NCBI RefSeq assembly: GCF_002135375.1
Contig: NZ_NEGH01000001.1
Span: 186,001 to 250,000 of the forward strand
DNA from: Acinetobacter sp. ANC 4558
GTDB lineage: Bacteria; Pseudomonadota; Gammaproteobacteria; Pseudomonadales; Moraxellaceae
Direction of reading: 5' to 3'
Length of the DNA: 64,000 nt
The position numbers and the translations under genes were made by a program. The notes beneath the pieces are model-generated. The model was not told the origin of the DNA, ran no database searches, and saw only the letters and a program-made list of their open reading frames with translations. The stretch's first letter is position 1. Every line of letters starts with the position of its first letter. This document shows positions 1 to 64,000 of this stretch, piece by piece.

Positions 1-985
1 CACCTGTACGAATACCAGGATCTACCCCTAATGTACAACGTGAGCCTGCAGGTGCAGAAAGTAAAAGATGTCGCAAGTTTTCGGCAAATACTTGCATCGC
101 TTCCGTTTCTGCATTTAAACGTTTTTCAGTTAACAATGAATGTTCAATTGCTGGACGAACTTTACCCAGCCAAAATAATTTTGCAGTTTTCTTCAAAAAT
201 TCTTGGCGACTTTCTGGTTCAATCGTTGCCAAATTGTATTCTGTTTCAATACGCGCTAACGGACTATCATCTTCACCATCTACTTTCAAACCAAGTACGT
301 TTTCTTGACGACCACGTAACATTGCCAATAAACGATGTGAAGCAACTTTATTTAAGTTTTCTGAAAAATCGAAATAATCGCGGAATTTTTTCCCAACTTC
401 TTTTTTCTCATCACTCGCAACCAAACTCTTTAACACGGCTGTTTTAGCGAATGTTGCCTTCAGCTCAGTAGTTAAAGAAATGTTTTGTGCCCATTCATCA
501 ATTAAAATATGTTGAATCGCATCAAGCTGACTTTCTGCATCAGGATAGTCCACATGACTAAATCCTACCAGCGCCTCAGTCGGGTCAATTGCATGGTTTA
601 AAATTGTTTCTGCAATTGGACCTAAACCTGCTTCTTTTGCTTTGAATGATTTACTGGTCCGTTTTGGACGATATGGTGCGTAAATTTCTTCTAATGCATT
701 TTTTGTTTCAGCAGCATTCACACGTACGAATAAATCATCAGATAATTTATTTTGTTCTTTCAATGACTCTATGACTTTCTCACGACGCTCAAATAAATCG
801 CGTAAATAAGATAAACGCGTATCCAGTTGACGTAATTGAGAGTCATCCAAGCCTTGGGTTACTTCTTTACGGTAACGTGCAATAAATGGAACGCTAGCAC
901 CATCATCAATGAGCTTGATTGCTGCTTCTACCTGGTTTGGACGTGCGGCAAGTTCACTTGCCAACTGCTGAACTAAGTCAGTCAT
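1..985 (-). CDS. tex: Transcription accessory protein Tex, N-terminal part (cut by window edge)
   Basis: The reverse-strand frame reads from the ATG at 985 (MTDLVQQLASELAARPNQ) without a stop to the window start, giving about 328 residues. The protein starts with the helical Tex N-terminal domain, with the family-typical GASVPFIARYRKE and EIYAPYRPKR stretches. It reaches the beginning of the YqgF/RNase H-like domain (LGVDPGIRTG) at the window edge. The HhH and C-terminal S1 RNA-binding domains must lie outside. Tex is a conserved cytoplasmic nucleic-acid-binding protein linked to transcription. It is divergent from ompR. The identification is secure; only the end is missing. Confidence 0.93.
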   Translation of the reverse strand, partial: MTDLVQQLASELAARPNQVEAAIKLIDDGASVPFIARYRKEVTQGLDDSQLRQLDTRLSYLRDLFERREKVIESLKEQNKLSDDLFVRVNAAETKNALEEIYAPYRPKRTSKSFKAKEAGLGPIAETILNHAIDPTEALVGFSHVDYPDAESQLDAIQHILIDEWAQNISLTTELKATFAKTAVLKSLVASDEKKEVGKKFRDYFDFSENLNKVASHRLLAMLRGRQENVLGLKVDGEDDSPLARIETEYNLATIEPESRQEFLKKTAKLFWLGKVRPAIEHSLLTEKRLNAETEAMQVFAENLRHLLLSAPAGSRCTLGVDPGIRTG

Positions 986-1321
986 CGTGTTCGATTCCAC
1001 AAGAATAAATTCTAAAAGCTATGATTATAAAGACCAAGTGTATAAAATCCACAATTGTTTTATGAAAATTATTGATCGACAATCCTGCCAATCCACTATT
1101 TTATGAAAAATAGTATCAAATTATAGCCATTCTGATACCAAAATCATCTATTTCTACTAGTTTATTTTTATTATCCCTGTATATATTTAGTATCTATCCC
1201 TTGATTCTTTCTGCAATATTTGTTGCTTTAGAACATAGTCAAATAGAGTAATCAATCGTATACTTTGAGTTGATCGCAATTGTATTTCCGATTAACGACA
1301 ATAAAGATAAAGGAGCACATC
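986..1321. other. Divergent intergenic region between tex and ompR
   Basis: This is 336 AT-rich bases between two divergently transcribed genes, so it must hold both promoters. A good ribosome-binding site (AAAGGAGC) lies just before the ompR ATG. I see no convincing small ORF, terminator or operator repeat. Confidence 0.5.
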
Positions 1322-2086
1322 ATGAGTTTAGTTGTACCTGCTGAAAATACAGATGCTGTACAAGCCGAAACTGACCGCATCGAACGTATCCTCGTTGTTG
1401 ATGATGATGTCCGCTTACGTACACTTTTACAACGCTTTTTAGAAGACAAAGGCTTTGTTGTTAAAACCGCTCACGATGCCACTCAAATGGATCGTTTACT
1501 TCAACGTGAGTTATTTTCACTCATCGTCTTAGACTTTATGCTCCCAGTTGAAGATGGTTTAAGTATTTGCCGCCGTTTACGCCAATCTAATATTGATATT
1601 CCTGTGATCATGTTGACTGCACGTGGCAGTGATTCTGATCGTATTGCAGGCTTAGAAGCGGGTGCAGATGATTATTTACCAAAACCATTTAATCCAAATG
1701 AATTGTTAGCACGTATTCGAGCAGTACTTCGTCGCCAAGTCCGCGAAGTTCCTGGTGCACCAAGTCAACACATGGAAGTCGTGAGTTTTGGTCCTTGGTC
1801 GCTTGATCTATCAACACGAACGCTTACGCGAGAAGGTCAAGTGGTCACATTAACCACCGGTGAGTTTGCTGTACTTAAGGCACTGGTTCAGCATCCGAGA
1901 GAGCCGCTTACGCGTGATAAACTGATGAACCTTGCACGTGGCCGTGAATGGGGTGCAATGGAACGTTCAATTGATGTTCAAGTTTCTCGCCTACGTCGTC
2001 TCATTGAAGAAAACCCAGCACGAGCTCGTTACATTCAAACTGTTTGGGGCATAGGCTACGTTTTTGTTCCAGATGGCGCTGAATAA
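1322..2086 (+). CDS. ompR: Two-component response regulator OmpR
   Basis: The 254-residue protein has a receiver domain (about 20-135) followed by an OmpR/PhoB winged-helix domain (about 155-250). Acidic residues DDD lie at 27-29, the phospho-acceptor Asp71 lies in VLDFMLP, and the conserved Lys is in LPKPF. The DNA-binding half contains RSIDVQVSRLRR and the closing GIGYVF hairpin. I chose the ATG at 1322 because AAAGGAGC lies 6-8 bases upstream; an in-frame upstream ATG at 1280 lacks such a site. In the family, OmpR controls outer-membrane porins and osmotic response. Its kinase partner EnvZ follows downstream. Confidence 0.95.
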   Translation: MSLVVPAENTDAVQAETDRIERILVVDDDVRLRTLLQRFLEDKGFVVKTAHDATQMDRLLQRELFSLIVLDFMLPVEDGLSICRRLRQSNIDIPVIMLTARGSDSDRIAGLEAGADDYLPKPFNPNELLARIRAVLRRQVREVPGAPSQHMEVVSFGPWSLDLSTRTLTREGQVVTLTTGEFAVLKALVQHPREPLTRDKLMNLARGREWGAMERSIDVQVSRLRRLIEENPARARYIQTVWGIGYVFVPDGAE

Positions 2087-2094
2087 TATCTTGG

Positions 2095-2120
2095 TTATGC
2101 GTATGTTCACATGCGCATAA
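2095..2120 (+). other. Hairpin in the ompR-envZ gap
   Basis: An 11-bp stem (TTATGCGTATG / CATGCGCATAA, one G-T pair) closes a TTCA tetraloop 8 bases after the ompR stop. There is no U-tract, so it is not a classical terminator. It could stabilise ompR mRNA or attenuate read-through into envZ. Confidence 0.55.
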
Positions 2121-2289
2121 ACTTATCTCATCTGTGATTTTGCGAAAAGCTGAATAAAATACAATCAAAGCTAAGCAAATTCTCGAATGATATTAACACA
2201 ACTGTTTTCATGAAAAATTATGAAAATCTCAAGCCCAAACATCTTCATAAAAATATAAAAACTGATGCCATTTTCTTTAGGATAAATTA

Positions 2290-3750
2290 GTGAAACTCGA
2301 CCCCATTGATCCCCAAGAATTTACTGATTATGTAAAATATTCAGAAAGTAAACGCACACGCTGGGAACGCTTTTTAGATAAAATTAAGCCTCGTTCAACA
2401 GCCATGCGCACCACGGTTCTTGTACTCTTTGTGGTATTTTTTAGCTTATTTATGTCGTTATGGTTTTTTTGGCGAACACTCTATTTGCCAGAGATTCAAC
2501 AGCATGCCCGTTATCTAGCTGCAGAAATTGAAATTATTAACAACTCAAATTTAAAAGTGATTGAAAATAATAAAGAAATCAATATAGATCGTTGGCTAAA
2601 AAAACATATGGGCATTGAATATGTCACAAATCCACATGAGTTTCCTCAAGTTAAAGATAAAGTCATTGCAGAGTTCTTTACCAACCAAATTGAAAAAAAA
2701 CTGGCTAAAGAGCTTAATATCGACAATGTGATTGTTTACTTCCAGTTTAAGCCTAGCCCTCGTATTTGGGTACAAACACCAGAAATGAAAGGGAATTGGA
2801 TTCGTGAACCACTAAAAACTTATGATAACTACAGTCCTGAACTCATTTTAGCTTGGTTATTGGGTGTCCCCTTTATCTCTGCTATTATTATTTTAACGCT
2901 TGTTCGTCAATTAAACCGCCCTTTACTACGCTTACAAAATGCGGCAAATAGCTATAGTAAAACAGGCACCGCACCCTACCTAGAAACCAATCATGGTCCA
3001 CTAGAAATTCGCCAAGTTAACCAAGCATTTAATCTCATGATTTATACATTAGATAAAATTGAACGAGATCGAAAAATCATGCTTGCAGGAATTTCTCATG
3101 ATTTACGCACACCGCTCACACGTATTCGGCTTAGTGCAGAAATGATGCCAGATGATGACTTTCTAAAAGAAGGTCTGATTTATGATGTCGATGATATGGA
3201 TGCGATTTTAAATCAATTTATCTCTTATATGCGAGATGGTTCTGATGAAGAGCTGCAAAGTACAAATATCAACACCCTACTACAAGAACTTGAGATTCAA
3301 TTTAAGCCCCTAAATATTCGTTTTACACCGCAAGATCTCCCTATGATTCAAGCCCGCAGCCTTTCTTTAAAGCGCCTCATTGGAAATTTAATCAATAATT
3401 CCAAACGATATGGTGCTGAACCGATTGACTTAAAAGCATGGGAAGAAAACCAACATATTATTATTTCAGTTGCGGATCATGGCGCAGGAATTCCCGATCA
3501 CCAAATTGAAGAATTGATGCAGCCTTTTGTACGCGGTAATGAAGCGAGAACCATTCAAGGCAGTGGCTTAGGATTAGCGATTGTGAAACGCATTGTAGAT
3601 ATCCATCAAGGACAACTCAGCATACACAATAAGCCTGATGGTGGTTTAGAAGCAACAATCTCTTTACCCATTCATCCGACTGAAAAAAATGAAACGATAA
3701 CCCTGAGTCGCTTTGAAAAATTTAAACAAACTATTACAGAACGCTTTTAA
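2290..3750 (+). CDS. envZ: Sensor histidine kinase EnvZ
   Basis: The 486-residue inner-membrane kinase has a first TM segment at about 38-60, a periplasmic sensor of about 125 residues, a second TM at about 187-208, a HAMP linker, then HisKA with the H-box SHDLRTPLTRIRL (His270). It also has an ATPase domain with the N-box LIGNLINNSKRYG, DHGAGIP and GSGLGLAIVKRI. The start is GTG at 2290, preceded by an AGGA site. It is expected to phosphorylate OmpR. In enterobacteria the two genes overlap; here 203 bp separate them. A T-less hairpin follows the stop. Confidence 0.93.
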   Translation: MKLDPIDPQEFTDYVKYSESKRTRWERFLDKIKPRSTAMRTTVLVLFVVFFSLFMSLWFFWRTLYLPEIQQHARYLAAEIEIINNSNLKVIENNKEINIDRWLKKHMGIEYVTNPHEFPQVKDKVIAEFFTNQIEKKLAKELNIDNVIVYFQFKPSPRIWVQTPEMKGNWIREPLKTYDNYSPELILAWLLGVPFISAIIILTLVRQLNRPLLRLQNAANSYSKTGTAPYLETNHGPLEIRQVNQAFNLMIYTLDKIERDRKIMLAGISHDLRTPLTRIRLSAEMMPDDDFLKEGLIYDVDDMDAILNQFISYMRDGSDEELQSTNINTLLQELEIQFKPLNIRFTPQDLPMIQARSLSLKRLIGNLINNSKRYGAEPIDLKAWEENQHIIISVADHGAGIPDHQIEELMQPFVRGNEARTIQGSGLGLAIVKRIVDIHQGQLSIHNKPDGGLEATISLPIHPTEKNETITLSRFEKFKQTITERF

Positions 3751-3760
3751 TATCTGATAA

Positions 3761-3787
3761 AAGATGGTCATATAATTTGACCATCTT
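3761..3787 (+). other. Hairpin after envZ, no U-tract
   Basis: A perfect 10-bp stem (AAGATGGTCA / TGACCATCTT) with a 7-base loop lies 10 bases after the envZ stop. No T-run follows. It is probably an mRNA 3'-end structure. Confidence 0.55.
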
Positions 3788-3953
3788 GCCAGTTAATTTT
3801 ATTTATAATTAAAAAACAATAGGTTAAGAATTATCATTTTTAATTATAGCAGCATTTTTTCAAAAAATTAGACCTTAGCCTAACAAGGATGCAAAATGCC
3901 TTTTTTGATCGGTACAATCCATATCAGTTCCAAGAATTTCACGAGAGTAAACA

Positions 3954-5471
3954 ATGTCTTTAGATCGTATTCGTTTAGCATCCTTGCATGACAAAGTAAT
4001 TAGCGCAGAAGAAGCATCTGCCTTTATCGAAGATGGTATGACTGTAGGTATGAGTGGCTTTACACGTGCTGGCGAAGCAAAAGCTGTTCCATTGGCATTA
4101 ATTAAACGTGCTCACAAAAATCCACTTAAAATTACACTCATCACAGGCGCGTCTTTAGGCAATGATTTAGACAAGCAATTGACTGAAGCAGGTGTATTAG
4201 CACGTCGTTTACCATTCCAAGTTGATAATACTTTACGTAAAGCAATCAACAACGGTGAAGTGATGTTCATCGATCAGCATTTATCTGAAACTGTTGAACA
4301 AATGCGTAATCACCAGTTGCAAAAACCTCATGTTGCAATTATTGAAGCAGTCGCAATTACTGAAGATGGCGGCATTATTCCAACAACGTCCGTAGGTAAC
4401 TCAGCTAGCTTTGCAATTTTTGCAGACAAAGTCATTGTAGAAATTAATACCAATTTAAGCCCAGCATTCGAAGGCTTACACGATATTTATATTCCAACCT
4501 ACCGCCCAACACGCCAACCTATTCCATTAACACAAGTTGATCAGCGTATTGGTACACCAGCAATTCAAATTGATCCAGCTAAAATTGCAGGCATTGTAAT
4601 TAATAGTGAATTACATGACTCACCATCTACTGTGACTGAGCCAGATGATGAAACTCAAGCAATCGCAAATCATTTAATCAAATTCTTTGAAAAAGAAGTT
4701 GCTGAAGATCGCTTACCTAAAAACTTAGGTCCATTACAAGCAGGTATTGGCTCTATTGCAAATGCAGTATTAACGGGTCTAAAAGATTCAAGCTTCGAAG
4801 ATTTAGTCATGTATTCTGAAGTATTACAAGATTGTACATTTGAGCTTATTGATGCAGGGAAAATGACGTTTGCATCGGGTTCATCTATTACACTTTCTGA
4901 AAAATTCGGAGAGAAAGTATTTAATAACCTTGAGCAATACAAAGATAAACTTGTACTGCGCCCACAAGAAATTTCAAACCATCCTGAACTTGTTCGTCGT
5001 TTAGGTATTATTGGTATTAATACAGCACTTGAGTTTGATATTTACGGTAACGTCAACTCAACTCACGTATGTGGTACCAAAATGATGAACGGTATTGGTG
5101 GTTCAGGTGACTTCGCACGTAATGCGCACTTGGCGATTTTCGTCACGAAGTCTATTGCAAAAGGTGGTGATATTTCTTCAATCGTTCCATTTGCATCTCA
5201 CATTGATCACTCCGAACATGATGTTGATATTCTTGTCACTGAACAAGGTCTTGCAGATTTACGTGGTTTAGCGCCTCGTGAACGTGCTCGTGCAATTATT
5301 GATAACTGTGCTCATCCACTCTATCGCGATGCCTTAAATGACTATTTTGATCGCGCTGCTGCAAAAGGTGGACATACACCACATCTACTTCGTGAAGCAC
5401 TGGCTTGGCATGCAAATTTTGAAGAGACTGGCCATATGCTAGAAACAAAAAAAGAAGCGAAAATTGCTTAA
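3954..5471 (+). CDS. Succinyl-CoA:acetate CoA-transferase / acetyl-CoA hydrolase family (AarC/Ach1-like)
   Basis: The 505-residue cytoplasmic enzyme is the normal length for the AarC/Ach1/SCACT family. Two CoA-transferase folds are visible. The active-site Glu289 lies in MYSEVLQ, preceded by the GIGSIANAVLTGL loop. The CoA-binding GGSGDFARNA and the C-terminal TEQGLADLRGL are also present. Family members move CoA between succinyl-CoA and acetate, or between propionyl-CoA and acetate; which is used here cannot be told from sequence. It stands alone with its own terminator. It links to the acs/actP acetate genes at the other end of the window. Confidence 0.88.
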   Translation: MSLDRIRLASLHDKVISAEEASAFIEDGMTVGMSGFTRAGEAKAVPLALIKRAHKNPLKITLITGASLGNDLDKQLTEAGVLARRLPFQVDNTLRKAINNGEVMFIDQHLSETVEQMRNHQLQKPHVAIIEAVAITEDGGIIPTTSVGNSASFAIFADKVIVEINTNLSPAFEGLHDIYIPTYRPTRQPIPLTQVDQRIGTPAIQIDPAKIAGIVINSELHDSPSTVTEPDDETQAIANHLIKFFEKEVAEDRLPKNLGPLQAGIGSIANAVLTGLKDSSFEDLVMYSEVLQDCTFELIDAGKMTFASGSSITLSEKFGEKVFNNLEQYKDKLVLRPQEISNHPELVRRLGIIGINTALEFDIYGNVNSTHVCGTKMMNGIGGSGDFARNAHLAIFVTKSIAKGGDISSIVPFASHIDHSEHDVDILVTEQGLADLRGLAPRERARAIIDNCAHPLYRDALNDYFDRAAAKGGHTPHLLREALAWHANFEETGHMLETKKEAKIA

Positions 5472-5495
5472 ATAAACGTTAAGTTATAGAAAATA

Positions 5496-5522
5496 AAAAC
5501 GCCCAAAATGGGCGTTTTTTTT
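5496..5522 (+). terminator. Rho-independent terminator of the CoA-transferase gene
   Basis: A 9-bp stem (AAAACGCCC / GGGCGTTTT) with a 5-base loop is followed by a run of Ts, 25 bases after the stop. Confidence 0.9.
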
Positions 5523-5606
5523 ACTGACATGAAAAGAAATTGTTTACTCATTGCACAAAAAAAATTAAGCTAATTCTATTATGTTCATGCTGGTTCAAAA
5601 ATCACC

Positions 5607-6026
5607 ATGTTTATTATTCGCCAATTCCTTGAAACTGATTTAGATGATGTCATTGCATTGTGGGAAGTTTGTGAGTTATCTCGCCCATGGAACAACCCAG
5701 AAACTGATATTTTCCGAAAAGTAGCACAAAACGATCAGTTATTTTTAGTTGCCATTAAAGACAGTGAATTAATTGCCTCTGTCATGGGTGGTTATGATGG
5801 TCACCGTGGCTGGGTTAATTATTTAGCAGTACATCCACATGCTCAGCGTAATGGTGTTGCAACAGCGCTTATACAACAACTAGAAAAGCGCTTAATTGCC
5901 CTAGGCTGTCCGAAACTACAACTGCTCATTCGCAAGGAAAATATTGACGTACAAAATTTTTATGAACAACTCGGTTATGAAGAAGTTGAGGTCATTTGTT
6001 TCGGAAAACGTTTAATTCAAGATTAA
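5607..6026 (+). CDS. ypeA: GNAT family acetyltransferase, YpeA-like
   Basis: The 139-residue single-domain GNAT protein carries the acetyl-CoA pyrophosphate loop QRNGVA in VHPHAQRNGVATALIQQL (about 78-95) and the C-terminal IRKENIDVQNFYEQLGYEE strand-helix. Length and layout match E. coli YpeA (about 141 residues). The start MFIIRQF is the usual N-terminal beta strand of the fold. The substrate is unknown. It converges with the methyltransferase gene, and the two stop codons overlap by 4 bases. Confidence 0.8.
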   Translation: MFIIRQFLETDLDDVIALWEVCELSRPWNNPETDIFRKVAQNDQLFLVAIKDSELIASVMGGYDGHRGWVNYLAVHPHAQRNGVATALIQQLEKRLIALGCPKLQLLIRKENIDVQNFYEQLGYEEVEVICFGKRLIQD

Positions 6027-6760
6027 CCTTTTGTTAATGCTCCAATTCTTAAAAATATAGGAAATTGAACAGTAAAAATTTGTGCTGGTTGATTTAAGAT
6101 TTCGCTTAATTCAATTAAGGGATCTTTTCCTGTTTGTTGTCTGTAATGTTTAATCGCTGACCATGTATTAAAATAATCTAACAGTTGAGAGGCACTCCAT
6201 TGATATTCCATTTGTAATTTTGGTGTTTTAATTTCATAAAATGGAAAAGGAATCGTAGCATAGCCTTCATCAATATAACGTCGCTCAGCATCCCAATAAC
6301 CTTTTAAAGTTTGGTAATACAACGACTGAACCGCAGCATGCACAATTGCATGATCAATAATAATAAGTCCGTAGCCAATGACTGCAAAAATCCCATTCGG
6401 CTTTAATGTTCGCCGAACCTCTTGATAAAAATCTTCAAAATTAAACCAATGAATGGCTTGTGCAACGGTAATTAAATCAAAAGATTGGTCTGGAAAATTT
6501 GTTTTTTCAGCAACTTGAACTTGATAGTTAATGTTCTCAGCATAGGGTGCCTGTTCTAATTGTTGCGCACTTAAATCAGTTGCAACCACTTTATCAAAAT
6601 ATGGGCTGAGTCGTTGAGTAAACTGCCCAGAGCCAGCACCACAATCCCATACCGTTTGCCTTGAATGAACATGAGATAAAATTTCTTGTACGATGCTTTC
6701 AGGATATGTTGGTCGTGCAAGCTGATACAAGGAACTACAACTAGAAAATAAATCTTTCAT
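6023..6760 (-). CDS. Class I SAM-dependent methyltransferase
   Basis: The 245-residue protein has SAM motif I VWDCGAGSGQFTQRL (about 37-51), the acidic ATDLSAQQL after strand 2, and FDLITVAQAIHWFNFEDFYQEV. The last resembles a methyltransferase type 11 domain in which an AxHWF signature replaces the usual motif. It has no signal peptide or membrane segment and is probably a cytosolic small-molecule methyltransferase; the substrate cannot be inferred. It is monocistronic and convergent with the acetyltransferase gene. Confidence 0.8.
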   Translation of the reverse strand: MKDLFSSCSSLYQLARPTYPESIVQEILSHVHSRQTVWDCGAGSGQFTQRLSPYFDKVVATDLSAQQLEQAPYAENINYQVQVAEKTNFPDQSFDLITVAQAIHWFNFEDFYQEVRRTLKPNGIFAVIGYGLIIIDHAIVHAAVQSLYYQTLKGYWDAERRYIDEGYATIPFPFYEIKTPKLQMEYQWSASQLLDYFNTWSAIKHYRQQTGKDPLIELSEILNQPAQIFTVQFPIFLRIGALTKG

Positions 6761-6859
6761 CTTTCATTGTTCTTCTGATTTTCATATAACCTGAATTATA
6801 TAAATAAATTATTAGATTGAAAAATATTGATATCTTATTCTTTTGTCTAATTCATACAT

Positions 6860-6889
6860 AAAAAACCCCAAACAATGTTTGAGGTTTTT
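6860..6889 (-). terminator. Terminator of the first tRNA-Phe gene
   Basis: On the minus strand a stem of about 8 bp with one mismatch (AACCTC..AAC / GTTTGGGG) is followed by a T6 run, 5 bases after the tRNA CCA end. Confidence 0.75.
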
Positions 6890-6894
6890 AAATA

Positions 6895-6970
6895 TGGTGG
6901 CGAGACCCAGGATCGAACTGGGGACACACGGATTTTCAATCCGTTGCTCTACCGACTGAGCTATCACGCC
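6895..6970 (-). tRNA. tRNA-Phe (GAA), copy 1
   Basis: The minus strand folds as a 76-nt cloverleaf with encoded CCA. The D-arm is GCTC/GAGC. The anticodon stem ACGGA/TCCGT carries loop TTGAAAA (anticodon GAA). The T-arm is CCCAG/CTGGG with TTCGATC. The acceptor stem GGCGTGA/TCTCGCC has a U5-U68 mismatch. It is identical to the second copy at 7106-7181 and has its own terminator. Confidence 0.96.
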
Positions 6971-7051
6971 AATGCCGTGTATTAAGCCGTATCTCAGCTT
7001 AATAGTCAACTAAATTCAAAATATTTTTATTTGATCGCGTAAATTTTACCC

Positions 7052-7079
7052 AAAAAAAATCTCTGATGAGATCAGAGAT
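7052..7079 (-). terminator. Terminator of the second tRNA-Phe gene
   Basis: On the minus strand a perfect 9-bp stem (ATCTCTGAT / ATCAGAGAT, 3-base loop) is followed by eight Ts. Confidence 0.85.
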
Positions 7080-7105
7080 ATATAAAACGCAAATACGTTT
7101 GAAAA

Positions 7106-7181
7106 TGGTGGCGAGACCCAGGATCGAACTGGGGACACACGGATTTTCAATCCGTTGCTCTACCGACTGAGCTATCACGCC
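7106..7181 (-). tRNA. tRNA-Phe (GAA), copy 2
   Basis: This copy has the same 76-nt cloverleaf as the one at 6895-6970, with anticodon GAA, encoded CCA and the same U5-U68 acceptor mismatch. The spacer between the copies contains its own terminator, so the two may be transcribed separately. Confidence 0.96.
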
Positions 7182-7292
7182 AATGACGCGTATTAAACAG
7201 TTAAGTCGATAATTCGTCAAGTCTCCTTTTAGAAAAAATGCAACAACTGTTTACTTTTAAACCATTTTATTCACCAATCGTTGAAGAAATAT

Positions 7293-7670
7293 TCAAATTT
7301 TACCTAATTTGGAAAGGCAACGATGAATCGCACCACAACCGGGTTCAAAACCTTGTACACCTTTTGCTTGCTCTATTCGGCAAACTTCTGAAACCAATCG
7401 ATCCGCAACTCCTCGTCCTCGATTTGCAGGATGTACAACAATATTTTCTAAAACTTTACTTTCACCTTGTCCCGTGCACCAAATTGCCGCAATAATTTTC
7501 GTATTAAATTCTGCTGTGTAAAGTAATGTATACTGTAGTAGATTCTGCTCTAATTGTTCAATTGCATCTTTGCCATCGCTAAACTCAGGGCTAGTATCAT
7601 AAAGTCGCTCAAGTTGATTACGGATAGCTTCATTTTCAATAGAAGTTTTAGGATGAACGGTAATAGGCAT
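7293..7670 (-). CDS. panZ: GNAT-fold acetyl-CoA sensor, PanZ/PanM-like
   Basis: The 125-residue protein has GNAT motif A VVHPANRGRGVADRLVSEV (acetyl-CoA loop RGRGVA). Its layout matches PanZ (PanM): a short N-terminus with LERLYDTSPEF aligning to the LQKIWPEYSP region, then an AEFNTKIIAAIW strand. In enterobacteria PanZ promotes PanD self-cleavage when acetyl-CoA is bound, controlling pantothenate and CoA synthesis. The assignment rests on overall pattern and length; a generic GNAT is the alternative. It lies between tRNA-Phe and hisB, divergent from hisB. Confidence 0.65.
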   Translation of the reverse strand: MPITVHPKTSIENEAIRNQLERLYDTSPEFSDGKDAIEQLEQNLLQYTLLYTAEFNTKIIAAIWCTGQGESKVLENIVVHPANRGRGVADRLVSEVCRIEQAKGVQGFEPGCGAIHRCLSKLGKI

Positions 7671-7769
7671 TGATTAACCCTCCTGAGCAATCTAATATGC
7701 AGTGACTTCGTCACGGCGACGAAAAACATTTTATATCTATCATTTTTGACGTTTTTAAGGAACGTGTCT

Positions 7770-8363
7770 ATGACGCAACGTATCAGTGAAGTGGTAAGAA
7801 ATACCAACGAAACCAAAATTCGAGTTCGTGTGAACCTTGACGGTACGGGTCAAGGCACCCTCAATACAGGTATTCCATTTCTAGACCATATGATAGATCA
7901 AATCAAGCGACATGGCTTATTTGATATTGATATTCATTGCGATGGTGATCTTGAAATTGATGATCATCATACCGTAGAAGATTGTGGTATTACCCTTGGA
8001 CAAGCCTTTGCACAAGCATTAGGTGATAAAAAAGGTTTACGTCGTTATGGTCATTTTTATGCACCACTCGATGAAGCTTTAAGCCGTGTTGTTGTAGATT
8101 TATCTGGTCGCCCAGGATTATGGATGGATATTCCATTTACACGTGCACGTATTGGAACTTTTGATGTTGATTTGTTCTCTGAGTTTTTCCAAGGTTTCGT
8201 GAATCATGCTTTAATCACCTTACATATTGATAATTTGAAAGGTAAAAATAGCCATCACCAAATTGAATGTGTGTTCAAAGCTTTTGCACGCGCTTTACGT
8301 ATGGCTTGTGAGATTGACCCGCGTGCAGAAAATACCGTTGCATCAACAAAAGGAACCTTGTAA
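7770..8363 (+). CDS. hisB: Imidazoleglycerol-phosphate dehydratase HisB
   Basis: The 197-residue monofunctional dehydratase catalyses a late step of histidine synthesis. The metal-binding repeats are visible: [14 protein letters not shown] near 70 and [17 protein letters not shown] near 165, plus [16 protein letters not shown]. No HAD phosphatase domain is fused, unlike the E. coli bifunctional enzyme. I chose the ATG at 7770 (MTQRISEV) because AAGGA lies 10 bases upstream; a longer frame from 7746 has no site. The stop overlaps the hisH start (TAATG), so the two are translationally coupled. Confidence 0.96.
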
Positions 8364-8980
8364 TGACCCGCATTGCCCTTCTTGATTATGGCATGGGAAA
8401 TTTACACTCTGCAGCAAAAGCACTCGAACATGTCGGTGCTACTGTAGATGTTACCAATGATCCCAAATTGATTGCGCAGGCGGACAAAATTGTATTTCCT
8501 GGGGTAGGCGCAATGCGCGATTGCATACAAGGTATGCATGAAGCAGGAATTGACGATGTGGTACGTCATGCCGCATTTAACAAGCCTGTGCTAGCTATTT
8601 GTGTTGGTATGCAAGCACTAATGCAGCATTCTGAAGAAAATGGCGGTGCAGATGCACTGGGGATCTTTGAAGGAACCGTAAAGCGTTTTCCACACATTGA
8701 AGGACTCAAAGTTCCACATATGGGTTGGAATCAAGTACATCAAACTGACCCGAGTCACCCAATGTGGAATAACATTGAACAAGATGCTCGTTTTTATTTT
8801 GTGCATAGTTTCTATGTTGAACCAAAAGATACACATCTTACAGCAGCGACCTGTGACTATGGTTTAGAGTTCTGTACAGCTATCCATAAAGAAAATTTAT
8901 TTGCCACGCAGTTTCATCCTGAAAAAAGTCATACAGTGGGTTTACAGCTACTGAAAAATTTTGTGGACTGGAAGATTTAA
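8363..8980 (+). CDS. hisH: Imidazole glycerol phosphate synthase glutaminase subunit HisH
   Basis: This 205-residue class I glutamine amidotransferase has nucleophile Cys80 in AICVGMQ and the catalytic pair His185/Glu187 in QFHPEKS. The oxyanion region [10 protein letters not shown] and the N-terminal [10 protein letters not shown] are canonical. It supplies ammonia to HisF, encoded about 9.5 kb downstream. Its ATG overlaps the hisB stop by one base, so hisB-hisH form an operon. A 9-bp hairpin without a U-tract follows. Confidence 0.96.
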
Positions 8981-8993
8981 AAGTACCATTAAA

Positions 8994-9025
8994 GGTTATA
9001 AGCTCATTTAAATGGACTTATAACC
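8994..9025 (+). other. Hairpin after hisH, no U-tract
   Basis: A perfect 9-bp stem (GGTTATAAG / CTTATAACC) with a 14-base loop begins 14 bases after the hisH stop. No T-run follows. Confidence 0.55.
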
Positions 9026-9232
9026 ACTTGAACGAACTATCATATCTAGTTTCAAAACATTTATTATTCTTCACTTCAAAATACAATAAATAATGTATAT
9101 TTTGGGTTTAATGATGACGCTGTTTGTTCATTAAATATCAACATAACAGCAAATTATTGATCATATTTTTAAAAATCATTACACGCTATAATCGTTAGTA
9201 TATTTAATATTTTTTACTTGGAAAATAACAAT

Positions 9233-9712
9233 ATGAGTATAAATCCAGAACCATTTGTTGATCATCCATTAAAAGCACAAGGTCGCTTTGGTCGCTTATC
9301 CTATTTAGCGTGGAACGCGCTTAGTTCTATCATTTTATATCTATTCTTAATTATTCCTATAGTCAGTTTCGGGTACTACAGTCAACCACAAGATTTACAA
9401 GCGCTTTCAACGCCATTGATCTTTATTCTGATTATTTTTACGCTTGCATTCTTTTATCTATATATCACGTTCATGATTCGTCGTTTACATGATGTCAATC
9501 AAACGGGATGGTTTACGTTACTTATCTTTATTCCACTTGTAAATCTTATTCTTGCGTTATATTTATTATTTGCACCTGGTACACAAGGAGAAAATAATTA
9601 TGGACCTCAACGCATCACCAAAGGGTGGGAAAAAGTACTGGCTTGGATTTATATAATTTTAGTTATTGTTTCAATCCTAAGTAGCATTATTTTAGTCATG
9701 AATACTCAATAA
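9233..9712 (+). CDS. DUF805 inner-membrane protein
   Basis: The 159-residue protein has about four membrane segments. It carries the hallmark DUF805 patterns: GRFGRLSYLAWN near the N-terminus, RRLHDVNQTGW in the middle and an APGTQGENNYGP stretch after TM3. The function of the family is not established. The start is the ATG at 9233 (MSINPEP); an in-frame TTG at 9218 adds five residues but is less likely. It is flanked by hairpins on both sides, so it is probably a single-gene unit. Confidence 0.85.
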   Translation: MSINPEPFVDHPLKAQGRFGRLSYLAWNALSSIILYLFLIIPIVSFGYYSQPQDLQALSTPLIFILIIFTLAFFYLYITFMIRRLHDVNQTGWFTLLIFIPLVNLILALYLLFAPGTQGENNYGPQRITKGWEKVLAWIYIILVIVSILSSIILVMNTQ

Positions 9713-9750
9713 ATGATGAAATTATTATTTTAAATACAAGAGATTATTCT

Positions 9751-9784
9751 TAAAGAGAATTCTGACTTCTATGAGTTCTCTTTA
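9751..9784 (+). other. Hairpin after the DUF805 gene
   Basis: A 9-bp stem (TAAAGAGAA / TTCTCTTTA) with a 16-base loop lies 38 bases after the stop. It is followed by TACATCTTGC, so no real U-tract is present. Confidence 0.5.
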
Positions 9785-9846
9785 CATCTTGCTTTAATCT
9801 CTAATCCTCTTAACCTATAAAAGAATTTCATTATTTAAAGATCATT

Positions 9847-10485
9847 ATGCAAAGTATATTGCCTTCAAAAGAGAGCATTGAACAACTTCCATTATTTCAA
9901 AACTTAGATGCTCAACATATCTTCATACTTCAAACCCTTGAGCAATGTTATTCACACCAAAAAGAATTATCTCAGGCAACCTTACTTGGCTTTGATACAG
10001 AATCCAAGCCTACCTTTATTAAAGGTGAAACTCAAACAGGTCCTCATCTCATTCAACTTGCGACATTGGAACGTGCTTATTTATTTATGGTCAATGAGGA
10101 TACCCTTCAGTTTTTACGCCCTATTTTAATGAATCATGAACAGATAAAAGTGGGTTTCGGTTTAAAAAATGATGCACGCCTCTTTCAAAAGTATCATATC
10201 GATCTCCACAATATGCTTGATCTTGCTAAATGCTTTACTTCTTTTGGAATAAACACTCCAGTTGGTCTTAAAAATGCACTGGCTTTACTCTTTCAGGTTC
10301 ATTTTAAAAAATCTAAAAAAATCAGCACATCCAATTGGTCAAATAAAAACTTAAGCCTGCAACAAATCGAATATGCAGCAGCAGATGCTTATGCACCCGT
10401 ACTCATCTTTGAAGAGCTCAATCGTCTTGGACGATTACCAATTTCGATTTCACAGACCAATTCAAAATTAAGATCACGTAAATAA
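9847..10485 (+). CDS. RNase D-like DEDDy 3'-5' exonuclease
   Basis: The 212-residue protein is a bare exonuclease domain of the RNase D/WRN type. The metal-binding motifs are in order: LGFDTESKP (Exo I, DxE), KVGFGLKNDARLF (Exo II Asp) and YAAADAYAPVLIFEEL (Exo III Y-x3-D). The HRDC domains of true RNase D are absent and the tail is short and basic (KLRSRK). It is probably a cytoplasmic RNA or DNA trimming enzyme. It lies about 90 bases upstream of hisA. Confidence 0.82.
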   Translation: MQSILPSKESIEQLPLFQNLDAQHIFILQTLEQCYSHQKELSQATLLGFDTESKPTFIKGETQTGPHLIQLATLERAYLFMVNEDTLQFLRPILMNHEQIKVGFGLKNDARLFQKYHIDLHNMLDLAKCFTSFGINTPVGLKNALALLFQVHFKKSKKISTSNWSNKNLSLQQIEYAAADAYAPVLIFEELNRLGRLPISISQTNSKLRSRK

Positions 10486-10578
10486 AAGAAATCCTTCTCA
10501 TTGTGCTTAGAAATTTACCAATACTTTGCTAATATGACCCGCAATAAAACTGATTCAGATTTAGCTAGGAGCGAAAGC

Positions 10579-11310
10579 ATGCTAATCATCCCCGCAATTG
10601 ACCTGAAAGATGGCAAATGTGTTCGTTTAAAACAAGGTCGTATGGAAGACGATACTGTATTTTCTGATGATCCTGTAGCAACAGCACAGCATTGGGTAAG
10701 TGAAGGTGCACGCCGCCTGCATTTAGTAGATTTAAATGGTGCTTTCGCAGGTACGCCTATTCATAAACCCGTGGTTGAAGCCATTGCAAAAGCTCAACCG
10801 ACGTTACCAATTCAAATTGGTGGTGGTATTCGTTCATTTGAAACAATTGAACACTATTTAGATGCAGGCGTAAGTTTTGTAATTATTGGCACAAAAGCAG
10901 TACAAGAACCTGAATTTGTTGAAGAAGCATGTAAAAAATTTGCTGGACATATTATTGTAGGCATCGATGCAATCAATGGTATGGTTGCAACAGACGGCTG
11001 GGCAAATGTCACCAATGTAAAAGCAACAGATTTAGCAAAACGATTTGCGGATGCAGGGGTTTCTAGCATTGTTTATACCGATATTGCACGTGATGGTATG
11101 ATGCAAGGCGTGAATGTTGAACAAACTGTAAATTTAGCGACTTATTCTGGTTTGCCTGTGATTGCGTCTGGTGGTGTAACCAATTTGGACGATGTCCGCC
11201 ATTTAAAGGGTCAACCTGGTATTCTTGGTGCGATTACAGGTCGTGCAATTTATGAAGGGACTTTAAACCTACATGAAGCACAATCATTCCTTGATGGAAA
11301 AACAGCATAA
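10579..11310 (+). CDS. hisA: ProFAR isomerase HisA
   Basis: The 243-residue beta/alpha-barrel enzyme isomerises the N'-5'-phosphoribosylformimino intermediate of histidine synthesis. Asp8 lies in [13 protein letters not shown]. Phosphate-binding loops GGGIRS and ASGGV and the [13 protein letters not shown] strand are present. I chose the ATG at 10579 because AGGAGCG lies 6 bases upstream; a frame extending to 10501 has no site. It shares the barrel architecture of HisF. A 14-bp hairpin follows. Confidence 0.96.
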
Positions 11311-11322
11311 TTCTTAAGTAAA

Positions 11323-11373
11323 GACTTCTTTTATATCTCATGTGAGTTAGATGAGCTGAATATAAAAGAAGTC
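11323..11373 (+). other. Long hairpin after hisA, no U-tract
   Basis: A perfect 14-bp inverted repeat (GACTTCTTTTATAT / ATATAAAAGAAGTC) begins 12 bases after the hisA stop. An inner CTCAT/ATGAG stem could extend the helix. No immediate T-run follows the 3' arm. Confidence 0.6.
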
Positions 11374-11526
11374 GTTTGACCTTTATTTTTTATAAGATAT
11401 CAATAAATACTCTATGTTTGACAATAAATAATATAATTTTCTCATTAATATAAATCATTCATATCTTGCAGAATACTAAGAATAGCGAGACTATAATTCT
11501 GTTATTTTTAGACTATTTTTTAATTT

Positions 11527-12432
11527 ATGAACTCCAGTTTTTTACAACGAAAAGCCCCACAAATCGCATTGGTGATTATGACCATGATTTGGGGAGGAAC
11601 CTTCGTTGTTGTTCAACATGCTTTAAATTACAGCTCTCCCATGTTTCTGGTCGGAAGTCGTTTCGCCATTGCAGCACTAATTGTTGGATTACTATCATTT
11701 AAATATATGAGAGGAATTACACGACAAGAAATTTTTGCAGGTGCCTTAATTGGTGCTGCTATTTCTGCAGGTTATGGCACGCAAACCGTTGGTATGCAGA
11801 CTATTAGCAGCAGCGAATCTGCCTTTTTAACTGCGTTATATGTTCCCCTAGTTCCCATTTTGCTTTGGCTTATTTTTCGTAAAGTCCCTCATATTATGAC
11901 TTTAATTGGTATTGTCTTTGCTTTCATTGGGTTAATTTTCTTGACTGGAAACGGGTTGAATCAAATTCAGCTCAATTCAGGACAAATTATTACCATTATT
12001 GGCTCTGTTGCAATTGCACTTGAAATTATTTTGATTGGCTATTTTGCTGGAAAAGTAAATATACGACGCGTCACGGTTATTCAGCTCATCTTTGCATCCA
12101 TCATCTCATTTGCAGCAATGCCACTTGCAGGTGAATATGAGCTTCCAACATTTTCTTGGGGATTAATCTATGTTGCCATTGCTTTAGGACTCACAAGTGC
12201 ACTACTGCAATCATTAATGAACTGGGCTCAACGCTATGTCCCACCATCACAAGCTGCAATTATTTATGCTGGTGAGCCTGTCTGGGCTGCATTATTTGGC
12301 AGAATTGTAGGGGAACGCTTACCTGCACTTGCTCTACTCGGTGGCTTACTTGTGGTCATTGGCGTGATTATCAGTGAAATAAGATTTAAACCTTTCAAAA
12401 AATCAATTAAAAAAAGTGATGAAGTACTTTAA
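11527..12432 (+). CDS. DMT superfamily EamA-family permease
   Basis: The 301-residue protein has ten hydrophobic segments arranged as two EamA repeats. The first opens with IWGGTFVVVQHAL and the second ends with a YAGEPVWAALFG signature and GGLLVVIGVIISE. Such carriers export metabolites or take up drugs or amino-acid analogues; the substrate is unknown. It has a short basic C-terminal tail. It converges with the TonB-dependent receptor gene, and an inverted repeat overlaps its stop codon. Confidence 0.85.
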   Translation: MNSSFLQRKAPQIALVIMTMIWGGTFVVVQHALNYSSPMFLVGSRFAIAALIVGLLSFKYMRGITRQEIFAGALIGAAISAGYGTQTVGMQTISSSESAFLTALYVPLVPILLWLIFRKVPHIMTLIGIVFAFIGLIFLTGNGLNQIQLNSGQIITIIGSVAIALEIILIGYFAGKVNIRRVTVIQLIFASIISFAAMPLAGEYELPTFSWGLIYVAIALGLTSALLQSLMNWAQRYVPPSQAAIIYAGEPVWAALFGRIVGERLPALALLGGLLVVIGVIISEIRFKPFKKSIKKSDEVL

Positions 12433-12442
12433 GTATTTCATC
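12418..12442 (+). other. Inverted repeat overlapping a stop codon
   Basis: A roughly 11-bp stem (GATGAAGTACT / AGTATTTCATC, one G-T pair) spans the stop codon of the EamA permease gene. No U-tract follows. It lies between convergent genes. Confidence 0.45.
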
Positions 12443-12486
12443 ACACTCTTTAACGTTTACTATATTTATTATCAATATCTACGTCA

Positions 12487-15273
12487 TTAGAAAGAAAACT
12501 TCATATTCACATAATAGTTTCTTCCAAGTGGATCTGTATAACGACTAATGTAGTTTGTATTAGACATATCCAAGGTATAACTGTTAAATAAGTTATTCAC
12601 ACCAAAAGTAATTTCAGTTCTACTATCTTTTAACTTCGGTGTTTTAAATTTATAACGCGCAAAGATATCATGGAAAAATTCACCATCAATTTTTAGTTCA
12701 TCTGAAGCATAACCAGTTTGACTTAAAATCGCATTTTTATCGGTAATATTATAGCTTCCATAATATTGTACAGACCAGCCAAAGGTCCATTGATCTGTTG
12801 GCTCTAAAACATAAGATGCATTTGCACGATGACGAATTGGATCACCGCTTGCTGAACCATTTAAACGACTATCCCAACCACCAATTAAAGATCGTTGTTC
12901 TTTATATTCATCCGTATAGGTATACCCCAAACTAAACTGTGAAAGTCCTATCAATGAATCAAAATGATAACGTATATTGGTATCAACACCTTCCGTTTTC
13001 AAACCTAAAGCATTAAATGGCGTCGTATCAATTGAAACCACCTTACCATTACTGTCTCGTTTTATACGATTCGCAAATTTTTGTTCATTTTCTAACAAAT
13101 ATTGTGCTGTTGGTGTTGCTATATTATTATCTTTCTTAATTCTAAAATAATCGACAGATAAACGTAGTCCAGAAACATTTTCAGGCGTATAGACAATTCC
13201 TGCATTCCAACTTTCTGATGACTCAGGTGTTAGGTTTGGATTCCCCCCAGAAATTGACTCATATTCTGCTAACAATTCACCCGTTTTTGGGTCCGTTAAT
13301 GTTCCATTAGTCACTTTACCAATAGAAGGCTCTGCTAAACGATTTTGATCAGGAGTAATAAACCCCTTACTAAATGAGGCACGGAACATTAACTCATTGG
13401 TCGGTGCATAGCTAAAACCAATCGTCGGGGTGAAATCATCATAGGTCACTTTCTGTTGAACGTCATAACCCGTTAAAATTGAATTATATTTTGTAATATT
13501 ATCTACTTTATATAACGGTGTACGTGCTTTCACATCAAAACGTTCATAACGACCAGCCAATTGCATATCTAAATGTTTGACCCAAGGAATGTTCATTTCA
13601 GATGAAACAAATGGAATATTTAACTCCGCATATACACTACTCGCATTCATATGACGTACAGTCGGTTTACGCCAAGGATTATCAACATGTTGATGATCCG
13701 CGAAACCTTCTGCTTCAATTTTGCGATATTCAAGACCTGTCGCTAAATTAATATCACCTGCATACCATCGATATGCCGATCCTGCCGCACGTAAAGCAAA
13801 ATCATTTAAAGTAGATTGTGTTTGTGTAATTGGGTAATTCCAATACTTTTTAAAGATATTGGTTCCATTAGTAGTGGTATCTTGAATTAAATCAATTGAG
13901 CCATTATTAAAATCAATTGCCCAATCTTTCGCTCCAGGGTTATTGCTGCCCAAACGAGGATAATTAATTACAATATTCGAGCGGCTCCATGCATAGTCCG
14001 CAGAAACAACCCAATTCGGGGTGAGATCATAAGTAAAACCTGTCGCGATACGCTTCGTTTTATTATTTGCATGACGATATGCAAGCTCTCCCATATCTGA
14101 CCAATTGACTGGGAAAGTAACCTTCACATCTTGACCAAATGGATTCGCAGGATTGTTTGCTTTATAAGTCACTGTGCCATAGCCATGTGGTGTCGTGAAA
14201 TGCTTGGCTTTTTCTTCAGCATAGCTTCCTTCTAAATATACATTTAATTGTTCAGTAAAATCACGATTAATCGACAATCCAAAATATTCAGACCGACTGT
14301 CTGCAATGAGTGGTGTATCTGCAGACCATGCACTCATGCCATTTGATAAACCCAAAGCATAGCCTTGTTTTAACTGACTCAGATCACCCTTCCAGCCTTT
14401 AGGGATATGCGCCATACTCGAACCAGATCCTGGAACCAATTCACTTCCATTCACAGATTTAATATTCACCAAGTGCCCAGAGGGTGGGTTTGCTGCGCCA
14501 TATATTAAATTTGGATTATTCTTTAACTGTAAATTTCTAGCCATCGTACGCCAGTTTCGATCGCCTTGTGTTAAAGCATCTTGATTTTGCTTTGATGCGG
14601 TTAACATCACTTGTGTACGTCCACCTTCCAAAGCAAAACCAGTCACCACATTTAAAGACTTTACCGGTTGTTTATCATCAACACTATTTTGATAACGTAC
14701 GTTTACCTCTGAACCAACATAATCTTTTTTCAATATGACATTAATTACCCCACCAATAGCACTCGAACCATAAATTGCAGATGCTGAGGTTGGTAAGACT
14801 TCAATACGTTCAATTGCACTCAGTGGAATATTATCTAAGTTAGGTTGATCCGATAACTCTGAATCCCCCCGATCCCCGATCCCAGCTGAACGACGCCCAT
14901 TAATTAAAACTAAAGTATGGCTTGCACCTAAACCACGTAAATTAATTCGGCTTGCGGTTCCTGTAAAACCGCTGCCAGAGCGATTTGGTGTAGATGTATT
15001 TGAAGTTAAGACCTTATTCAAAACCTCTGAAACATTAGTTGCCCCTAAGTTTTGAATGGTTTCACTTGAAATAATGGTATAGGGCTGAATATCATTTTCC
15101 GTTCGTGGAATATCCATATTTCCACCCCCTTTATATGCCTCTTGAATTGTTTTATTTTCTTCTGCTGACAATGTAATCACAGGTAAACTTGATGCTTCTT
15201 GATTGGCAAATACGGTTGGAGCAGTAAAAATTGCCAATACTGCAACATACTGTTCATATCTTAGGTTTTTCAT
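12487..15273 (-). CDS. TonB-dependent outer-membrane receptor
   Basis: The 928-residue protein has a cleavable signal peptide (about 1-23, ending TVFA), then a TonB-box-like LPVITLSA. The plug domain carries NLRGLGASHTLVLINGRR and the SAIYGSSAIGGVINVILKK lead-in to a 22-stranded barrel. The barrel ends with an aromatic strand YYVNMKFSF. NPNLTPESSESWNAGI is the typical extracellular-side motif. The ligand cannot be told from sequence. A Fur box 62-80 bases upstream points to iron control and hence to a siderophore or haem-type substrate. No synthesis genes are nearby. Confidence 0.9.
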   Translation of the reverse strand: MKNLRYEQYVAVLAIFTAPTVFANQEASSLPVITLSAEENKTIQEAYKGGGNMDIPRTENDIQPYTIISSETIQNLGATNVSEVLNKVLTSNTSTPNRSGSGFTGTASRINLRGLGASHTLVLINGRRSAGIGDRGDSELSDQPNLDNIPLSAIERIEVLPTSASAIYGSSAIGGVINVILKKDYVGSEVNVRYQNSVDDKQPVKSLNVVTGFALEGGRTQVMLTASKQNQDALTQGDRNWRTMARNLQLKNNPNLIYGAANPPSGHLVNIKSVNGSELVPGSGSSMAHIPKGWKGDLSQLKQGYALGLSNGMSAWSADTPLIADSRSEYFGLSINRDFTEQLNVYLEGSYAEEKAKHFTTPHGYGTVTYKANNPANPFGQDVKVTFPVNWSDMGELAYRHANNKTKRIATGFTYDLTPNWVVSADYAWSRSNIVINYPRLGSNNPGAKDWAIDFNNGSIDLIQDTTTNGTNIFKKYWNYPITQTQSTLNDFALRAAGSAYRWYAGDINLATGLEYRKIEAEGFADHQHVDNPWRKPTVRHMNASSVYAELNIPFVSSEMNIPWVKHLDMQLAGRYERFDVKARTPLYKVDNITKYNSILTGYDVQQKVTYDDFTPTIGFSYAPTNELMFRASFSKGFITPDQNRLAEPSIGKVTNGTLTDPKTGELLAEYESISGGNPNLTPESSESWNAGIVYTPENVSGLRLSVDYFRIKKDNNIATPTAQYLLENEQKFANRIKRDSNGKVVSIDTTPFNALGLKTEGVDTNIRYHFDSLIGLSQFSLGYTYTDEYKEQRSLIGGWDSRLNGSASGDPIRHRANASYVLEPTDQWTFGWSVQYYGSYNITDKNAILSQTGYASDELKIDGEFFHDIFARYKFKTPKLKDSRTEITFGVNNLFNSYTLDMSNTNYISRYTDPLGRNYYVNMKFSF

Positions 15274-15334
15274 ATTGAATTGAGTTTAATGAAAATTTTC
15301 GATAATTATACATATTAAAAATGATAAATTAATG

Positions 15335-15353
15335 GCAAATGATAATCATTACT
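15335..15353. promoter_or_regulatory. Fur box upstream of the TonB-dependent receptor gene
   Basis: The 19-mer GCAAATGATAATCATTACT matches the Fur consensus GATAATGATAATCATTATC at 14 of 19 positions with an intact palindromic core. An overlapping second half-site (AAATGATAATTA) lies on its right. It sits 62 bases upstream of the receptor ATG on the minus strand. Confidence 0.8.
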
Positions 15354-15719
15354 AAATGATAATTAGCTCTAAAACTCTTCCTCCAAATGAAATTAAAGCG
15401 AATTAAGTCATAAAAATGTAAACTTTAGTTTGAAATTATTTTTTATTTTTAAAAAATAAACAAAAGTCAATACCATTAAAAATCAAAAGTGTTTTAAATG
15501 TTATGCAAAAATACACAAATAAATGTATATAAAAGTATGACCTAAATTAGAGTAATATTTTTAATTTTTCAAAAAAATTTTATTAATTATAAGGTTAAAT
15601 CAATTTTTGTAGATAAAAAACTCTCTAAACACTGAAGTATGTATTTAAAAATATATCCTAGGTTTCCCCATCTTTAAACACATACTCAACAAAGTATCCT
15701 ATATCTATCCTTATTTAAA
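15354..15719. other. AT-rich intergenic region upstream of the receptor gene
   Basis: The stretch between the Fur box and the end of the DUF4870 gene is very AT-rich with long A and T runs. No ORF, RNA gene or strong hairpin is visible. It probably contains distal receptor promoter elements and the 3' UTR of the DUF4870 gene. Confidence 0.4.
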
Positions 15720-16115
15720 TTACGCTTGATACATCGGTTGATTATTGCGCCAGCGCACGAGACCTAAAATGACACGGTAAATAATCCAGATCCACGCAAT
15801 TCCAATGACGACAATACAAAATGATGTTGTTGCTAATGCCACTCCTGCAAATAAATCTGGGTTATTCTCCGTAAATAAAAGAAAAATAAAGGGAACAAAA
15901 GCAATGATATTCCAAAATAAATACCACCAAAAAGTATGAATTTGCCAAGTAAAATGACTTTCATAAATGCTCCCTTTTACATCAGAGCGTTTTATATAGT
16001 TAATAATTAACGCGATAATTGCTAATATTCCACCAGAAAAAATTGCAAAAATATAAAGTAAATATAAGACTAAGGTCAGTGACTTATTCGGATCTTGTTC
16101 ACTTAAATTGTTCAT
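15720..16115 (-). CDS. DUF4870-like small inner-membrane protein
   Basis: The 131-residue protein has three to four hydrophobic segments separated by a short loop with the pattern KGSIYESHFTWQIHTFWW. This resembles DUF4870/YidG-type proteins, where a conserved H-x-x-W(F)Q lies before TM2. The C-terminus is basic (RWRNNQPMYQA). Function is unknown. It is probably co-transcribed with the upstream cold-shock/DUF1294 and thrB genes, with a 41-base gap. Confidence 0.65.
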   Translation of the reverse strand: MNNLSEQDPNKSLTLVLYLLYIFAIFSGGILAIIALIINYIKRSDVKGSIYESHFTWQIHTFWWYLFWNIIAFVPFIFLLFTENNPDLFAGVALATTSFCIVVIGIAWIWIIYRVILGLVRWRNNQPMYQA

Positions 16116-16156
16116 TATTTTTTATCCTCTACACCCATAAAATGAAATCGTTAGAG

Positions 16157-16792
16157 TTACAACTGATTAAATGGAGAAACTAACCAAATGATTAATAAGA
16201 TATTAAAAGCAATTGTACAAAAGTAAATACGCTGAAATGGTTGTTTTTTTGTTTTATGTCTTAACTTTTGTTGTGCAAGCCACGCGGCAGGCCACCCTCC
16301 TATAAATGATAAAATATGTAAAAATTGTTCCGAAATTCGCTTACCCCCCAATTGAGCGGCTTCTTTATCTTGTGCATAACACCAATAAGTCAATCCATTA
16401 ATGATACACAAAATCAAAAGAAAAATTCCTTGAAGAAATCCTAAAATAGTTAATCCCGCGATGACAAGAATATAAGCAATACAAAGTATCTGCATTATCT
16501 TTACTGTATTCGTAAGCGTTGTATTTTGTTTCTGGATACTTTTTTTCGCTTGCTGTATATGTTGAATTTGATGTGCTTTTAAATAGGCAACCTCTATTGC
16601 TTTATAACGGGCTTTCTCGTCAATCACAACCGTATATTCTAAAGCGCATCCAACAATAGGTCTTGGGCCAGGTTTTGTGAAGCTCTTAATATGAAGAAAT
16701 ACGCGATCCTTAGTCAAATCACTGGGCTGAATGAAACCATAACCTTGATCATCAAACCATTCAATTAATCTGCCTTGATCACGCATTTTCAC
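16157..16792 (-). CDS. Cold-shock domain fused to DUF1294 membrane domain
   Basis: The 211-residue protein joins an N-terminal cold-shock OB fold (about 3-65: GRLIEWFDDQGYGFIQP and VFLHIKSF, corresponding to RNP1/RNP2) to a C-terminal DUF1294 domain. The latter has three or four TM segments and the motif QDKEAAQLGGKRI..GGWPAA. The aromatic RNA-binding residues of the cold-shock part are largely kept, so a membrane-tethered RNA or ssDNA binder is plausible. It is 7 bases downstream of thrB and likely in the same operon. Confidence 0.85.
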   Translation of the reverse strand: MKMRDQGRLIEWFDDQGYGFIQPSDLTKDRVFLHIKSFTKPGPRPIVGCALEYTVVIDEKARYKAIEVAYLKAHQIQHIQQAKKSIQKQNTTLTNTVKIMQILCIAYILVIAGLTILGFLQGIFLLILCIINGLTYWCYAQDKEAAQLGGKRISEQFLHILSFIGGWPAAWLAQQKLRHKTKKQPFQRIYFCTIAFNILLIIWLVSPFNQL

Positions 16793-16799
16793 TCCTCAT

Positions 16800-17750
16800 T
16801 TATACTGAAATAAATTTTAATCGTTCAATTAACATATTACGCATTTCAAGTGGATTCTTTTGTGAAATATCTCCACCTGTTCGCCCTTCCTCTATATTTT
16901 TTTGTGCAACTTGTAAGCGCATCATCCAGAAACGCCCTGCAGCCATTGCTAAATATAATTCAAGGCAAGCTTTCTCATCAGATGTTAATGGTCTTATCGT
17001 TTCATATGCATTTAAAAATGCTATTGCCTTCTCTTCATCAATTATCAACTCTGGATATGCTGTACAAAAATCATTTAGAGTAATAGCGATATCAAATAAT
17101 AATTCATCTTTATTAAGCTCATAAAAGTCTAATATCCCTTTTAATTGATTTCCTTCAAACAAAGTATTGTCTCGAAATAAATCTGAATGAATAAACCCAC
17201 GAGGGCGATCTGGATATACCATGGTTAAAGCGTCATATAAACCCAATAATTCTGCAAGCAGTGTTTTGTCTGCAATATTTAACGTTGGTTTAATTTCTTG
17301 TGAAACTTGTAACCAATATTCATGATCGCGATATTCTTTACGTTCTAAAGGAAATTTTTGCAATGCAACATGTATGTTTGCTTGAGTTATCGCAATTGCT
17401 TTCACTTGTTCAATATTTGCGGTCATAGGATGTTTACCCATTAAACGCGGTGCAATTTGTGCAGGCTTATTCTTAATAAAATGAATTGCATTTCCTGAGT
17501 GTTTTAAAGGCACTGCGACCGCAACCCCATTACTTCCTAAATGTTCAAGTACAGGGACAAGCTCTCCTGCACTGTATTCATCCATTTCTTCAAACACTGT
17601 TAATACAAACTGCTGAGCGTCTTGAGTTACTAAAAAATAGTTTGTATTTTGAATACCTCCTTGAATGGGAATCAGATCAATCACCTCTAATCCATAAGGT
17701 GATGCAAAATCTTGAACTTCCTTTAACGTCAAAGTGGTATAAACCGACAT
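16800..17750 (-). CDS. thrB: Homoserine kinase ThrB (APH-fold type)
   Basis: The 316-residue kinase belongs to the aminoglycoside-phosphotransferase fold. The family-specific N-terminus (SVYTTLTLKEVQDFASPYGL), an IQGGIQNTNYF nucleotide-binding loop, the catalytic FIHSDLFRDNTLF and the Mg-binding LKGILDFYELNKD are all visible. It phosphorylates homoserine in threonine synthesis. This version, unrelated to the GHMP-type ThrB of E. coli, is the one found in Pseudomonas and Acinetobacter. It is divergent from hisF and heads a three-gene minus-strand run. Confidence 0.9.
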   Translation of the reverse strand: MSVYTTLTLKEVQDFASPYGLEVIDLIPIQGGIQNTNYFLVTQDAQQFVLTVFEEMDEYSAGELVPVLEHLGSNGVAVAVPLKHSGNAIHFIKNKPAQIAPRLMGKHPMTANIEQVKAIAITQANIHVALQKFPLERKEYRDHEYWLQVSQEIKPTLNIADKTLLAELLGLYDALTMVYPDRPRGFIHSDLFRDNTLFEGNQLKGILDFYELNKDELLFDIAITLNDFCTAYPELIIDEEKAIAFLNAYETIRPLTSDEKACLELYLAMAAGRFWMMRLQVAQKNIEEGRTGGDISQKNPLEMRNMLIERLKFISV

Positions 17751-17863
17751 ATAAAACCTGCAAAAAACCTATATATTTTTGATAGAATACCTTGTCCATC
17801 TACCAAGGTGTAGCACCATCCGTAGGTTAGTTTCATAATATGCTGTAATTATTGGAAAAAATC

Positions 17864-18622
17864 ATGCTTGCTAAACGCATTATTCCTTGCCTAGACGTAG
17901 ATAACGGTCGTGTCGTAAAAGGTGTTCAATTCCTCGATATTCGTGATGCAGGCGATCCTGTTGAAGTCGCTCGTCGTTATAACGAACAAGGTGCAGATGA
18001 AATCACCTTCTTAGATATTACAGCAACCTCAAATGGTCGTGACACGACTTATCGTACTGTAGAACGAATGGCTGAATCTGTATTTGTTCCTCTTACTGTT
18101 GGTGGAGGCGTACGTAAAGTTGAAGATATTCGTCTCTTACTCAATGCAGGTGCCGATAAAGTCAGTATTAACTCTGCCGCTGTTTTTAATCCTGAGTTTG
18201 TACAAGAAGCATCGCAACGTTTTGGCGCGCAATGTATTGTTGTGGCAATTGATGCGAAAAAAACTGCAGAGAATAAATGGGAAATCTTCACCCACGGCGG
18301 GCGTAAACCAACTGGCATAGATGCCATTGATTGGGCTGTTCAAATGGCTGATTATGGCGCTGGTGAGTTACTCATTACCTCAATGGATGCAGATGGCACA
18401 AAAGCAGGCTATGACCTTAAATTAATGCGTCAAATTAATGATCGTGTCACTATTCCAACCATTGCCTCAGGCGGAGTTGGTAATTTACAACATTTGGCTG
18501 ATGGCATTATTCAAGGTGGTGCAGATGCTGTACTTGCTGCCTCTATTTTCCATTTTGGTCAGCACACTATTCCTGAAGCTAAAAAATATTTAGCAGAACA
18601 AGGCATTGAAATGCGTCTTTAA
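17864..18622 (+). CDS. hisF: Imidazole glycerol phosphate synthase cyclase subunit HisF
   Basis: The 252-residue barrel enzyme works with HisH. Catalytic Asp11 lies in [12 protein letters not shown]. The phosphate loops VGGGVRK and ASGGVGN and the [16 protein letters not shown] segment with the second catalytic Asp are present. The ATG at 17864 (MLAKRIIPC) has a GGAAAA site; a TTG at 17852 adds four residues and is less likely. It is monocistronic, divergent from thrB, and followed by an 11-bp hairpin. Confidence 0.96.
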
Positions 18623-18977
18623 AAATGAACCATAAAGGGTTTGTCAAAAATTACAAGCCCTTTGCAATCCCCATCACTTGGTCAAATCAAAGTTATTTTT
18701 GCCATCATCACTTAAAAGTTAAAAATAGCACGCCACACATCCAAAACCACATCTCTTTGATTTTAAAATTATTTTACTTATAAAATAGAACTAAAAATAC
18801 TGATTCATTGAATGAAAAATAGCCTCTTTATTTCGAATGCTTATATCTAAAAGTTAAACTCCATCAATATTTCAATTCAGTCTATTTGCAAGATTAAAAA
18901 AAACAGCTAAAGTTTAAATGTTTATAAAAAACATTTTTTAATAAAAATAAATCAAAATAAATATCTGGAGTAATAAA
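18623..18977. other. Intergenic region hisF-aqpZ with a T-less hairpin
   Basis: This is 355 AT-rich bases. An 11-bp stem (AAAGGGTTTGT / ACAAGCCCTTT, one G-T pair) lies at 18634-18663, followed by GCAATCC, so there is no U-tract. The rest shows no ORF. It must hold the aqpZ promoter. Confidence 0.5.
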
Positions 18978-19667
18978 ATGAATAAATATTTAGCAGAGCT
19001 CATCGGAACATTCTGGCTTGTGTTTGGTGGATGTGGAAGTGCTGTATTCGCCGCTGCATATCCTGAATTAGGTATTGGTTTTGCTGGTGTATCGCTTGCA
19101 TTCGGTCTTACGGTATTAACTGCAGCTTATGCATTAGGACATATTTCAGGTGCTCATTTCAATCCAGCAATTAGTATCGGTTTATGGGCTGGTGGTCGCT
19201 TTCCCACAAAAGACTTGATTCCCTATATTATTTCTCAAGTTGTAGGTGCCATTCTGGCAGCTTTCATTCTTTATCTCATTCTACAAGGTAAAGGTGACTT
19301 TACAGGTGTCGCTGGTTTTGCCTCTAATGGTTTTGGAGATCTATCACCAGGACATTATTCATTTACATCTGCACTGATCATTGAAATTGTATTAACTGCT
19401 GGTTTCCTCATTGTCATTATGGGATCAACTGATAAATTAGCACCATTAGGTTTTGCACCTATTGCAATTGGCCTCGCATTAACCCTCATTCACCTGATTA
19501 GCATTCCTATCACCAATACATCAGTAAATCCAGCTCGAAGCACTGGTGTTGCTTTATTTGCAGAAACAGCTGCATTAAGTCAACTGTGGTTATTTTGGCT
19601 TGCACCGATTTTAGGTGGAGTTTTAGGTGGAATAATTTATAAAATATTATTAAATTCAAAAGATTAA
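18978..19667 (+). CDS. aqpZ: Aquaporin Z
   Basis: The 229-residue channel has six TM segments and two half-helix NPA motifs, HFNPAIS (about 63) and SVNPARS (about 183). The [20 protein letters not shown] first helix and the HISGAHFNP entry are typical of AqpZ. It conducts water across the inner membrane. An AT-rich upstream region and a CTGGAG ribosome site precede the ATG. It stands alone. Confidence 0.94.
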
Positions 19668-19895
19668 AATTAAAACTCAATCTCTTCCTCTCAAAAACAA
19701 TACAGCAATTAACGTCTTAATAAGATTTAGTTGCTGCATTTTCTAATTCTTTTAACGATAAAACTTTCTTCTTCTCCATAGAATAAGCTGTACTTTTTAT
19801 CCTCTACTGGTTTTACTCGTAAAAAAATATATCTATAATAGATTTCAGCCTTGGGTTTTAATATCCTAACAACTTCTATTTGAAAAGATTTTATT

Positions 19896-20042
19896 ATGAA
19901 TAATTTAAAAAAAGTTTCACTGGCTATTCTTATCATCATTATTGCTGTGCTTGCTTATTTCATTTTTGCTGAAGCAGATGTTGAAGAGGAAACCTATAAA
20001 CTTGATAAACCTGCAGCCAGTGAAGTTGCCCAAGAATCATAA
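19896..20042 (+). CDS. Small single-pass membrane protein (48 residues)
   Basis: A short frame, ATG at 19896 to TAA at 20040, encodes 48 residues. It begins MNNLKKVS, followed by a strongly hydrophobic helix (about 8-24, LAILIIIIAVLAYFIF), then an acidic, soluble tail (EADVEEETYKLD..). The composition, positive-inside N-terminus, and a perfect 14-bp hairpin 11 bases after the stop support a real gene. The ribosome site is weak (GAAAAG). I recognise no family. It could be a small membrane regulator or a lipid- or stress-related peptide. Confidence 0.6.
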   Translation: MNNLKKVSLAILIIIIAVLAYFIFAEADVEEETYKLDKPAASEVAQES

Positions 20043-20053
20043 GTTATCTGTGC

Positions 20054-20091
20054 CACATTGCATGAAATATAATTTTTTTTCATGCAATGTG
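20054..20091. other. 14-bp hairpin between convergent genes
   Basis: A perfect 14-bp stem (CACATTGCATGAAA / TTTCATGCAATGTG, first base paired through C-G) closes a 10-base loop between the 48-residue ORF and the convergent nuclease-like gene. T-runs occur in the loop and 3' arm but not after the stem. Confidence 0.6.
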
Positions 20092-20155
20092 AAATATTCA
20101 ATACTCATGTGATATAGGTTCTTAATAATGTTTATCTGTTTAATTTAAACGTTTT

Positions 20156-21088
20156 CTATATTCTATTCTTTGATTTTTCAACAACATCTGCCTCACACTG
20201 GCTGTGTGCATCCCAGTATAAATATTCGATTGGATGTTCAGCGTTCACATTGGTTTCTGCCCAAGGCAGTTTATATGTATTTCTCTTTTCATCTTCTGAT
20301 AATTGAGGAAATAAATTCATCCCTAATCGTTCTTCCAAGTAGCACACACTCACAATTTTCACATGCGAGGATAAATCGTTTGGGACATAATAAGCGCCTA
20401 TCACGCCTGTTTTAGGAATATAAATCACTTTAAATACAGCTGATGGTACAAATGTATTATCGTTCATCGTTTTCAAGACTTGTTCTAAAAAAATAGGGCC
20501 TGTCACAACATACACACTCGCTTTATATTGCTGAGTAATCATTCGAATGGCTTGTTCTACATTTAATAACAATTCATATTTTTCTTTTGAAACTAAAGGC
20601 AATCTATTTTTCATTAAGAAATCACTTTCCTGTTCCATGACTTCCGATGTTTGATCTGTTGTGAGCATTTTCCATAAATAATAACCCTCCAATTTATGAT
20701 GTTTCAAATCAGCTTGTTGACTTAAATTGATTCGCATGGAAACACTCTCTGCTGAATGAATCAAACGTAAATTATGTGGACTTAATACTTCTGCCGCCCA
20801 AAGTGCAGTTTTTGAAAGATCTGAATATACTAAACTAAAGCCATCAAAACATAAGGGATAACTCTCCACCTTTAAACTCGCTTTATTTAAATATGGAGGC
20901 GTCTCTTGATAAAATGATTTCAAACATCTTTCATTCGCAATCGTTGGAAAAATAGGAAATTTCATTTTTAAACTGAAGTTATATCCTAAAATCAAACATC
21001 CTACAGCCACCACGCCTAAGAATAGTTGGATTAAATATATACCTAATTTCTTATTCGTGACCGTCGATTTTCTTTTTTTCAGCGCCAT
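20156..21088 (-). CDS. Membrane-anchored DNA/RNA endonuclease paralogue lacking the catalytic His
   Basis: The 310-residue protein has an N-terminal TM anchor (about 17-38, LIQLFLGVVAVGCLILGY). The rest parallels the adjacent endonuclease: CFDGFSLVYSDLSKTALWAAE matches CSDNFAVLYSDRTKTPILVVE, and YVVTGPIF matches YILTGVLF. The catalytic DRGH-type motif is not recognisable (HKLEGYYLW occupies the place), and the SNMIPQ Asn region reads KNRLPL. It is therefore probably not an active nuclease. It is 41 bases downstream of the intact gene, so the pair is likely one operon arising by duplication. Confidence 0.7.
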   Translation of the reverse strand: MALKKRKSTVTNKKLGIYLIQLFLGVVAVGCLILGYNFSLKMKFPIFPTIANERCLKSFYQETPPYLNKASLKVESYPLCFDGFSLVYSDLSKTALWAAEVLSPHNLRLIHSAESVSMRINLSQQADLKHHKLEGYYLWKMLTTDQTSEVMEQESDFLMKNRLPLVSKEKYELLLNVEQAIRMITQQYKASVYVVTGPIFLEQVLKTMNDNTFVPSAVFKVIYIPKTGVIGAYYVPNDLSSHVKIVSVCYLEERLGMNLFPQLSEDEKRNTYKLPWAETNVNAEHPIEYLYWDAHSQCEADVVEKSKNRI

Positions 21089-21129
21089 ATCAATTAAAAC
21101 TATGGGATCATTTGATCATTCGTGTTCAT

Positions 21130-22134
21130 TTAATGAAAAAATTTTGCAAGAAAAGTTTGAATAATATTCTTTAGAAATTCAGTAATATTATTCAAAATAA
21201 TCGATAGAAACTTATCTTGTAATGTGTCTGTATCTTTATTCTGATCTATACGGGTTGGATCATGCGTTAAAACTTCATTTGTCTCTAGAACTTGAGGTTG
21301 ACCAGCTTCTAAAAAATTAAATTTTATCTTGGTCGAATTTACAAATTGAGAATATGGAACAGGTGGAGGAACTTGTGTTGGTGCATTGTTCACAATATAT
21401 GCCCAACTTTTATTTTCTGCAGTGTTATATACGAGTTTAAAAATACGCGTTGGTTTCCAAACTTGATTTTTACCTAACTTAACAATTGATTGTTCATTTT
21501 GATCAAATAAAACCCCAGTTAAAATATAAGTATCACCTTTAGAGCGCAAAATATATTTTCTCACATCTGTTTCAATTTTATTCCATGCCTGCCGATTATT
21601 ATTAGAATCTTGTGGAATCATATTTGAAAGTGCGAAAGTCTGAGCCATTCCTTTTTCAGTTAACGCATTTCCTGCAGGTGCTAAATGACCTTTATCCACC
21701 CCTGGATTCGCATTTTTAAAATCTGAAATTTTTGCCTGACCATTTGACGGTGTTCTTGGATCTGTATAAAAAATATCAGTTCTTGCTAAGCCTTTGCTTC
21801 TTTTATTGAGTGATATGGCATTTAATTTTTCAACGACAAGGATTGGCGTTTTTGTACGGTCTGAATATAAAACTGCAAAATTATCTGAACATAATTTTCT
21901 AAATTTCCAAATTCCAGCATGGTCTGTAAATAAACCTGTAACTTCATCTGAGTTATTGTTTGGAAATAAATTTTGACACCCTTCAAATGAGTCCTTTTTT
22001 TGCTTGCTATTATATAATGCAATTGGTTGTTTTTTTGCGATTCCGCCATATTCAGAGTTACTTACACTTTCTTTAGCAGAAGCAGAAAAACTCAATAAAA
22101 AACTAGCAGCAATTAAATAAGATTGAAATTTCAC
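21130..22134 (-). CDS. Secreted DNA/RNA non-specific endonuclease
   Basis: The 334-residue protein has a signal peptide (about 1-20, ending SASA). Its beta-beta-alpha-Me endonuclease domain has the catalytic DKGHLAPAGN (a DRGH variant), FALSNMIPQ and the metal-ligand WNKIETDVR. YILTGVLF closes the fold. The C-terminus carries a proline-rich turn and a hydrophobic amphipathic tail (LSIILNNITEFLKNIIQTFL). It is probably exported to the periplasm or outside to degrade nucleic acids for nutrition or defence. It is the first gene of a pair with the motif-less paralogue. Confidence 0.85.
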   Translation of the reverse strand: MKFQSYLIAASFLLSFSASAKESVSNSEYGGIAKKQPIALYNSKQKKDSFEGCQNLFPNNNSDEVTGLFTDHAGIWKFRKLCSDNFAVLYSDRTKTPILVVEKLNAISLNKRSKGLARTDIFYTDPRTPSNGQAKISDFKNANPGVDKGHLAPAGNALTEKGMAQTFALSNMIPQDSNNNRQAWNKIETDVRKYILRSKGDTYILTGVLFDQNEQSIVKLGKNQVWKPTRIFKLVYNTAENKSWAYIVNNAPTQVPPPVPYSQFVNSTKIKFNFLEAGQPQVLETNEVLTHDPTRIDQNKDTDTLQDKFLSIILNNITEFLKNIIQTFLAKFFH

Positions 22135-22479
22135 AACAAATAATTCACAAACCGAAAAAGATGACCATATGAATGGATTAATATTTTATTCAATTTATAT
22201 CAAAATCACTGAATCCATAATCATTACTCAAAATAGTCATATTTATATGTAACACTAAAGCGATTCAATTTAATTTTAATGATGAATAAATTAAGCATTC
22301 TTCAGGGTATCAAGGCAATATGAACTTGTATATGTAGTCAGACATCAATTGTTTAACAAATATACGCACTTTTCAATTTACCTACATTTCTCTCTATCGG
22401 AAATAAATCTTTTATCCAAATAATTTATCCATAAAAAACCAGAAAAGAATTCTGGTTTTTTATAACTCAAATAAACGAT
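22135..22479. other. Intergenic region upstream of the endonuclease gene
   Basis: This 345-base AT-rich gap holds the promoter of the endonuclease pair and the kup terminator at 22433-22461. I see no ORF or other RNA signal. Confidence 0.45.
22433..22461 (-). terminator. Terminator of kup
   Basis: A stem of about 9 bp (AAAACCAGA / TCTGGTTTT) is flanked by A and T runs on both sides, so it can work in either direction. It lies just downstream of the kup stop. Confidence 0.85.
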
Positions 22480-24360
22480 TTAAATTTCAATCTGACTTCC
22501 TAATTCAACCACTCTATTGGTTGGAATTTGATAAAAATCACTGACAGGACTGGTGTTTCGTTGCATTGAAATAAACAACTTTTCACGCCACGGCGCCATT
22601 CCCTCACCCAAGGTATGAATAATTCGATCTCTTGAAATAAAGAAGCTTATTTGCATTAAATCGAAATCAAATTCGAGGTCATGATAAGCCTGTTGTAAAG
22701 CAGTCGGAATATTAGGTTGATCTTTAAATCCATAATACATAAAGACTCGGTAAAAACGATCATCTAATTTTTCAATATGAAGACGTTCTTCATCGCTCAC
22801 AAAAGGAATATCTTTAGTAATTACTGTAACCATGATATTGCGTTCATGTAATACCTTATTATGCTTAATATTGTGTAACATGGCATGTGGAACAATATTT
22901 GGTGTCCCAGTTAAAAATATAGCATCACCTGGAATAAACTTCATTTCATCGCCCATATTGACACTTTTAATGAATAAATCCATCGGCAAAGCATCTTTAC
23001 TAAGGCGTTTGAGTACCAATGCTCGTCCATCTTTCCATGTCATCAATACAGTAAATAACATTGCACCGATTAAAATTGGTACCCATCCGCCTGCAATAAT
23101 TTTGAGGGATGTTGAAGCTACAAAAACTAAATCTAAAAATAAAAATGGAATAGCGAATAGCGCGACTTTCCAAATTGGCCAACGCCAATAGCCATAAGCA
23201 AGTACTGAAATTAAAATCGTACCACACAGCATCGTCATGGTGACAGCTACACCATAAGCACTGGCTAAGTTTGCACTATTTTCAAACAGTAAAATAAGAA
23301 TAAGAACGGAGATAAATAACATCCAGTTAATAAAGGGTAAATAAATTTGCCCTTGTTCAACTTCTGAGGTATGGCGCACAGTTAAACGTGGTAAGTAACG
23401 TAATTGTATCGCTTGGTTAACCATAGAAAAGACGCCCGTTATTACCGCTTGAGATGCAATAACAGCAGCAGCAGTTGCCAATCCAATCATAGGAAATAAT
23501 GCCCATTCAGGCACGAGCATATAAAATGGATTTTCAATTGCATTTGGATTGCGCAGCAATAATGCACCTTGTCCTGCATAGTTTAGTAATAAACAAGGTA
23601 AAACAACAATAAACCAAGCTAAACGAATCGGTAAACGACCAAAATGCCCCATATCTGCATATAAAGCTTCCCCCCCTGTCATTGTTAAAATAACAGCGCC
23701 CATCGTTAAAAACGCAACAAATGGTTGGTGTATGACAAAATTCAATGCCCAATGTGGACTTACCATTGCCAATACAAATGGGGTTTGAATAATACTCCAC
23801 AGCCCAACCAAACCAATGGATAAAAACCAAGCTAAAGTGAGTGGACCAAAGAGTTTACCCATGGTTCCAGTACCATGGCGTTGAACCAAGAAAAGCCCTG
23901 CTAAAATGCCAATTGAAAGTGGTGCTAACCATTGATTAAACATCGGTGTTGCGATACTTAAACCTTCAATAGCAGACAACACAGAGATTGCAGGAGTAAT
24001 AATTCCATCACCAAAAAAAAGTGATGCACCAATAAAACCTAAAGCAATTAAATAAATTTTTTTATTTTCTGCAATACGTGTCGTTCGTAAGTTGAGTGCG
24101 AGTAAAGACATAATTCCGCCTTCACCATTATTATCAGCACGCATAATAATGGTCACATACTTAAAACTAATGGTTAGCATCATGCACCAAAAAATAAGAG
24201 ACAAGATCCCTAGCACTGTCGTTTCTGTAATGGCTAAATGTGCAGTTAAAAAACATTGGCGCAGCGCATAAAGAGGACTTGTACCAATATCTCCAAATAC
24301 AACGCCAAGAGCAGCTAATGTAATCGCAGGTAAGGCAGCTTTTTTTGCAGTGTTTTGCAT
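22480..24360 (-). CDS. kup: Low-affinity potassium transporter Kup
   Basis: The 626-residue protein has about 12 TM segments followed by a cytoplasmic tail of about 170 residues, the usual size for Kup/Trk-D. Signatures seen: [19 protein letters not shown] in TM1, [18 protein letters not shown] and [14 protein letters not shown]. The tail has [20 protein letters not shown] and ends [10 protein letters not shown]. It imports K+ with protons. The ATG at 24360 follows an AGACAAAAT region with a modest ribosome site. It is monocistronic with a strong terminator. Confidence 0.95.
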
Positions 24361-24481
24361 ATTTTGTCTTCGTTTTAGACAGTATTTTTGCGAATGATAA
24401 CATTACCTGCAAAGTTTTTGTGCAAATCAATTGTTTCGACTTGGCAGACTAATCTTTTTTCGTTATTATCCACACCCTAAT

Positions 24482-24572
24482 GGTGAAGTGTCCGAGTGGC
24501 TGAAGGAGCACGCCTGGAAAGTGTGTATACGTTTATAGCGTATCGAGGGTTCGAATCCCTCTTTCACCGCCA
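24482..24572 (+). tRNA. tRNA-Ser (GGA)
   Basis: The 91-nt gene has a long variable arm (GTATACGTTTATAGCGTATC region), anticodon loop CTGGAAA (anticodon GGA), T-arm GAGGG-TTCGAAT-CCCTC and acceptor GGTGAAG/CTTTCACC with a G discriminator and encoded CCA. It starts just after the divergent kup promoter region. Confidence 0.96.
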
Positions 24573-24726
24573 AATTGCAAAGAACTGCACTCCAAAGTAG
24601 TATAGAAAGCCTTAATTCTAAAGGAGTTAAGCCTTTTTTGTACTCACCACAATCTGATTATATTTTATACGACTTGACAAAAGATGATTTGATAAGAAAA
24701 ATATCATTTTAATTATACTTTGAATA

Positions 24727-25200
24727 ATGACTAATTTTATTTTTAATAATTTCTTACATAAACCTTTTGTCTCTCAAATTATTCTATTTTTAAGTAGAAT
24801 TTCTATCGGATTATTCTTTTTCACAACAGGATTTAATAAAGTTTTTGTTGAGAAAAATAGTGCCATCATGCTAGAAACAATAGCGGCCGCAGGAATTCCA
24901 TACCCAGAATTTACAGCAGTGATTATTTCTTTATTTGAGTTAGTTTTTGGATTCTTCATGATCATTGGTCTACTAACACAAATATCTGGAATAATATTAT
25001 TTTTTATATGCTTCGTTGCACTCTGTACTGTCGGAATTTATATTATACCTACTGGAGAATCCATCATTACTTGGTTAAGTTGGTTTTTTTACATACATGA
25101 TTTTATTTATATGATGATATTGGGCTATTTAATTACAAATAAATCAAAAATTTTATCGATAGATATGTTCTTAGAAAAATATATTCATCGCCATCAATAA
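24727..25200 (+). CDS. DoxX family membrane protein
   Basis: The 157-residue protein has four TM segments. The DoxX patterns FLSRISIGLFFFTTGFNKVF in TM1 and an AAAGIPYPEFTAVIISLFELVFGFFMIIGL region are visible. The C-terminus ends with a short basic tail. DoxX proteins are quinone- or thiol-linked membrane components of unclear role, sometimes tied to oxidative stress. It follows tRNA-Ser by 155 bases and has a 15-bp hairpin downstream. Confidence 0.8.
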   Translation: MTNFIFNNFLHKPFVSQIILFLSRISIGLFFFTTGFNKVFVEKNSAIMLETIAAAGIPYPEFTAVIISLFELVFGFFMIIGLLTQISGIILFFICFVALCTVGIYIIPTGESIITWLSWFFYIHDFIYMMILGYLITNKSKILSIDMFLEKYIHRHQ

Positions 25201-25239
25201 TTTTTTAGTCTTCTTTATCCCTCTTATAAATGCATACCC

Positions 25240-25281
25240 TTTATGCATTGATCATCTCTATTCCTTTGATCAATGCATAAA
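25240..25281. other. 15-bp perfect hairpin between convergent genes
   Basis: TTTATGCATTGATCA pairs perfectly with TGATCAATGCATAAA around a 12-base loop, 40 bases after the DoxX stop. The 3' flank is A-rich (AGAAAAATG), so no U-tract exists in the plus direction or clearly in the minus direction. Confidence 0.65.
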
Positions 25282-25365
25282 AGAAAAATGACCAAATTTT
25301 CTGCAAACGCCCCTAATAAATGACTTCTTAGGGTAGCTTCAGTAATTCAAATATAATGCTTTTAT

Positions 25366-26619
25366 TTATTGCCAGCCCCAACATGCACGGCTTAACTGAT
25401 CTTGTGGAATGCCACATTTTTGATATTTAATTGCATACCAAATTTTTCCACCCGAGCGAGGTGTACCATCCTTCTTCACATCTGTTCGAACTAAATCGTT
25501 AAAGTCATCACTATCTCTTGTCTCACTAATGGCTAAAGCACCCATACTTTGGGCTGTTTTATCATTATAAATAATATCTGTAGGCTGTGTTGAACCCATT
25601 AAAATAGAGTATCTTGCAACAGCTGCCTGATATCCAGTCGCACTCCCTGAAAGTAATAATGTTTTTTTAATTGAAGTTTCTGCAAGAATATCCTCAATCG
25701 CATATTGCTTCACATCTAAATGAAACTCAGATAAAGCAGGGACTAAACCTTTTTCTATTTGTTTATGAAACCAATCTTCCCATAAAAATTCTGCAAAATC
25801 TGCAGCACCTTCAACTTTGCTATAGCCAATATTTCGAGTGAAATAAACCAATGAACGATAATCATTGTTTTCCATTCCACTTGGATTGCTGCTCGATTTT
25901 AAGCCAAGGTTTTTAGACAGTTGTTGATAGGTAATTGTATTATTCGCACCATTTTTTAACCATGCTTGTCCATTTGCAACCATTTTTGCCCAAAATTCAT
26001 CTGCTGTTTTTAAATCACTATAATTTGCAACAACACGCACAAATACTTTTAAATTTTTACCGCCATCAGGTAATTCTAATAAAGACGTAATGGTATGATG
26101 ACCATCTGTTAAATATAAATTACCGTCATAACCTATCACCACTGTTTTTAAACTTGCGACTTCAGAGCCTAATGGTTTTTCACATTCAAACGTTGTTGCA
26201 TCATTTAATTTTGCACTTTCTAAAGCAAAGATATTTGCAAAGTCTTTACCTGAAACCCCTCCCATATCTTCACAATAATCACTGAATTTTTTACCAATGG
26301 TATTTTTAAGATATTTAAATTGATTTGCATCATCTTTTTGCCAAGTGTTCCGTTGAGCATCACCTTGCCAACGACCTAATTTATAATAAATTTGATCATA
26401 GCCAATCGCCCCTTGACTTGGATTTAACTCTGCAATTTTGACCTCTAGAACATCACCAGCCTTTGCATTTAAAAACTGTTGATTACGGTGATCGACTGGT
26501 TTTTCAGGCTGAACAACGACTTGCTCATGATCATTAGAATCATCACAACCGACCAAACCAAGACAACATGCAAATAATGTAGTAAATCCTAACCGTTTAA
26601 GTGTCTGATGCTTCATCAT
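25366..26619 (-). CDS. Exported lipoprotein with ParB-like (ParBc_2) domain
   Basis: The 417-residue protein has a lipoprotein signal (FACCLGLVGC, lipobox LVGC, Cys at about 25), followed by a polar DDSNDHEQ linker. The ParB/Srx-type segment contains the hallmark YLTDGHHTITSLLEL (about 170-185), the DGHH ligand loop of ParBc_2 proteins. LNPSQGAIGYDQIYYKLGRW precedes it. A long C-terminal region has no motif I know. ParBc_2 members have been proposed to be nucleases but are largely uncharacterised. The membrane-anchored periplasmic location is unlike chromosomal ParB. Confidence 0.7.
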   Translation of the reverse strand: MMKHQTLKRLGFTTLFACCLGLVGCDDSNDHEQVVVQPEKPVDHRNQQFLNAKAGDVLEVKIAELNPSQGAIGYDQIYYKLGRWQGDAQRNTWQKDDANQFKYLKNTIGKKFSDYCEDMGGVSGKDFANIFALESAKLNDATTFECEKPLGSEVASLKTVVIGYDGNLYLTDGHHTITSLLELPDGGKNLKVFVRVVANYSDLKTADEFWAKMVANGQAWLKNGANNTITYQQLSKNLGLKSSSNPSGMENNDYRSLVYFTRNIGYSKVEGAADFAEFLWEDWFHKQIEKGLVPALSEFHLDVKQYAIEDILAETSIKKTLLLSGSATGYQAAVARYSILMGSTQPTDIIYNDKTAQSMGALAISETRDSDDFNDLVRTDVKKDGTPRSGGKIWYAIKYQKCGIPQDQLSRACWGWQ

Positions 26620-27090
26620 ATTTTAAATTCCAAAAACTAAATTTTTTAGATTTTGTGTCATTTTTATCTCAATTTGATGACAGTTAAAAAAATGATTGAA
26701 CTCTTTTTCATCATTTTTAGTTTTAATTCTATGTTTGTCACAGTTTTATTTGAATTTAAATTCAATTCATTTTAAAACAACTAAGTTATTGATCTGATCG
26801 CTATATCATTTCACTAGGATATAAAAAAGAGATAATTTTCCCCTCTATTTTAAAAAGATTAAAACGCTAATTTTTCTTAATATTTTTTACAATTTTTATA
26901 TGCTGAAAATAAGACAATTTATCAAGTTTATGCTAAATAATAATTACCCTATTTTTATGATAACAATGAGGTCTTTTAACCAAACATTCTTTATACCAGC
27001 AATGATTGATAAACCTTAGCATTCACTTACATTTACAAATTGTTTAAAACGACGAGATATCAACATAAAAACTGCTATTCGGGAGCGAAT
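26620..27090. other. Intergenic region between the ParB-like gene and a 75-residue ORF
   Basis: About 470 AT-rich bases separate two divergent genes. Tracts such as CTGTCATCAAATTGAGAT at 26667-26688 (minus strand) weakly resemble a Pho box. I see no second ORF or terminator. Confidence 0.4.
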
Positions 27091-27318
27091 ATGAATAACA
27101 GCCAAAATTATGTCAAACAAATTAAAAATGCTAAACGCGGTGGATATACCCCGACTATTGCGAAAGATGTAAATAAACATAGGATACAAAATGCTTTAAA
27201 ATTAATAGAACAATGGCGACAGTTAGCAAATGAGTTGAAACCTCAAATGCAACTGGAAATGGCGTTTACCCTAGAAGAATGTGCACAAGACTTAGATCGA
27301 ATTTTAAGGAACAAATAA
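27091..27318 (+). CDS. Hypothetical 75-residue basic protein
   Basis: From the ATG at 27091 (RBS GGGAGC 5-10 bases upstream) the frame gives 75 residues. The N-terminus is basic and polar (NNSQNYVKQIKNAKRGGYTP), followed by two probable amphipathic helices (RIQNALKLIEQWRQLANEL and LEMAFTLEECAQDLDRILR). No signal peptide or TM is seen. A longer in-frame start at 27040 lacks a site. The function is not known; the helical, charged makeup would fit a small regulatory or adaptor protein. A palindrome follows. Confidence 0.6.
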   Translation: MNNSQNYVKQIKNAKRGGYTPTIAKDVNKHRIQNALKLIEQWRQLANELKPQMQLEMAFTLEECAQDLDRILRNK

Positions 27319-27347
27319 ATACATTTAATTTCAACGATTCATTTTAT

Positions 27348-27373
27348 TTTAGCTCGCTATTTAGCGAGCTAAA
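27348..27373. other. 26-bp near-palindrome
   Basis: TTTAGCTCGCTA pairs with TAGCGAGCTAAA across a 2-base centre. It is 30 bases after the 75-residue ORF and has no trailing U-tract. Confidence 0.55.
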
Positions 27374-27499
27374 TGCGATTTAAATATTATAATTAACCTC
27401 ATATTAAATGAACTCTTCCAATATTTTCACACAAAATTATTAATCGGTTATTTTTTGGCTTGCATTCAAAAAAACTTTCTGTAAAATGCATCCAACAAA

Positions 27500-27575
<76 letters not shown>

Positions 27576-27583
27576 TATACTTA

Positions 27584-27614
27584 GGTTCACTTTTTAGTGA
27601 GCCTTTGTTGTTTT
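27584..27614 (+). terminator. Terminator of tRNA-Thr
   Basis: An 8-bp stem (GGTTCACT / AGTGAGCC, one G-T pair) with a T4 loop is followed by TTTGTTGTTTTT. Confidence 0.75.
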
Positions 27615-27628
27615 TAGCATTTCATATT

Positions 27629-28456
27629 TTATTTATAGTGCGCAGTCACTTGTACATAATCAATAAAACCATCTTTAAAAAGTTTTTTACACAACTTAGC
27701 AGTCATTTGAATTTTTAAATAATCTATATTATTTTTATTCTTCGATAATCTATGTTCTACGTATTCTGAAAAACCGAAGAAAACAGATTTGGATAAATTT
27801 TTAATCACAATATTTTTAAATTCAGCATGCTTCAAAGAGATTTCTAATTCTTTACTTGTTTTTAAATTTTTTAAATTCACATCTGCCAATTTAAGTAACC
27901 ATGCATATTGCTGTTTATCAATTGAACTTAAAGTATGCCAACGTTCTGATAATACCAGCGTATGAAAGCCTATTCGCGCATTTGAATTTAAAACAGGAAC
28001 CAGTGCATCTATAAATGAATTCAAAGCATGGTGATATGCTGAATCTATGCAAACAACGACATCAAATTTATTCTGAAATGGAATCTTTTTTAAATTTAAA
28101 TAAGATTCGTGAAATATTTGAATATTTTTTAAATTCTGCTTTTTTAATTTTAAAACACAATCATTTTGTAATTCAACGGCTTGTATATTTTTCTTTATCT
28201 GATATTTATTTTGCCAGAACAATAAACTCGCACCATAACCAACGCCTAAATCTAAAAGATGATCGTTTGAATTTAAATGCAAACTTTGTCCTAAATAGTC
28301 TGCTAAATTTTGGCAAGCTTGCGGATAACTTTCCTCACCTTGCCATAAACCTAAATTACTCCAAGCACATTCGGAACTATCTCCCAATAAAGCAGCATGA
28401 ATTGCATATTTATGTTTTGGAAACTTGTTCTGTATGTATTGAAGTAACTTTATCAT
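27629..28456 (-). CDS. SAM-dependent methyltransferase, partner of an FAD oxidoreductase
   Basis: The 275-residue protein has motif I HLLDLGVGYGASLLFW (about 75-90), an acidic end of strand 2 (AVELQND) and FDVVVCIDSAYHHAL. Its N-terminal half (HKYAIHAALLGDSSECAWSNLGLWQGE) resembles CFA/sterol C-methyltransferase-like enzymes. No membrane segment is seen. The gene is 3 bases downstream of the FAD oxidoreductase and overlaps no other ORF. This suggests a two-enzyme modification of a common substrate, possibly a lipid; this is inference. Confidence 0.75.
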   Translation of the reverse strand: MIKLLQYIQNKFPKHKYAIHAALLGDSSECAWSNLGLWQGEESYPQACQNLADYLGQSLHLNSNDHLLDLGVGYGASLLFWQNKYQIKKNIQAVELQNDCVLKLKKQNLKNIQIFHESYLNLKKIPFQNKFDVVVCIDSAYHHALNSFIDALVPVLNSNARIGFHTLVLSERWHTLSSIDKQQYAWLLKLADVNLKNLKTSKELEISLKHAEFKNIVIKNLSKSVFFGFSEYVEHRLSKNKNNIDYLKIQMTAKLCKKLFKDGFIDYVQVTAHYK

Positions 28457-28459
28457 CCA

Positions 28460-29758
28460 TTAATAACCCAGTTGTGGTGCAACCTCCACATTCGGTTTTA
28501 AACCAATAAAAGGCATTGGTGCTTGGAAAATTTCAGCAATATGCATGGCTGATGTTACCGCGGACTCTAATATTGGTAATCCATCACATGACCAAGATCC
28601 ACAAAAGAAAACTTTTCTATTGGCTTGCTGATGACGTAACTGTAATTCTTTATTCAATGCAACAGTTTGTGAATCAACAACAGCACGCGTTAGTTTAACT
28701 GAGGCTACTACTTTTTTTGGATCAATCTCAGTAACTGGACGCCAGGTTTGAAAAATAGGTCTTTTACCTACTAAAGAAGGTTCTACTGCATTGAGCCATA
28801 CCGTAAATTGTTGTTTGGTAAATTTACGATCCATCATATAGCTTAAAACCGACCAATCTTTACGCTTTGGAGGCATCACGGTCGAATCGGTGTGAATGAC
28901 TAAATCACCATCTTCAAACTTAAATTTTTTCAGTAGTTGAATATCATCTGCAAATTGATTCTGATTTAGAAACTCTTCAACTTTGGTTGTTGGCGTTGCA
29001 ACTACAATCCGATCAAATATAAACTCTTGATGATTGTTATTTTTAATGACAACACCTTGCTCATTTTCCCGAACATCAACAATTGCAGCATCACTAATAA
29101 TTTCAATGCCATCAATAAGTTTGTCTACAAAAGCAGGCGTACCACCTTGTAAACGCAACAATGCATCACCATCGGTTAGTTGACGTAAAAAAGTGAGTAA
29201 TGGCTTTGCCGGCCACTCTCCTATTGTCTTAGGATTACATGTACAAATCGTATAAAGCACAGGCATCACAGCACCATGCCAAAATACTTCTTCAATTTCA
29301 TTATGATTTATGAAATCTGCAAGTGTCATATCTTGATTTTTAGATCTAAAGAATTTTGCAATTGCAACTTTAAGTTGCAACATACCTTTGACTAAACGCC
29401 AACCATATTGTTGCATTCCTTTTCGATTGCTAATAATTGGAAAATTACCAATTCGACTACGTGTTGTCGTGAGCCATGTTTCAGTTTTATCTTCAAATAA
29501 CCAGCTACATGCCATATATGTACGTACTGGATAGGTTTTAATACCTAAATGTGTTGCCAAGCTTAACGTGTTCTTCCACAAATAAGGATTCATTACGCGT
29601 AAAGGTGCATCAATTAAGCCACCTTCAAACTCCATACTATGACTGTCCATACCTCTGCCAGGTAACGCTTCAAATATTGTAATATTATGTCCAGCGTCTT
29701 TTAGAATTCTTGCTGTAGCGAGTCCAGCCATACCGCTACCAATCACTGCAATATCCAA
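28460..29758 (-). CDS. FAD-dependent amine-oxidase-type oxidoreductase
   Basis: The 432-residue flavoprotein opens with the Rossmann signature IAVIGSGMAGLATARILKDAGH (GxGxxG) and IFEALPGRGMDSHSME, with the FAD ribose acidic residue in FEA. The C-terminal FCGSWSCDGLPILESAVTSAMHIAE is the FAD-binding end motif. Similar proteins are annotated as NAD/FAD-dependent oxidoreductases in lipid-modifying gene pairs. It is the first gene of the pair with the methyltransferase. Cysteine-rich SWSCDG and CTCNPKT are unremarkable. The substrate is unknown. Confidence 0.78.
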   Translation of the reverse strand: MDIAVIGSGMAGLATARILKDAGHNITIFEALPGRGMDSHSMEFEGGLIDAPLRVMNPYLWKNTLSLATHLGIKTYPVRTYMACSWLFEDKTETWLTTTRSRIGNFPIISNRKGMQQYGWRLVKGMLQLKVAIAKFFRSKNQDMTLADFINHNEIEEVFWHGAVMPVLYTICTCNPKTIGEWPAKPLLTFLRQLTDGDALLRLQGGTPAFVDKLIDGIEIISDAAIVDVRENEQGVVIKNNNHQEFIFDRIVVATPTTKVEEFLNQNQFADDIQLLKKFKFEDGDLVIHTDSTVMPPKRKDWSVLSYMMDRKFTKQQFTVWLNAVEPSLVGKRPIFQTWRPVTEIDPKKVVASVKLTRAVVDSQTVALNKELQLRHQQANRKVFFCGSWSCDGLPILESAVTSAMHIAEIFQAPMPFIGLKPNVEVAPQLGY

Positions 29759-29975
29759 GATTAAAATCCATCTTTTTAAAATACTCTCAAGATTATGAAC
29801 TAAGCAGTACTAAATCTAACTATTAAAAACTACCAGATTGTTTATCTTTTTCTAACTTACAGAACATTACATTATGATTACCTTTCATAACACACGGAAT
29901 TTATTCATATTTTACAATTCATAGAGTTTATTTTAAAAAATTTACATATCTTGCTGTAAAAGATGAAAAAAAGGT
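29759..29975. other. AT-rich intergenic region before the candidate sRNA
   Basis: About 215 AT-rich bases upstream of the FAD oxidoreductase. I see no ORF. It should include the promoter of the oxidoreductase pair. Confidence 0.35.
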
Positions 29976-30004
29976 TTTACAAATCATAAAAAAGTGTTTA
30001 TGAT
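29976..30004 (+). promoter_or_regulatory. Sigma-70-type promoter of the candidate sRNA
   Basis: TTTACA at 29976-29981 and TATGAT at 29999-30004 are separated by exactly 17 bases. This is a near-consensus promoter with no start codon downstream that has a useful frame. Confidence 0.75.
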
Positions 30005-30010
30005 TTAAAC

Positions 30011-30126
30011 CATAAAAATGATAACAACATCACAATAAAAAGAAATAATAATAACAAAGTAACGATAACAAAAAAGAAACAAGCAGCGTAAATAAAAAGC
30101 CTTTGAGAAATCAAAGGCTTTTTTTT
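30011..30126 (+). ncRNA. Candidate A-rich sRNA with AAnAAnAA motifs
   Basis: Between a near-consensus promoter and a 12-bp terminator lie about 115 bases with no credible ORF (only a 6-codon MITTSQ). The body is purine- and A-rich and contains several AAnAAnAA matches, such as AATAAAAA, AATAATAA, AATAACAA, AACAAAAA and AAAAAGAA. In Pseudomonas, A-rich decoy RNAs such as CrcZ bind Hfq/Crc through AAnAAnAA-like motifs. Function here is inferred only from composition. No Rfam family is recognised by eye. Confidence 0.6.
30095..30126 (+). terminator. Bidirectional terminator, sRNA and ahpC
   Basis: A 12-bp stem (AAAAGCCTTTGA / TCAAAGGCTTTT) with a GAAA tetraloop and T-runs at both ends. It sits between the plus-strand sRNA candidate and the minus-strand ahpC, and can serve both. 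Confidence 0.92.
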
Positions 30127-30199
30127 AGCAAAATTTTATCTTCTCATCAAGTGATAGAATGATATTTAACCTTAGATACAATGAACTAAACCATACCAG

Positions 30200-30763
30200 T
30201 TAAATTTTACCCACTAAATCAATAGAAGGGGCAATTGTTACATCACCTTCTTTCCATTTCGCAGGACAAACCTCTCCAGGATGTGTATATACATACTGTG
30301 CAGCTTTAACTTTACGTAATAACTCAGCTGCATCACGACCAATACCTCCTGCATTAATTTCAATAATTTGAATTTTTCCATCAGGATCAATGACAAAAGT
30401 ACCACGATCTGCCAATCCTTCTGCATCAATTAAAACTTCAAAATTTCTAGCAAGTGTCCATGTCGGATCACCAATTAATGGATATTGAATTTTTCCAATC
30501 ACATCTGAGGTATCATGCCAAGCTTTATGTGTAAAATGTGTGTCTGTAGAAACACCATAAATTTCAACGTTTAATGCTTGAAATTCCGCATAATGATCTG
30601 CTAAATCACCAAGTTCTGTTGGACATACAAAAGTAAAATCTGCGGGATAGAAGAATATAACCGACCATTTTCCTTTAAAGTTTTTTTCTGAAATATCAAT
30701 AAATTGACCATCATAATAAGCAGTTGCTTGAAATGGTTTTACGTCAGTATTAATTAAGCTCAT
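30200..30763 (-). CDS. ahpC: Alkyl hydroperoxide reductase peroxiredoxin AhpC
   Basis: The 187-residue typical 2-Cys peroxiredoxin has peroxidatic Cys47 in DFTFVCPTE and a resolving Cys near 166 in [24 protein letters not shown] is the AhpC-specific stretch. It reduces peroxides and peroxynitrite in the cytoplasm with AhpF, which is not in this window. The gene is monocistronic. Its upstream region is AT-rich, and the convergent 111-residue orphan lies beyond it. Confidence 0.95.
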
Positions 30764-30976
30764 TTGAATTCCTTAATGTCGTAAATGAAAATACTTATGG
30801 TGTAGAAGCATCATAAAATCAATTTAATGATTGGTAAAATAATTGTTTTTAATAATTATGATCGTTTTATAGAATATAAGTATACTTTTCGACACACATT
30901 GCGCATCAATCTTGTTTTTCGATTGACCATTCCATCATTTTTCTGTAGATTTTCTTTTTGAGCGGATGATATAACA

Positions 30977-31312
30977 ATGAGTTTCTCAGTAATTTTTGAA
31001 AATTTTAAAAACCTTTCTGCGGGTACAGATGCATTTAAACAACTAAAAAATGAATGTGAAAATGCGTTACAAGCACCGAGTTCATCAATAGATCAAACAG
31101 CACTATTCCTCATTTATGGTTTCGCAAAAAACTATGTTTTATTATACGAAGATGAAGCTGTAGAGTCTGATTTTGCACAAGTTGCAAAACAACAGCTTTT
31201 AAATTATATGCAAACGTTAAATGATGCTTTACTCAACGAAAATACTGAATTATTACTGCTATCTCAAAATCAAATCATTCAACATTATATGCAAAGCTTA
31301 CGTATATTTTAA
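30977..31312 (+). CDS. Hypothetical 111-residue protein
   Basis: The small acidic protein has no signal peptide or TM. Predicted helices run through DAFKQLKNECENALQ, QTALFLIYGFAKNYVLLYE and FAQVAKQQLLNYMQTLNDALL. I recognise no family. It is divergent from ahpC and convergent with the autotransporter, and it ends before a strong bidirectional terminator. The AGCGGATGATATAACA context before the ATG has no clear ribosome site. Confidence 0.6.
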   Translation: MSFSVIFENFKNLSAGTDAFKQLKNECENALQAPSSSIDQTALFLIYGFAKNYVLLYEDEAVESDFAQVAKQQLLNYMQTLNDALLNENTELLLLSQNQIIQHYMQSLRIF

Positions 31313-31325
31313 AAATACCCCATAT

Positions 31326-31351
31326 AAAAAGGCGATATATATCGCCTTTTT
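31326..31351. terminator. Bidirectional terminator
   Basis: A 12-bp perfect stem (AAAAAGGCGATA / TATCGCCTTTTT) with a TA loop lies between the plus-strand orphan ORF and the minus-strand autotransporter. Confidence 0.9.
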
Positions 31352-31391
31352 ATATGTCTGAACTTCTTTTCAAACTAAAGGTATTCAACTT

Positions 31392-32971
31392 TTATTTCCA
31401 TTGAATACCCACTGAAGCACCTCCACCCCAAGTGCCTCGACTATTGGTTGTTGTTGCGAGCTTCCAAATATAGTGTACTGGCTTATTATTAAAGAATTTC
31501 TTCTCTAGTGTAACTCCTGATGCACCAATTGAAAAACCAGCCTCACCTTCCCATACACCTGTTCCAACGGCAAGCATTGAGCTACCATACTCTGTTGGCT
31601 GTGGTAATGAAGCAATGGCTATTGCTGCTGCGACTGCTGCATTTGTTTTATTTGACAATTTATCTAAACGATCATTCGTTGCTTTTAATGAATCATCAAA
31701 ATTAGAACCCAGTGTATTTAACTTTTTATTGAGTTCAATATCTGCTGCATTTAAAGCATCAACGGCATCACCAATATTGTGTACAGTTCGTTCGTTATCG
31801 AGCCCTGTGCAATAGCATAACCACTACTTGCATTCGCATTCAAACCAATGGCTATAGCATTGTCACTACTGGTGTTGGCTGATTTACCTACAGCAATACT
31901 ATTCTGTCCACTTGCAATGGCTGAAGCTCCTTGTGCAATGGCATAACTATTACTCGCATTCGCACTTGTACCAACCGCTATCGTATTATCACTACTTGCA
32001 TTCGCTGATTTACCCACAGCAATACTATTCACTCCACTTGCATTCGCTGATGTACCTTGAGCAATGGAAGAACTACCACTTGCATCCGCAGCATTTCCAA
32101 GAGCAAGACTTTTTGAACCTTTGGCACTTGCACTTGCACCAACTGCAGTCGCATTATCACTACTTGCATTTGTCGATTTACCCACTGCGATACTATTGAG
32201 CCCACTTGCAACAACTGACGTACCTAGCGCAACAGTATAATTACCAGATGCAACAGGACCTGTCGCTGAAAAAATGTTAGTTCCAGTTGACTCAGATGCA
32301 CCTATCGCAATTGCACTTAGACCATTTGCATTAGAGGAATGCCCAATTGCGATTGCTTTTTCAGCAAGTCCTGAGCTTACCGTACCCATGACAATTGCAT
32401 GATTGCCAGTAGCAACACCATCACGACCAATCACGATAGAAGAATTACCAGAAGTATAAGATCTATGCCCAACGACAACCGAATTTGGTGCATCTGATTG
32501 ATTATTATTCCCAATTAAAACAGCAGTAGTTGTAGACCCTATATTATTTCCACCTAGAATGACATTCCCAGTAGAAGCACCACTAGAGCCATTTCCAATT
32601 ACTACGCCAGTATTTGCAGTCAACTGAATAGAAGAGGGCGTATTGGGATTTTGAAAGCTATTAAAATTTGTATTTCCATCTGCGCTAGTAGCCCCAGGGG
32701 AAACAAGAGACCCCGTTCCTGTCGTACTAATTACCTGCATCGCCATCGCAGAATGTACAAACAATACCCCCAATATACTCAGCATACTGGTAATTAATAT
32801 TTTTTTTGGTTTTAACTGAGGCACTTTGGAGCAAGATGAAATATTGTAATTCAAATTATTTTTTTTATTCGAAGTTGTTTTTTGTGATTTAGTATGTCCT
32901 TTAGCCAATTCAGAAACCGCAATCCAAATGCCTAAAGATGCACTCCAAATAACTTTATAAATAATATTCAT
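31392..32971 (-). pseudogene. Trimeric autotransporter adhesin (YadA/Ata-type), frameshifted
   Basis: The N-terminal frame (32971 to 31751) has an extended ESPR signal peptide (about 77 residues, ending HSAMA) and a long YadA-head repeat region (SIAVGKSANASS.. and AIAQGASA units). It ends shortly after AQG in a different frame. The downstream frame encodes the neck, LDNERTVHNIGDAVDALN, a short stalk and the C-terminal YadA anchor from about 31658 to 31392 (GASVGIQWK). One missing base near 31801-31805 (GGG in CAGGGCTC, minus strand) would restore LDNERTVHNIGD. It is a pseudogene, a phase-off state or a sequencing error. Confidence 0.8.
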
Positions 32972-33436
32972 TATGATCCCCTTGATATTATTATTTAGGT
33001 GAAATTTATTTTTCTACTCAAAGATTTTTTTATAAAATAGGAATTGAGTCTTATTATCTAAAACTCAACATAAGCTACTGAAATTTATTTATATTTATTA
33101 ATTTCTATTTTCATTAAAGCAAAGAAGCTATGCCTAGAATAAGATAAATATTAACGGCAAAATAATAAAATGTCCATATTACACATATATTTTTAATTGA
33201 TTTTAATTTTTAATCGTGATATTAGTCACATTAAACTAAATATATAAAATTTAATTTACATTTTAATAGTATCTATCTTAAACCCACCTAATACTGACCA
33301 ACAAAATCTGAAATATAGTACCCCAATAAAAAAGCCTCTCTTATTCACAAAATAAAAGAAGCTTTTATATTTTAAGAAACTGATTTAAATAAATTTTATC
33401 TTAAATAACTTAACAAAACATGGTCTAAGGTATGTG
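32972..33436. other. Intergenic region between the autotransporter and ssb
   Basis: This 465-base AT-rich region carries the autotransporter promoter and the ssb terminator at 33327-33366. No ORF is credible. Confidence 0.45.
33327..33366 (-). terminator. Terminator of ssb
   Basis: On the minus strand a 14-pair stem (AAGCTTCTTTTATT / AATAAGAGAGGCTT with G-U pairs) is followed by a T6 run. Confidence 0.75.
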
Positions 33437-34009
33437 TCAAAATGGTAAATCATCATCTAGATCAGCAGGGGTAGCAGTAGGAGCTACCGATGTTTTAGGT
33501 GCAAAACCACCTGGGTTATTATTGGCATAACTATTCCCTTGGCTATTATTACTTTGATTACCATAGCCATTGCCTTGATTATTGTTATAGCCCCCTTGAT
33601 TACCATAGCTATTTCCTTGGTTATTATTAAAACGAGGCTGCTCAAGACCACTCTGTCCTTGTTCACCTTGTTGACGGTTACTATCAAGCATTTGCATTTG
33701 TTCGCCACGAATTTCAGTTGTATAACGTTCTTGACCATTTTGATCTGTCCATTGGCGGGTACGCAATGAACCTTCAATATAAACCTTAGAACCTTTTCGT
33801 AAATATTGTTGTGCAATTTCCCCTAAACGGTTATGCAGTACAATACGATGCCATTCTGTTTGTTCTTTACGTTCACCCGATGTTTTATCTGTCCAAGATT
33901 CACTTGTTGCAATAGAAAACTGAGTTAATGATCCACCATTTGGAAATGTTTTTGTTTCAGGGTCACGACCTAAAGTACCAACCAAAATAACTTTATTTAC
34001 ACCACGCAT
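33437..34009 (-). CDS. ssb: Single-stranded DNA-binding protein SSB
   Basis: The 190-residue protein has an N-terminal OB fold (about 1-110: [43 protein letters not shown]). A Gln/Asn/Gly-rich disordered linker ([18 protein letters not shown] and similar) follows, then the acidic tip DLDDDLPF that binds partner proteins. Length and tip are standard. It acts in replication and repair. It is downstream of an MFS permease (51-base gap) and likely co-transcribed with it. Confidence 0.95.
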
Positions 34010-34060
34010 TAGACGTATTCTTCCTATTAATTTCTATATTTTACTTTATAAGAGTTATGC

Positions 34061-35425
34061 TTAAATGGCTACCTCTTTCCCCAACAAGTGCGCTAAATCT
34101 TGTCGTGCAACATCATCAATCAGCTTTTTATCGATCTTTATATAAGCAACTTGTTGTTCTTGCATCACCACGACTTCTTCAATACCACGAATTGCTAAAA
34201 GTTGAGAAGTCCATTCATCCGTTTTTTTGCCCGTTGGTAAGTTTAAAACCAAAGATGAAAGATAACGAGGTTGTGTTAATCCAAAACTAATCAATAACCA
34301 AATAACGGCGATTACCGTTAAAATACCCCACCCCATTGCTGTATTTTGTATCAATAGTAATTGCCCACCGATAACACCACCAAAAAAGGCTCCTAGAAAC
34401 TGGCTACTTGCATTCACGCCCATGGCGGTTGCCTTAGAATGAATCGGAGCAGATTTAGATAACCATGATGGCAATAAAGCCTCCATGACATTAAAAGCAA
34501 CAAAAAATAATCCTAACCCACCGAGCAGTACATATTTCGATTGAAAGCCAAAAATCATGATCACTAAACCAAGAATAATTCCACCAATAGCGGTCAGAAA
34601 AATTCCTCGCATTTTTTGATATTTTTCTGCCAAGATAATACTTGGAAATGCAAAAAATAGACTAATCACCAATAATGGTAAATAAACTAGTCCATGCTTA
34701 ACCAATGGAATATTTGCATATTCTATAAGTTGAAAAGGAATATAAATGAACATAGCTGTAAGCAATAAATGCAACGAGAAGACTGAAACATGTAAGCGAT
34801 TTAAATCACCCATTTTCAAAACTTGTTTGAGTTGAACTAAATATCCTTGTCCATAATTTTTATGATGTCGTGTAACTTTAGGAACCAACAACAACATTAA
34901 AATAGCAATTAGACCCATCAGGGTGGTGACCCAAAATAAACCTGAAATACCGACCAAGCTGGTTAACCAAGGACCGATACTAAATGCAATCGTGAATGAT
35001 AAACCAATACTCATTCCCATCACAGCCATTGCTTTCGTTCGTTGTTCCTCTCGTGTTACATCTGCCAATAAGGCCATCACAACAGCAGAAACAGCACCTC
35101 CTCCAGCAATTGCACGCCCAATAATCACGCCATAAATTGTTTCAGACATCGCAGCAATTGCTCCACCAACGGCAAACAAAATGAGTCCAAGTACGACTAA
35201 AGGTTTTCGACTGTAACGGTCTGCAAGCAAGCTAAACGGAATTTGTAAAATTGCTTGAGTTAGCCCATAAATACCAACAGCTAATCCAATCAATGCAGGC
35301 GTTGCATATTCATATGATTGCCCTGCAACAGAAAACACAGGAATAATCATGAACAAACCCAACATGCGTAAGGCAAAAATACTACTTAAAGCAAAAGTTG
35401 AGCGGCGTTCCAAGGCATTCATCAT
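34061..35425 (-). CDS. MFS transporter upstream of ssb
   Basis: The 454-residue permease has 12 TM segments and the MFS motif DRYSRKPLVVLG after TM2 (about 68-79). A C-terminal cytoplasmic domain (EWTSQLLAIRGIEEVVVMQEQQVAYIKID) resembles a ferredoxin-like HMA/ACT fold. It is the MFS-then-ssb arrangement seen in Acinetobacter. Substrate unknown. The ATG at 35425 is preceded by CTAATGTAATTTAATC; an in-frame MM pair leaves the exact start uncertain by one residue. Confidence 0.85.
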   Translation of the reverse strand: MMNALERRSTFALSSIFALRMLGLFMIIPVFSVAGQSYEYATPALIGLAVGIYGLTQAILQIPFSLLADRYSRKPLVVLGLILFAVGGAIAAMSETIYGVIIGRAIAGGGAVSAVVMALLADVTREEQRTKAMAVMGMSIGLSFTIAFSIGPWLTSLVGISGLFWVTTLMGLIAILMLLLVPKVTRHHKNYGQGYLVQLKQVLKMGDLNRLHVSVFSLHLLLTAMFIYIPFQLIEYANIPLVKHGLVYLPLLVISLFFAFPSIILAEKYQKMRGIFLTAIGGIILGLVIMIFGFQSKYVLLGGLGLFFVAFNVMEALLPSWLSKSAPIHSKATAMGVNASSQFLGAFFGGVIGGQLLLIQNTAMGWGILTVIAVIWLLISFGLTQPRYLSSLVLNLPTGKKTDEWTSQLLAIRGIEEVVVMQEQQVAYIKIDKKLIDDVARQDLAHLLGKEVAI

Positions 35426-35525
35426 AGACGATTAAATTACATTAGTGATGTCATTGCTAAGATTATAAGATATTCAATCATTTTCCTAATATCTATTTTA
35501 TTTAAATTAAATATCATGTTCTAAA

Positions 35526-35556
35526 ATTAAAAAAGTGTAACTAGAGTTACACTTTT
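35526..35556 (-). terminator. Terminator of the DUF475 gene
   Basis: A 12-bp stem (AAAAGTGTAACT / AGTTACACTTTT) with an AG loop and a minus-strand T-run. Confidence 0.75.
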
Positions 35557-35573
35557 AAAAGACATATTTAATT

Positions 35574-36653
35574 TTATATTTCTTGTTTTTTTGAATATTG
35601 AATTGAGGCTACAATCGCCCAAACAATAAAAGCAACACCGATTAAACCTGTTACGACTTCTGGAACATGTATTCCAGTGCCGCTAGCAAGCATAATAAAT
35701 GCTAAAGCACCAATCGCATAATGTGCGCCATGCTCTAGAAAAACATAAGCATCTAATGTCCCTTTTTCAACTAAATAAATGGTCATAGAGCGGACGAACA
35801 TTGCACCTATTGCTAAGCCCAACATAATAATGACTACATCTGAGGTAATCGCAAATGCTCCTATGACACCATCAAAACTAAAAGATGCATCCAATACTTC
35901 TAAATAAATAAAACCACCAATTCCAGCTTTTATTACCCCAGTCGATGTACCATTTGTATCATGACCAACAGCATTACCATTTTCATCAACCTCGGGTTCT
36001 CCTCCCAGTAAGTGGCTTAATACCTGAACACCGATATAAATCACAATGCCCCAAATACCAGCCATTGTCACCGCTAAACGCTTAGCTTCTCCAACATTCA
36101 TTGCCATAATCAATAATGCAACCAATGCAAGAAATACTGACATAGCAGGAACATTCGCTAAATTTGCTAAACGGCGTTCTAACCAACGGAACCAATGTGT
36201 ATCTTTACCGCTATCTAAAAAGAAATTAAGACAAACTAACAATAAGAAAGCACCACCAAACGCTGCAATTTCCGCATGATGTGCAATCAGGCGTTCAGAG
36301 TACAAAATAGGGTCATTAAGTGCCATTTGTACAACTTCAAGCATGTTCATATTGGCAGTGAAAGCAACAATCACGATGGGAAAAACTAATCGCATTCCAA
36401 AAACAGCAATCACAATACCTACTGTTAAGAAAATCATTCGCCAGTAATGATCCCAACCACGTAATACAGAAGCATTGACCACTGCATTATCAAAGGAAAG
36501 TGATACTTCCATGACAGCTAAAATTGCAGTAATTGAAAGTGCTGAAAGCATGGCCTGAACCCCTGCATTTGGTCCATGAGTAAAGCCCCAATATGCAGAA
36601 ATTGCCAGACATACGATCGTGAAGATGATTGAGAAACCAAAATATTTCAACAT
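35574..36653 (-). CDS. DUF475 / TerC-like integral membrane protein
   Basis: The 359-residue protein has about nine TM segments. Repeats of the TerC-type acidic motif are visible: EVSLSFDNAVVNASVL (about 49-64) and EVLDASFSFDGVIGAFAI (about 250-265), plus FLDSGKDTHWFRWLERRL. TerC relatives are linked to tellurite or metal-ion homeostasis. The function here is not known. Monocistronic with its own terminator. Confidence 0.82.
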   Translation of the reverse strand: MLKYFGFSIIFTIVCLAISAYWGFTHGPNAGVQAMLSALSITAILAVMEVSLSFDNAVVNASVLRGWDHYWRMIFLTVGIVIAVFGMRLVFPIVIVAFTANMNMLEVVQMALNDPILYSERLIAHHAEIAAFGGAFLLLVCLNFFLDSGKDTHWFRWLERRLANLANVPAMSVFLALVALLIMAMNVGEAKRLAVTMAGIWGIVIYIGVQVLSHLLGGEPEVDENGNAVGHDTNGTSTGVIKAGIGGFIYLEVLDASFSFDGVIGAFAITSDVVIIMLGLAIGAMFVRSMTIYLVEKGTLDAYVFLEHGAHYAIGALAFIMLASGTGIHVPEVVTGLIGVAFIVWAIVASIQYSKKQEI

Positions 36654-36903
36654 AACAACGACCTACAAAATTCAAAATAAATTTGATTAAATTCTCAAAA
36701 TAAAATAACGCGTATGCTCAGCTTAAAACTGAACAATCTAAAATTTTAAAATATAATTATGACGCTTTTTTTCCAACTTAATCAAAAAATCTTCACAGAT
36801 AAATTTCAACGCATTAAATAATCATAATTTTCAGCACCCTTCTTCAATTTAAATTGTTATAGTTTTGTCCTGCCTATCATGACATTCTCTAAAAGGACTC
36901 AAA

Positions 36904-37575
36904 ATGAGCTTTTCTCAAGATGTTTGGACAAGAAATGCCAAATTATATCAAAGAACACTCCAACACCCATTTAACCAAGAGTTGGCTCAAGGGACGTTAA
37001 ATACAGCAGCTTTTTGTCATTATGTTATTCAAGATGCACATTATTTACTTGCCTATGGTCGTGCATTGGCAGTTTGTGCTGCAAAGGCTTTTGAAGCCGA
37101 AGATGTCATTCAATTTTCTGAAGGTGCAAAAATAGCCATTGTGGTTGAACGTAGTCTACATGATGGCTTCATGCAAAATTTTGGCATATCAAAAGATCAG
37201 TTTGAGAATACACCTCTCACCTTAGCTTGCCATCATTACACGTCATTTTTAACAGCAACGGCTTGGTCAGAAAGTTACCCCGTTATTTTGGCTGGATTAT
37301 TACCTTGCTTTTGGATTTATGCAGAAGTCGGTAAAGATATTGTCAATAATTCTGTAGCGAATAATCCTTATCAAGCATGGGTTGATACTTATTCTGGTGA
37401 AGAATTCCATACAGCTGTCAAAAATGTAATTGCAACGATTGATAAAGTTGCTGAGCGATGTGATGCTGATACGATTGAGAAAATGCACCAAGCATACACA
37501 CGTGGTGCTGAATTAGAGTGGTTATTCTGGGATAGTGCATACCATCAAAGACAATGGTTAGGTCTAGACGCATAA
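36904..37575 (+). CDS. tenA: TenA family thiaminase II / aminopyrimidine hydrolase
   Basis: The 223-residue all-alpha protein matches TenA: HYVIQDAHYLLAYGRALAV (YxxQDxxYL type, about 39-57), the HDGFMQNFG stretch, and C-terminal MHQAYTRGAELEWLFWDSAYHQRQW with the catalytic Glu. Substrate-binding Tyr residues and a LACHHYTSFL helix are visible. It salvages thiamine base products. An AAAAGGAC ribosome site precedes the ATG. A perfect 14-bp hairpin follows. Confidence 0.88.
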   Translation: MSFSQDVWTRNAKLYQRTLQHPFNQELAQGTLNTAAFCHYVIQDAHYLLAYGRALAVCAAKAFEAEDVIQFSEGAKIAIVVERSLHDGFMQNFGISKDQFENTPLTLACHHYTSFLTATAWSESYPVILAGLLPCFWIYAEVGKDIVNNSVANNPYQAWVDTYSGEEFHTAVKNVIATIDKVAERCDADTIEKMHQAYTRGAELEWLFWDSAYHQRQWLGLDA

Positions 37576-37583
37576 TTTACTTA

Positions 37584-37616
37584 TGGTGGGTTCTAGACTA
37601 TTTCTAGAACCCACCA
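37584..37616 (+). other. 14-bp perfect hairpin after tenA, no U-tract
   Basis: TGGTGGGTTCTAGA pairs with TCTAGAACCCACCA around CTATT, 9 bases after the tenA stop. It is followed by ATGACTATTG, so no T-run. Confidence 0.65.
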
Positions 37617-37939
37617 ATGACTATTGTAATATTCATGAAAATTAAATATCTAGCCCCTCTTTATTTCACATTATTTTCCTACATGACTGACAAATAAAGA
37701 TATTTCAACAATCCAATCAAACTCAAAATAGTCATCTTATTAATCTAATCTCTCAAATTTCATTGTTGCTTTATTCAAAGCATTCATTCGTTCATTTATA
37801 TGCTTAACATTTAACTGTATTTATAAGATGACAATCATCTCCATAAATTATTTAAATTTAACTTGCAATTTCATCTTATTTTCTTAAAATAAATAATAAT
37901 GATAATCATTACCATTATGTTGATAAGGAAGCGTTCAAA
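37617..37939. other. Regulatory intergenic region before the Fur-boxed orphan gene
   Basis: About 320 AT-rich bases. The part near 37863-37913 contains the promoter and Fur box of the next gene. The remainder has no ORF or RNA signal that I can see. Confidence 0.5.
37863..37913 (+). promoter_or_regulatory. Promoter overlapped by a Fur box
   Basis: TTGCAA (37863-37868), a 16-base spacer and TAAAAT (37885-37890) form a promoter. AATAATGATAATCATTACC (37895-37913) matches the Fur consensus at 16 of 19 positions and covers the expected start of transcription, the classic arrangement for Fur repression. Confidence 0.82.
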
Positions 37940-38323
37940 ATGAATCCTGAAACTAAAGGTACGGAAGCAATTCGTGCCATGATTACACTACGACAGTGTT
38001 GGTTTGAAAATGAAGAAATTTATTTAAATCAGGGCTGTTTACATTGTGGTTCTGCTGCAACCTACTTAATATACTTCACCAACCGTAAAATTCAGCAGCT
38101 CATGCTTGATTTTATTGGTCAGTATAATTGTAATTTTCAGCTCAGTTTTGATTTCTTAGATATTCCAAACTTTGAAAAAGCATATGAAATACTACTTTCC
38201 CGTTTAGAGCGTCTTGTGATTAACTATTCATTTACTCAAACACAAAGTCATCGCTCTCATTCTTTTGAAACCATTGACTCTATTTTTGAACGTCCATATA
38301 CCGGACTATGTCGTATTGCATAA
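37940..38323 (+). CDS. Fur-boxed hypothetical protein with CxxC motif
   Basis: The 127-residue protein is preceded by a Fur-covered promoter and an AAGGAAGCG ribosome site. It has a YLNQGCLHCGSAATYLIYF segment (CxxC, about 36-39) and a probable helical middle (AYEILLSRLERLVINY). No TM or signal peptide is seen. A further Cys sits near the C-terminus (GLCRIA). I do not recognise a family. It is presumably iron-repressed, but the promoter signal does not tell its role. Confidence 0.7.
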   Translation: MNPETKGTEAIRAMITLRQCWFENEEIYLNQGCLHCGSAATYLIYFTNRKIQQLMLDFIGQYNCNFQLSFDFLDIPNFEKAYEILLSRLERLVINYSFTQTQSHRSHSFETIDSIFERPYTGLCRIA

Positions 38324-38355
38324 GATAATACTTACATTTAATAATTTCTGACTTT

Positions 38356-38383
38356 AGCATGGTTTTCAACCATGCTTTTTATT
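38356..38383 (+). terminator. Terminator of the Fur-boxed gene
   Basis: A 9-bp stem (AGCATGGTT / AACCATGCT) with a TTC loop is followed by TTTTATTT. Confidence 0.85.
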
Positions 38384-38516
38384 TAATACACCTTTCAAAT
38401 AATAAAAGGCATCAATGCTCCGACATAAGTTGACGTTTAATTTATTTAATTCACACTTGAACAATTTTCATGCGCTATCATATAGGTTTTCTAGGTATTC
38501 CTTTTAGAGAATTTTT

Positions 38517-41348
38517 ATGAGTCAAAGTCATATCCGTATTCGAGGCGCACGTACTCACAATCTAAAAAATGTGTCTCTCGATATTCCACGCGACAAGTTT
38601 GTGGTAATCACGGGACTTTCTGGTTCAGGTAAGTCCTCTCTTGCATTTGATACCTTATATGCAGAAGGCCAACGTCGTTATGTAGAATCATTATCTGCCT
38701 ACGCACGCCAATTTCTTTCCCAAATGGAAAAGCCTGAAGTTGACTCTATTGAAGGCTTGAGTCCTGCGATTGCTATTGAGCAAAAATCTACCAGTCATAA
38801 CCCGCGTTCAACTGTAGGGACAATTACAGAAATCTATGATTATTTACGTTTATTATACGCACGTGTAGGCACACCTTTTTGTCCAGAACATGACCTACCT
38901 ATGGTGGCACAAACCATTACCGAAATGGTTGATGCCGTAAAAGCCTTGGATGAAGGTACGGCATTAATGTTACTTGCGCCAGTCGTACGTGAACGTAAAG
39001 GTGAATATACCGCTCTATTTGAACAACTACAAAGCCAAGGTTTTGTACGAGCGCGGGTCGATGGTGAGATTATGGAAATCGAACCTATTCCCGAACTGGA
39101 TAAAAAGAAAAAACATACCATTGAAGTGGTGGTTGACCGTTTCAAAGTCCGTGATGATTTAGGTAATCGAATTGCGGAATCGTTTGAAACTGCATTACGC
39201 TTAGGCAGTGATATTGCTATTTTATCTTGGATGAATGATGAGCATCCAGACCGTGTATTTTCTGCAAAACACTCATGTCCACAGTGTGATCGTGCTGTTG
39301 CTGAATTAGAACCGCGTTTATTTTCATTTAACAATCCTTTTGGTGCTTGCCCCGTATGTGATGGTTTAGGTACACGCAGTCACTTTAGTGCTGACAAACT
39401 CATCCCAAATCGTGAAGTATCAATTAGTCAAGGTGCCATTCGTGGCTGGGACAGACAACGTCCTTATTATTATACAATGATTCAAAAAGTGGCCGATCAC
39501 TTTGGCTTTTCTTTAGATACTCCTTGGAATGAACTTGATCCCAACACACAAAAGAAATTTTTATACGGTACAGGTAAAGAAAAAATAGATTTAAGCTACA
39601 TTGATGAACGCGGTCGTCGTCATAATAGAGTTCAAGCTTTTGAGGGAATTTTACCACATTTAGAGCGTCGCTATCGTGAAACTGAAAGTAATTATGTGCG
39701 TGATGATTTAGCCCAATATTTATCAAATGCTGCTTGTGATGCCTGTGATGGCTCTCGTCTGAATGAAATTTCACGCCATGTTAAAGTTCAAGATAAAACT
39801 ATTTCTGAAATTACCAAAATGTCCATTGGTGATGCTGAAAGCTATTATCAGACCTTAAATCTCACTGGGGCGAAAGGAGAAATTGCCGATAAAATATTTA
39901 AAGAAATTCGTGAACGACTTCTTTTCTTGGTCTCTGTAGGTTTAAATTATTTAAGTCTTTCTCGCTCTGCGGAAACACTTTCAGGCGGGGAAGCACAGCG
40001 CATTCGTTTAGCATCTCAAATTGGTGCTGGATTAATGGGGGTCATGTATGTACTTGATGAACCATCAATTGGCTTGCATCAACGTGATAATGATCGGTTA
40101 CTTGAAACACTTGTTCGTTTACGTGACTTAGGTAATACGGTTTTAGTCGTTGAACATGATGAAGATGCCATTCGTGCCGCCGATCATATTATTGATATTG
40201 GTCCTGGTGCAGGCATTCATGGAGGACATATTATTGCTGAAGGTACTTATGATGAATTAGCTGCGAATGAAAACTCATTAACAGGTCAATATCTATCTGG
40301 CAAACTTAAAATTGAAGTTCCAAAACAACGAACTCAGCCTCCAAAGCCTGAAGAACAAATTAAATTAATGGGCGCTGCGGGTCATAACTTAAAAAATGTC
40401 GATTTAATTCTTCCCCTCGGCATCATGACGTGTGTCACAGGTGTTTCAGGTTCTGGTAAATCTACATTAATCAATCGTACGTTATTGCCTTTAGCAGCGA
40501 CGCAGCTTAATGGAGCAACCACTTTAACGGCTGAAAAATTTGATTCAATCGATGGCTTGCAATTCTTAGACAAAGTCGTTGATATTGATCAAAGTCCGAT
40601 TGGACGTACACCACGCTCAAATCCAGCAACTTATACGGGTTTATTCACTCCCATTCGTGAATTGTTTGCCCAAACTCAAGAAGCCAAAGGTCGTGGTTAT
40701 ACTGCGGGTCGCTTTTCATTTAATGTTAAAGGTGGTCGCTGTGAAGCATGTGAAGGCGATGGTATGATTAAAGTCGCAATGCACTTTTTACCAGATATGT
40801 ACGTACCCTGCGATGCTTGTCATGGTAAACGCTATAACCGTGAAACATTAGAAATTAACTACAAAGGAAAAAATATTTCAGATGTTTTAGAAATGACAGT
40901 GGAAGATGCGATGCATTTCTTTGATGCTATTCCAGTTATTCATCGTCGTTTAGAAACTTTAAATCAAGTTGGGTTAGGCTATATTCGTTTGGGACAATCT
41001 GCGACAACACTTTCAGGTGGTGAAGCACAACGTGTAAAACTCGCACGTGAATTAGCAAAACGCGATACAGGTAAAACCTTATATGTACTTGATGAGCCAA
41101 CGACTGGCTTGCATTTCCATGATATTGCCAAACTTTTAGATATTCTTCATGAACTACGTAATAAAGGAAATACCATTGTCGTGATTGAGCATAATCTCGA
41201 TGTCGTTAAAACAGCTGATTGGGTTGTCGACTTAGGTCCAGAAGGTGGTGCAGGTGGTGGTCAAATTATTGCTGAAGGAACACCAGAAGCTGTCGCAAAA
41301 TCTAAAGTCTCGCATACAGCAAAATTTTTAAAACCTTTATTGAAATAA
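38517..41348 (+). CDS. uvrA: Excinuclease ABC subunit A
   Basis: The 943-residue protein has two ABC ATPase halves. Walker A motifs are [10 protein letters not shown] (about 33-42) and [10 protein letters not shown] (about 643). ABC signatures are [10 protein letters not shown] and [10 protein letters not shown]. Zinc fingers CPQCDRA..CPVCDG and [14 protein letters not shown] are visible. It detects bulky DNA lesions with UvrB. No LexA-type CTGT-N8-ACAG box is evident upstream, which fits the known absence of LexA in Acinetobacter. A strong terminator follows. Confidence 0.97.
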
Positions 41349-41370
41349 TTTCATATTTCAATTGATTGCA

Positions 41371-41398
41371 AAAAACAGCGATGAATTCGCTGTTTTTT
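41371..41398 (+). terminator. Terminator between uvrA and a diguanylate cyclase gene
   Basis: An 11-bp stem (AAAAACAGCGA / TCGCTGTTTTT) with a 5-base loop and T/A runs on both sides, so it can act bidirectionally. Confidence 0.9.
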
Positions 41399-41440
41399 AA
41401 TTCATTGCTTTTTCATCTTTTAAATGGCATCACAAATTCA

Positions 41441-43144
41441 TTAATCTGCAACCGCATTTTTTCCAGAAGTTTTAACTTTTAATAACGATTTATCAGCTCG
41501 ATCAAATAACTCTTTCCACGTTGTGGCACCAACTGCAACACCTGCGCTTACAGAAATGTTGATATCTGTTTCTTTTTCAGCTACAAAAAATACACTGTTG
41601 GCAATATCATTGCGGATTTTTTCTGCAACTAAAAGCGTATCTTTGACTTCAATAGAATCTAAAATAATAATAAACTCATCCCCTCCATAACGCACAATTA
41701 CGTCAGAAGTTCTTAGGTTAGATTTCAGTTTATTTGCAATAAATTGAATGACTTGATCACCCACAATATGACCATAGTTGTCATTAATTTTTTTAAAATC
41801 ATCAATATCTAAGATAATTAAACCTGTACGACTGAGCTTTTCAGTATGTTCTTCTAAAATTTGTACGTATTTCTCTAATGCTAAACGGTTAGATACACCA
41901 GTTAAAGCATCTGTATTGGCAATATTATGAAGTTGAAATTCTAATATATCGCGTTGTTGCAACTTAGTTTGCAGCTTCTGAATCGCTTCGAATAATGATA
42001 TTGAGGTATCATAATACTCTTGATCTGTCCCATCACTATTTTTATTCGCCAACATTAATATTTTTTGACGTGCTTCAATCAAAGGCTTAAAAATTCGGTT
42101 ACGTGCATATGCTAAAGTAAATAATGCCGTAATCAGTGAAATCAAAGATACAACTATCGAAAAAATAAACTGCCTAAATGTATTTTGATTTTCATGTTGT
42201 ATATGTGGAATAAAATTATTAATAACATATGATTGTAAATCAACAACAGTAGAGAATTTTCCAACCATCTCATCAGTCAATTCAGTCGCAGTTAATGAAT
42301 AGGGTAAATGATCTGTACTATCATCAATTAAATTTTCAACAAGTGGTATCCCCTGATCCATAAATTGAGTTTGCACATGCTGATGTAATTCTAAATATTT
42401 TTCTGTTTTTAACTGCTCAGGTTGCAATGTACTGATTAATTTCCATAAATAATAAGCTTGGTGTTGTGTTTGTAAAGACTTTTCACGATTTTCATCAGGC
42501 AATGTTTCTTGAAACGTTAAAGGTGCAATAATATTTGATGCAACGCGACCCGCTTGATCCCTTAAATCGGTAAGCAGTAAAACAATTGTATAATAGTTTG
42601 AAATATCTGAGGTTTTTCCTGCTGAGTGTTTCACGAAATACTCTAATGATGATCGAGCAACATCCCATGCGGTATACATTTTTTGAATAGAATAATCAAA
42701 CTTGTTTACAGAACGCTGCGCAGGTGAAAATTTTGTATATTCATCAACCGCAATTCGTCCTTCAGAAAGTGCAATCTTAAAATCATGCTCTAACAATGAC
42801 ATAAGTTTTGAATAATGCTTATGTCCTAATAAAGCAATCGTCTCATTAAGTTTCTGATCTAATTTTTCCCGATGTTTTTTAAGTGCTATCGTATTTTTTT
42901 CTAATGATTCAGGGGTACTAGACATCACATTATTTGAAGGTCCCCGCTCTTCTGAAACTAAATTTGAAAGATCTGTTAAATTTTTTAGAACAGAGATCTC
43001 AGCTAAGGCTTGCTCCGATTTTTGATATGCGTGAAAACTATTCAATGTTAATGGAATAGAAATTAAAAAAATTGAACCAATGATGACGACCATTGAACCA
43101 AATAATCTTTGCTTAATATGTTCTGAATGTAAGTTATACTTCAT
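41441..43144 (-). CDS. Membrane-bound diguanylate cyclase (GGDEF)
   Basis: The protein has about 567 residues from the ATG at 43144 (MKYNLHSEH). A first TM (about 19-41) is followed by a periplasmic sensor of about 270 residues, a second TM at about 315-340, a linker, then a GGDEF domain at about 405-567. GGDEF itself lies at about 487-491, preceded five residues upstream by RTSD, an RxxD inhibitory site. It should make c-di-GMP and be feedback-inhibited. An in-frame TTG at 43159 adds five residues. Ligand unknown. Confidence 0.88.
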   Translation of the reverse strand: MKYNLHSEHIKQRLFGSMVVIIGSIFLISIPLTLNSFHAYQKSEQALAEISVLKNLTDLSNLVSEERGPSNNVMSSTPESLEKNTIALKKHREKLDQKLNETIALLGHKHYSKLMSLLEHDFKIALSEGRIAVDEYTKFSPAQRSVNKFDYSIQKMYTAWDVARSSLEYFVKHSAGKTSDISNYYTIVLLLTDLRDQAGRVASNIIAPLTFQETLPDENREKSLQTQHQAYYLWKLISTLQPEQLKTEKYLELHQHVQTQFMDQGIPLVENLIDDSTDHLPYSLTATELTDEMVGKFSTVVDLQSYVINNFIPHIQHENQNTFRQFIFSIVVSLISLITALFTLAYARNRIFKPLIEARQKILMLANKNSDGTDQEYYDTSISLFEAIQKLQTKLQQRDILEFQLHNIANTDALTGVSNRLALEKYVQILEEHTEKLSRTGLIILDIDDFKKINDNYGHIVGDQVIQFIANKLKSNLRTSDVIVRYGGDEFIIILDSIEVKDTLLVAEKIRNDIANSVFFVAEKETDINISVSAGVAVGATTWKELFDRADKSLLKVKTSGKNAVAD

Positions 43145-43288
43145 TAATAACTTGCCCAAATAACAAAAGGCCTAATATTTATTATTTTAAGTTTACAATA
43201 ATTTCATACCTTTGTTTCTAATTTAATCACATTCTTTTATGGTACTTTCTGTAATTTTCATCAAAATAAGAAAAGATTAATATATTTA

Positions 43289-43317
43289 TTTACACGTGCC
43301 ACAATAAAGTGCATAAT
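43289..43317 (+). promoter_or_regulatory. Sigma-70-type promoter of a second candidate sRNA
   Basis: TTTACA (43289-43294), exactly 17 bases, then CATAAT (43312-43317). It lies divergent from the cyclase gene and points into a stretch with no ORF that ends in a strong terminator. Confidence 0.65.
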
Positions 43318-43323
43318 GCACCT

Positions 43324-43420
43324 TATTGGGGCGAATAAATAAAATTCTCAGCAGATTTTAGCATTTTTCCACAAATTTTGGCAGAAAAATCCTGATTTTT
43401 AACAAAATCAGGATTTTTTT
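43324..43420 (+). ncRNA. Candidate sRNA (about 100 nt)
   Basis: From the predicted start to the terminator (13-bp stem AAATCCTGATTTT / AAAATCAGGATTT at 43387-43416, then a T-run) the stretch has no credible ORF. It contains GCGAATAAATAAAATTCTC and a pyrimidine-rich centre. Promoter plus terminator with nothing coded between supports a small RNA. No known family is recognised. Confidence 0.55.
43387..43420 (+). terminator. Terminator of the candidate sRNA
   Basis: A 13-bp perfect stem with a TAAC loop is followed by seven Ts. No ORF ends here, so it marks the end of a non-coding transcript. Confidence 0.85.
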
Positions 43421-44105
43421 ATTATAATCGAATAATAGTTCTAGTATAAGTGCATTATATTGGTGCAAAAATTAACACCAAAATTTTCATAATATGCGAT
43501 AAAATCAAAAAAAAAATTCTTAGAGTTCTGCTATGTGTTTTCGCAAAAAACATGAAATATAATATTCAAACAAAACTCTTCTTACCTAGATTTTCAGTAA
43601 AACTTACTAAAACTAAAGCATATTATTAGTAGTCTACGTCTTAGTGCTGAAATCCTAAAATTATAAAATATGATCGATGTAGGCAAATCATTCATAAATA
43701 GATCAACAGACAACATCACTTAGAATAATTAATTTAAAATCAATTCTCTATATCATAAAAATCAAAAATAAAGTGCTTTATCTTAATTGGCAAAACAAAA
43801 CTTTAAAAAAGGATTTTAATAATAATTTTTTCTATAAAAATCAAATTTTAAAAGCATAAATTATCAATAATTGTATAAATTTTAAACTTTTTTAAAAAAG
43901 GATTGAATAGTTACATTAATGTAAGAATTAATTTGAATCAATATCTTAATTATTATAGTAATTTTCAATTAAATTATGAAAACGATGAAAATACAACCTA
44001 TTGATTTATAATTATTTTAATATTTCATTTTTACAAAAATAAGTGGAATTTATTATTTATATCAAAAACCAGTATAAATTGTAATTTATTGATCTTATCG
44101 ACCAA
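43421..44105. other. Long AT-rich region upstream of omp33-36
   Basis: About 685 bases with long A/T runs. It holds an NtrC-like half-site pair at 43450-43466 (TGCATTATATTGGTGCA) but no ORF, RNA gene or other clear signal. It is the largest empty stretch in the window. Confidence 0.45.
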
Positions 44106-44133
44106 TTGACTTAAAGGATTGTTACAATACAAT
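44106..44133 (+). promoter_or_regulatory. Promoter of omp33-36
   Basis: TTGACT (44106-44111), 16 bases, TACAAT (44128-44133). The transcription start would lie about 35 bases before the ATG at 44176. Confidence 0.65.
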
Positions 44134-44175
44134 GTCACAACTTTATATTTTTTTGTTTTAATGACTGGTAATTTC

Positions 44176-45060
44176 ATGAAAAAACTCGGTTTAGCCACAG
44201 CTCTATTATTTGCCATGACTGGTGCTCAAGCATACCAATTTGAAGTGCAAGGTCAAGTGGAACATATTGAAGATAAAAATGCGCATAATAAATACACTGG
44301 TGCTATCCAAGGTACTTATTATTACAGTGATGTAGATTCTAAAAAAGGCCCTTTAGCTGAGGCAGCTTTTTTAAATCAAGCATCTAGCGTATCTTTAGCA
44401 TATGATTTTGGTAAATATTCAAGTGCTGTAAATGATGTAAAATATACGTCTCAAGCTTTTGGTGTTAAAGGTGAAACTTATATTCCAACACCTATCCTTC
44501 CTGTATATGCAAGCGCATCTTATAACCACACAAACCGTAGTTATAAAAATGATGAAGCGCATAACAATGGTGACATTTATGCACTTGAAATTGGTACATT
44601 AATTGCGCCTAACTTCTTAATTGCTGGTGGTTATACGCGTGTAGCAGACAAAGCACAAGCAGCTTATGATACTTTTGATGTTCTAGAAAGTGGTACAATT
44701 CACACTGTTTTTGATCGTGCTGTGATTGGTAACAAGAAAGATGTTGCAACAGCTCGTGCAAAATATGTAGGTGCAATTGATGGCACAAACATGGCAATTG
44801 GTTTTGAAACTGGCCTAGTTTATGGTGAACACACTGCATATAACATCAAATCTGATTTGTACCTTACTCCAGCGTTAAGCGTTGGTGCAGCTTATTCTGC
44901 AACAAGTGCAAATGTTGCATCTGATAAAGTTTGGAGTGCAAATGTAAACTACTTTATCACTCAAGACATTTCAGTTGCTGCTAGCTATGCAAGTACAAGT
45001 GCATTAGGTAACCACTCTAATCACCAAGCAGTTGGCTTAAATGCTAAATACCGTTTCTAA
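44176..45060 (+). CDS. omp33-36: Outer-membrane porin Omp33-36 family
   Basis: The 294-residue protein has a signal peptide (MKKLGLATALLFAMTGAQA) and a beta-barrel ending with the aromatic KYRF. Stretches conserved with A. baumannii Omp33-36 include AYQFEVQGQ, GPLAEAAFLNQASSVS, RAKYVGAIDGTNMAIGFE and VGLNAKYRF. In A. baumannii this porin is a water channel involved in virulence and in carbapenem susceptibility when lost. The ATG at 44176 starts the signal; one at 44161 adds five residues. A strong terminator is shared with betT. Confidence 0.93.
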   Translation: MKKLGLATALLFAMTGAQAYQFEVQGQVEHIEDKNAHNKYTGAIQGTYYYSDVDSKKGPLAEAAFLNQASSVSLAYDFGKYSSAVNDVKYTSQAFGVKGETYIPTPILPVYASASYNHTNRSYKNDEAHNNGDIYALEIGTLIAPNFLIAGGYTRVADKAQAAYDTFDVLESGTIHTVFDRAVIGNKKDVATARAKYVGAIDGTNMAIGFETGLVYGEHTAYNIKSDLYLTPALSVGAAYSATSANVASDKVWSANVNYFITQDISVAASYASTSALGNHSNHQAVGLNAKYRF

Positions 45061-45077
45061 TTTTTATTAGAAATCAT

Positions 45078-45104
45078 AAAAAAGGACGCTAAGCGTCCTT
45101 TTTT
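45078..45104. terminator. Bidirectional terminator, omp33-36 and betT
   Basis: A 12-bp stem (AAAAAAGGACGC / GCGTCCTTTTTT) with a TAA loop lies 17 bases after the porin stop and directly beside the convergent betT stop. Confidence 0.92.
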
Positions 45105-45105
45105 A

Positions 45106-47082
45106 TTACTCGGCGGTTCTAACCAGACTAAGAAAATGTAAATGACGTTCGTATTGATCAATAATATCTTGTATTAAATCTTCAATGGTCCATTCCATTA
45201 CATCATAATTTTGACCACCTTCTTTTAGAAATACCTCGGCTTGGTAATACTCTAATGGCTCCATTTCAGCTTGAATATCAGCCATAAAACTTGGAGGAAT
45301 GGTTTCCGTTGCCATGACTTGATAAACAAATTTAATTTCATCTAAATGATCCACTCTTAATTTCAGACCATTTTCAACAGTTTGAATTTTCACATCTAAA
45401 TTTCGTCGTAAGAACTCACGTTTAATTTTCTCAAATGCATCTAAAACTGTTGTCTGAATATATTCATCAATTTCCGATTTTTGATGTGGATAATGCATTA
45501 TTAAACCCAAGCGTTGTTGCCAACTCCTTGGTTTTTGAATAGCACGAGGCGTAATACGCGCCAACTTTAATGCTTGTATCTTCGTAATATCGAGTCTTAA
45601 AGCTTTTAATAAACCCCAACACATCATTAACATGATAAATGTGAATGGTAGTGCACTTAAAATGGTCGCTGATTGTAATGCATGCAAACCGCCAGCCAAT
45701 AACAATATACTTGCTAATGCTGCCATTAATATGGCCCAAAACAAACGCTGCCAGATTGGAGAACCTTCCTTTTTGGAGGTCAAATAATCGGTTACCAAAG
45801 CACCAGAGTCTGCTGATGTTACGAAAAATAAAATCACCAATACCGTTGCAAGAAAACTCATGGTTCCAGAAAATGGCAAGGTATTTAAAAATTCAAATAA
45901 TGCCATTGAAGAGTCTTTCTGGACGACCGTAATTAAGGCTGTATTTCCTTCATGAAGAATACTGTTTAATGCAGCATTACCCATAAAGCCCATCCAGATT
46001 AATGTAAATCCTGTTGGAATCAGCAAAACGCCAACAATAAATTCTCGAATTGTTCGTCCTTGCGAAACTCGAGCAATAAATAATCCAACAAATGGCGACC
46101 ATGAAATCCACCATGCCCAATACATAATGGTCCAACCACCAATCCAATTATTAGATTGATATGCATACAAATTAAAGGTCATATTAAATAAGTTGGATAC
46201 ATATTGACCTGTATTTTGGATGGTTGTTTGCAATAAATAAATGGTTGGTCCTGCAAAAAAAACAAATAATAATAGGAATAATGCTAAGACTAAATTAATC
46301 TCAGACAGTCGCTTAATGCCTTTATCCAATCCCAATACAACGGATAAAGAAGCAAGCGCTGTAACCATCACAATAAGTATTAATTGCGTAGAAGCAGAAT
46401 GTTCAATTTGAAATAAATGATGTAGACCTGAGTTAATTTGAGTTACCCCAAAGCCTAAGGTTGTTGCGATTCCAAATATCGTTCCAATTGTTGCAAACGT
46501 ATCTACGCCATCACCAATTGGACCATAAATTTTGTTTCCAATGATTGGATATAACGCAGAACGTATTTTTAAAGGTAAATTATGCCGATATGCAAAATAG
46601 GCTAAAGATAAACCAACAATCGTATAAATTGCCCAAGCATGAAATCCCCAATGAAAAAAGGTAACTTTCATCGCCAATTGCGCAGCTTGAACTGTTTCAG
46701 CATCACCTACTGGTGGGGAAATATAATGCATCACAGGTTCGGCAATGCCAAAGAACATTAAACCAATACCCATACCTGTAGTAAATAGCATGGCAAACCA
46801 CGATGCATTCGTATAGCTTGGTTGACTATGGTCTGGTCCAAGTTTAATTTTTCCCATTTCTGAAAGAGCAATATAGATGAGAAGAATTAAAAAAATGGCA
46901 ACAGATAAAACATAAAACCAACTGAAGGAATCTGTTACCCAGTGGTTTAATTGTTTTGTAATGAGATCAAACGTGTCTGGTGTCAATAAAACAATCGTGA
47001 TAAAAATCCCAATAATAATGACAGTACTTAAAAAAACATTTGGATTCACATTGGAATACCAGTTTGTTTTCTTGGAAGGCAT
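45106..47082 (-). CDS. betT: BCCT transporter, BetT-like choline/betaine carrier
   Basis: The 658-residue carrier has 12 TM segments and the BCCT signature around GGWTIMYWAWWISWSPFVGLF (TM8 Trp box, about 316-336). A cytoplasmic tail of about 130 residues is typical of BetT-type choline transporters regulated by osmolarity. It takes up choline or glycine betaine with protons or sodium. No bet enzymes are in this window, so the exact solute is inferred from tail and length. It converges with the porin gene. Confidence 0.85.
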   Translation of the reverse strand: MPSKKTNWYSNVNPNVFLSTVIIIGIFITIVLLTPDTFDLITKQLNHWVTDSFSWFYVLSVAIFLILLIYIALSEMGKIKLGPDHSQPSYTNASWFAMLFTTGMGIGLMFFGIAEPVMHYISPPVGDAETVQAAQLAMKVTFFHWGFHAWAIYTIVGLSLAYFAYRHNLPLKIRSALYPIIGNKIYGPIGDGVDTFATIGTIFGIATTLGFGVTQINSGLHHLFQIEHSASTQLILIVMVTALASLSVVLGLDKGIKRLSEINLVLALFLLLFVFFAGPTIYLLQTTIQNTGQYVSNLFNMTFNLYAYQSNNWIGGWTIMYWAWWISWSPFVGLFIARVSQGRTIREFIVGVLLIPTGFTLIWMGFMGNAALNSILHEGNTALITVVQKDSSMALFEFLNTLPFSGTMSFLATVLVILFFVTSADSGALVTDYLTSKKEGSPIWQRLFWAILMAALASILLLAGGLHALQSATILSALPFTFIMLMMCWGLLKALRLDITKIQALKLARITPRAIQKPRSWQQRLGLIMHYPHQKSEIDEYIQTTVLDAFEKIKREFLRRNLDVKIQTVENGLKLRVDHLDEIKFVYQVMATETIPPSFMADIQAEMEPLEYYQAEVFLKEGGQNYDVMEWTIEDLIQDIIDQYERHLHFLSLVRTAE

Positions 47083-47247
47083 AATTCCCCCATTTTGAAT
47101 TTATTTAAATGACTTATAAAGATTTGCTGTTAAAGCAATTAGACACATATTCATGTGAAAAGCGAGATTAAGAAAATATAAAATATTTATTCAATAATAA
47201 TTAATTGTTAAAAATAAAGCTGTTATAACACTGTTATAATCTCGTAA

Positions 47248-47278
47248 CAAAAAAGCCTCTAAAAAGAGGCTTTTTTTA
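47248..47278 (-). terminator. Terminator of the yjcH-actP operon
   Basis: An 11-bp stem (AAAAAGCCTCT / AGAGGCTTTTT) with an AAAA loop and T-runs, immediately after the actP stop. Confidence 0.9.
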
Positions 47279-47289
47279 ATCTATTTTAA

Positions 47290-48999
47290 TTAGTGATCAG
47301 ATGCACCAGAAATTCCTAGCCCCGTTTGTGAGCGTACAAACTGCGCATCAAATGCTTTACGTTCTGCTTGTGCTTGTGCTGAATTATCAGTCACAGAGAA
47401 CAACCAACAGCAGATGAATGATAAAGGCATTGCAAAAATAGCAGGACCATTAAATGGATTCACAGGCTTATCTGAAATACCGAACGTATCGACCCATACT
47501 GCTTTTGAAAGAACAATCAATGTCACTGCTGTAACAAGACCAACAACGCCACCTATCACCGCACCACGTGTTGTTAGACCTTTCCAGTACATTGAAAGTA
47601 CAAGTACAGGGAAGTTCGCACATGCCGCAACTGAGAATGCTAAACCAACCATGAATGCAACGTTTTGCTTTTCGAATAGAATTCCTAACACCATCGCAAA
47701 AATAGCTAAACCTAATGTTGCAATTTTAGACATACGTAATTCAGATTCAGGTGTCGTTTCACCTTTCTTAAATACGTTGGCATATAAATCATGAGAGATT
47801 GCTGAAGCACCAGATAAGGTTAAACCAGCAACAACTGCAAGAATTGTGGCAAATGCGACTGCTGAAATAAAGCCCATGAACAAATCACCACCCACTGCAT
47901 CAGATAGGTGAATCGCTGCCATGTTATTGCCGCCAACAAGTTCTAACTTCCCTGTCACCGCCATTTTTGCAACATCTAAGAATTGTGGATTGTTTGAAAC
48001 ATAAAGAATCGCACCAAAACCAATAATAAATGTTAATAGATAGAAGTAACCAATAAAACCTGTCGCAACTACTACAGATTTACGAGCTTCTTTAGCATCT
48101 TTTACAGTAAAGAAACGCATTAAAATATGTGGCAAACCAGCGGTACCAAACATTAATGCAAGACCTAATGAAATTGCATCAATTGGATTCGATGCTAAAT
48201 TCCCAGGCCCCATGATTTTTGCAGCATCTGTTAATGATACATCATGAACTTTAGAGAACACATGAATCGCTTGTTCAAACATATTTGTGAAGCTGAAACC
48301 CACACCTTTCATAACCATGAAAGCCATAAATGTAGCACCCGAAAGCAACATTACAGCTTTAATAATTTGAACCCATGTTGTTGCCAACATTCCACCAAAC
48401 ATTACATATGCCATCATTAAAAGACCAACAATGACAACTGCAATATTATAATTCAATCCAAATAACAGCTTAATAAGCTGTCCTGCACCCACCATTTGTG
48501 CAATTAAATAGAAAGCAACAACAACAAGTGAGCTAATAGCTGCTAAGGTACGTACAGGCTTTTCAGCTAATCGGAAAGAAACAACATCAGATAAATTATA
48601 TTTACCAAGGTTACGTAAGCGTTCTGCAATTAAGAATAATACAATTGGCCAGCCAACCATAAATCCTAAAGAATAGAGCAAACCATCAAAGCCTGATAAA
48701 AAAACCATGGCAGAAATACCCAAGAAGGATGCTGCTGACATATAGTCACCCGCAATGGCTAAACCATTTTGGAAACCAGAAATTCCTCCACCAGCGGTAT
48801 AAAAGTCTTTGGTACTCGTCGTTTGTTTAGCAGCCCATTTTGTAATAAATAAGGTTGCACCCACAAAAATAAGGAACATGATGATTGCAGGCCAATTGGT
48901 TGCTTGCTGTTCTGCAGCACCCAAATCTGGGCCAGCAAATACCATTCCAGGTATAACGACCGTAGATGCAATAAGCGCTTTAAGTGAATTCCATTTCAT
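47290..48999 (-). CDS. actP: Cation/acetate symporter ActP
   Basis: The 569-residue SSS-family carrier has a signal-like N-terminus ([23 protein letters not shown]) and about 13 TM segments. Motifs include [32 protein letters not shown], and [17 protein letters not shown] in TM5. It imports acetate and related short acids with a cation. I chose the ATG at 48999 because AAGGACC lies 9 bases upstream; a frame extending to 49056 overlaps the upstream gene. It sits 1 base after the DUF485 gene, so the pair is an operon. Confidence 0.93.
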
Positions 49000-49000
49000 C

Positions 49001-49333
49001 TTAATTAGGTCCTTTTTCTTGAGCAATCGCTTCAACTTCACGCACTGCTTCTTCATTTAACTGATCTAATTTATTATTCGCAATATAGGAGTACACGCCA
49101 CATAAAACAAATGATAAAACGATAATGCCCAATCCGAGTGGAATCCCCCAAGTGGTTACTCCACCTGAAAGTGAACTTAATAAAAATTCTTTGTTATAGC
49201 CTACTAACAGCATAAAACCGACATAAACAACTAGCATGATGATCGTCAATGTCCAACTAAGGATACTTTTTTGACGAACCATTTCTTTAAACTTTGGATT
49301 TTGTAGAATTCGATCTACCTGAGTTCCATCCAT
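49001..49333 (-). CDS. yjcH: DUF485 inner-membrane protein YjcH
   Basis: The 110-residue protein has two TM segments (about 25-45 and 63-83), the DUF485 pattern with [25 protein letters not shown] and a charged tail. In E. coli yjcH lies in the acs-yjcH-actP operon. Here it is co-transcribed with actP while acs is about 14 kb away. The function is not established, but the pairing is conserved. Confidence 0.9.
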
Positions 49334-49522
49334 AATCTTACTCCTTGATGTATCTAGACCCTAGATACATGAAACTTTTTAATTTGTATTTTCGATGACA
49401 AAAGTAACAAGGTTATAGGGTGGTTGTAATTTAGACTTTGGTCGTTAAAAAAATATCAATTCAAACTGTATCGTTCACGAATGGAGTATGATGCTGAATA
49501 AAACGATTGTGATGTGAGCAAT

Positions 49523-52500
49523 ATGAACAGTTGGCTACTAATTGGAGTGCTTGTCCTTTATATCGCACTTCTATTTATTTGTGCTTTTTTTGGCGAAAAA
49601 CATGCAAGTCGCCTAAGTACACGTGGTCGAATGTTCTTATTTAGTCTAACACTTGGTGTGTACTGTTCATCTTGGACCTTTTATGGCGCAACTGGTGCTG
49701 CAGTACGAGATGGAATTTTATTTTTACCTATTTACTTAGGTCCATTGCTTTTTGTTGCTCTAGGTTACGATATTTGGCGACGTTTAGGTCGTGTGCGACA
49801 GCATCATGCGATCTCCTCTATTGCCGATTTTATTGCTGCTCGTTATGGTAAAAGTGGAATGCTTGCCTCATTGGTGACCATTCTTGCTGTTATTGCGATT
49901 ATTCCTTATTTAGCCCTCCAACTTAGAGCTATTGCATTAAGTGCAAATGTTATTTTAGCTCCTACAGAAGGACTGACAAATACCACCAATAGTGTTTTAT
50001 TTTTAACAGGCATGCTCGCAATTTTAGCCATGATATTTGGAACAAGACAAATTGCCAATACAGAACAGCATGGCGGTTTAATGCTTGCAGTTGCATTCGA
50101 ATCTTTTGTTAAGCTCTTTGCTTTACTTTGTGTAGCAGGATTTTTCTTATTTGATTCACCTGAAAATATAGTACTTATTTCACAAGATATTTCACATACA
50201 TTCAAAAATATACAAATGTATGGTGTTCCAGATACCTTTTGGATTCAAACCTTACTTGCAGGTTTAGCGATTATTTGTTTACCTCGCCAATTCCATGTTG
50301 CTGTCGTGGAATTACGTGATGAAAAACATATTAAAGGTGCAAGAAAATGGTTTGCAGTTTATTTAATTTTGACCATTGTTGCCATCATTCCTATTGCAAG
50401 TTGGGCTTTACATGCTGCACCACATTACTTAGCTGTACCTGATGTTGCAGTTTTATCATTGCCTTTAAGTTATAACCAAGATTGGTTAACTTTATTGGCA
50501 TTTTTAGGTGGATTTTCTGCCTCTACTGGAATGCTTCTTGTTTCATCCGTCGCTTTGTCCATTATGCTGAGTAATGATCTTATTATGCCAGCATTATGGC
50601 GATTTGAAATATTTTCGAGGCATGATAAACGCTTACCGCTTGTCCTTAAATTTACACGTCGAATCTGTATTTTAGCCGTGATGCTACTTGGCTTTTTGTT
50701 CTTTCATTTTTTCAATGATATTGATCAACTTTCTGTTTTTGGCTTATTAGCATTTAGCGCAGTTGCACAATTTTCACCTTCTCTGATTGGTGGTTTATAT
50801 TGGCGTGGAGGAAGTAAACAAGGAGTTTATGCAGGTCTTATTATTGGTTTTCTCATGTGGGCCTATACTTTACTTTTACCCACAATATTAAGAAGCTTAC
50901 CGCAAGATTTTCATAGTTACACCCATCATTTTTTAAATTTTGGTCCATTCGGTTTAACGTGGCTCCGACCCGAAGCATTGCTTAATTTTGAATCTTTAGC
51001 ACCATTAACTCATGGCGTTATTTGGTCATTAGGCTTAAATATCATTCTCTTCATTTGGGTTTCTCATATTTTCCGCCCAAGTATTGCTGAACAAATTCAG
51101 GCTGAAAGCTTTTTTTATTATGAAACGAAACCCTTACCATCTCAGTCGTCCAATACAGAAGTCAATTATTTACAACACGATGTTGCTCGCTTAAAAGTAG
51201 CCGATCTCATTACACTCGCAAAACGGATTACTGGAGATGAGCCTACTTTACGTGCTTTCCAACAATTTTGTACCCAAAATGATGTTGTACTCAATGAAAA
51301 TAGTAATGCCAATGGGATGTGGTGGCGTTTTACTGAACAATATTTAGCAGGAACAATTGGAGCCGCATCAGCGCGAACACTCTTAACAACAGCCATGGTC
51401 AATAATGGTTTAGCCCTTGGGCAAGTTGCTAATATTCTTGACCAAGCCTCACAATGGCAACGTTTTAACCAAAACCTAATCATGACCATGATTGATCATA
51501 TGACGCAAGGCGTCAGCGTTGTTGATGAGAATATGTGTTTGGTTGCTTGGAATAATCAATATTTAAAACTTTTTGATTATCCTAAAGATATTGTTTATGT
51601 CGGATGCCCAATTTCAGATTTAATTCGTTATAACGCTGAACGTGGTGAATGTGGTCCTGGTTCGATTGAGGAACATGTTCGCAAACGAATCCATTGGATG
51701 AAAGTTGGTAGTGCTCATGAATTTGAACGTATTCGTAAAGATGGACTTGTCATTCAAATGCGTGGAAATCCAATTGAAGGTGGTGGATTTGTCACAACTT
51801 TTGCTGATATTACAGCCTTTCGTGAAAATGAAGCCGTCTTAGAAGCACGTGTTCAAGATCGGACACAGCAACTTGCGAATGCGTTGACAGAGCAACAACT
51901 TGCACGTGAACAAGCCGATAAAGCCAATATGTCAAAAAGCCGTTTTATTGCCGCTGCAAGTCATGATTTACTCCAGCCCATGCATGCAGCACGGTTATTC
52001 AGTACTGCACTAGAACAAAGTATACAATCAAAAGAAGATCGAGTGACTTTACAGCAACTTGATCGTGCCTTACATGGGGCTGAAAGTATGCTCTCTGCAC
52101 TCTTAGATATTGCGCGTTTGGAAGGTGGAACAATTCAACCGAATCGTCAATCTTATCCCTTACATGATTTATTAAATGATTTAGAGCTGCAATTTAAATC
52201 AATTGCTGCTCAGCGGAATATTCATTTTAGCGTCCATGATGCACAATTTTGGATTGATACCGATCCACAATGGATTCGACGTATTATCCAAAACTTTGTC
52301 AGTAATGCTTTGAGATATACTGCCAAAGGACGTGTGATTGTCGGTGTTTTACGTTCCGCAAGCCGCCCGAATCATATTCGTATTGGTGTTTGGGATACTG
52401 GTCCAGGTATTGCTGAAGAGCAACGGATCAAACTTTTTCAAGAATTTGAGCGCTGCGGACATACTTCACCTTGGGGAGAACAAGGTCTTGGCTTAGGTCT

Positions 52501-53014
52501 TGCTATTGTACACCGCATGACCAGTTTATTAGATTATCCCGTACATGTTTATTCACGTTATGGGAAAGGTTCATGCTTCATGATTGAAGTCCCTACCGTT
52601 ACTGCACCTAAAATGATAATCAGTCCAACTCAAACGATACCATTGAAATCAAAAGCCTATAAAATACTATGTCTGGATAATGATGAAACTATTCTTGAAG
52701 GTATGGCAACATTACTCACCAAATGGGGATATCAGGTTTTTAAAGCGATTGAACCTGAACAAGCCTGTCAAATTATCGAGCAGGAAAATATTCAAGTTTG
52801 GTTGGTCGATCAACATTTAAATCAAAACAAAATGGGGCTTGATTTTATTTTACAATATCGTCAAGAGCATATTGCAATCGCGCTCATTACAGCAGATTCA
52901 GATCCTGAGTTACCGCAAAAACTCAAAGACCTCAATATTATTTTGTTGAAGAAACCTTTAAAACCAGCATCTTTACGGTCATGGTTATCTGGTCTAAAAA
53001 TTAATGATACTTAA
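49523..53014 (+). CDS. crbS: CrbS: SSS-symporter-fused hybrid histidine kinase
   Basis: The 1163-residue protein joins a sodium/solute symporter-like membrane domain (about 1-515, 13 TM), a linker, a PAS domain (about 645-760; DNMTQGVSVVDENM region), a HisKA with the H-box AAASHDLLQPMHAARLF (His near 813), an HATPase (GPGIAEEQ and GLGLGLAIVHRM) and a C-terminal receiver domain (phospho-Asp near 1093 in WLVDQHLN). This is the CrbS/CbrA design, where CrbS with CrbR controls acs. The start ATG at 49523 is favoured over a GTG at 49514. It is divergent from yjcH-actP. Confidence 0.9.
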   Translation: MNSWLLIGVLVLYIALLFICAFFGEKHASRLSTRGRMFLFSLTLGVYCSSWTFYGATGAAVRDGILFLPIYLGPLLFVALGYDIWRRLGRVRQHHAISSIADFIAARYGKSGMLASLVTILAVIAIIPYLALQLRAIALSANVILAPTEGLTNTTNSVLFLTGMLAILAMIFGTRQIANTEQHGGLMLAVAFESFVKLFALLCVAGFFLFDSPENIVLISQDISHTFKNIQMYGVPDTFWIQTLLAGLAIICLPRQFHVAVVELRDEKHIKGARKWFAVYLILTIVAIIPIASWALHAAPHYLAVPDVAVLSLPLSYNQDWLTLLAFLGGFSASTGMLLVSSVALSIMLSNDLIMPALWRFEIFSRHDKRLPLVLKFTRRICILAVMLLGFLFFHFFNDIDQLSVFGLLAFSAVAQFSPSLIGGLYWRGGSKQGVYAGLIIGFLMWAYTLLLPTILRSLPQDFHSYTHHFLNFGPFGLTWLRPEALLNFESLAPLTHGVIWSLGLNIILFIWVSHIFRPSIAEQIQAESFFYYETKPLPSQSSNTEVNYLQHDVARLKVADLITLAKRITGDEPTLRAFQQFCTQNDVVLNENSNANGMWWRFTEQYLAGTIGAASARTLLTTAMVNNGLALGQVANILDQASQWQRFNQNLIMTMIDHMTQGVSVVDENMCLVAWNNQYLKLFDYPKDIVYVGCPISDLIRYNAERGECGPGSIEEHVRKRIHWMKVGSAHEFERIRKDGLVIQMRGNPIEGGGFVTTFADITAFRENEAVLEARVQDRTQQLANALTEQQLAREQADKANMSKSRFIAAASHDLLQPMHAARLFSTALEQSIQSKEDRVTLQQLDRALHGAESMLSALLDIARLEGGTIQPNRQSYPLHDLLNDLELQFKSIAAQRNIHFSVHDAQFWIDTDPQWIRRIIQNFVSNALRYTAKGRVIVGVLRSASRPNHIRIGVWDTGPGIAEEQRIKLFQEFERCGHTSPWGEQGLGLGLAIVHRMTSLLDYPVHVYSRYGKGSCFMIEVPTVTAPKMIISPTQTIPLKSKAYKILCLDNDETILEGMATLLTKWGYQVFKAIEPEQACQIIEQENIQVWLVDQHLNQNKMGLDFILQYRQEHIAIALITADSDPELPQKLKDLNIILLKKPLKPASLRSWLSGLKINDT

Positions 53015-53397
53015 ACTTAAAGTATTTTTAGCCTCTGAATAGCATTAATTCAAAGCTTTTTATATATCATTCCATTATCGCTAGATCATTCATCTCATGG
53101 TCTAGCGATGTCATGAGAAAATTTTTTCTGCCAGAAACTAAAGTTTTTAATCAGATTGTTTACTGTGTTGGCATTAACTTCCAAAATATAGTTAACAATA
53201 CTTTAATCTTTGATTTAATAAACTAATTTATTGATTTTATTGAATATATTTTGTAATTTTTTGCCACACCCAATACTCAACTTATAGCGTATTCTATTTT
53301 ATAAGATGAAAAACCAACAATTAAACGATTAGTTTAGTCTCTAAGATTTGATCGACATTGAACTGACTAATCACCTCCACATTAGAGGTAACATTAA
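53015..53397. other. Intergenic region after crbS
   Basis: This 383-base AT-rich stretch contains a 9-bp inverted repeat (ATCGCTAGA / TCTAGCGAT, 15-base loop) at 53077-53109 without a T-run, and a short stem just after the crbS stop. The right part should hold the promoter of the 255-residue ORF (GAGGT ribosome site). No ORF seen. Confidence 0.5.
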
Positions 53398-54165
53398 ATG
53401 AATACCCCACAAAATATGACTCAAAATAATAGTCAAAATCAACAATTCCATCGCCAATATGGTGAAAATTCACTCTTACCAGATATAAATTGGCAAAACT
53501 TATTTCCGCACAGTCATCTCTCATCTGTACATTTAAATGCATTAAATACGCTCTATCAAGCAGCAGTTCCTTTAGCTCTTCAAGTATTTAATGAACTTAA
53601 TTTTGATGTGTTTACGCCAAATGCATATAAACCTCAAGGGCTTGGTCTTTTTGAAAAAATTGCAGAGCAAGAAAGTAAATTAATTAAAATTTTAGAAAAT
53701 GAATCTCAATGCTTAGATGAAAGTACACGTCATCAAATTTGGAGCATGTTGTTACGTGGTGGGGCAGTATTGGTATTTAAAGCATGGTTAGGTAAAGTTA
53801 AAACTGATCAATATTTATTAGATACAACACAATTTGATGAACTTTCAGATTTATTATTCATTAAAACATCACCAATAACCTTAGCAAAATATTTAAATAT
53901 TAACCCTCACTCTAAACAAGATCATATATTTTTAATGTATGACAACAGTGTCTATTTAGATCATTTTAACTGCTTAGAGACGGCAGCTTTATTTGTTGAA
54001 TTAGGTGTATATGATGCAACGTTCTTAAGTTTGAGAGATGATAAAGTTGCACAATATTTGATTGAACGTGATTTGGTCACAACCGAACAAATAGATGAAT
54101 TACAATGCGCATTAAATCCTTTATTTTGTACAGCTTTGAACCCTAAACAAGATTGTATTGCTTAA
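53398..54165 (+). CDS. Hypothetical 255-residue protein
   Basis: The N-terminus is polar, Asn/Gln-rich and probably disordered (NTPQNMTQNNSQNQQFHRQYG). The rest is rich in predicted helices, such as LNALNTLYQAAVPLALQVFNEL and ESKLIKILENESQCLDE. No TM or signal peptide is seen. A GAGGT ribosome site precedes the ATG. It converges with crbR across a perfect bidirectional terminator. I recognise no family; the Gln/Asn start is unlike its neighbours. Confidence 0.6.
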   Translation: MNTPQNMTQNNSQNQQFHRQYGENSLLPDINWQNLFPHSHLSSVHLNALNTLYQAAVPLALQVFNELNFDVFTPNAYKPQGLGLFEKIAEQESKLIKILENESQCLDESTRHQIWSMLLRGGAVLVFKAWLGKVKTDQYLLDTTQFDELSDLLFIKTSPITLAKYLNINPHSKQDHIFLMYDNSVYLDHFNCLETAALFVELGVYDATFLSLRDDKVAQYLIERDLVTTEQIDELQCALNPLFCTALNPKQDCIA

Positions 54166-54181
54166 TTAACTTGACTAAAAC

Positions 54182-54220
54182 AGATATAAAAAGCCTTCAT
54201 TATGAAGGCTTTTTATATCT
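54182..54220. terminator. Bidirectional terminator between the orphan gene and crbR
   Basis: A roughly 19-bp stem centred on AAAAAGCCTTCAT / ATGAAGGCTTTTT with A/T runs on both sides lies between the convergent stops. It touches the crbR stop. Confidence 0.92.
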
Positions 54221-54870
54221 TAAATTTTCTTTTCATCTATATTTAACGCATTAATGGCAAGCACTGCTTGAGTACGATTTTGTACCCCCAATTTACGGAA
54301 AATTGCCGTAACATGTGCCTTAATTGTCGCTTCAGAAACATCCAATTCATATGCAATTTGCTTATTCAACAAACCTTCTGCAACCATCATTAAGACTCTA
54401 AATTGCTGCGGTGTTAAAGACTGAATACGTTCAGCTAAAGCCGTTTCATCCGAAGCTCGTGGATCAAAACTCATATTCTTTGGTAAGTTCGGTGGTAACC
54501 AGATTTCCCCTTCTAATACTTGTTTAATCGCTTCTCCAATATGACTTGGATGCGCTGATTTAGGAATATATCCCATAGCACCATGCGCAATTGCACGCTG
54601 AATAATAGTTGATTCTTCATGTGCAGAAACCACAACTATTGGAAGAGACGGATACTGTGCTCGAACATGTACTAAAGCTGAGAAACCTGAAGCACCCGGT
54701 AAATTTAAATCAAGTAAAACAAGATCTGGCTCAGGACCTTTTTCTAAACGTTCGTAAAACTCATTCACAGCAGCTGTTTCATGAATTTGAGCCTGTGGCA
54801 AACTATAACGTACTGCTTGTATTAAAGCATGACGGAATAAAGGATGATCATCAACGATTAAGATATTCAT
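54220..54870 (-). CDS. crbR: CrbR: NarL/FixJ response regulator of acetate use
   Basis: The 216-residue regulator has a receiver domain (acid pair DD at 7-8, phospho-Asp54 in LLDLNLPG, Lys in YIPKSAH) and a LuxR-type helix-turn-helix (LTPQQFRVLMMVAEGLLNKQIAYELDVSEATIKAHV). The ATG at 54870 (MNILIVDDHP) is the start; a TTG at 54897 is less likely and has no strong ribosome site. It is the expected partner of CrbS, encoded 1.2 kb away on the other strand. In Vibrio and Pseudomonas, CrbR activates acs. Confidence 0.85.
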   Translation of the reverse strand: MNILIVDDHPLFRHALIQAVRYSLPQAQIHETAAVNEFYERLEKGPEPDLVLLDLNLPGASGFSALVHVRAQYPSLPIVVVSAHEESTIIQRAIAHGAMGYIPKSAHPSHIGEAIKQVLEGEIWLPPNLPKNMSFDPRASDETALAERIQSLTPQQFRVLMMVAEGLLNKQIAYELDVSEATIKAHVTAIFRKLGVQNRTQAVLAINALNIDEKKI

Positions 54871-55237
54871 AAGTAACGCGAGAGATCTTGAGCACAATGA
54901 TCCCTATTCTAACCATACATTTAGGATTTAGGATACGTAATTGATCATATTTTTGAATAAAATTTGAGATTTATATACAAATAATGCATGTATTTTCGTA
55001 TTTTTAAAAATCTAATCACTTTTTCTTATAAAATTCATACAGGGATTAAAACAACTTTGTATCATTTAATATGATTATATTTTTCAATAAGTTAAGTATC
55101 ATTTTATATGAAATATCAAATATATATCACTTATATCTAAAAATATGATAACTAATATTTTTTTCATTATTTTACTGTCATGTTCACTTATTAGTTAATA
55201 ACAAGTATTCCGAGATATATAACTTTTAGGTTTCAAA
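54871..55237. other. Intergenic region between crbR and msuE
   Basis: About 365 AT-rich bases between divergent genes. Two near-identical palindromic elements lie at 55060-55077 and 55097-55114. No ORF is seen. Confidence 0.5.
55060..55114. repeat. Pair of operator-like palindromes upstream of msuE
   Basis: TATCATTTAATATGATTA (55060-55077) and TATCATTTTATATGAAAT (55097-55114) share 13 of their first 14 bases and both have TCAT/ATGA symmetry. Centres are 37 bases apart, about 3.5 turns. This pattern suggests a dimeric regulator. Confidence 0.5.
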
Positions 55238-55969
55238 ATGTCTAACATTAATCAACAAAAACCATTAAATATTGTTGCCGTTTCAGGTGGACTCAATAAC
55301 CCGTCTAAAACAGAAGCTTTAGTTCAAGCAATTATAAATGAATTAGGTGAAGCAACACCCATCAATGTTCACTTCATTAAATTTAGTGAAATTGGTTCTT
55401 TATTAGGTGGTGCAATTTATCGCAATCAACTCCCTCAGCGAGTACAAGATGATTTAGCCGCAGTGGAAGCTGCAGATGCTTTAATTGTTGGAACGCCTGT
55501 TTATCGCGCATCTTTCACAGGTTTATTTAAACATTTCTTTGATTTTGTGGAACAAACTGCTTTAGTTGATGTTCCAGTATTATTGGCAGCATCAGGCGGT
55601 AGTGATCGTCATGCTTTAGTACTTGAGCATCAATTACGCCCATTATTTAGTTTCTTCCAAGCACAAACTTTACCAATTGGCGTTTATGCAACAGATCGTG
55701 ACTTTACGCCTGAATATACAATTCATAGTGAATTATTACGTGATCGTATTACTTTAGCTGTTGCACGTGCATTACCAATTCTTGAGTGGGCGCCTGCCAA
55801 AGGTCAACGTGCTGAAGTCATTAAAGAAAAATCTCAACAAGCGAGTCAAAATTTAGGGATTAATAAGCAAATTGAACAAGAGGAAGTTCTTCCCTCTGCA
55901 GCAGTTCCAAGCCTAGATGCTGCTGAAGCCCTGTTACACCCAAATAAGCCAAAAACTCATGTTGCTTAA
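55238..55969 (+). CDS. msuE: NAD(P)H-dependent FMN reductase, MsuE-like
   Basis: The 243-residue flavodoxin-fold protein has the NADPH-dependent FMN reductase pattern: VAVSGGLNNPSKTEALV (about 14-30), VGTPVYRASFTGLFKHFFD and LLAASGGSDRHALVLEHQLRPLF. This matches the SsuE/MsuE branch, with a C-terminal extension. It reduces FMN to FMNH2 for two-component monooxygenases acting on sulfonates. No ssu or msu monooxygenase is adjacent; a DszC-like flavoenzyme lies 4.5 kb downstream. A structured 3' region follows. Confidence 0.85.
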   Translation: MSNINQQKPLNIVAVSGGLNNPSKTEALVQAIINELGEATPINVHFIKFSEIGSLLGGAIYRNQLPQRVQDDLAAVEAADALIVGTPVYRASFTGLFKHFFDFVEQTALVDVPVLLAASGGSDRHALVLEHQLRPLFSFFQAQTLPIGVYATDRDFTPEYTIHSELLRDRITLAVARALPILEWAPAKGQRAEVIKEKSQQASQNLGINKQIEQEEVLPSAAVPSLDAAEALLHPNKPKTHVA

Positions 55970-56010
55970 TTTATTTGATATTCAATAAAAAGAAGTAACA
56001 CAAATCAAAA

Positions 56011-56090
56011 ACTTTCCCATGTTGGAGTGTTTTCCCTAAATGTAATAATGGCATCTTACAATTAGGGCTCATGCTCCAACACAAGAAAGT
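56011..56090 (+). ncRNA. Nested-hairpin structured RNA element
   Basis: Four helices stack in one 80-base element: ACTTTC/GAAAGT (6 bp), TGTTGGAG/CTCCAACA (8 bp, extendable to 11 with G-U pairs), CCCTAA/TTAGGG (6 bp) and TGTAA/TTACA (5 bp), with small symmetric internal loops and a 10-base apical loop. It is 42 bases after the msuE stop and 72 bases before a strong terminator. This looks like a 3'-UTR or an independent small RNA; a promoter of its own is not clear. Confidence 0.55.
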
Positions 56091-56161
56091 CATCAATATA
56101 AATAAATAGAAAATATCTTTTCTTCAAAATAATTTAAAAATATTATGAAATTCCAAGTTTC

Positions 56162-56191
56162 CCTTCAAGGCTCGGCTTGAAGGTTTTTTTT
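56162..56191 (+). terminator. Terminator downstream of the msuE region
   Basis: An 8-bp stem (CCTTCAAG / CTTGAAGG) with a GCTCGG loop is followed by eight Ts. It is 190 bases after the msuE stop. Confidence 0.9.
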
Positions 56192-56282
56192 ATGATGAAA
56201 AATTTTATGCTAACGATCACATTAGAAAAACATTAAAAACTTCTCAAAACCTGTCTTTTCATAGCACAGATTTTATCTACAA

Positions 56283-57608
56283 TTAATACAAACCTAATAA
56301 ATAACCAACTGCCAATAGGTAAAAACTATATAGCCAAATCCAGCCAAATGAATAACGTAAATGGCGCCCCATTTCTGTACCCGCCAATCCCATGGCTAAC
56401 CATGTCGCAGGTGAAAATGGACTTACAAATGTGCCTGCATTATTTCCAATAGCCATTGCATAGACAACTGAATTTGGAGATACGCCTGCTGTTGCTGTTA
56501 CTTCCTGAACAATTGGTAATAAAGCAAAGTAATAGGCATCTGTACTGGTAAATAAATCCATAGGAACACCAAGAACTCCTACAAAGATATGTAAACCTCC
56601 TACCCATGTGCTTGGTAAAATATAAATTAAATCAACAGCAATGGACTTTAACATTCCAGAATCTGACAAAATTCCTAAAAATGCACCCGCAGCAAAAATA
56701 ATTGCAACCATGCTTAACGCTTGCGGTGCATGACGACTAATCGCCTGCATTTGTTCTTTAGGATTTGGAAAATTAATTAGCAGCACTAATGCTAAGGCAA
56801 TCATAAATACATAAGGTGCTGAGAACAATCCAAAGGCTAGACAAGTAATTGCACTTAAAATTAAGACAATATTAATAATAAAGTTTTTAGGTTTAATTTC
56901 CGTATTACTATCTTCAGGTAAATCTTTAATTAAACAGTCTTGTTCAAATGGTGTCGTCCCCATAAGCTTTGCTTTCGCAATTCGACGTTGCTCTCTTAAT
57001 CCCATGATTGCAGCAAAAGCAACCATTCCAAGCATTCCTAAAATTTGTACAGGAATAATGTGTTGCCATAAAAAGGCAGCATCTATTCCTGTCACAGCAG
57101 AAGCTCTACCCAGTGGCCCTCCCCATGGCACCATATTCATCACGCCCATACTACCAGCCATGAGTAAAAGCATTAAATATGGACTCATTCCTAATTGACG
57201 ATATAAAGGAAGTAAAGCAGGAATAATAATTAAAAAAGTTGCTGCACCTGAACCATCTAGATGGACAAATCCAGCAATAATCGTGGTTACGATAGCGACA
57301 ATAACAACATTCCCTTTTGTCAATGTAACCATTCTTTTTATTAACGGATCAAAAATGTGTAATTCTTTTAAAATACTAAAAAATAAAATTGCAAATAAAA
57401 ACATAACCGCTACTTTCGTAACTTTCGTTATCCCTGATTCAAAGAAAGTTGCAACTTCGGATGGAGAAAAACCCGCAATAAATGCGCCAATAAGTGGAAT
57501 AATAGACATCGCAAAAATTGGATTTGCCTTGCCCATCATCAATAATGTCACAATAGTAACAATAATTAGAATCCCGATTAGAGTTAACATCAGAATCAGA
57601 TACTCCAT
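56283..57608 (-). CDS. CitMHS family citrate/proton or Mg-citrate symporter
   Basis: The 441-residue carrier has about 12 TM segments. The CitMHS signatures are seen: AGFVHLDGSGAATFLIIIPALLPLYRQL (about 112-139) and VTGIDAAFLWQHIIPVQILG. It probably takes up citrate, with a metal ion in some family members. It is monocistronic with a long AT-rich upstream region. Confidence 0.85.
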   Translation of the reverse strand: MEYLILMLTLIGILIIVTIVTLLMMGKANPIFAMSIIPLIGAFIAGFSPSEVATFFESGITKVTKVAVMFLFAILFFSILKELHIFDPLIKRMVTLTKGNVVIVAIVTTIIAGFVHLDGSGAATFLIIIPALLPLYRQLGMSPYLMLLLMAGSMGVMNMVPWGGPLGRASAVTGIDAAFLWQHIIPVQILGMLGMVAFAAIMGLREQRRIAKAKLMGTTPFEQDCLIKDLPEDSNTEIKPKNFIINIVLILSAITCLAFGLFSAPYVFMIALALVLLINFPNPKEQMQAISRHAPQALSMVAIIFAAGAFLGILSDSGMLKSIAVDLIYILPSTWVGGLHIFVGVLGVPMDLFTSTDAYYFALLPIVQEVTATAGVSPNSVVYAMAIGNNAGTFVSPFSPATWLAMGLAGTEMGRHLRYSFGWIWLYSFYLLAVGYLLGLY

Positions 57609-57812
57609 GTAATTAATTTAGTTTTATGGGAAATAATATGCTTTTATAATAGTGATATATTACTCAATAAATATTATTTATTTAAAATATAATACATTTA
57701 TATACTTTAAAACAAATTATTTATCGTTTTAATACAATATAATGATTTATATTAAATTTAATCTTGTAATTGATACTTTTAAATGAAGGATATAACTTTT
57801 TTAACAACCTAA

Positions 57813-58442
57813 TTAACCAATATTTATTTCGCTATATAGCATTGAAAGTGCTAAAAGCCCCATAATACTTGATAAGATTTTTAATAATATTTGTTGTATT
57901 CTTACACTAGTTAATTTTACTTTTAATTGTGAAGAAAAAATAATATATCCTGAACCAACGAACATAAGCGTCATGATTGTCATCAACAATAAGAATATGC
58001 TGAGATGAGGCAAAGACTGAGAACCAAAAATAGTCGGTACCAATGCGAAATAAAATGAAATTGTTTTAGGGTTACTCAAGGTAAGTAATAAACCATCGCG
58101 ATAGGAGGAAAAACTTGCGTTAATTTTAAGTGAATATTCCAACAAATTTTCTTTAATAATCCAAAATTTATATGCTAAATATAGCAAATAAATAGATGAC
58201 CCGATTGTAAGATAAAAAGTAAATCGCGAATTTATTTGTGTAATGGTTGTCATCATAAAAATAGAGATCGATAAATAAATTATATCTCCAGTAATAAGGC
58301 CAAATAGCATCATCCAACCATTTCTTTTTCCTTGTGAAATCGTTTTCAACATAATTCCAATCATGCCAGGTCCCGGTATAAAAGCTGCGAAAGCTAACGT
58401 GAAAATATACGTGATCATTTGTATTTTAAGTTCCATCATCAT
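57813..58442 (-). CDS. LysE family amino-acid exporter
   Basis: The 209-residue protein has about six TM segments. The LysE/RhtB pattern FAAFIPGPGMIGIMLKT lies near the N-terminus and LLLTLSNPKTISFYFALVPT in the middle. The start is uncertain: M at 58442 gives MMMELKIQM, while MITYIF is close to the usual LysE start. It is divergent from an Lrp-type regulator, a common arrangement in which the regulator controls the exporter. The amino acid is unknown. Confidence 0.85.
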   Translation of the reverse strand: MMMELKIQMITYIFTLAFAAFIPGPGMIGIMLKTISQGKRNGWMMLFGLITGDIIYLSISIFMMTTITQINSRFTFYLTIGSSIYLLYLAYKFWIIKENLLEYSLKINASFSSYRDGLLLTLSNPKTISFYFALVPTIFGSQSLPHLSIFLLLMTIMTLMFVGSGYIIFSSQLKVKLTSVRIQQILLKILSSIMGLLALSMLYSEINIG

Positions 58443-58567
58443 GTCATTTTATGGCTAATTTCGTTTTATATTTTTTTATAAAACCATAGGTAAATGTGTT
58501 CTATTCATTTCCCATAATGATAAAAATAAGGTATAAAATACCCTTAAATGATTATTTTTAGAAAAAT

Positions 58568-59053
58568 ATGCCTGAAGTTAAAATAGATAAGACAGATGCT
58601 AAAATTTTAGAAATTCTTCAGATAGATTCTAGAATTACCAATGCTGATCTGTCCGAACAGCTTGGAATGTCAAATTCGCCTTGCTGGCGCAGAGTCAAAC
58701 AATTAGAAGATACAAAAATTATTCAAGGTTATGGTGTATTTCTAGATCGGAAAAAAATTGGTCTAGGGGTCATGGTCTTTATTCGCGTTTCAATTGATAG
58801 TCATAGTGAAAAAGAAGCAAAAAAATTCGAAGAGCAAGTTATTGCTTTAGACCATGTGATTGCATGCTATAGTATTGGTGGAGATGCTGATTTTTTACTG
58901 CAAGTTGTTTCTCCAGACTTAGATACCTATGCTGATTTTTCCATGTCCATCATTCGACGTTTACCAGGAATTAAAGAAATGCAAAGTATGTTTGTTCTAA
59001 AAGAAATTAAGCCCTTTTTATCTTTTCCGATTCAGCATCAATATTCAAAATAA
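58568..59053 (+). CDS. Lrp/AsnC family transcriptional regulator
   Basis: The 161-residue regulator has an N-terminal helix-turn-helix (RITNADLSEQLGMSNSPCWRRVKQLE) and a C-terminal RAM effector domain (VIACYSIGGDADFLLQVVSPDLDTYADF). It probably senses an amino acid. It is divergent from the LysE exporter and followed after 115 bases by a DoxX-like gene. Its small intergenic spacer (125 bases) should hold both promoters. Confidence 0.9.
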   Translation: MPEVKIDKTDAKILEILQIDSRITNADLSEQLGMSNSPCWRRVKQLEDTKIIQGYGVFLDRKKIGLGVMVFIRVSIDSHSEKEAKKFEEQVIALDHVIACYSIGGDADFLLQVVSPDLDTYADFSMSIIRRLPGIKEMQSMFVLKEIKPFLSFPIQHQYSK

Positions 59054-59167
59054 GTATGAAAGGTAACCGTTAGAATTCTATCTTCTAGCTGTCTCTTACA
59101 AATCAGTCTACTTTAATTAATTTATCTCAATTATTTTCAATAAAATTAATATTTCAAATACGATAAT

Positions 59168-59566
59168 ATGAACAATTTAAAAGCATTAACCTTCATTAAT
59201 ATCACTCTTGCCTTTTTATGGTTTTATCAGGGTTTAGTTCCTAAGCTTCTGTTTACTAATACAGATGAAATTGCCATCTGGCAATGGGTTGGACTATCTT
59301 ATGATCACGCAAAATTAGCTGGTCAAACTTCAGGCATCATTGAAATATTTTTTGGATTAGCATTTCTTTGCACGACCCATCGTTACTTACACTTTTTAAG
59401 TATTTTCGGTCTAATATGTTTATTAATACTGGTTGCATGCTTACTTCCAAATACATTAATTGGTGCATTCAATCCAGTTGTCATGAATATCGCCATGATT
59501 AATCTCTCTATTTTATATTTATTCCTCAAGCCTACACAGGTTCAAATCCCCATACCAAAAATTTAA
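59168..59566 (+). CDS. DoxX-like small membrane protein
   Basis: The 132-residue protein has four TM segments and a FLWFYQGLVPKLLF motif in TM1 (about 16-29). This resembles DoxX-like family proteins. A proline-rich C-terminal tail (QVQIPIPKI) follows. It ends 15 bases before the SDR gene, so the two form an operon. Function unknown. Confidence 0.75.
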   Translation: MNNLKALTFINITLAFLWFYQGLVPKLLFTNTDEIAIWQWVGLSYDHAKLAGQTSGIIEIFFGLAFLCTTHRYLHFLSIFGLICLLILVACLLPNTLIGAFNPVVMNIAMINLSILYLFLKPTQVQIPIPKI

Positions 59567-59581
59567 AATAAAGGAATCGCA

Positions 59582-60418
59582 ATGAATCAACTTCAAACAA
59601 AAGGCTGCGTGGTTATAACTGGTAGTAGTAAGGGCATTGGCTTTGGTTTAGCCCAAGCATTTCTTCAGAAAAATTATTGCGTAGTTCTTTCTGGACGAGA
59701 TCAAAATCAACTTAATTCGGCATATCATCAATTACTAAAACAATTTGATGCATCAAAGATTCATTGCATTCAATGCGATGTTACTCAAAAAATAGATCTT
59801 GAAAATTTATGGCATCAAGCAATTCAAAAATTTAATAATATCGAAATTTGGATTAATAATGCAGGGGGTAGCACGGCAACTTTAGACTTTAAAGACATTT
59901 CTAATTTTGATATCGAAAATACAGTTAAAACAAATATATTGGGAACAATGCTTGGTTCTCAGGTGGCGTTACAAGGAATGATCAAGCAAAATTTTGGTCA
60001 AATTTTTAATATGGAAGGTTGGGGAAGTAAAGGAGAATGGAGCTCAGGTATGACCGTTTATGCGACGACAAAATATGCCGTGAGTTATTTTAGTAAAGCT
60101 CTCGTTAAAGAAGCAAAATCATCTCCCATTTGTGTTGGTACATTAAGCCCTGGCATGGTTGCAACAGATCTACTGATTACTTCATGGAAGAATGGCAACG
60201 TGCAAAACTGGAAGAAAATGAAGCGCTTATTTTTCTTTATCATTGATCCACCAGAAATCGTCTGTCAGTATTTGGTGAGAAAAATCATTCAAAACCAAAG
60301 AAAGCATGCCCGCATCGTCTGGATGACCCCATGGCGTCTATTTTTAAGATTTTTTCAACCTTCATATTGGAAAAGAAACCCTGTTAAAGATACCGATTTA
60401 GAACACCTTGGTCACTGA
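59582..60418 (+). CDS. SDR family oxidoreductase
   Basis: The 278-residue enzyme has the nucleotide-binding TGSSKGIGFGLA (about 14-25), NNAGGS, and the catalytic YATTK (Tyr near 160, Lys four residues on) in TVYATTKYAVSYFSK. The Ser in the active-site stretch is in the GWGSKGEWSSG region. It has an extended C-terminus (WRLFLRFFQPSYWKRNP). Substrate unknown; the DoxX-like membrane partner suggests a membrane-linked substrate. A 10-bp hairpin overlaps the stop. Confidence 0.85.
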   Translation: MNQLQTKGCVVITGSSKGIGFGLAQAFLQKNYCVVLSGRDQNQLNSAYHQLLKQFDASKIHCIQCDVTQKIDLENLWHQAIQKFNNIEIWINNAGGSTATLDFKDISNFDIENTVKTNILGTMLGSQVALQGMIKQNFGQIFNMEGWGSKGEWSSGMTVYATTKYAVSYFSKALVKEAKSSPICVGTLSPGMVATDLLITSWKNGNVQNWKKMKRLFFFIIDPPEIVCQYLVRKIIQNQRKHARIVWMTPWRLFLRFFQPSYWKRNPVKDTDLEHLGH

Positions 60419-60444
60419 GAATTTATATATTTCAATAAATTCTC
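60417..60444 (+). other. Hairpin overlapping the SDR stop, no U-tract
   Basis: GAGAATTTAT pairs with ATAAATTCTC around an 8-base loop. It begins inside the stop codon and is followed by TGCC. Confidence 0.5.
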
Positions 60445-60461
60445 TGCCATAAACGTCATCA

Positions 60462-61664
60462 CTATGAATAAAAACCTGGATTTGGAACTTTGCCTGTAAG
60501 CACCCATTCCCCAATTTCCTGATATTTATAATCTACAGGATCATGTAACGTTTGAGTTCTTACATTTCGCCAAAAACGATCTAAATTTAACTTTGCTGTT
60601 GTCGCACGAGCACCCAAAACTTGGAAAATATTTTGAGTGATATATAACGATGTATTCGTTGCAGCAATTTTGGCTGTAATCACCGCAATAGAAACTTCTC
60701 CGCGTTGTTCTGCTGTAAGCTCTTCGCCAATATTCCAAGCCGATTGCAATGCTTCAATTGCTTTATTGGCAAGTAAGCGAACACTTTCTAATTGCACATA
60801 AAATTCAGCAAAATGTTTTTGAGTAAATGGATCATTGACTGCATTTTCAACTAAAGAAGTTGACCATGCTTTTTGTGTCTGAATTGTTTGTTTAGCAACT
60901 TCAAAGGCTCCTTCAGCAACCCCTAAAAACAAATGCACAAAAATAAGCTGTGCAATTAATGGTCGCAAACTTGAATATGGTGTGCTTAAAGGACCAGGAT
61001 TCAATAATAATTCTTCTTGTTGTATGTGAACGTGCTCAAAGTGGCTGGTACCGCTGTCTGTTTGACGTTGCCCCATATTATTCCAATCACCTAAAAAACT
61101 AACACCTTTACGGGCTGTTGGAATTACACCTATTAATAATTTTCCTGCTTCGTTATACCCTGAGCACAATAAAATATCTGAATCTATTGAACCTGAACAG
61201 AAACTTTTATCACCATGAAAAACATATTCATGTTCAGATATTTTTGTTGCAGTTGTTCTTCTATCTAGCGGATTTAAAGTATTTCCCCAAAATAAATGTG
61301 CTTGTGCAGTTTGTTTAAACCATGCTCCATATTGTTCAGGTTGTGCGAATAATTGAACTGTCGCAATTAATAAATGATGGAAACCATAGACATGTGCAAG
61401 TGAACTATCGACCTGTGCAATCGTTTGAATCGTTTTATAAATGGTCTTCCAATCTGCACCTTGTCCACCAAACTGTTTGGCAATCGATAAACTTAACAAA
61501 CCACTTTTACGAATTAAATCACGTTCAAACTTTGGATTTCCACCTTGTTTATCACGCTGTGCTGCCGTTGTTGCAAATTGTTGAGCTAGCTGTTGTGCGA
61601 TCTCAATTGGGTCAGATAATGTTGAAGATACAGCATTCATATTATTTGCGTCTTTTCGTTTCAT
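60462..61664 (-). CDS. DszC/SfnC-like flavin-dependent monooxygenase (acyl-CoA dehydrogenase fold)
   Basis: The 400-residue protein has the acyl-CoA dehydrogenase fold (SIAKQFGGQGADWKTIYKT N-terminal helices; VLGARATTAKLNLDRFWRNVRTQTLHDPVDYKYQ at the C-terminus). The HDPVDYK ending, and the absence of the usual dehydrogenase active-site Glu pattern, point to the DszC/SfnC group, which are FMNH2-dependent monooxygenases acting on sulfur heterocycles or sulfones. An FMN reductase (msuE) lies nearby. The start may be at 61640 (MNAVSS); an upstream ATG is at 61664. Substrate unknown. Confidence 0.7.
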   Translation of the reverse strand: MKRKDANNMNAVSSTLSDPIEIAQQLAQQFATTAAQRDKQGGNPKFERDLIRKSGLLSLSIAKQFGGQGADWKTIYKTIQTIAQVDSSLAHVYGFHHLLIATVQLFAQPEQYGAWFKQTAQAHLFWGNTLNPLDRRTTATKISEHEYVFHGDKSFCSGSIDSDILLCSGYNEAGKLLIGVIPTARKGVSFLGDWNNMGQRQTDSGTSHFEHVHIQQEELLLNPGPLSTPYSSLRPLIAQLIFVHLFLGVAEGAFEVAKQTIQTQKAWSTSLVENAVNDPFTQKHFAEFYVQLESVRLLANKAIEALQSAWNIGEELTAEQRGEVSIAVITAKIAATNTSLYITQNIFQVLGARATTAKLNLDRFWRNVRTQTLHDPVDYKYQEIGEWVLTGKVPNPGFYS

Positions 61665-61742
61665 TTGTACAATATTTTTAGCTTAGCAGAGCTCGATTCT
61701 AGACTTTATCTCAATGTCTGCTGAGCTTATCTTAAAAAGCAA

Positions 61743-61770
61743 ATTACCATTTGATTTTCCAAATGGTAAT
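61743..61770 (-). terminator. Terminator downstream of acs
   Basis: On the minus strand an 11-bp stem (ATTACCATTTG / CAAATGGTAAT) with a 6-base loop is followed by TTGCTTTTTAAG, a broken U-tract. It lies 13 bases after the acs stop. Confidence 0.6.
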
Positions 61771-61782
61771 GTTTTGCATCCA

Positions 61783-63726
61783 TTAATGCTTTGGGTACAC
61801 TGTCTTAATCAAATATTCAACTACTTGAGGCTCTGCCAATGTTGAAGTATCCCCCAAACTATCCAGTTCATTGGCCGCAATTTTACGTAAAATCCGACGC
61901 ATAATTTTTCCCGAACGTGTTTTTGGTAATGCTGGTGCCCAATGTAAAGCATCTGGTGTTGCAACAGGACCTAAAATTTTACGTACCCATGCAATCAACT
62001 CAGCCCTCAGTTCATCAGACTCATCAACGCCCACTTGTAATGTCACAAACGAACAAATTCCTTGTCCTTTAATATCATGGGGCATTCCGACTACCGCTGC
62101 TTCTGCAACATATTCATGTGCAACAAGCGCACTTTCAATTTCAGCTGTTCCTAGACGATGACCTGAGACATTTAATACGTCATCCACTCGTCCCGTGATC
62201 CAATAATAACCATCTTCATCTCTTCTTGCGCCATCACCAGCAAAATATCGACCTGGATATGTTGAAAAATAGGCTTCTATAAAGCGTTTAGGATCTCCCC
62301 AGATTGTTCGCATTTGCCCAGGCCAAGAATCTTTGATAATCAAATTTCCTTCAGCAGCACCTTCAAGCTCAATACCATCAGCATCCACAAGTGCAGGCTG
62401 AATACCAAATAATGGACGTGTTGCTGAACCAGGTTTTAATGGTGTTGCACCAGGCAATGGAGAGATTAAAATTCCACCCGTTTCAGTTTGCCACCATGTA
62501 TCTACAATCGGACAGCGTTCTTCTCCCACCACTGTATAATACCAATTCCAAGCTTCAGGGTTGATTGGCTCACCGACTGAACCGAGTAACCTTAAACTAC
62601 TTCGATTACTTTCACGAACAAATTGATCACCTTCACGCATCATGGCGCGAATTGCTGTTGGTGCGGTATAAAGAATCGTAATATTGTGTTTATCTACAAT
62701 ATGTCCAGTCCGTGCCCATGTTGGATATTGAGGAATTCCCTCAAACATGACGGTAGAAATACCATTTGAAAGTGGGCCATAGAGTACATATGAATGTCCT
62801 GTAATCCAGCCAACATCCGCTGTACACCAAAAAACATCATCCTGTTTGATATCAAAAACTTCTCTGAATGTACTATTCACATAAGTTAAATAACCACCAG
62901 TTGTATGTAATACACCTTTCGGTTTCCCAGTAGAACCAGAGGTATACAAAATAAAGAGTGGATCTTCAGCATTCATCGGCTCAGGTGGACAATCATCTGT
63001 GACGGTCATAATTTCCATGTGATACCATAAATCTCGTCCTGCTTTCATGGTAATTGGATTGCCTGAACGGTGGACAACGATCACATTTTCTACCGATTCA
63101 GTACCTGAAATTTCTAAGGCTGCATCTACATTTTCTTTGAGGAAAATTGGCTTTCCACCACGCATTCCTGAATCTGCCGTAATAACGACTTTGGCTTGAC
63201 AATCTTCAATACGACTTGCCAAAGAATCTGGCGAGAATCCACCAAAAACCACACAGTGCACTGCCCCAATACGCGCACATGCCAGCATTGCAATTGCGGT
63301 TTCAGAGACCATTGGCATATACAATACCACCCGATCCCCCTTCTTCACGCCATTCTTTTTTAATACATTTGCAAAGCGACACGTTTCATCATGCAACTCC
63401 ACAAATGAAATAATTTTGTGTCGTGATGGATGATCTCCTTCCCAAATAATAGCAGGCTTATAGGGGTGCTCTTTTAAATGTCGATCTAGGCAATTTGCGC
63501 TAATATTTAATTGACCATCTGCAAACCATTCAATTTTAAAATGATCTGGATCAAAACTCGTATTTTTTACTTGAGTAAATGGTTTAATCCATTCTAGTTT
63601 ATGTGCTTGTTCTGCCCAAAATGCATCAGGATTTTCAATAGAATATTGATACCTTTTAAAGTATTCATCTTCATTGGTCCGCGCTGTTCTTTTAAATCCT
63701 TCCGGTACTGGATAAATCTCTTTCAT
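61783..63726 (-). CDS. acs: Acetyl-CoA synthetase Acs
   Basis: The 647-residue AMP-forming enzyme has the adenylation signatures [21 protein letters not shown] (about 260-280), TWWQTETGG and, near the end, [16 protein letters not shown], which carries the Lys regulated by acetylation (about 609). It converts acetate, ATP and CoA to acetyl-CoA. It is monocistronic and is the expected CrbR target, with actP supplying acetate. The N-terminus [11 protein letters not shown] is standard. Confidence 0.96.
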
Positions 63727-64000
63727 ACGCTACTTCCTTGATATTTACATCTCATCACGAAATGCCATGCCTAATTCTCAATTTGTTATACATGCATGCT
63801 GTCTCAGTATGGCGACTATTTTTTACACTATTCAATACATCTTTGGTCGTACAATCTTATTTCCATTTCATATCAAAGAATGGATTGATTTATCTTTAAA
63901 ATATATTTGCTTCGCTTCGTCTAAAAAAGCCCCCCTTAGTATTTTTTCATTCAATTCTCTAAAATTTCAATTGAACATTTTTCTAATTTAATTCTATCAC
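63727..64000. other. Region upstream of acs
   Basis: The last 274 bases contain the acs promoter region on the minus strand. A short plus-strand frame at 63767-63991 lacks a ribosome site, and its composition fits chance. No other gene is visible before the window end. Confidence 0.4.

Follow-up and report, generated by a model that had tools for sequence, protein, structure and literature searches.

A conserved small RNA gene of Acinetobacter at the place of ABUWs004/Art4, probably encoding an Hfq-associated pairing RNA

Introduction

The CrcZ, CrcY and CrcX RNAs of Pseudomonas are longer than the RNA described here and are made from CbrB/sigma-54-controlled promoters. A CbrAB-CrcZ branch is not known from Acinetobacter. 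According to the abstract of one review, CbrAB is found in the Pseudomonas family alone. The Acinetobacter RNA that has been set beside CrcZ is sRNA99 (ABUWs076), which an Hfq RIL-seq study found in Hfq chimeras more often than any other sRNA, for the most part in the RNA1 position, and which its authors likened to CrcZ (PMC12802169); it is also counted among four keystone sRNAs (PMC11472050). Apart from that remark, the literature searched names no Crc-binding sRNA of Acinetobacter in its titles and the beginnings of its abstracts. The published sRNA99 probe (PMC5320573) corresponds to ACTACAGCGC on the RNA strand.

Two catalogue entries of A. baumannii bear on the locus by their place. ABUWs004/Art4 was recorded by RNA-seq in 2016 as a 121-nt transcript of '<' orientation at 233,515-233,635 of AB5075 (PMC5320573), and AbsR-5 was predicted in 2014 between a hypothetical and a pirin gene, with a 45-nt gap (PMC3976366); ten of the 31 AbsR predictions were tested in that work and three (AbsR11, 25 and 28) were confirmed. 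No reported function of ABUWs004/Art4 was found in the literature searched, supplementary files and most subscription papers lying outside the search. The A. baumannii transcript is already known, as is the kind of system; what follows makes of a catalogue entry without a function an sRNA family that spans the genus and has a defined promoter, a candidate seed and a 3' module. As for a CrcZ-like sponge of Hfq in this genus, the results point to sRNA99 more than to the RNA described here.

The sRNA gene and its neighbours

The gene lies on the forward strand of a 64,000-nt stretch of Acinetobacter sp. ANC 4558 DNA (the window), in which an earlier note had marked a candidate sRNA and proposed that it is a Crc/Hfq decoy. 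Its sigma-70-type promoter occupies 29976-30004 and consists, exactly as described there, of TTTACA (29976-29981) and TATGAT (29999-30004) separated by 17 nt. Transcription is predicted to start at 30010 and to yield an RNA of ~117 nt (30010-30126), limits that are consistent with the match to the sequence model R1 (below), with related stretches of other genomes and with the 121-nt length of ABUWs004; no listed ORF of >=50 aa overlaps them, in keeping with the ~115 non-coding bases previously counted. Reading from its 5' end, the predicted RNA comprises a conserved block, AAAAATGATAACAACATCACA (30014-30034), which is proposed as the pairing seed and recurs in a motif-picked alignment as well as in loci found by blastn; an A-rich, unfolded middle of variable sequence (30035-30079), in which six of seven AAnAAnAA motifs start; a 3' module, AGAAACAAGCAGCGTA (30076-30091), with a family consensus near AGAAACTTACAGCG, which is common to sRNA99; and an intrinsic terminator (30094-30126), all on the + strand.

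Folding of the window RNA generates one strong hairpin (30094-30123; z -5.05), with the GAAA loop that the earlier note had seen, a stem of 13 bp rather than 12, and then the U's encoded by the T tail; without the terminator, the sRNA folds no better than its shuffles. A simple terminator scan of the window did not include this hairpin among its listings. No Rfam family reaches its gathering score on the sRNA stretch (four tRNA matches were obtained in the window); 15 sub-threshold matches, from both strands and with E values up to 10, were set aside, the best of them having an E value of 5.6e-4 but scoring only 27 bits where the cut-off is 114. Taken alone, the promoter match is not above chance, with 14 promoter-like sites in 3 kb against 14.6 in shuffles of this A+T-rich window, and the evolutionary conservation of the promoter was therefore examined.

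The sRNA is divergently encoded from a flavin amine-oxidase-like gene (28460-29758, - strand), as it is in the ABUWs004/Art4 orthologue group. This flavoprotein gene, which is present in 165 of the 175 genus genomes at E<=1e-60, served as synteny anchor. The convergent neighbour on the other side encodes an AhpC-type peroxiredoxin (30200-30763, - strand). Somewhat farther away on the - strand are a YadA-type trimeric autotransporter gene (31392-32971) that looks broken, being split over two listed ORFs, of which one carries the ESPR signal together with the head repeats and the other the membrane anchor, and a gene (25366-26619) whose lipoprotein-like product has a nuclease domain of the ParB-like kind (ParBc_2).

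The A. baumannii orthologue

Genome G006, which we take to be A. baumannii, has the gene order pirin, sRNA, flavoprotein, with pirin at the place that corresponds to the AhpC gene of the window; the sRNA stands at the ABUWs004 place and has the 5' block, the 3' module and a terminator. Its place, its strand and its size make ABUWs004/Art4 the orthologue of the window sRNA in A. baumannii. An indirect check agrees: with the G006 RNA anchored at ABUWs004, so that AB5075 positions follow from the G006 layout, a C4 RNA is predicted at ~244,313 '+', and ABUWs006, a member of Group 1, is printed ~120 bp from there, at 244,194 '>' (PMC5320573); Group 1 was taken as the C4-like class mentioned in the abstract of that paper. 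The same anchor puts ABUWs005 in an intergenic stretch of G006. The layout of AbsR-5 also fits the window-sRNA orthologue: its orientation is that of the G006 sRNA, where the gap measures 41 nt.

The window sRNA resembles ABUWs004/Art4 and AbsR-5 in its flavoprotein-pirin place, its strand and its length (~117 nt as against 121). It differs from ABUWs004 in that its middle and its terminator stem have other sequences and AhpC rather than pirin stands beside it; it also has far more AAnAAnAA motifs than the A. baumannii relatives, which have 0-1.

Conservation across Acinetobacter

Eighty named loci were fetched by way of the flavoprotein gene (one of them, L130, without upstream sequence). In 49 of the 80, the opposite strand carries, upstream of that gene, a stretch of 104-126 nt with the 5' motif and a terminator; the motif was allowed up to 5 mismatches, the ends of six stretches were placed manually, and three members (L064, L076 and L085) are doubtful. 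Among these loci and the window (50 sequences), the -35 element is exactly TTTACA in 38 and the best promoter spacer is 17 in 45, and 32 have a promoter score >=10, compared with 2 of 150 control positions. Of the two features whose lack of conservation in an alignment was to refute the earlier note's candidate, the promoter is accordingly conserved, with -35 and -10 kept across Acinetobacter loci.

For a wider search, model R1 was built from 33 sequences. RNAalifold found no pairs on the MAFFT alignment because the terminators were misaligned, and R1 is therefore a model of sequence only. In the window genome it matches G000:C1:216011-216125 (window 30011-30125), its next-best match having an E value of 0.026. 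At the flavoprotein locus it recovers 45 of the 80 named loci at E<=1e-3, 30 of which had been used to build it; one training member, L101, has no R1 match up to E 1. Across the genus, 163 of 175 genomes have a match at E<=0.05, a figure that mixes the window-sRNA family with sRNA99. When synteny is required, at least 101 of the 175 genomes have an R1 match that precedes the flavoprotein gene by 253-565 nt (median 285) and lies on the strand opposite to it. Of 150 R1 matches listed, 102 (in 101 genomes) adjoin that gene, 33 do not, and 15 are without a listed flavoprotein row. Among the matches listed, 30 of the 33 off-locus matches compared coincide with sRNA99 loci, the comparison set omitting the contig-end G045 and including G098, whose flavoprotein gene is not listed. 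The matches that blastn gave in 62 of the 175 genomes often consist of little beyond the terminator, and the counts therefore rest on synteny and R1. Among 149 genomes of the host's family, R1 matches outside Acinetobacter are weak (best 1.1e-4).

Inspection by eye detected no such RNA at this place beside the flavoprotein gene in G003, G144 and G058, which we take to be A. apis, Acinetobacter sp. HY1485 and A. nectaris, or in G027, where a transposase-like insert occupies that region. In genome G174 the sRNA is duplicated in tandem, and both copies keep the 5' block and ACTACAGC while the rest mostly differs. Judging by this pattern of conservation, the window sRNA is a real gene, kept across many Acinetobacter species. 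The earlier designation as candidate sRNA was right, the gene being conserved between species and a transcript being on record at the orthologous place of A. baumannii.

Two further observations concern the upstream region and copy number. A recurring TTAACCA-N4-TATAAC, seen by eye in several loci such as L063, L066 and L083, has its first base ~23 nt ahead of the -35 box and is a possible activator site; it is not seen in the window genome. The sRNA also appears to be present twice in tandem, ~250 nt apart and with diverged middles and terminators, in L079, L081 and L118, as in L201 (G174:C8:196900-198000).

Conserved blocks of the RNA

What persists at the 5' end of the family is AAnAAYGAnAAC-N4-TCACA. 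Eleven positions of this block are 90-100% identical in 42 sequences (the set without five near-identical and three doubtful ones), compared with mostly 30-70% in the middle, a contrast that is partly built in, the sequences having been picked by that motif with <=5 mismatches. The mismatches themselves are distributed over 45 sequences as 0 in 3, 1 in 13, 2 in 15, 3 in 8, 4 in 4 and 5 in 2, and signs of the block that do not depend on the choice of motif come from the blastn-found loci and from the G174 duplication. In several clades, such as A. lwoffii and A. terrae, the promoter and the end are kept and the 5' block is weak (by eye), which counts against the seed as a genus-wide rule. A 5' mini-hairpin, UGAU/AUCA, was considered and rejected: it has no double-sided change, and 78.0% of its cells are paired as against 81.4% in shuffles, although fewer cells pair when the partner is slid. 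The 5' block is therefore read as unpaired.

The middle is skewed toward A. A exceeds T there in all 44 sequences, compared with 28 of 44 upstream, and is at least 1.5 times T in 39, compared with a single one upstream. Directly before the terminator, an ACAGCG-type sequence is present in 35 of 42 sequences, the window variant being GCAGCG. That ACAGCG is simply common to many sRNAs was rejected: of 20 AACTN{0,2}ACAGCG places in G006 (24 in the reversed control), only two precede a terminator, and these are the window-sRNA orthologue and sRNA99. The terminator hairpin is kept between species while the sequence of its stem changes, and some family terminators have short, interrupted T runs that are less like a classic Hfq tail. 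No conserved fold other than the terminator was found in the sRNA family.

Probable function

The window sRNA is probably an Hfq-associated RNA that base-pairs through a 5' seed, a sibling of sRNA99. Its own promoter, its intrinsic terminator and a conserved stretch without a conserved fold are features of Hfq-dependent pairing sRNAs. The distal face of Hfq takes A-R-N repeats. A stand-alone RNA of ~117 nt, made from its own sigma-70-type promoter and ended at its intrinsic terminator, would place its A-skewed, unfolded middle on that distal face and its terminator U tail on the proximal face, leaving the conserved, unpaired 5' block to pair as a seed with target mRNAs. That the RNA binds Hfq, that it pairs through the 5' block and that it has mRNA targets is inferred; with the one pattern tried, no convincing complementary mRNA site for the 5' block was found in the window genome, where only coding or isolated sites came up.

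The 5' block could instead be read as DNA, that is, as an operator of the CRP/Vfr type (TGanA-N6-TCACA) just after the start, through which a regulator would repress the sRNA gene. The spacing of the half-sites equals that of a CRP site, the A. baumannii relatives have TGAGA-N6-TCACA, and the pattern occurs 21 times in the window genome with <=1 mismatch, against 6 times when reversed. The left half is nonetheless asymmetric, which a palindromic site would not be, as position 13 is free whereas 12 and 15 are always A, and 7 of 12 examined sites (out of the 21) lie inside ORFs, so that we consider an operator improbable.

The decoy proposed by the earlier note would be of the CrcZ kind, an A-rich body titrating Hfq (and Crc) from catabolic mRNAs. 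The "about seven" AAnAAnAA motifs on which it was based number exactly seven, with starts at 30034, 30037, 30044, 30047, 30050, 30067 and 30071, compared with a mean of 3.54 in shuffles of the body (P 0.047). A comparison with equally A-rich window stretches tells little: 14 of the 16 overlap the sRNA, which leaves two, with 1 and 3 motifs. Between species, AAnAAnAA is absent in 20 of 45 family sequences (a count that includes the doubtful, short L121, left out later), and the unweighted mean over these 45 is 1.09, near the 0.89 of shuffled sequences. The motif thus largely follows A-richness and is not kept between species, the second of the two outcomes by which the earlier note would have its candidate refuted; the decoy loses its support, and the caution that an A-rich sequence makes such matches easier by chance proves to have been justified.

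A decoy would still draw on the A-skew common to all members and on the 3' module held in common with an RNA that has been likened to CrcZ, and its partner may be at hand. The window genome encodes one Exo_endo_phos protein, close to exonuclease III and to P. aeruginosa Crc, with structure matches to a Neisseria-type exodeoxyribonuclease, 2jc5 (1.2e-72), and to P. aeruginosa Crc, 4jg3 (6.6e-68). Crc is therefore possible in this genome, where the candidate is not distinct from a repair enzyme. A Crc acts in Acinetobacter sp. SK2 (PMC8312277). The likeness to CrcZ, CrcY and CrcX is confined to A-richness and, in this one genome, to the motifs; the window sRNA is much shorter, and its family has a conserved, ordinary -35/-10 promoter of the sigma-70 type. 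An ordinary pairing RNA is more likely than a decoy, which on balance we regard as unlikely, and the role would suit sRNA99 better.

Relation to sRNA99

sRNA99 is 160 nt long and stands at a locus other than that of the window sRNA. Model R2, which represents it, has matches at E<=0.05 in 153 of 175 genomes, some of the rows counted being those of the window-sRNA place. AAnAAnAA is kept in 17 of 18 sRNA99 loci, with a mean of 4.18 against 1.86 in shuffles for the 17 counted, which are related to each other and were mostly found through the A-rich model R1; the remaining locus, L190, has no AAnAAnAA and was left out of the A-skew and motif counts. sRNA99 accordingly seems a better CrcZ-like candidate than the window sRNA.

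The two RNAs are alike in having an A-rich body and, directly before the terminator, ACTACAGCGC or its like; R1 matches sRNA99 loci and R2 matches the window-sRNA family in at least three genomes (G019, G023 and G164). They differ at the 5' end, where sRNA99 has CATAAGGAA..., without counterpart in the window-sRNA family. On their sequences, the likeness in the 3' half could equally reflect common descent or convergence of an A-rich end. In the window genome, R2 gives unconvincing values of 0.0034 (whole genome) and 0.0027 (the window together with 160 kb of contig 1), and the relative G026 has a partial sRNA99 copy.

A more far-reaching proposal would make the window sRNA and sRNA99 two arms of one A-rich Acinetobacter family with a ACUACAGCG-terminator 3' module, both loading on Hfq and jointly setting the level of free Hfq, as an independently evolved counterpart of CrcZ/CrcY/CrcX whose balance has shifted to the window sRNA in some species. 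The window genome, with its seven motifs and no clear sRNA99, would be a case of that shift. We hold this for quite unlikely.

As a separate observation, sRNA99 forms a genus-wide family with a conserved 5' part near CATAAGGAAgt...ACATGGAatGTTT and enriched AAnAAnAA (L186-L189, L191-L194, L200 and L202-L205).

Further features of the 5' block

That translation starts in the 5' block, to make a short leader peptide or a small protein, is scarcely credible: an ATG stands at that place in 27 of 42 sequences, but the other 15 lack it (ACG in 9, GTG in 3), the window frame has six codons, and no Shine-Dalgarno sequence is seen ahead of the ATG.

A sequence close to that of the 5' block, AATAATGAAAATTAAATCACACA, occurs in an intergenic stretch after hemF (L161/L174; G000:C1:53309), between hemF-like and aroE-like genes, these names having been assigned by eye; the hemF 3' end is the source of the sRNA HemZ in A. 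baumannii.
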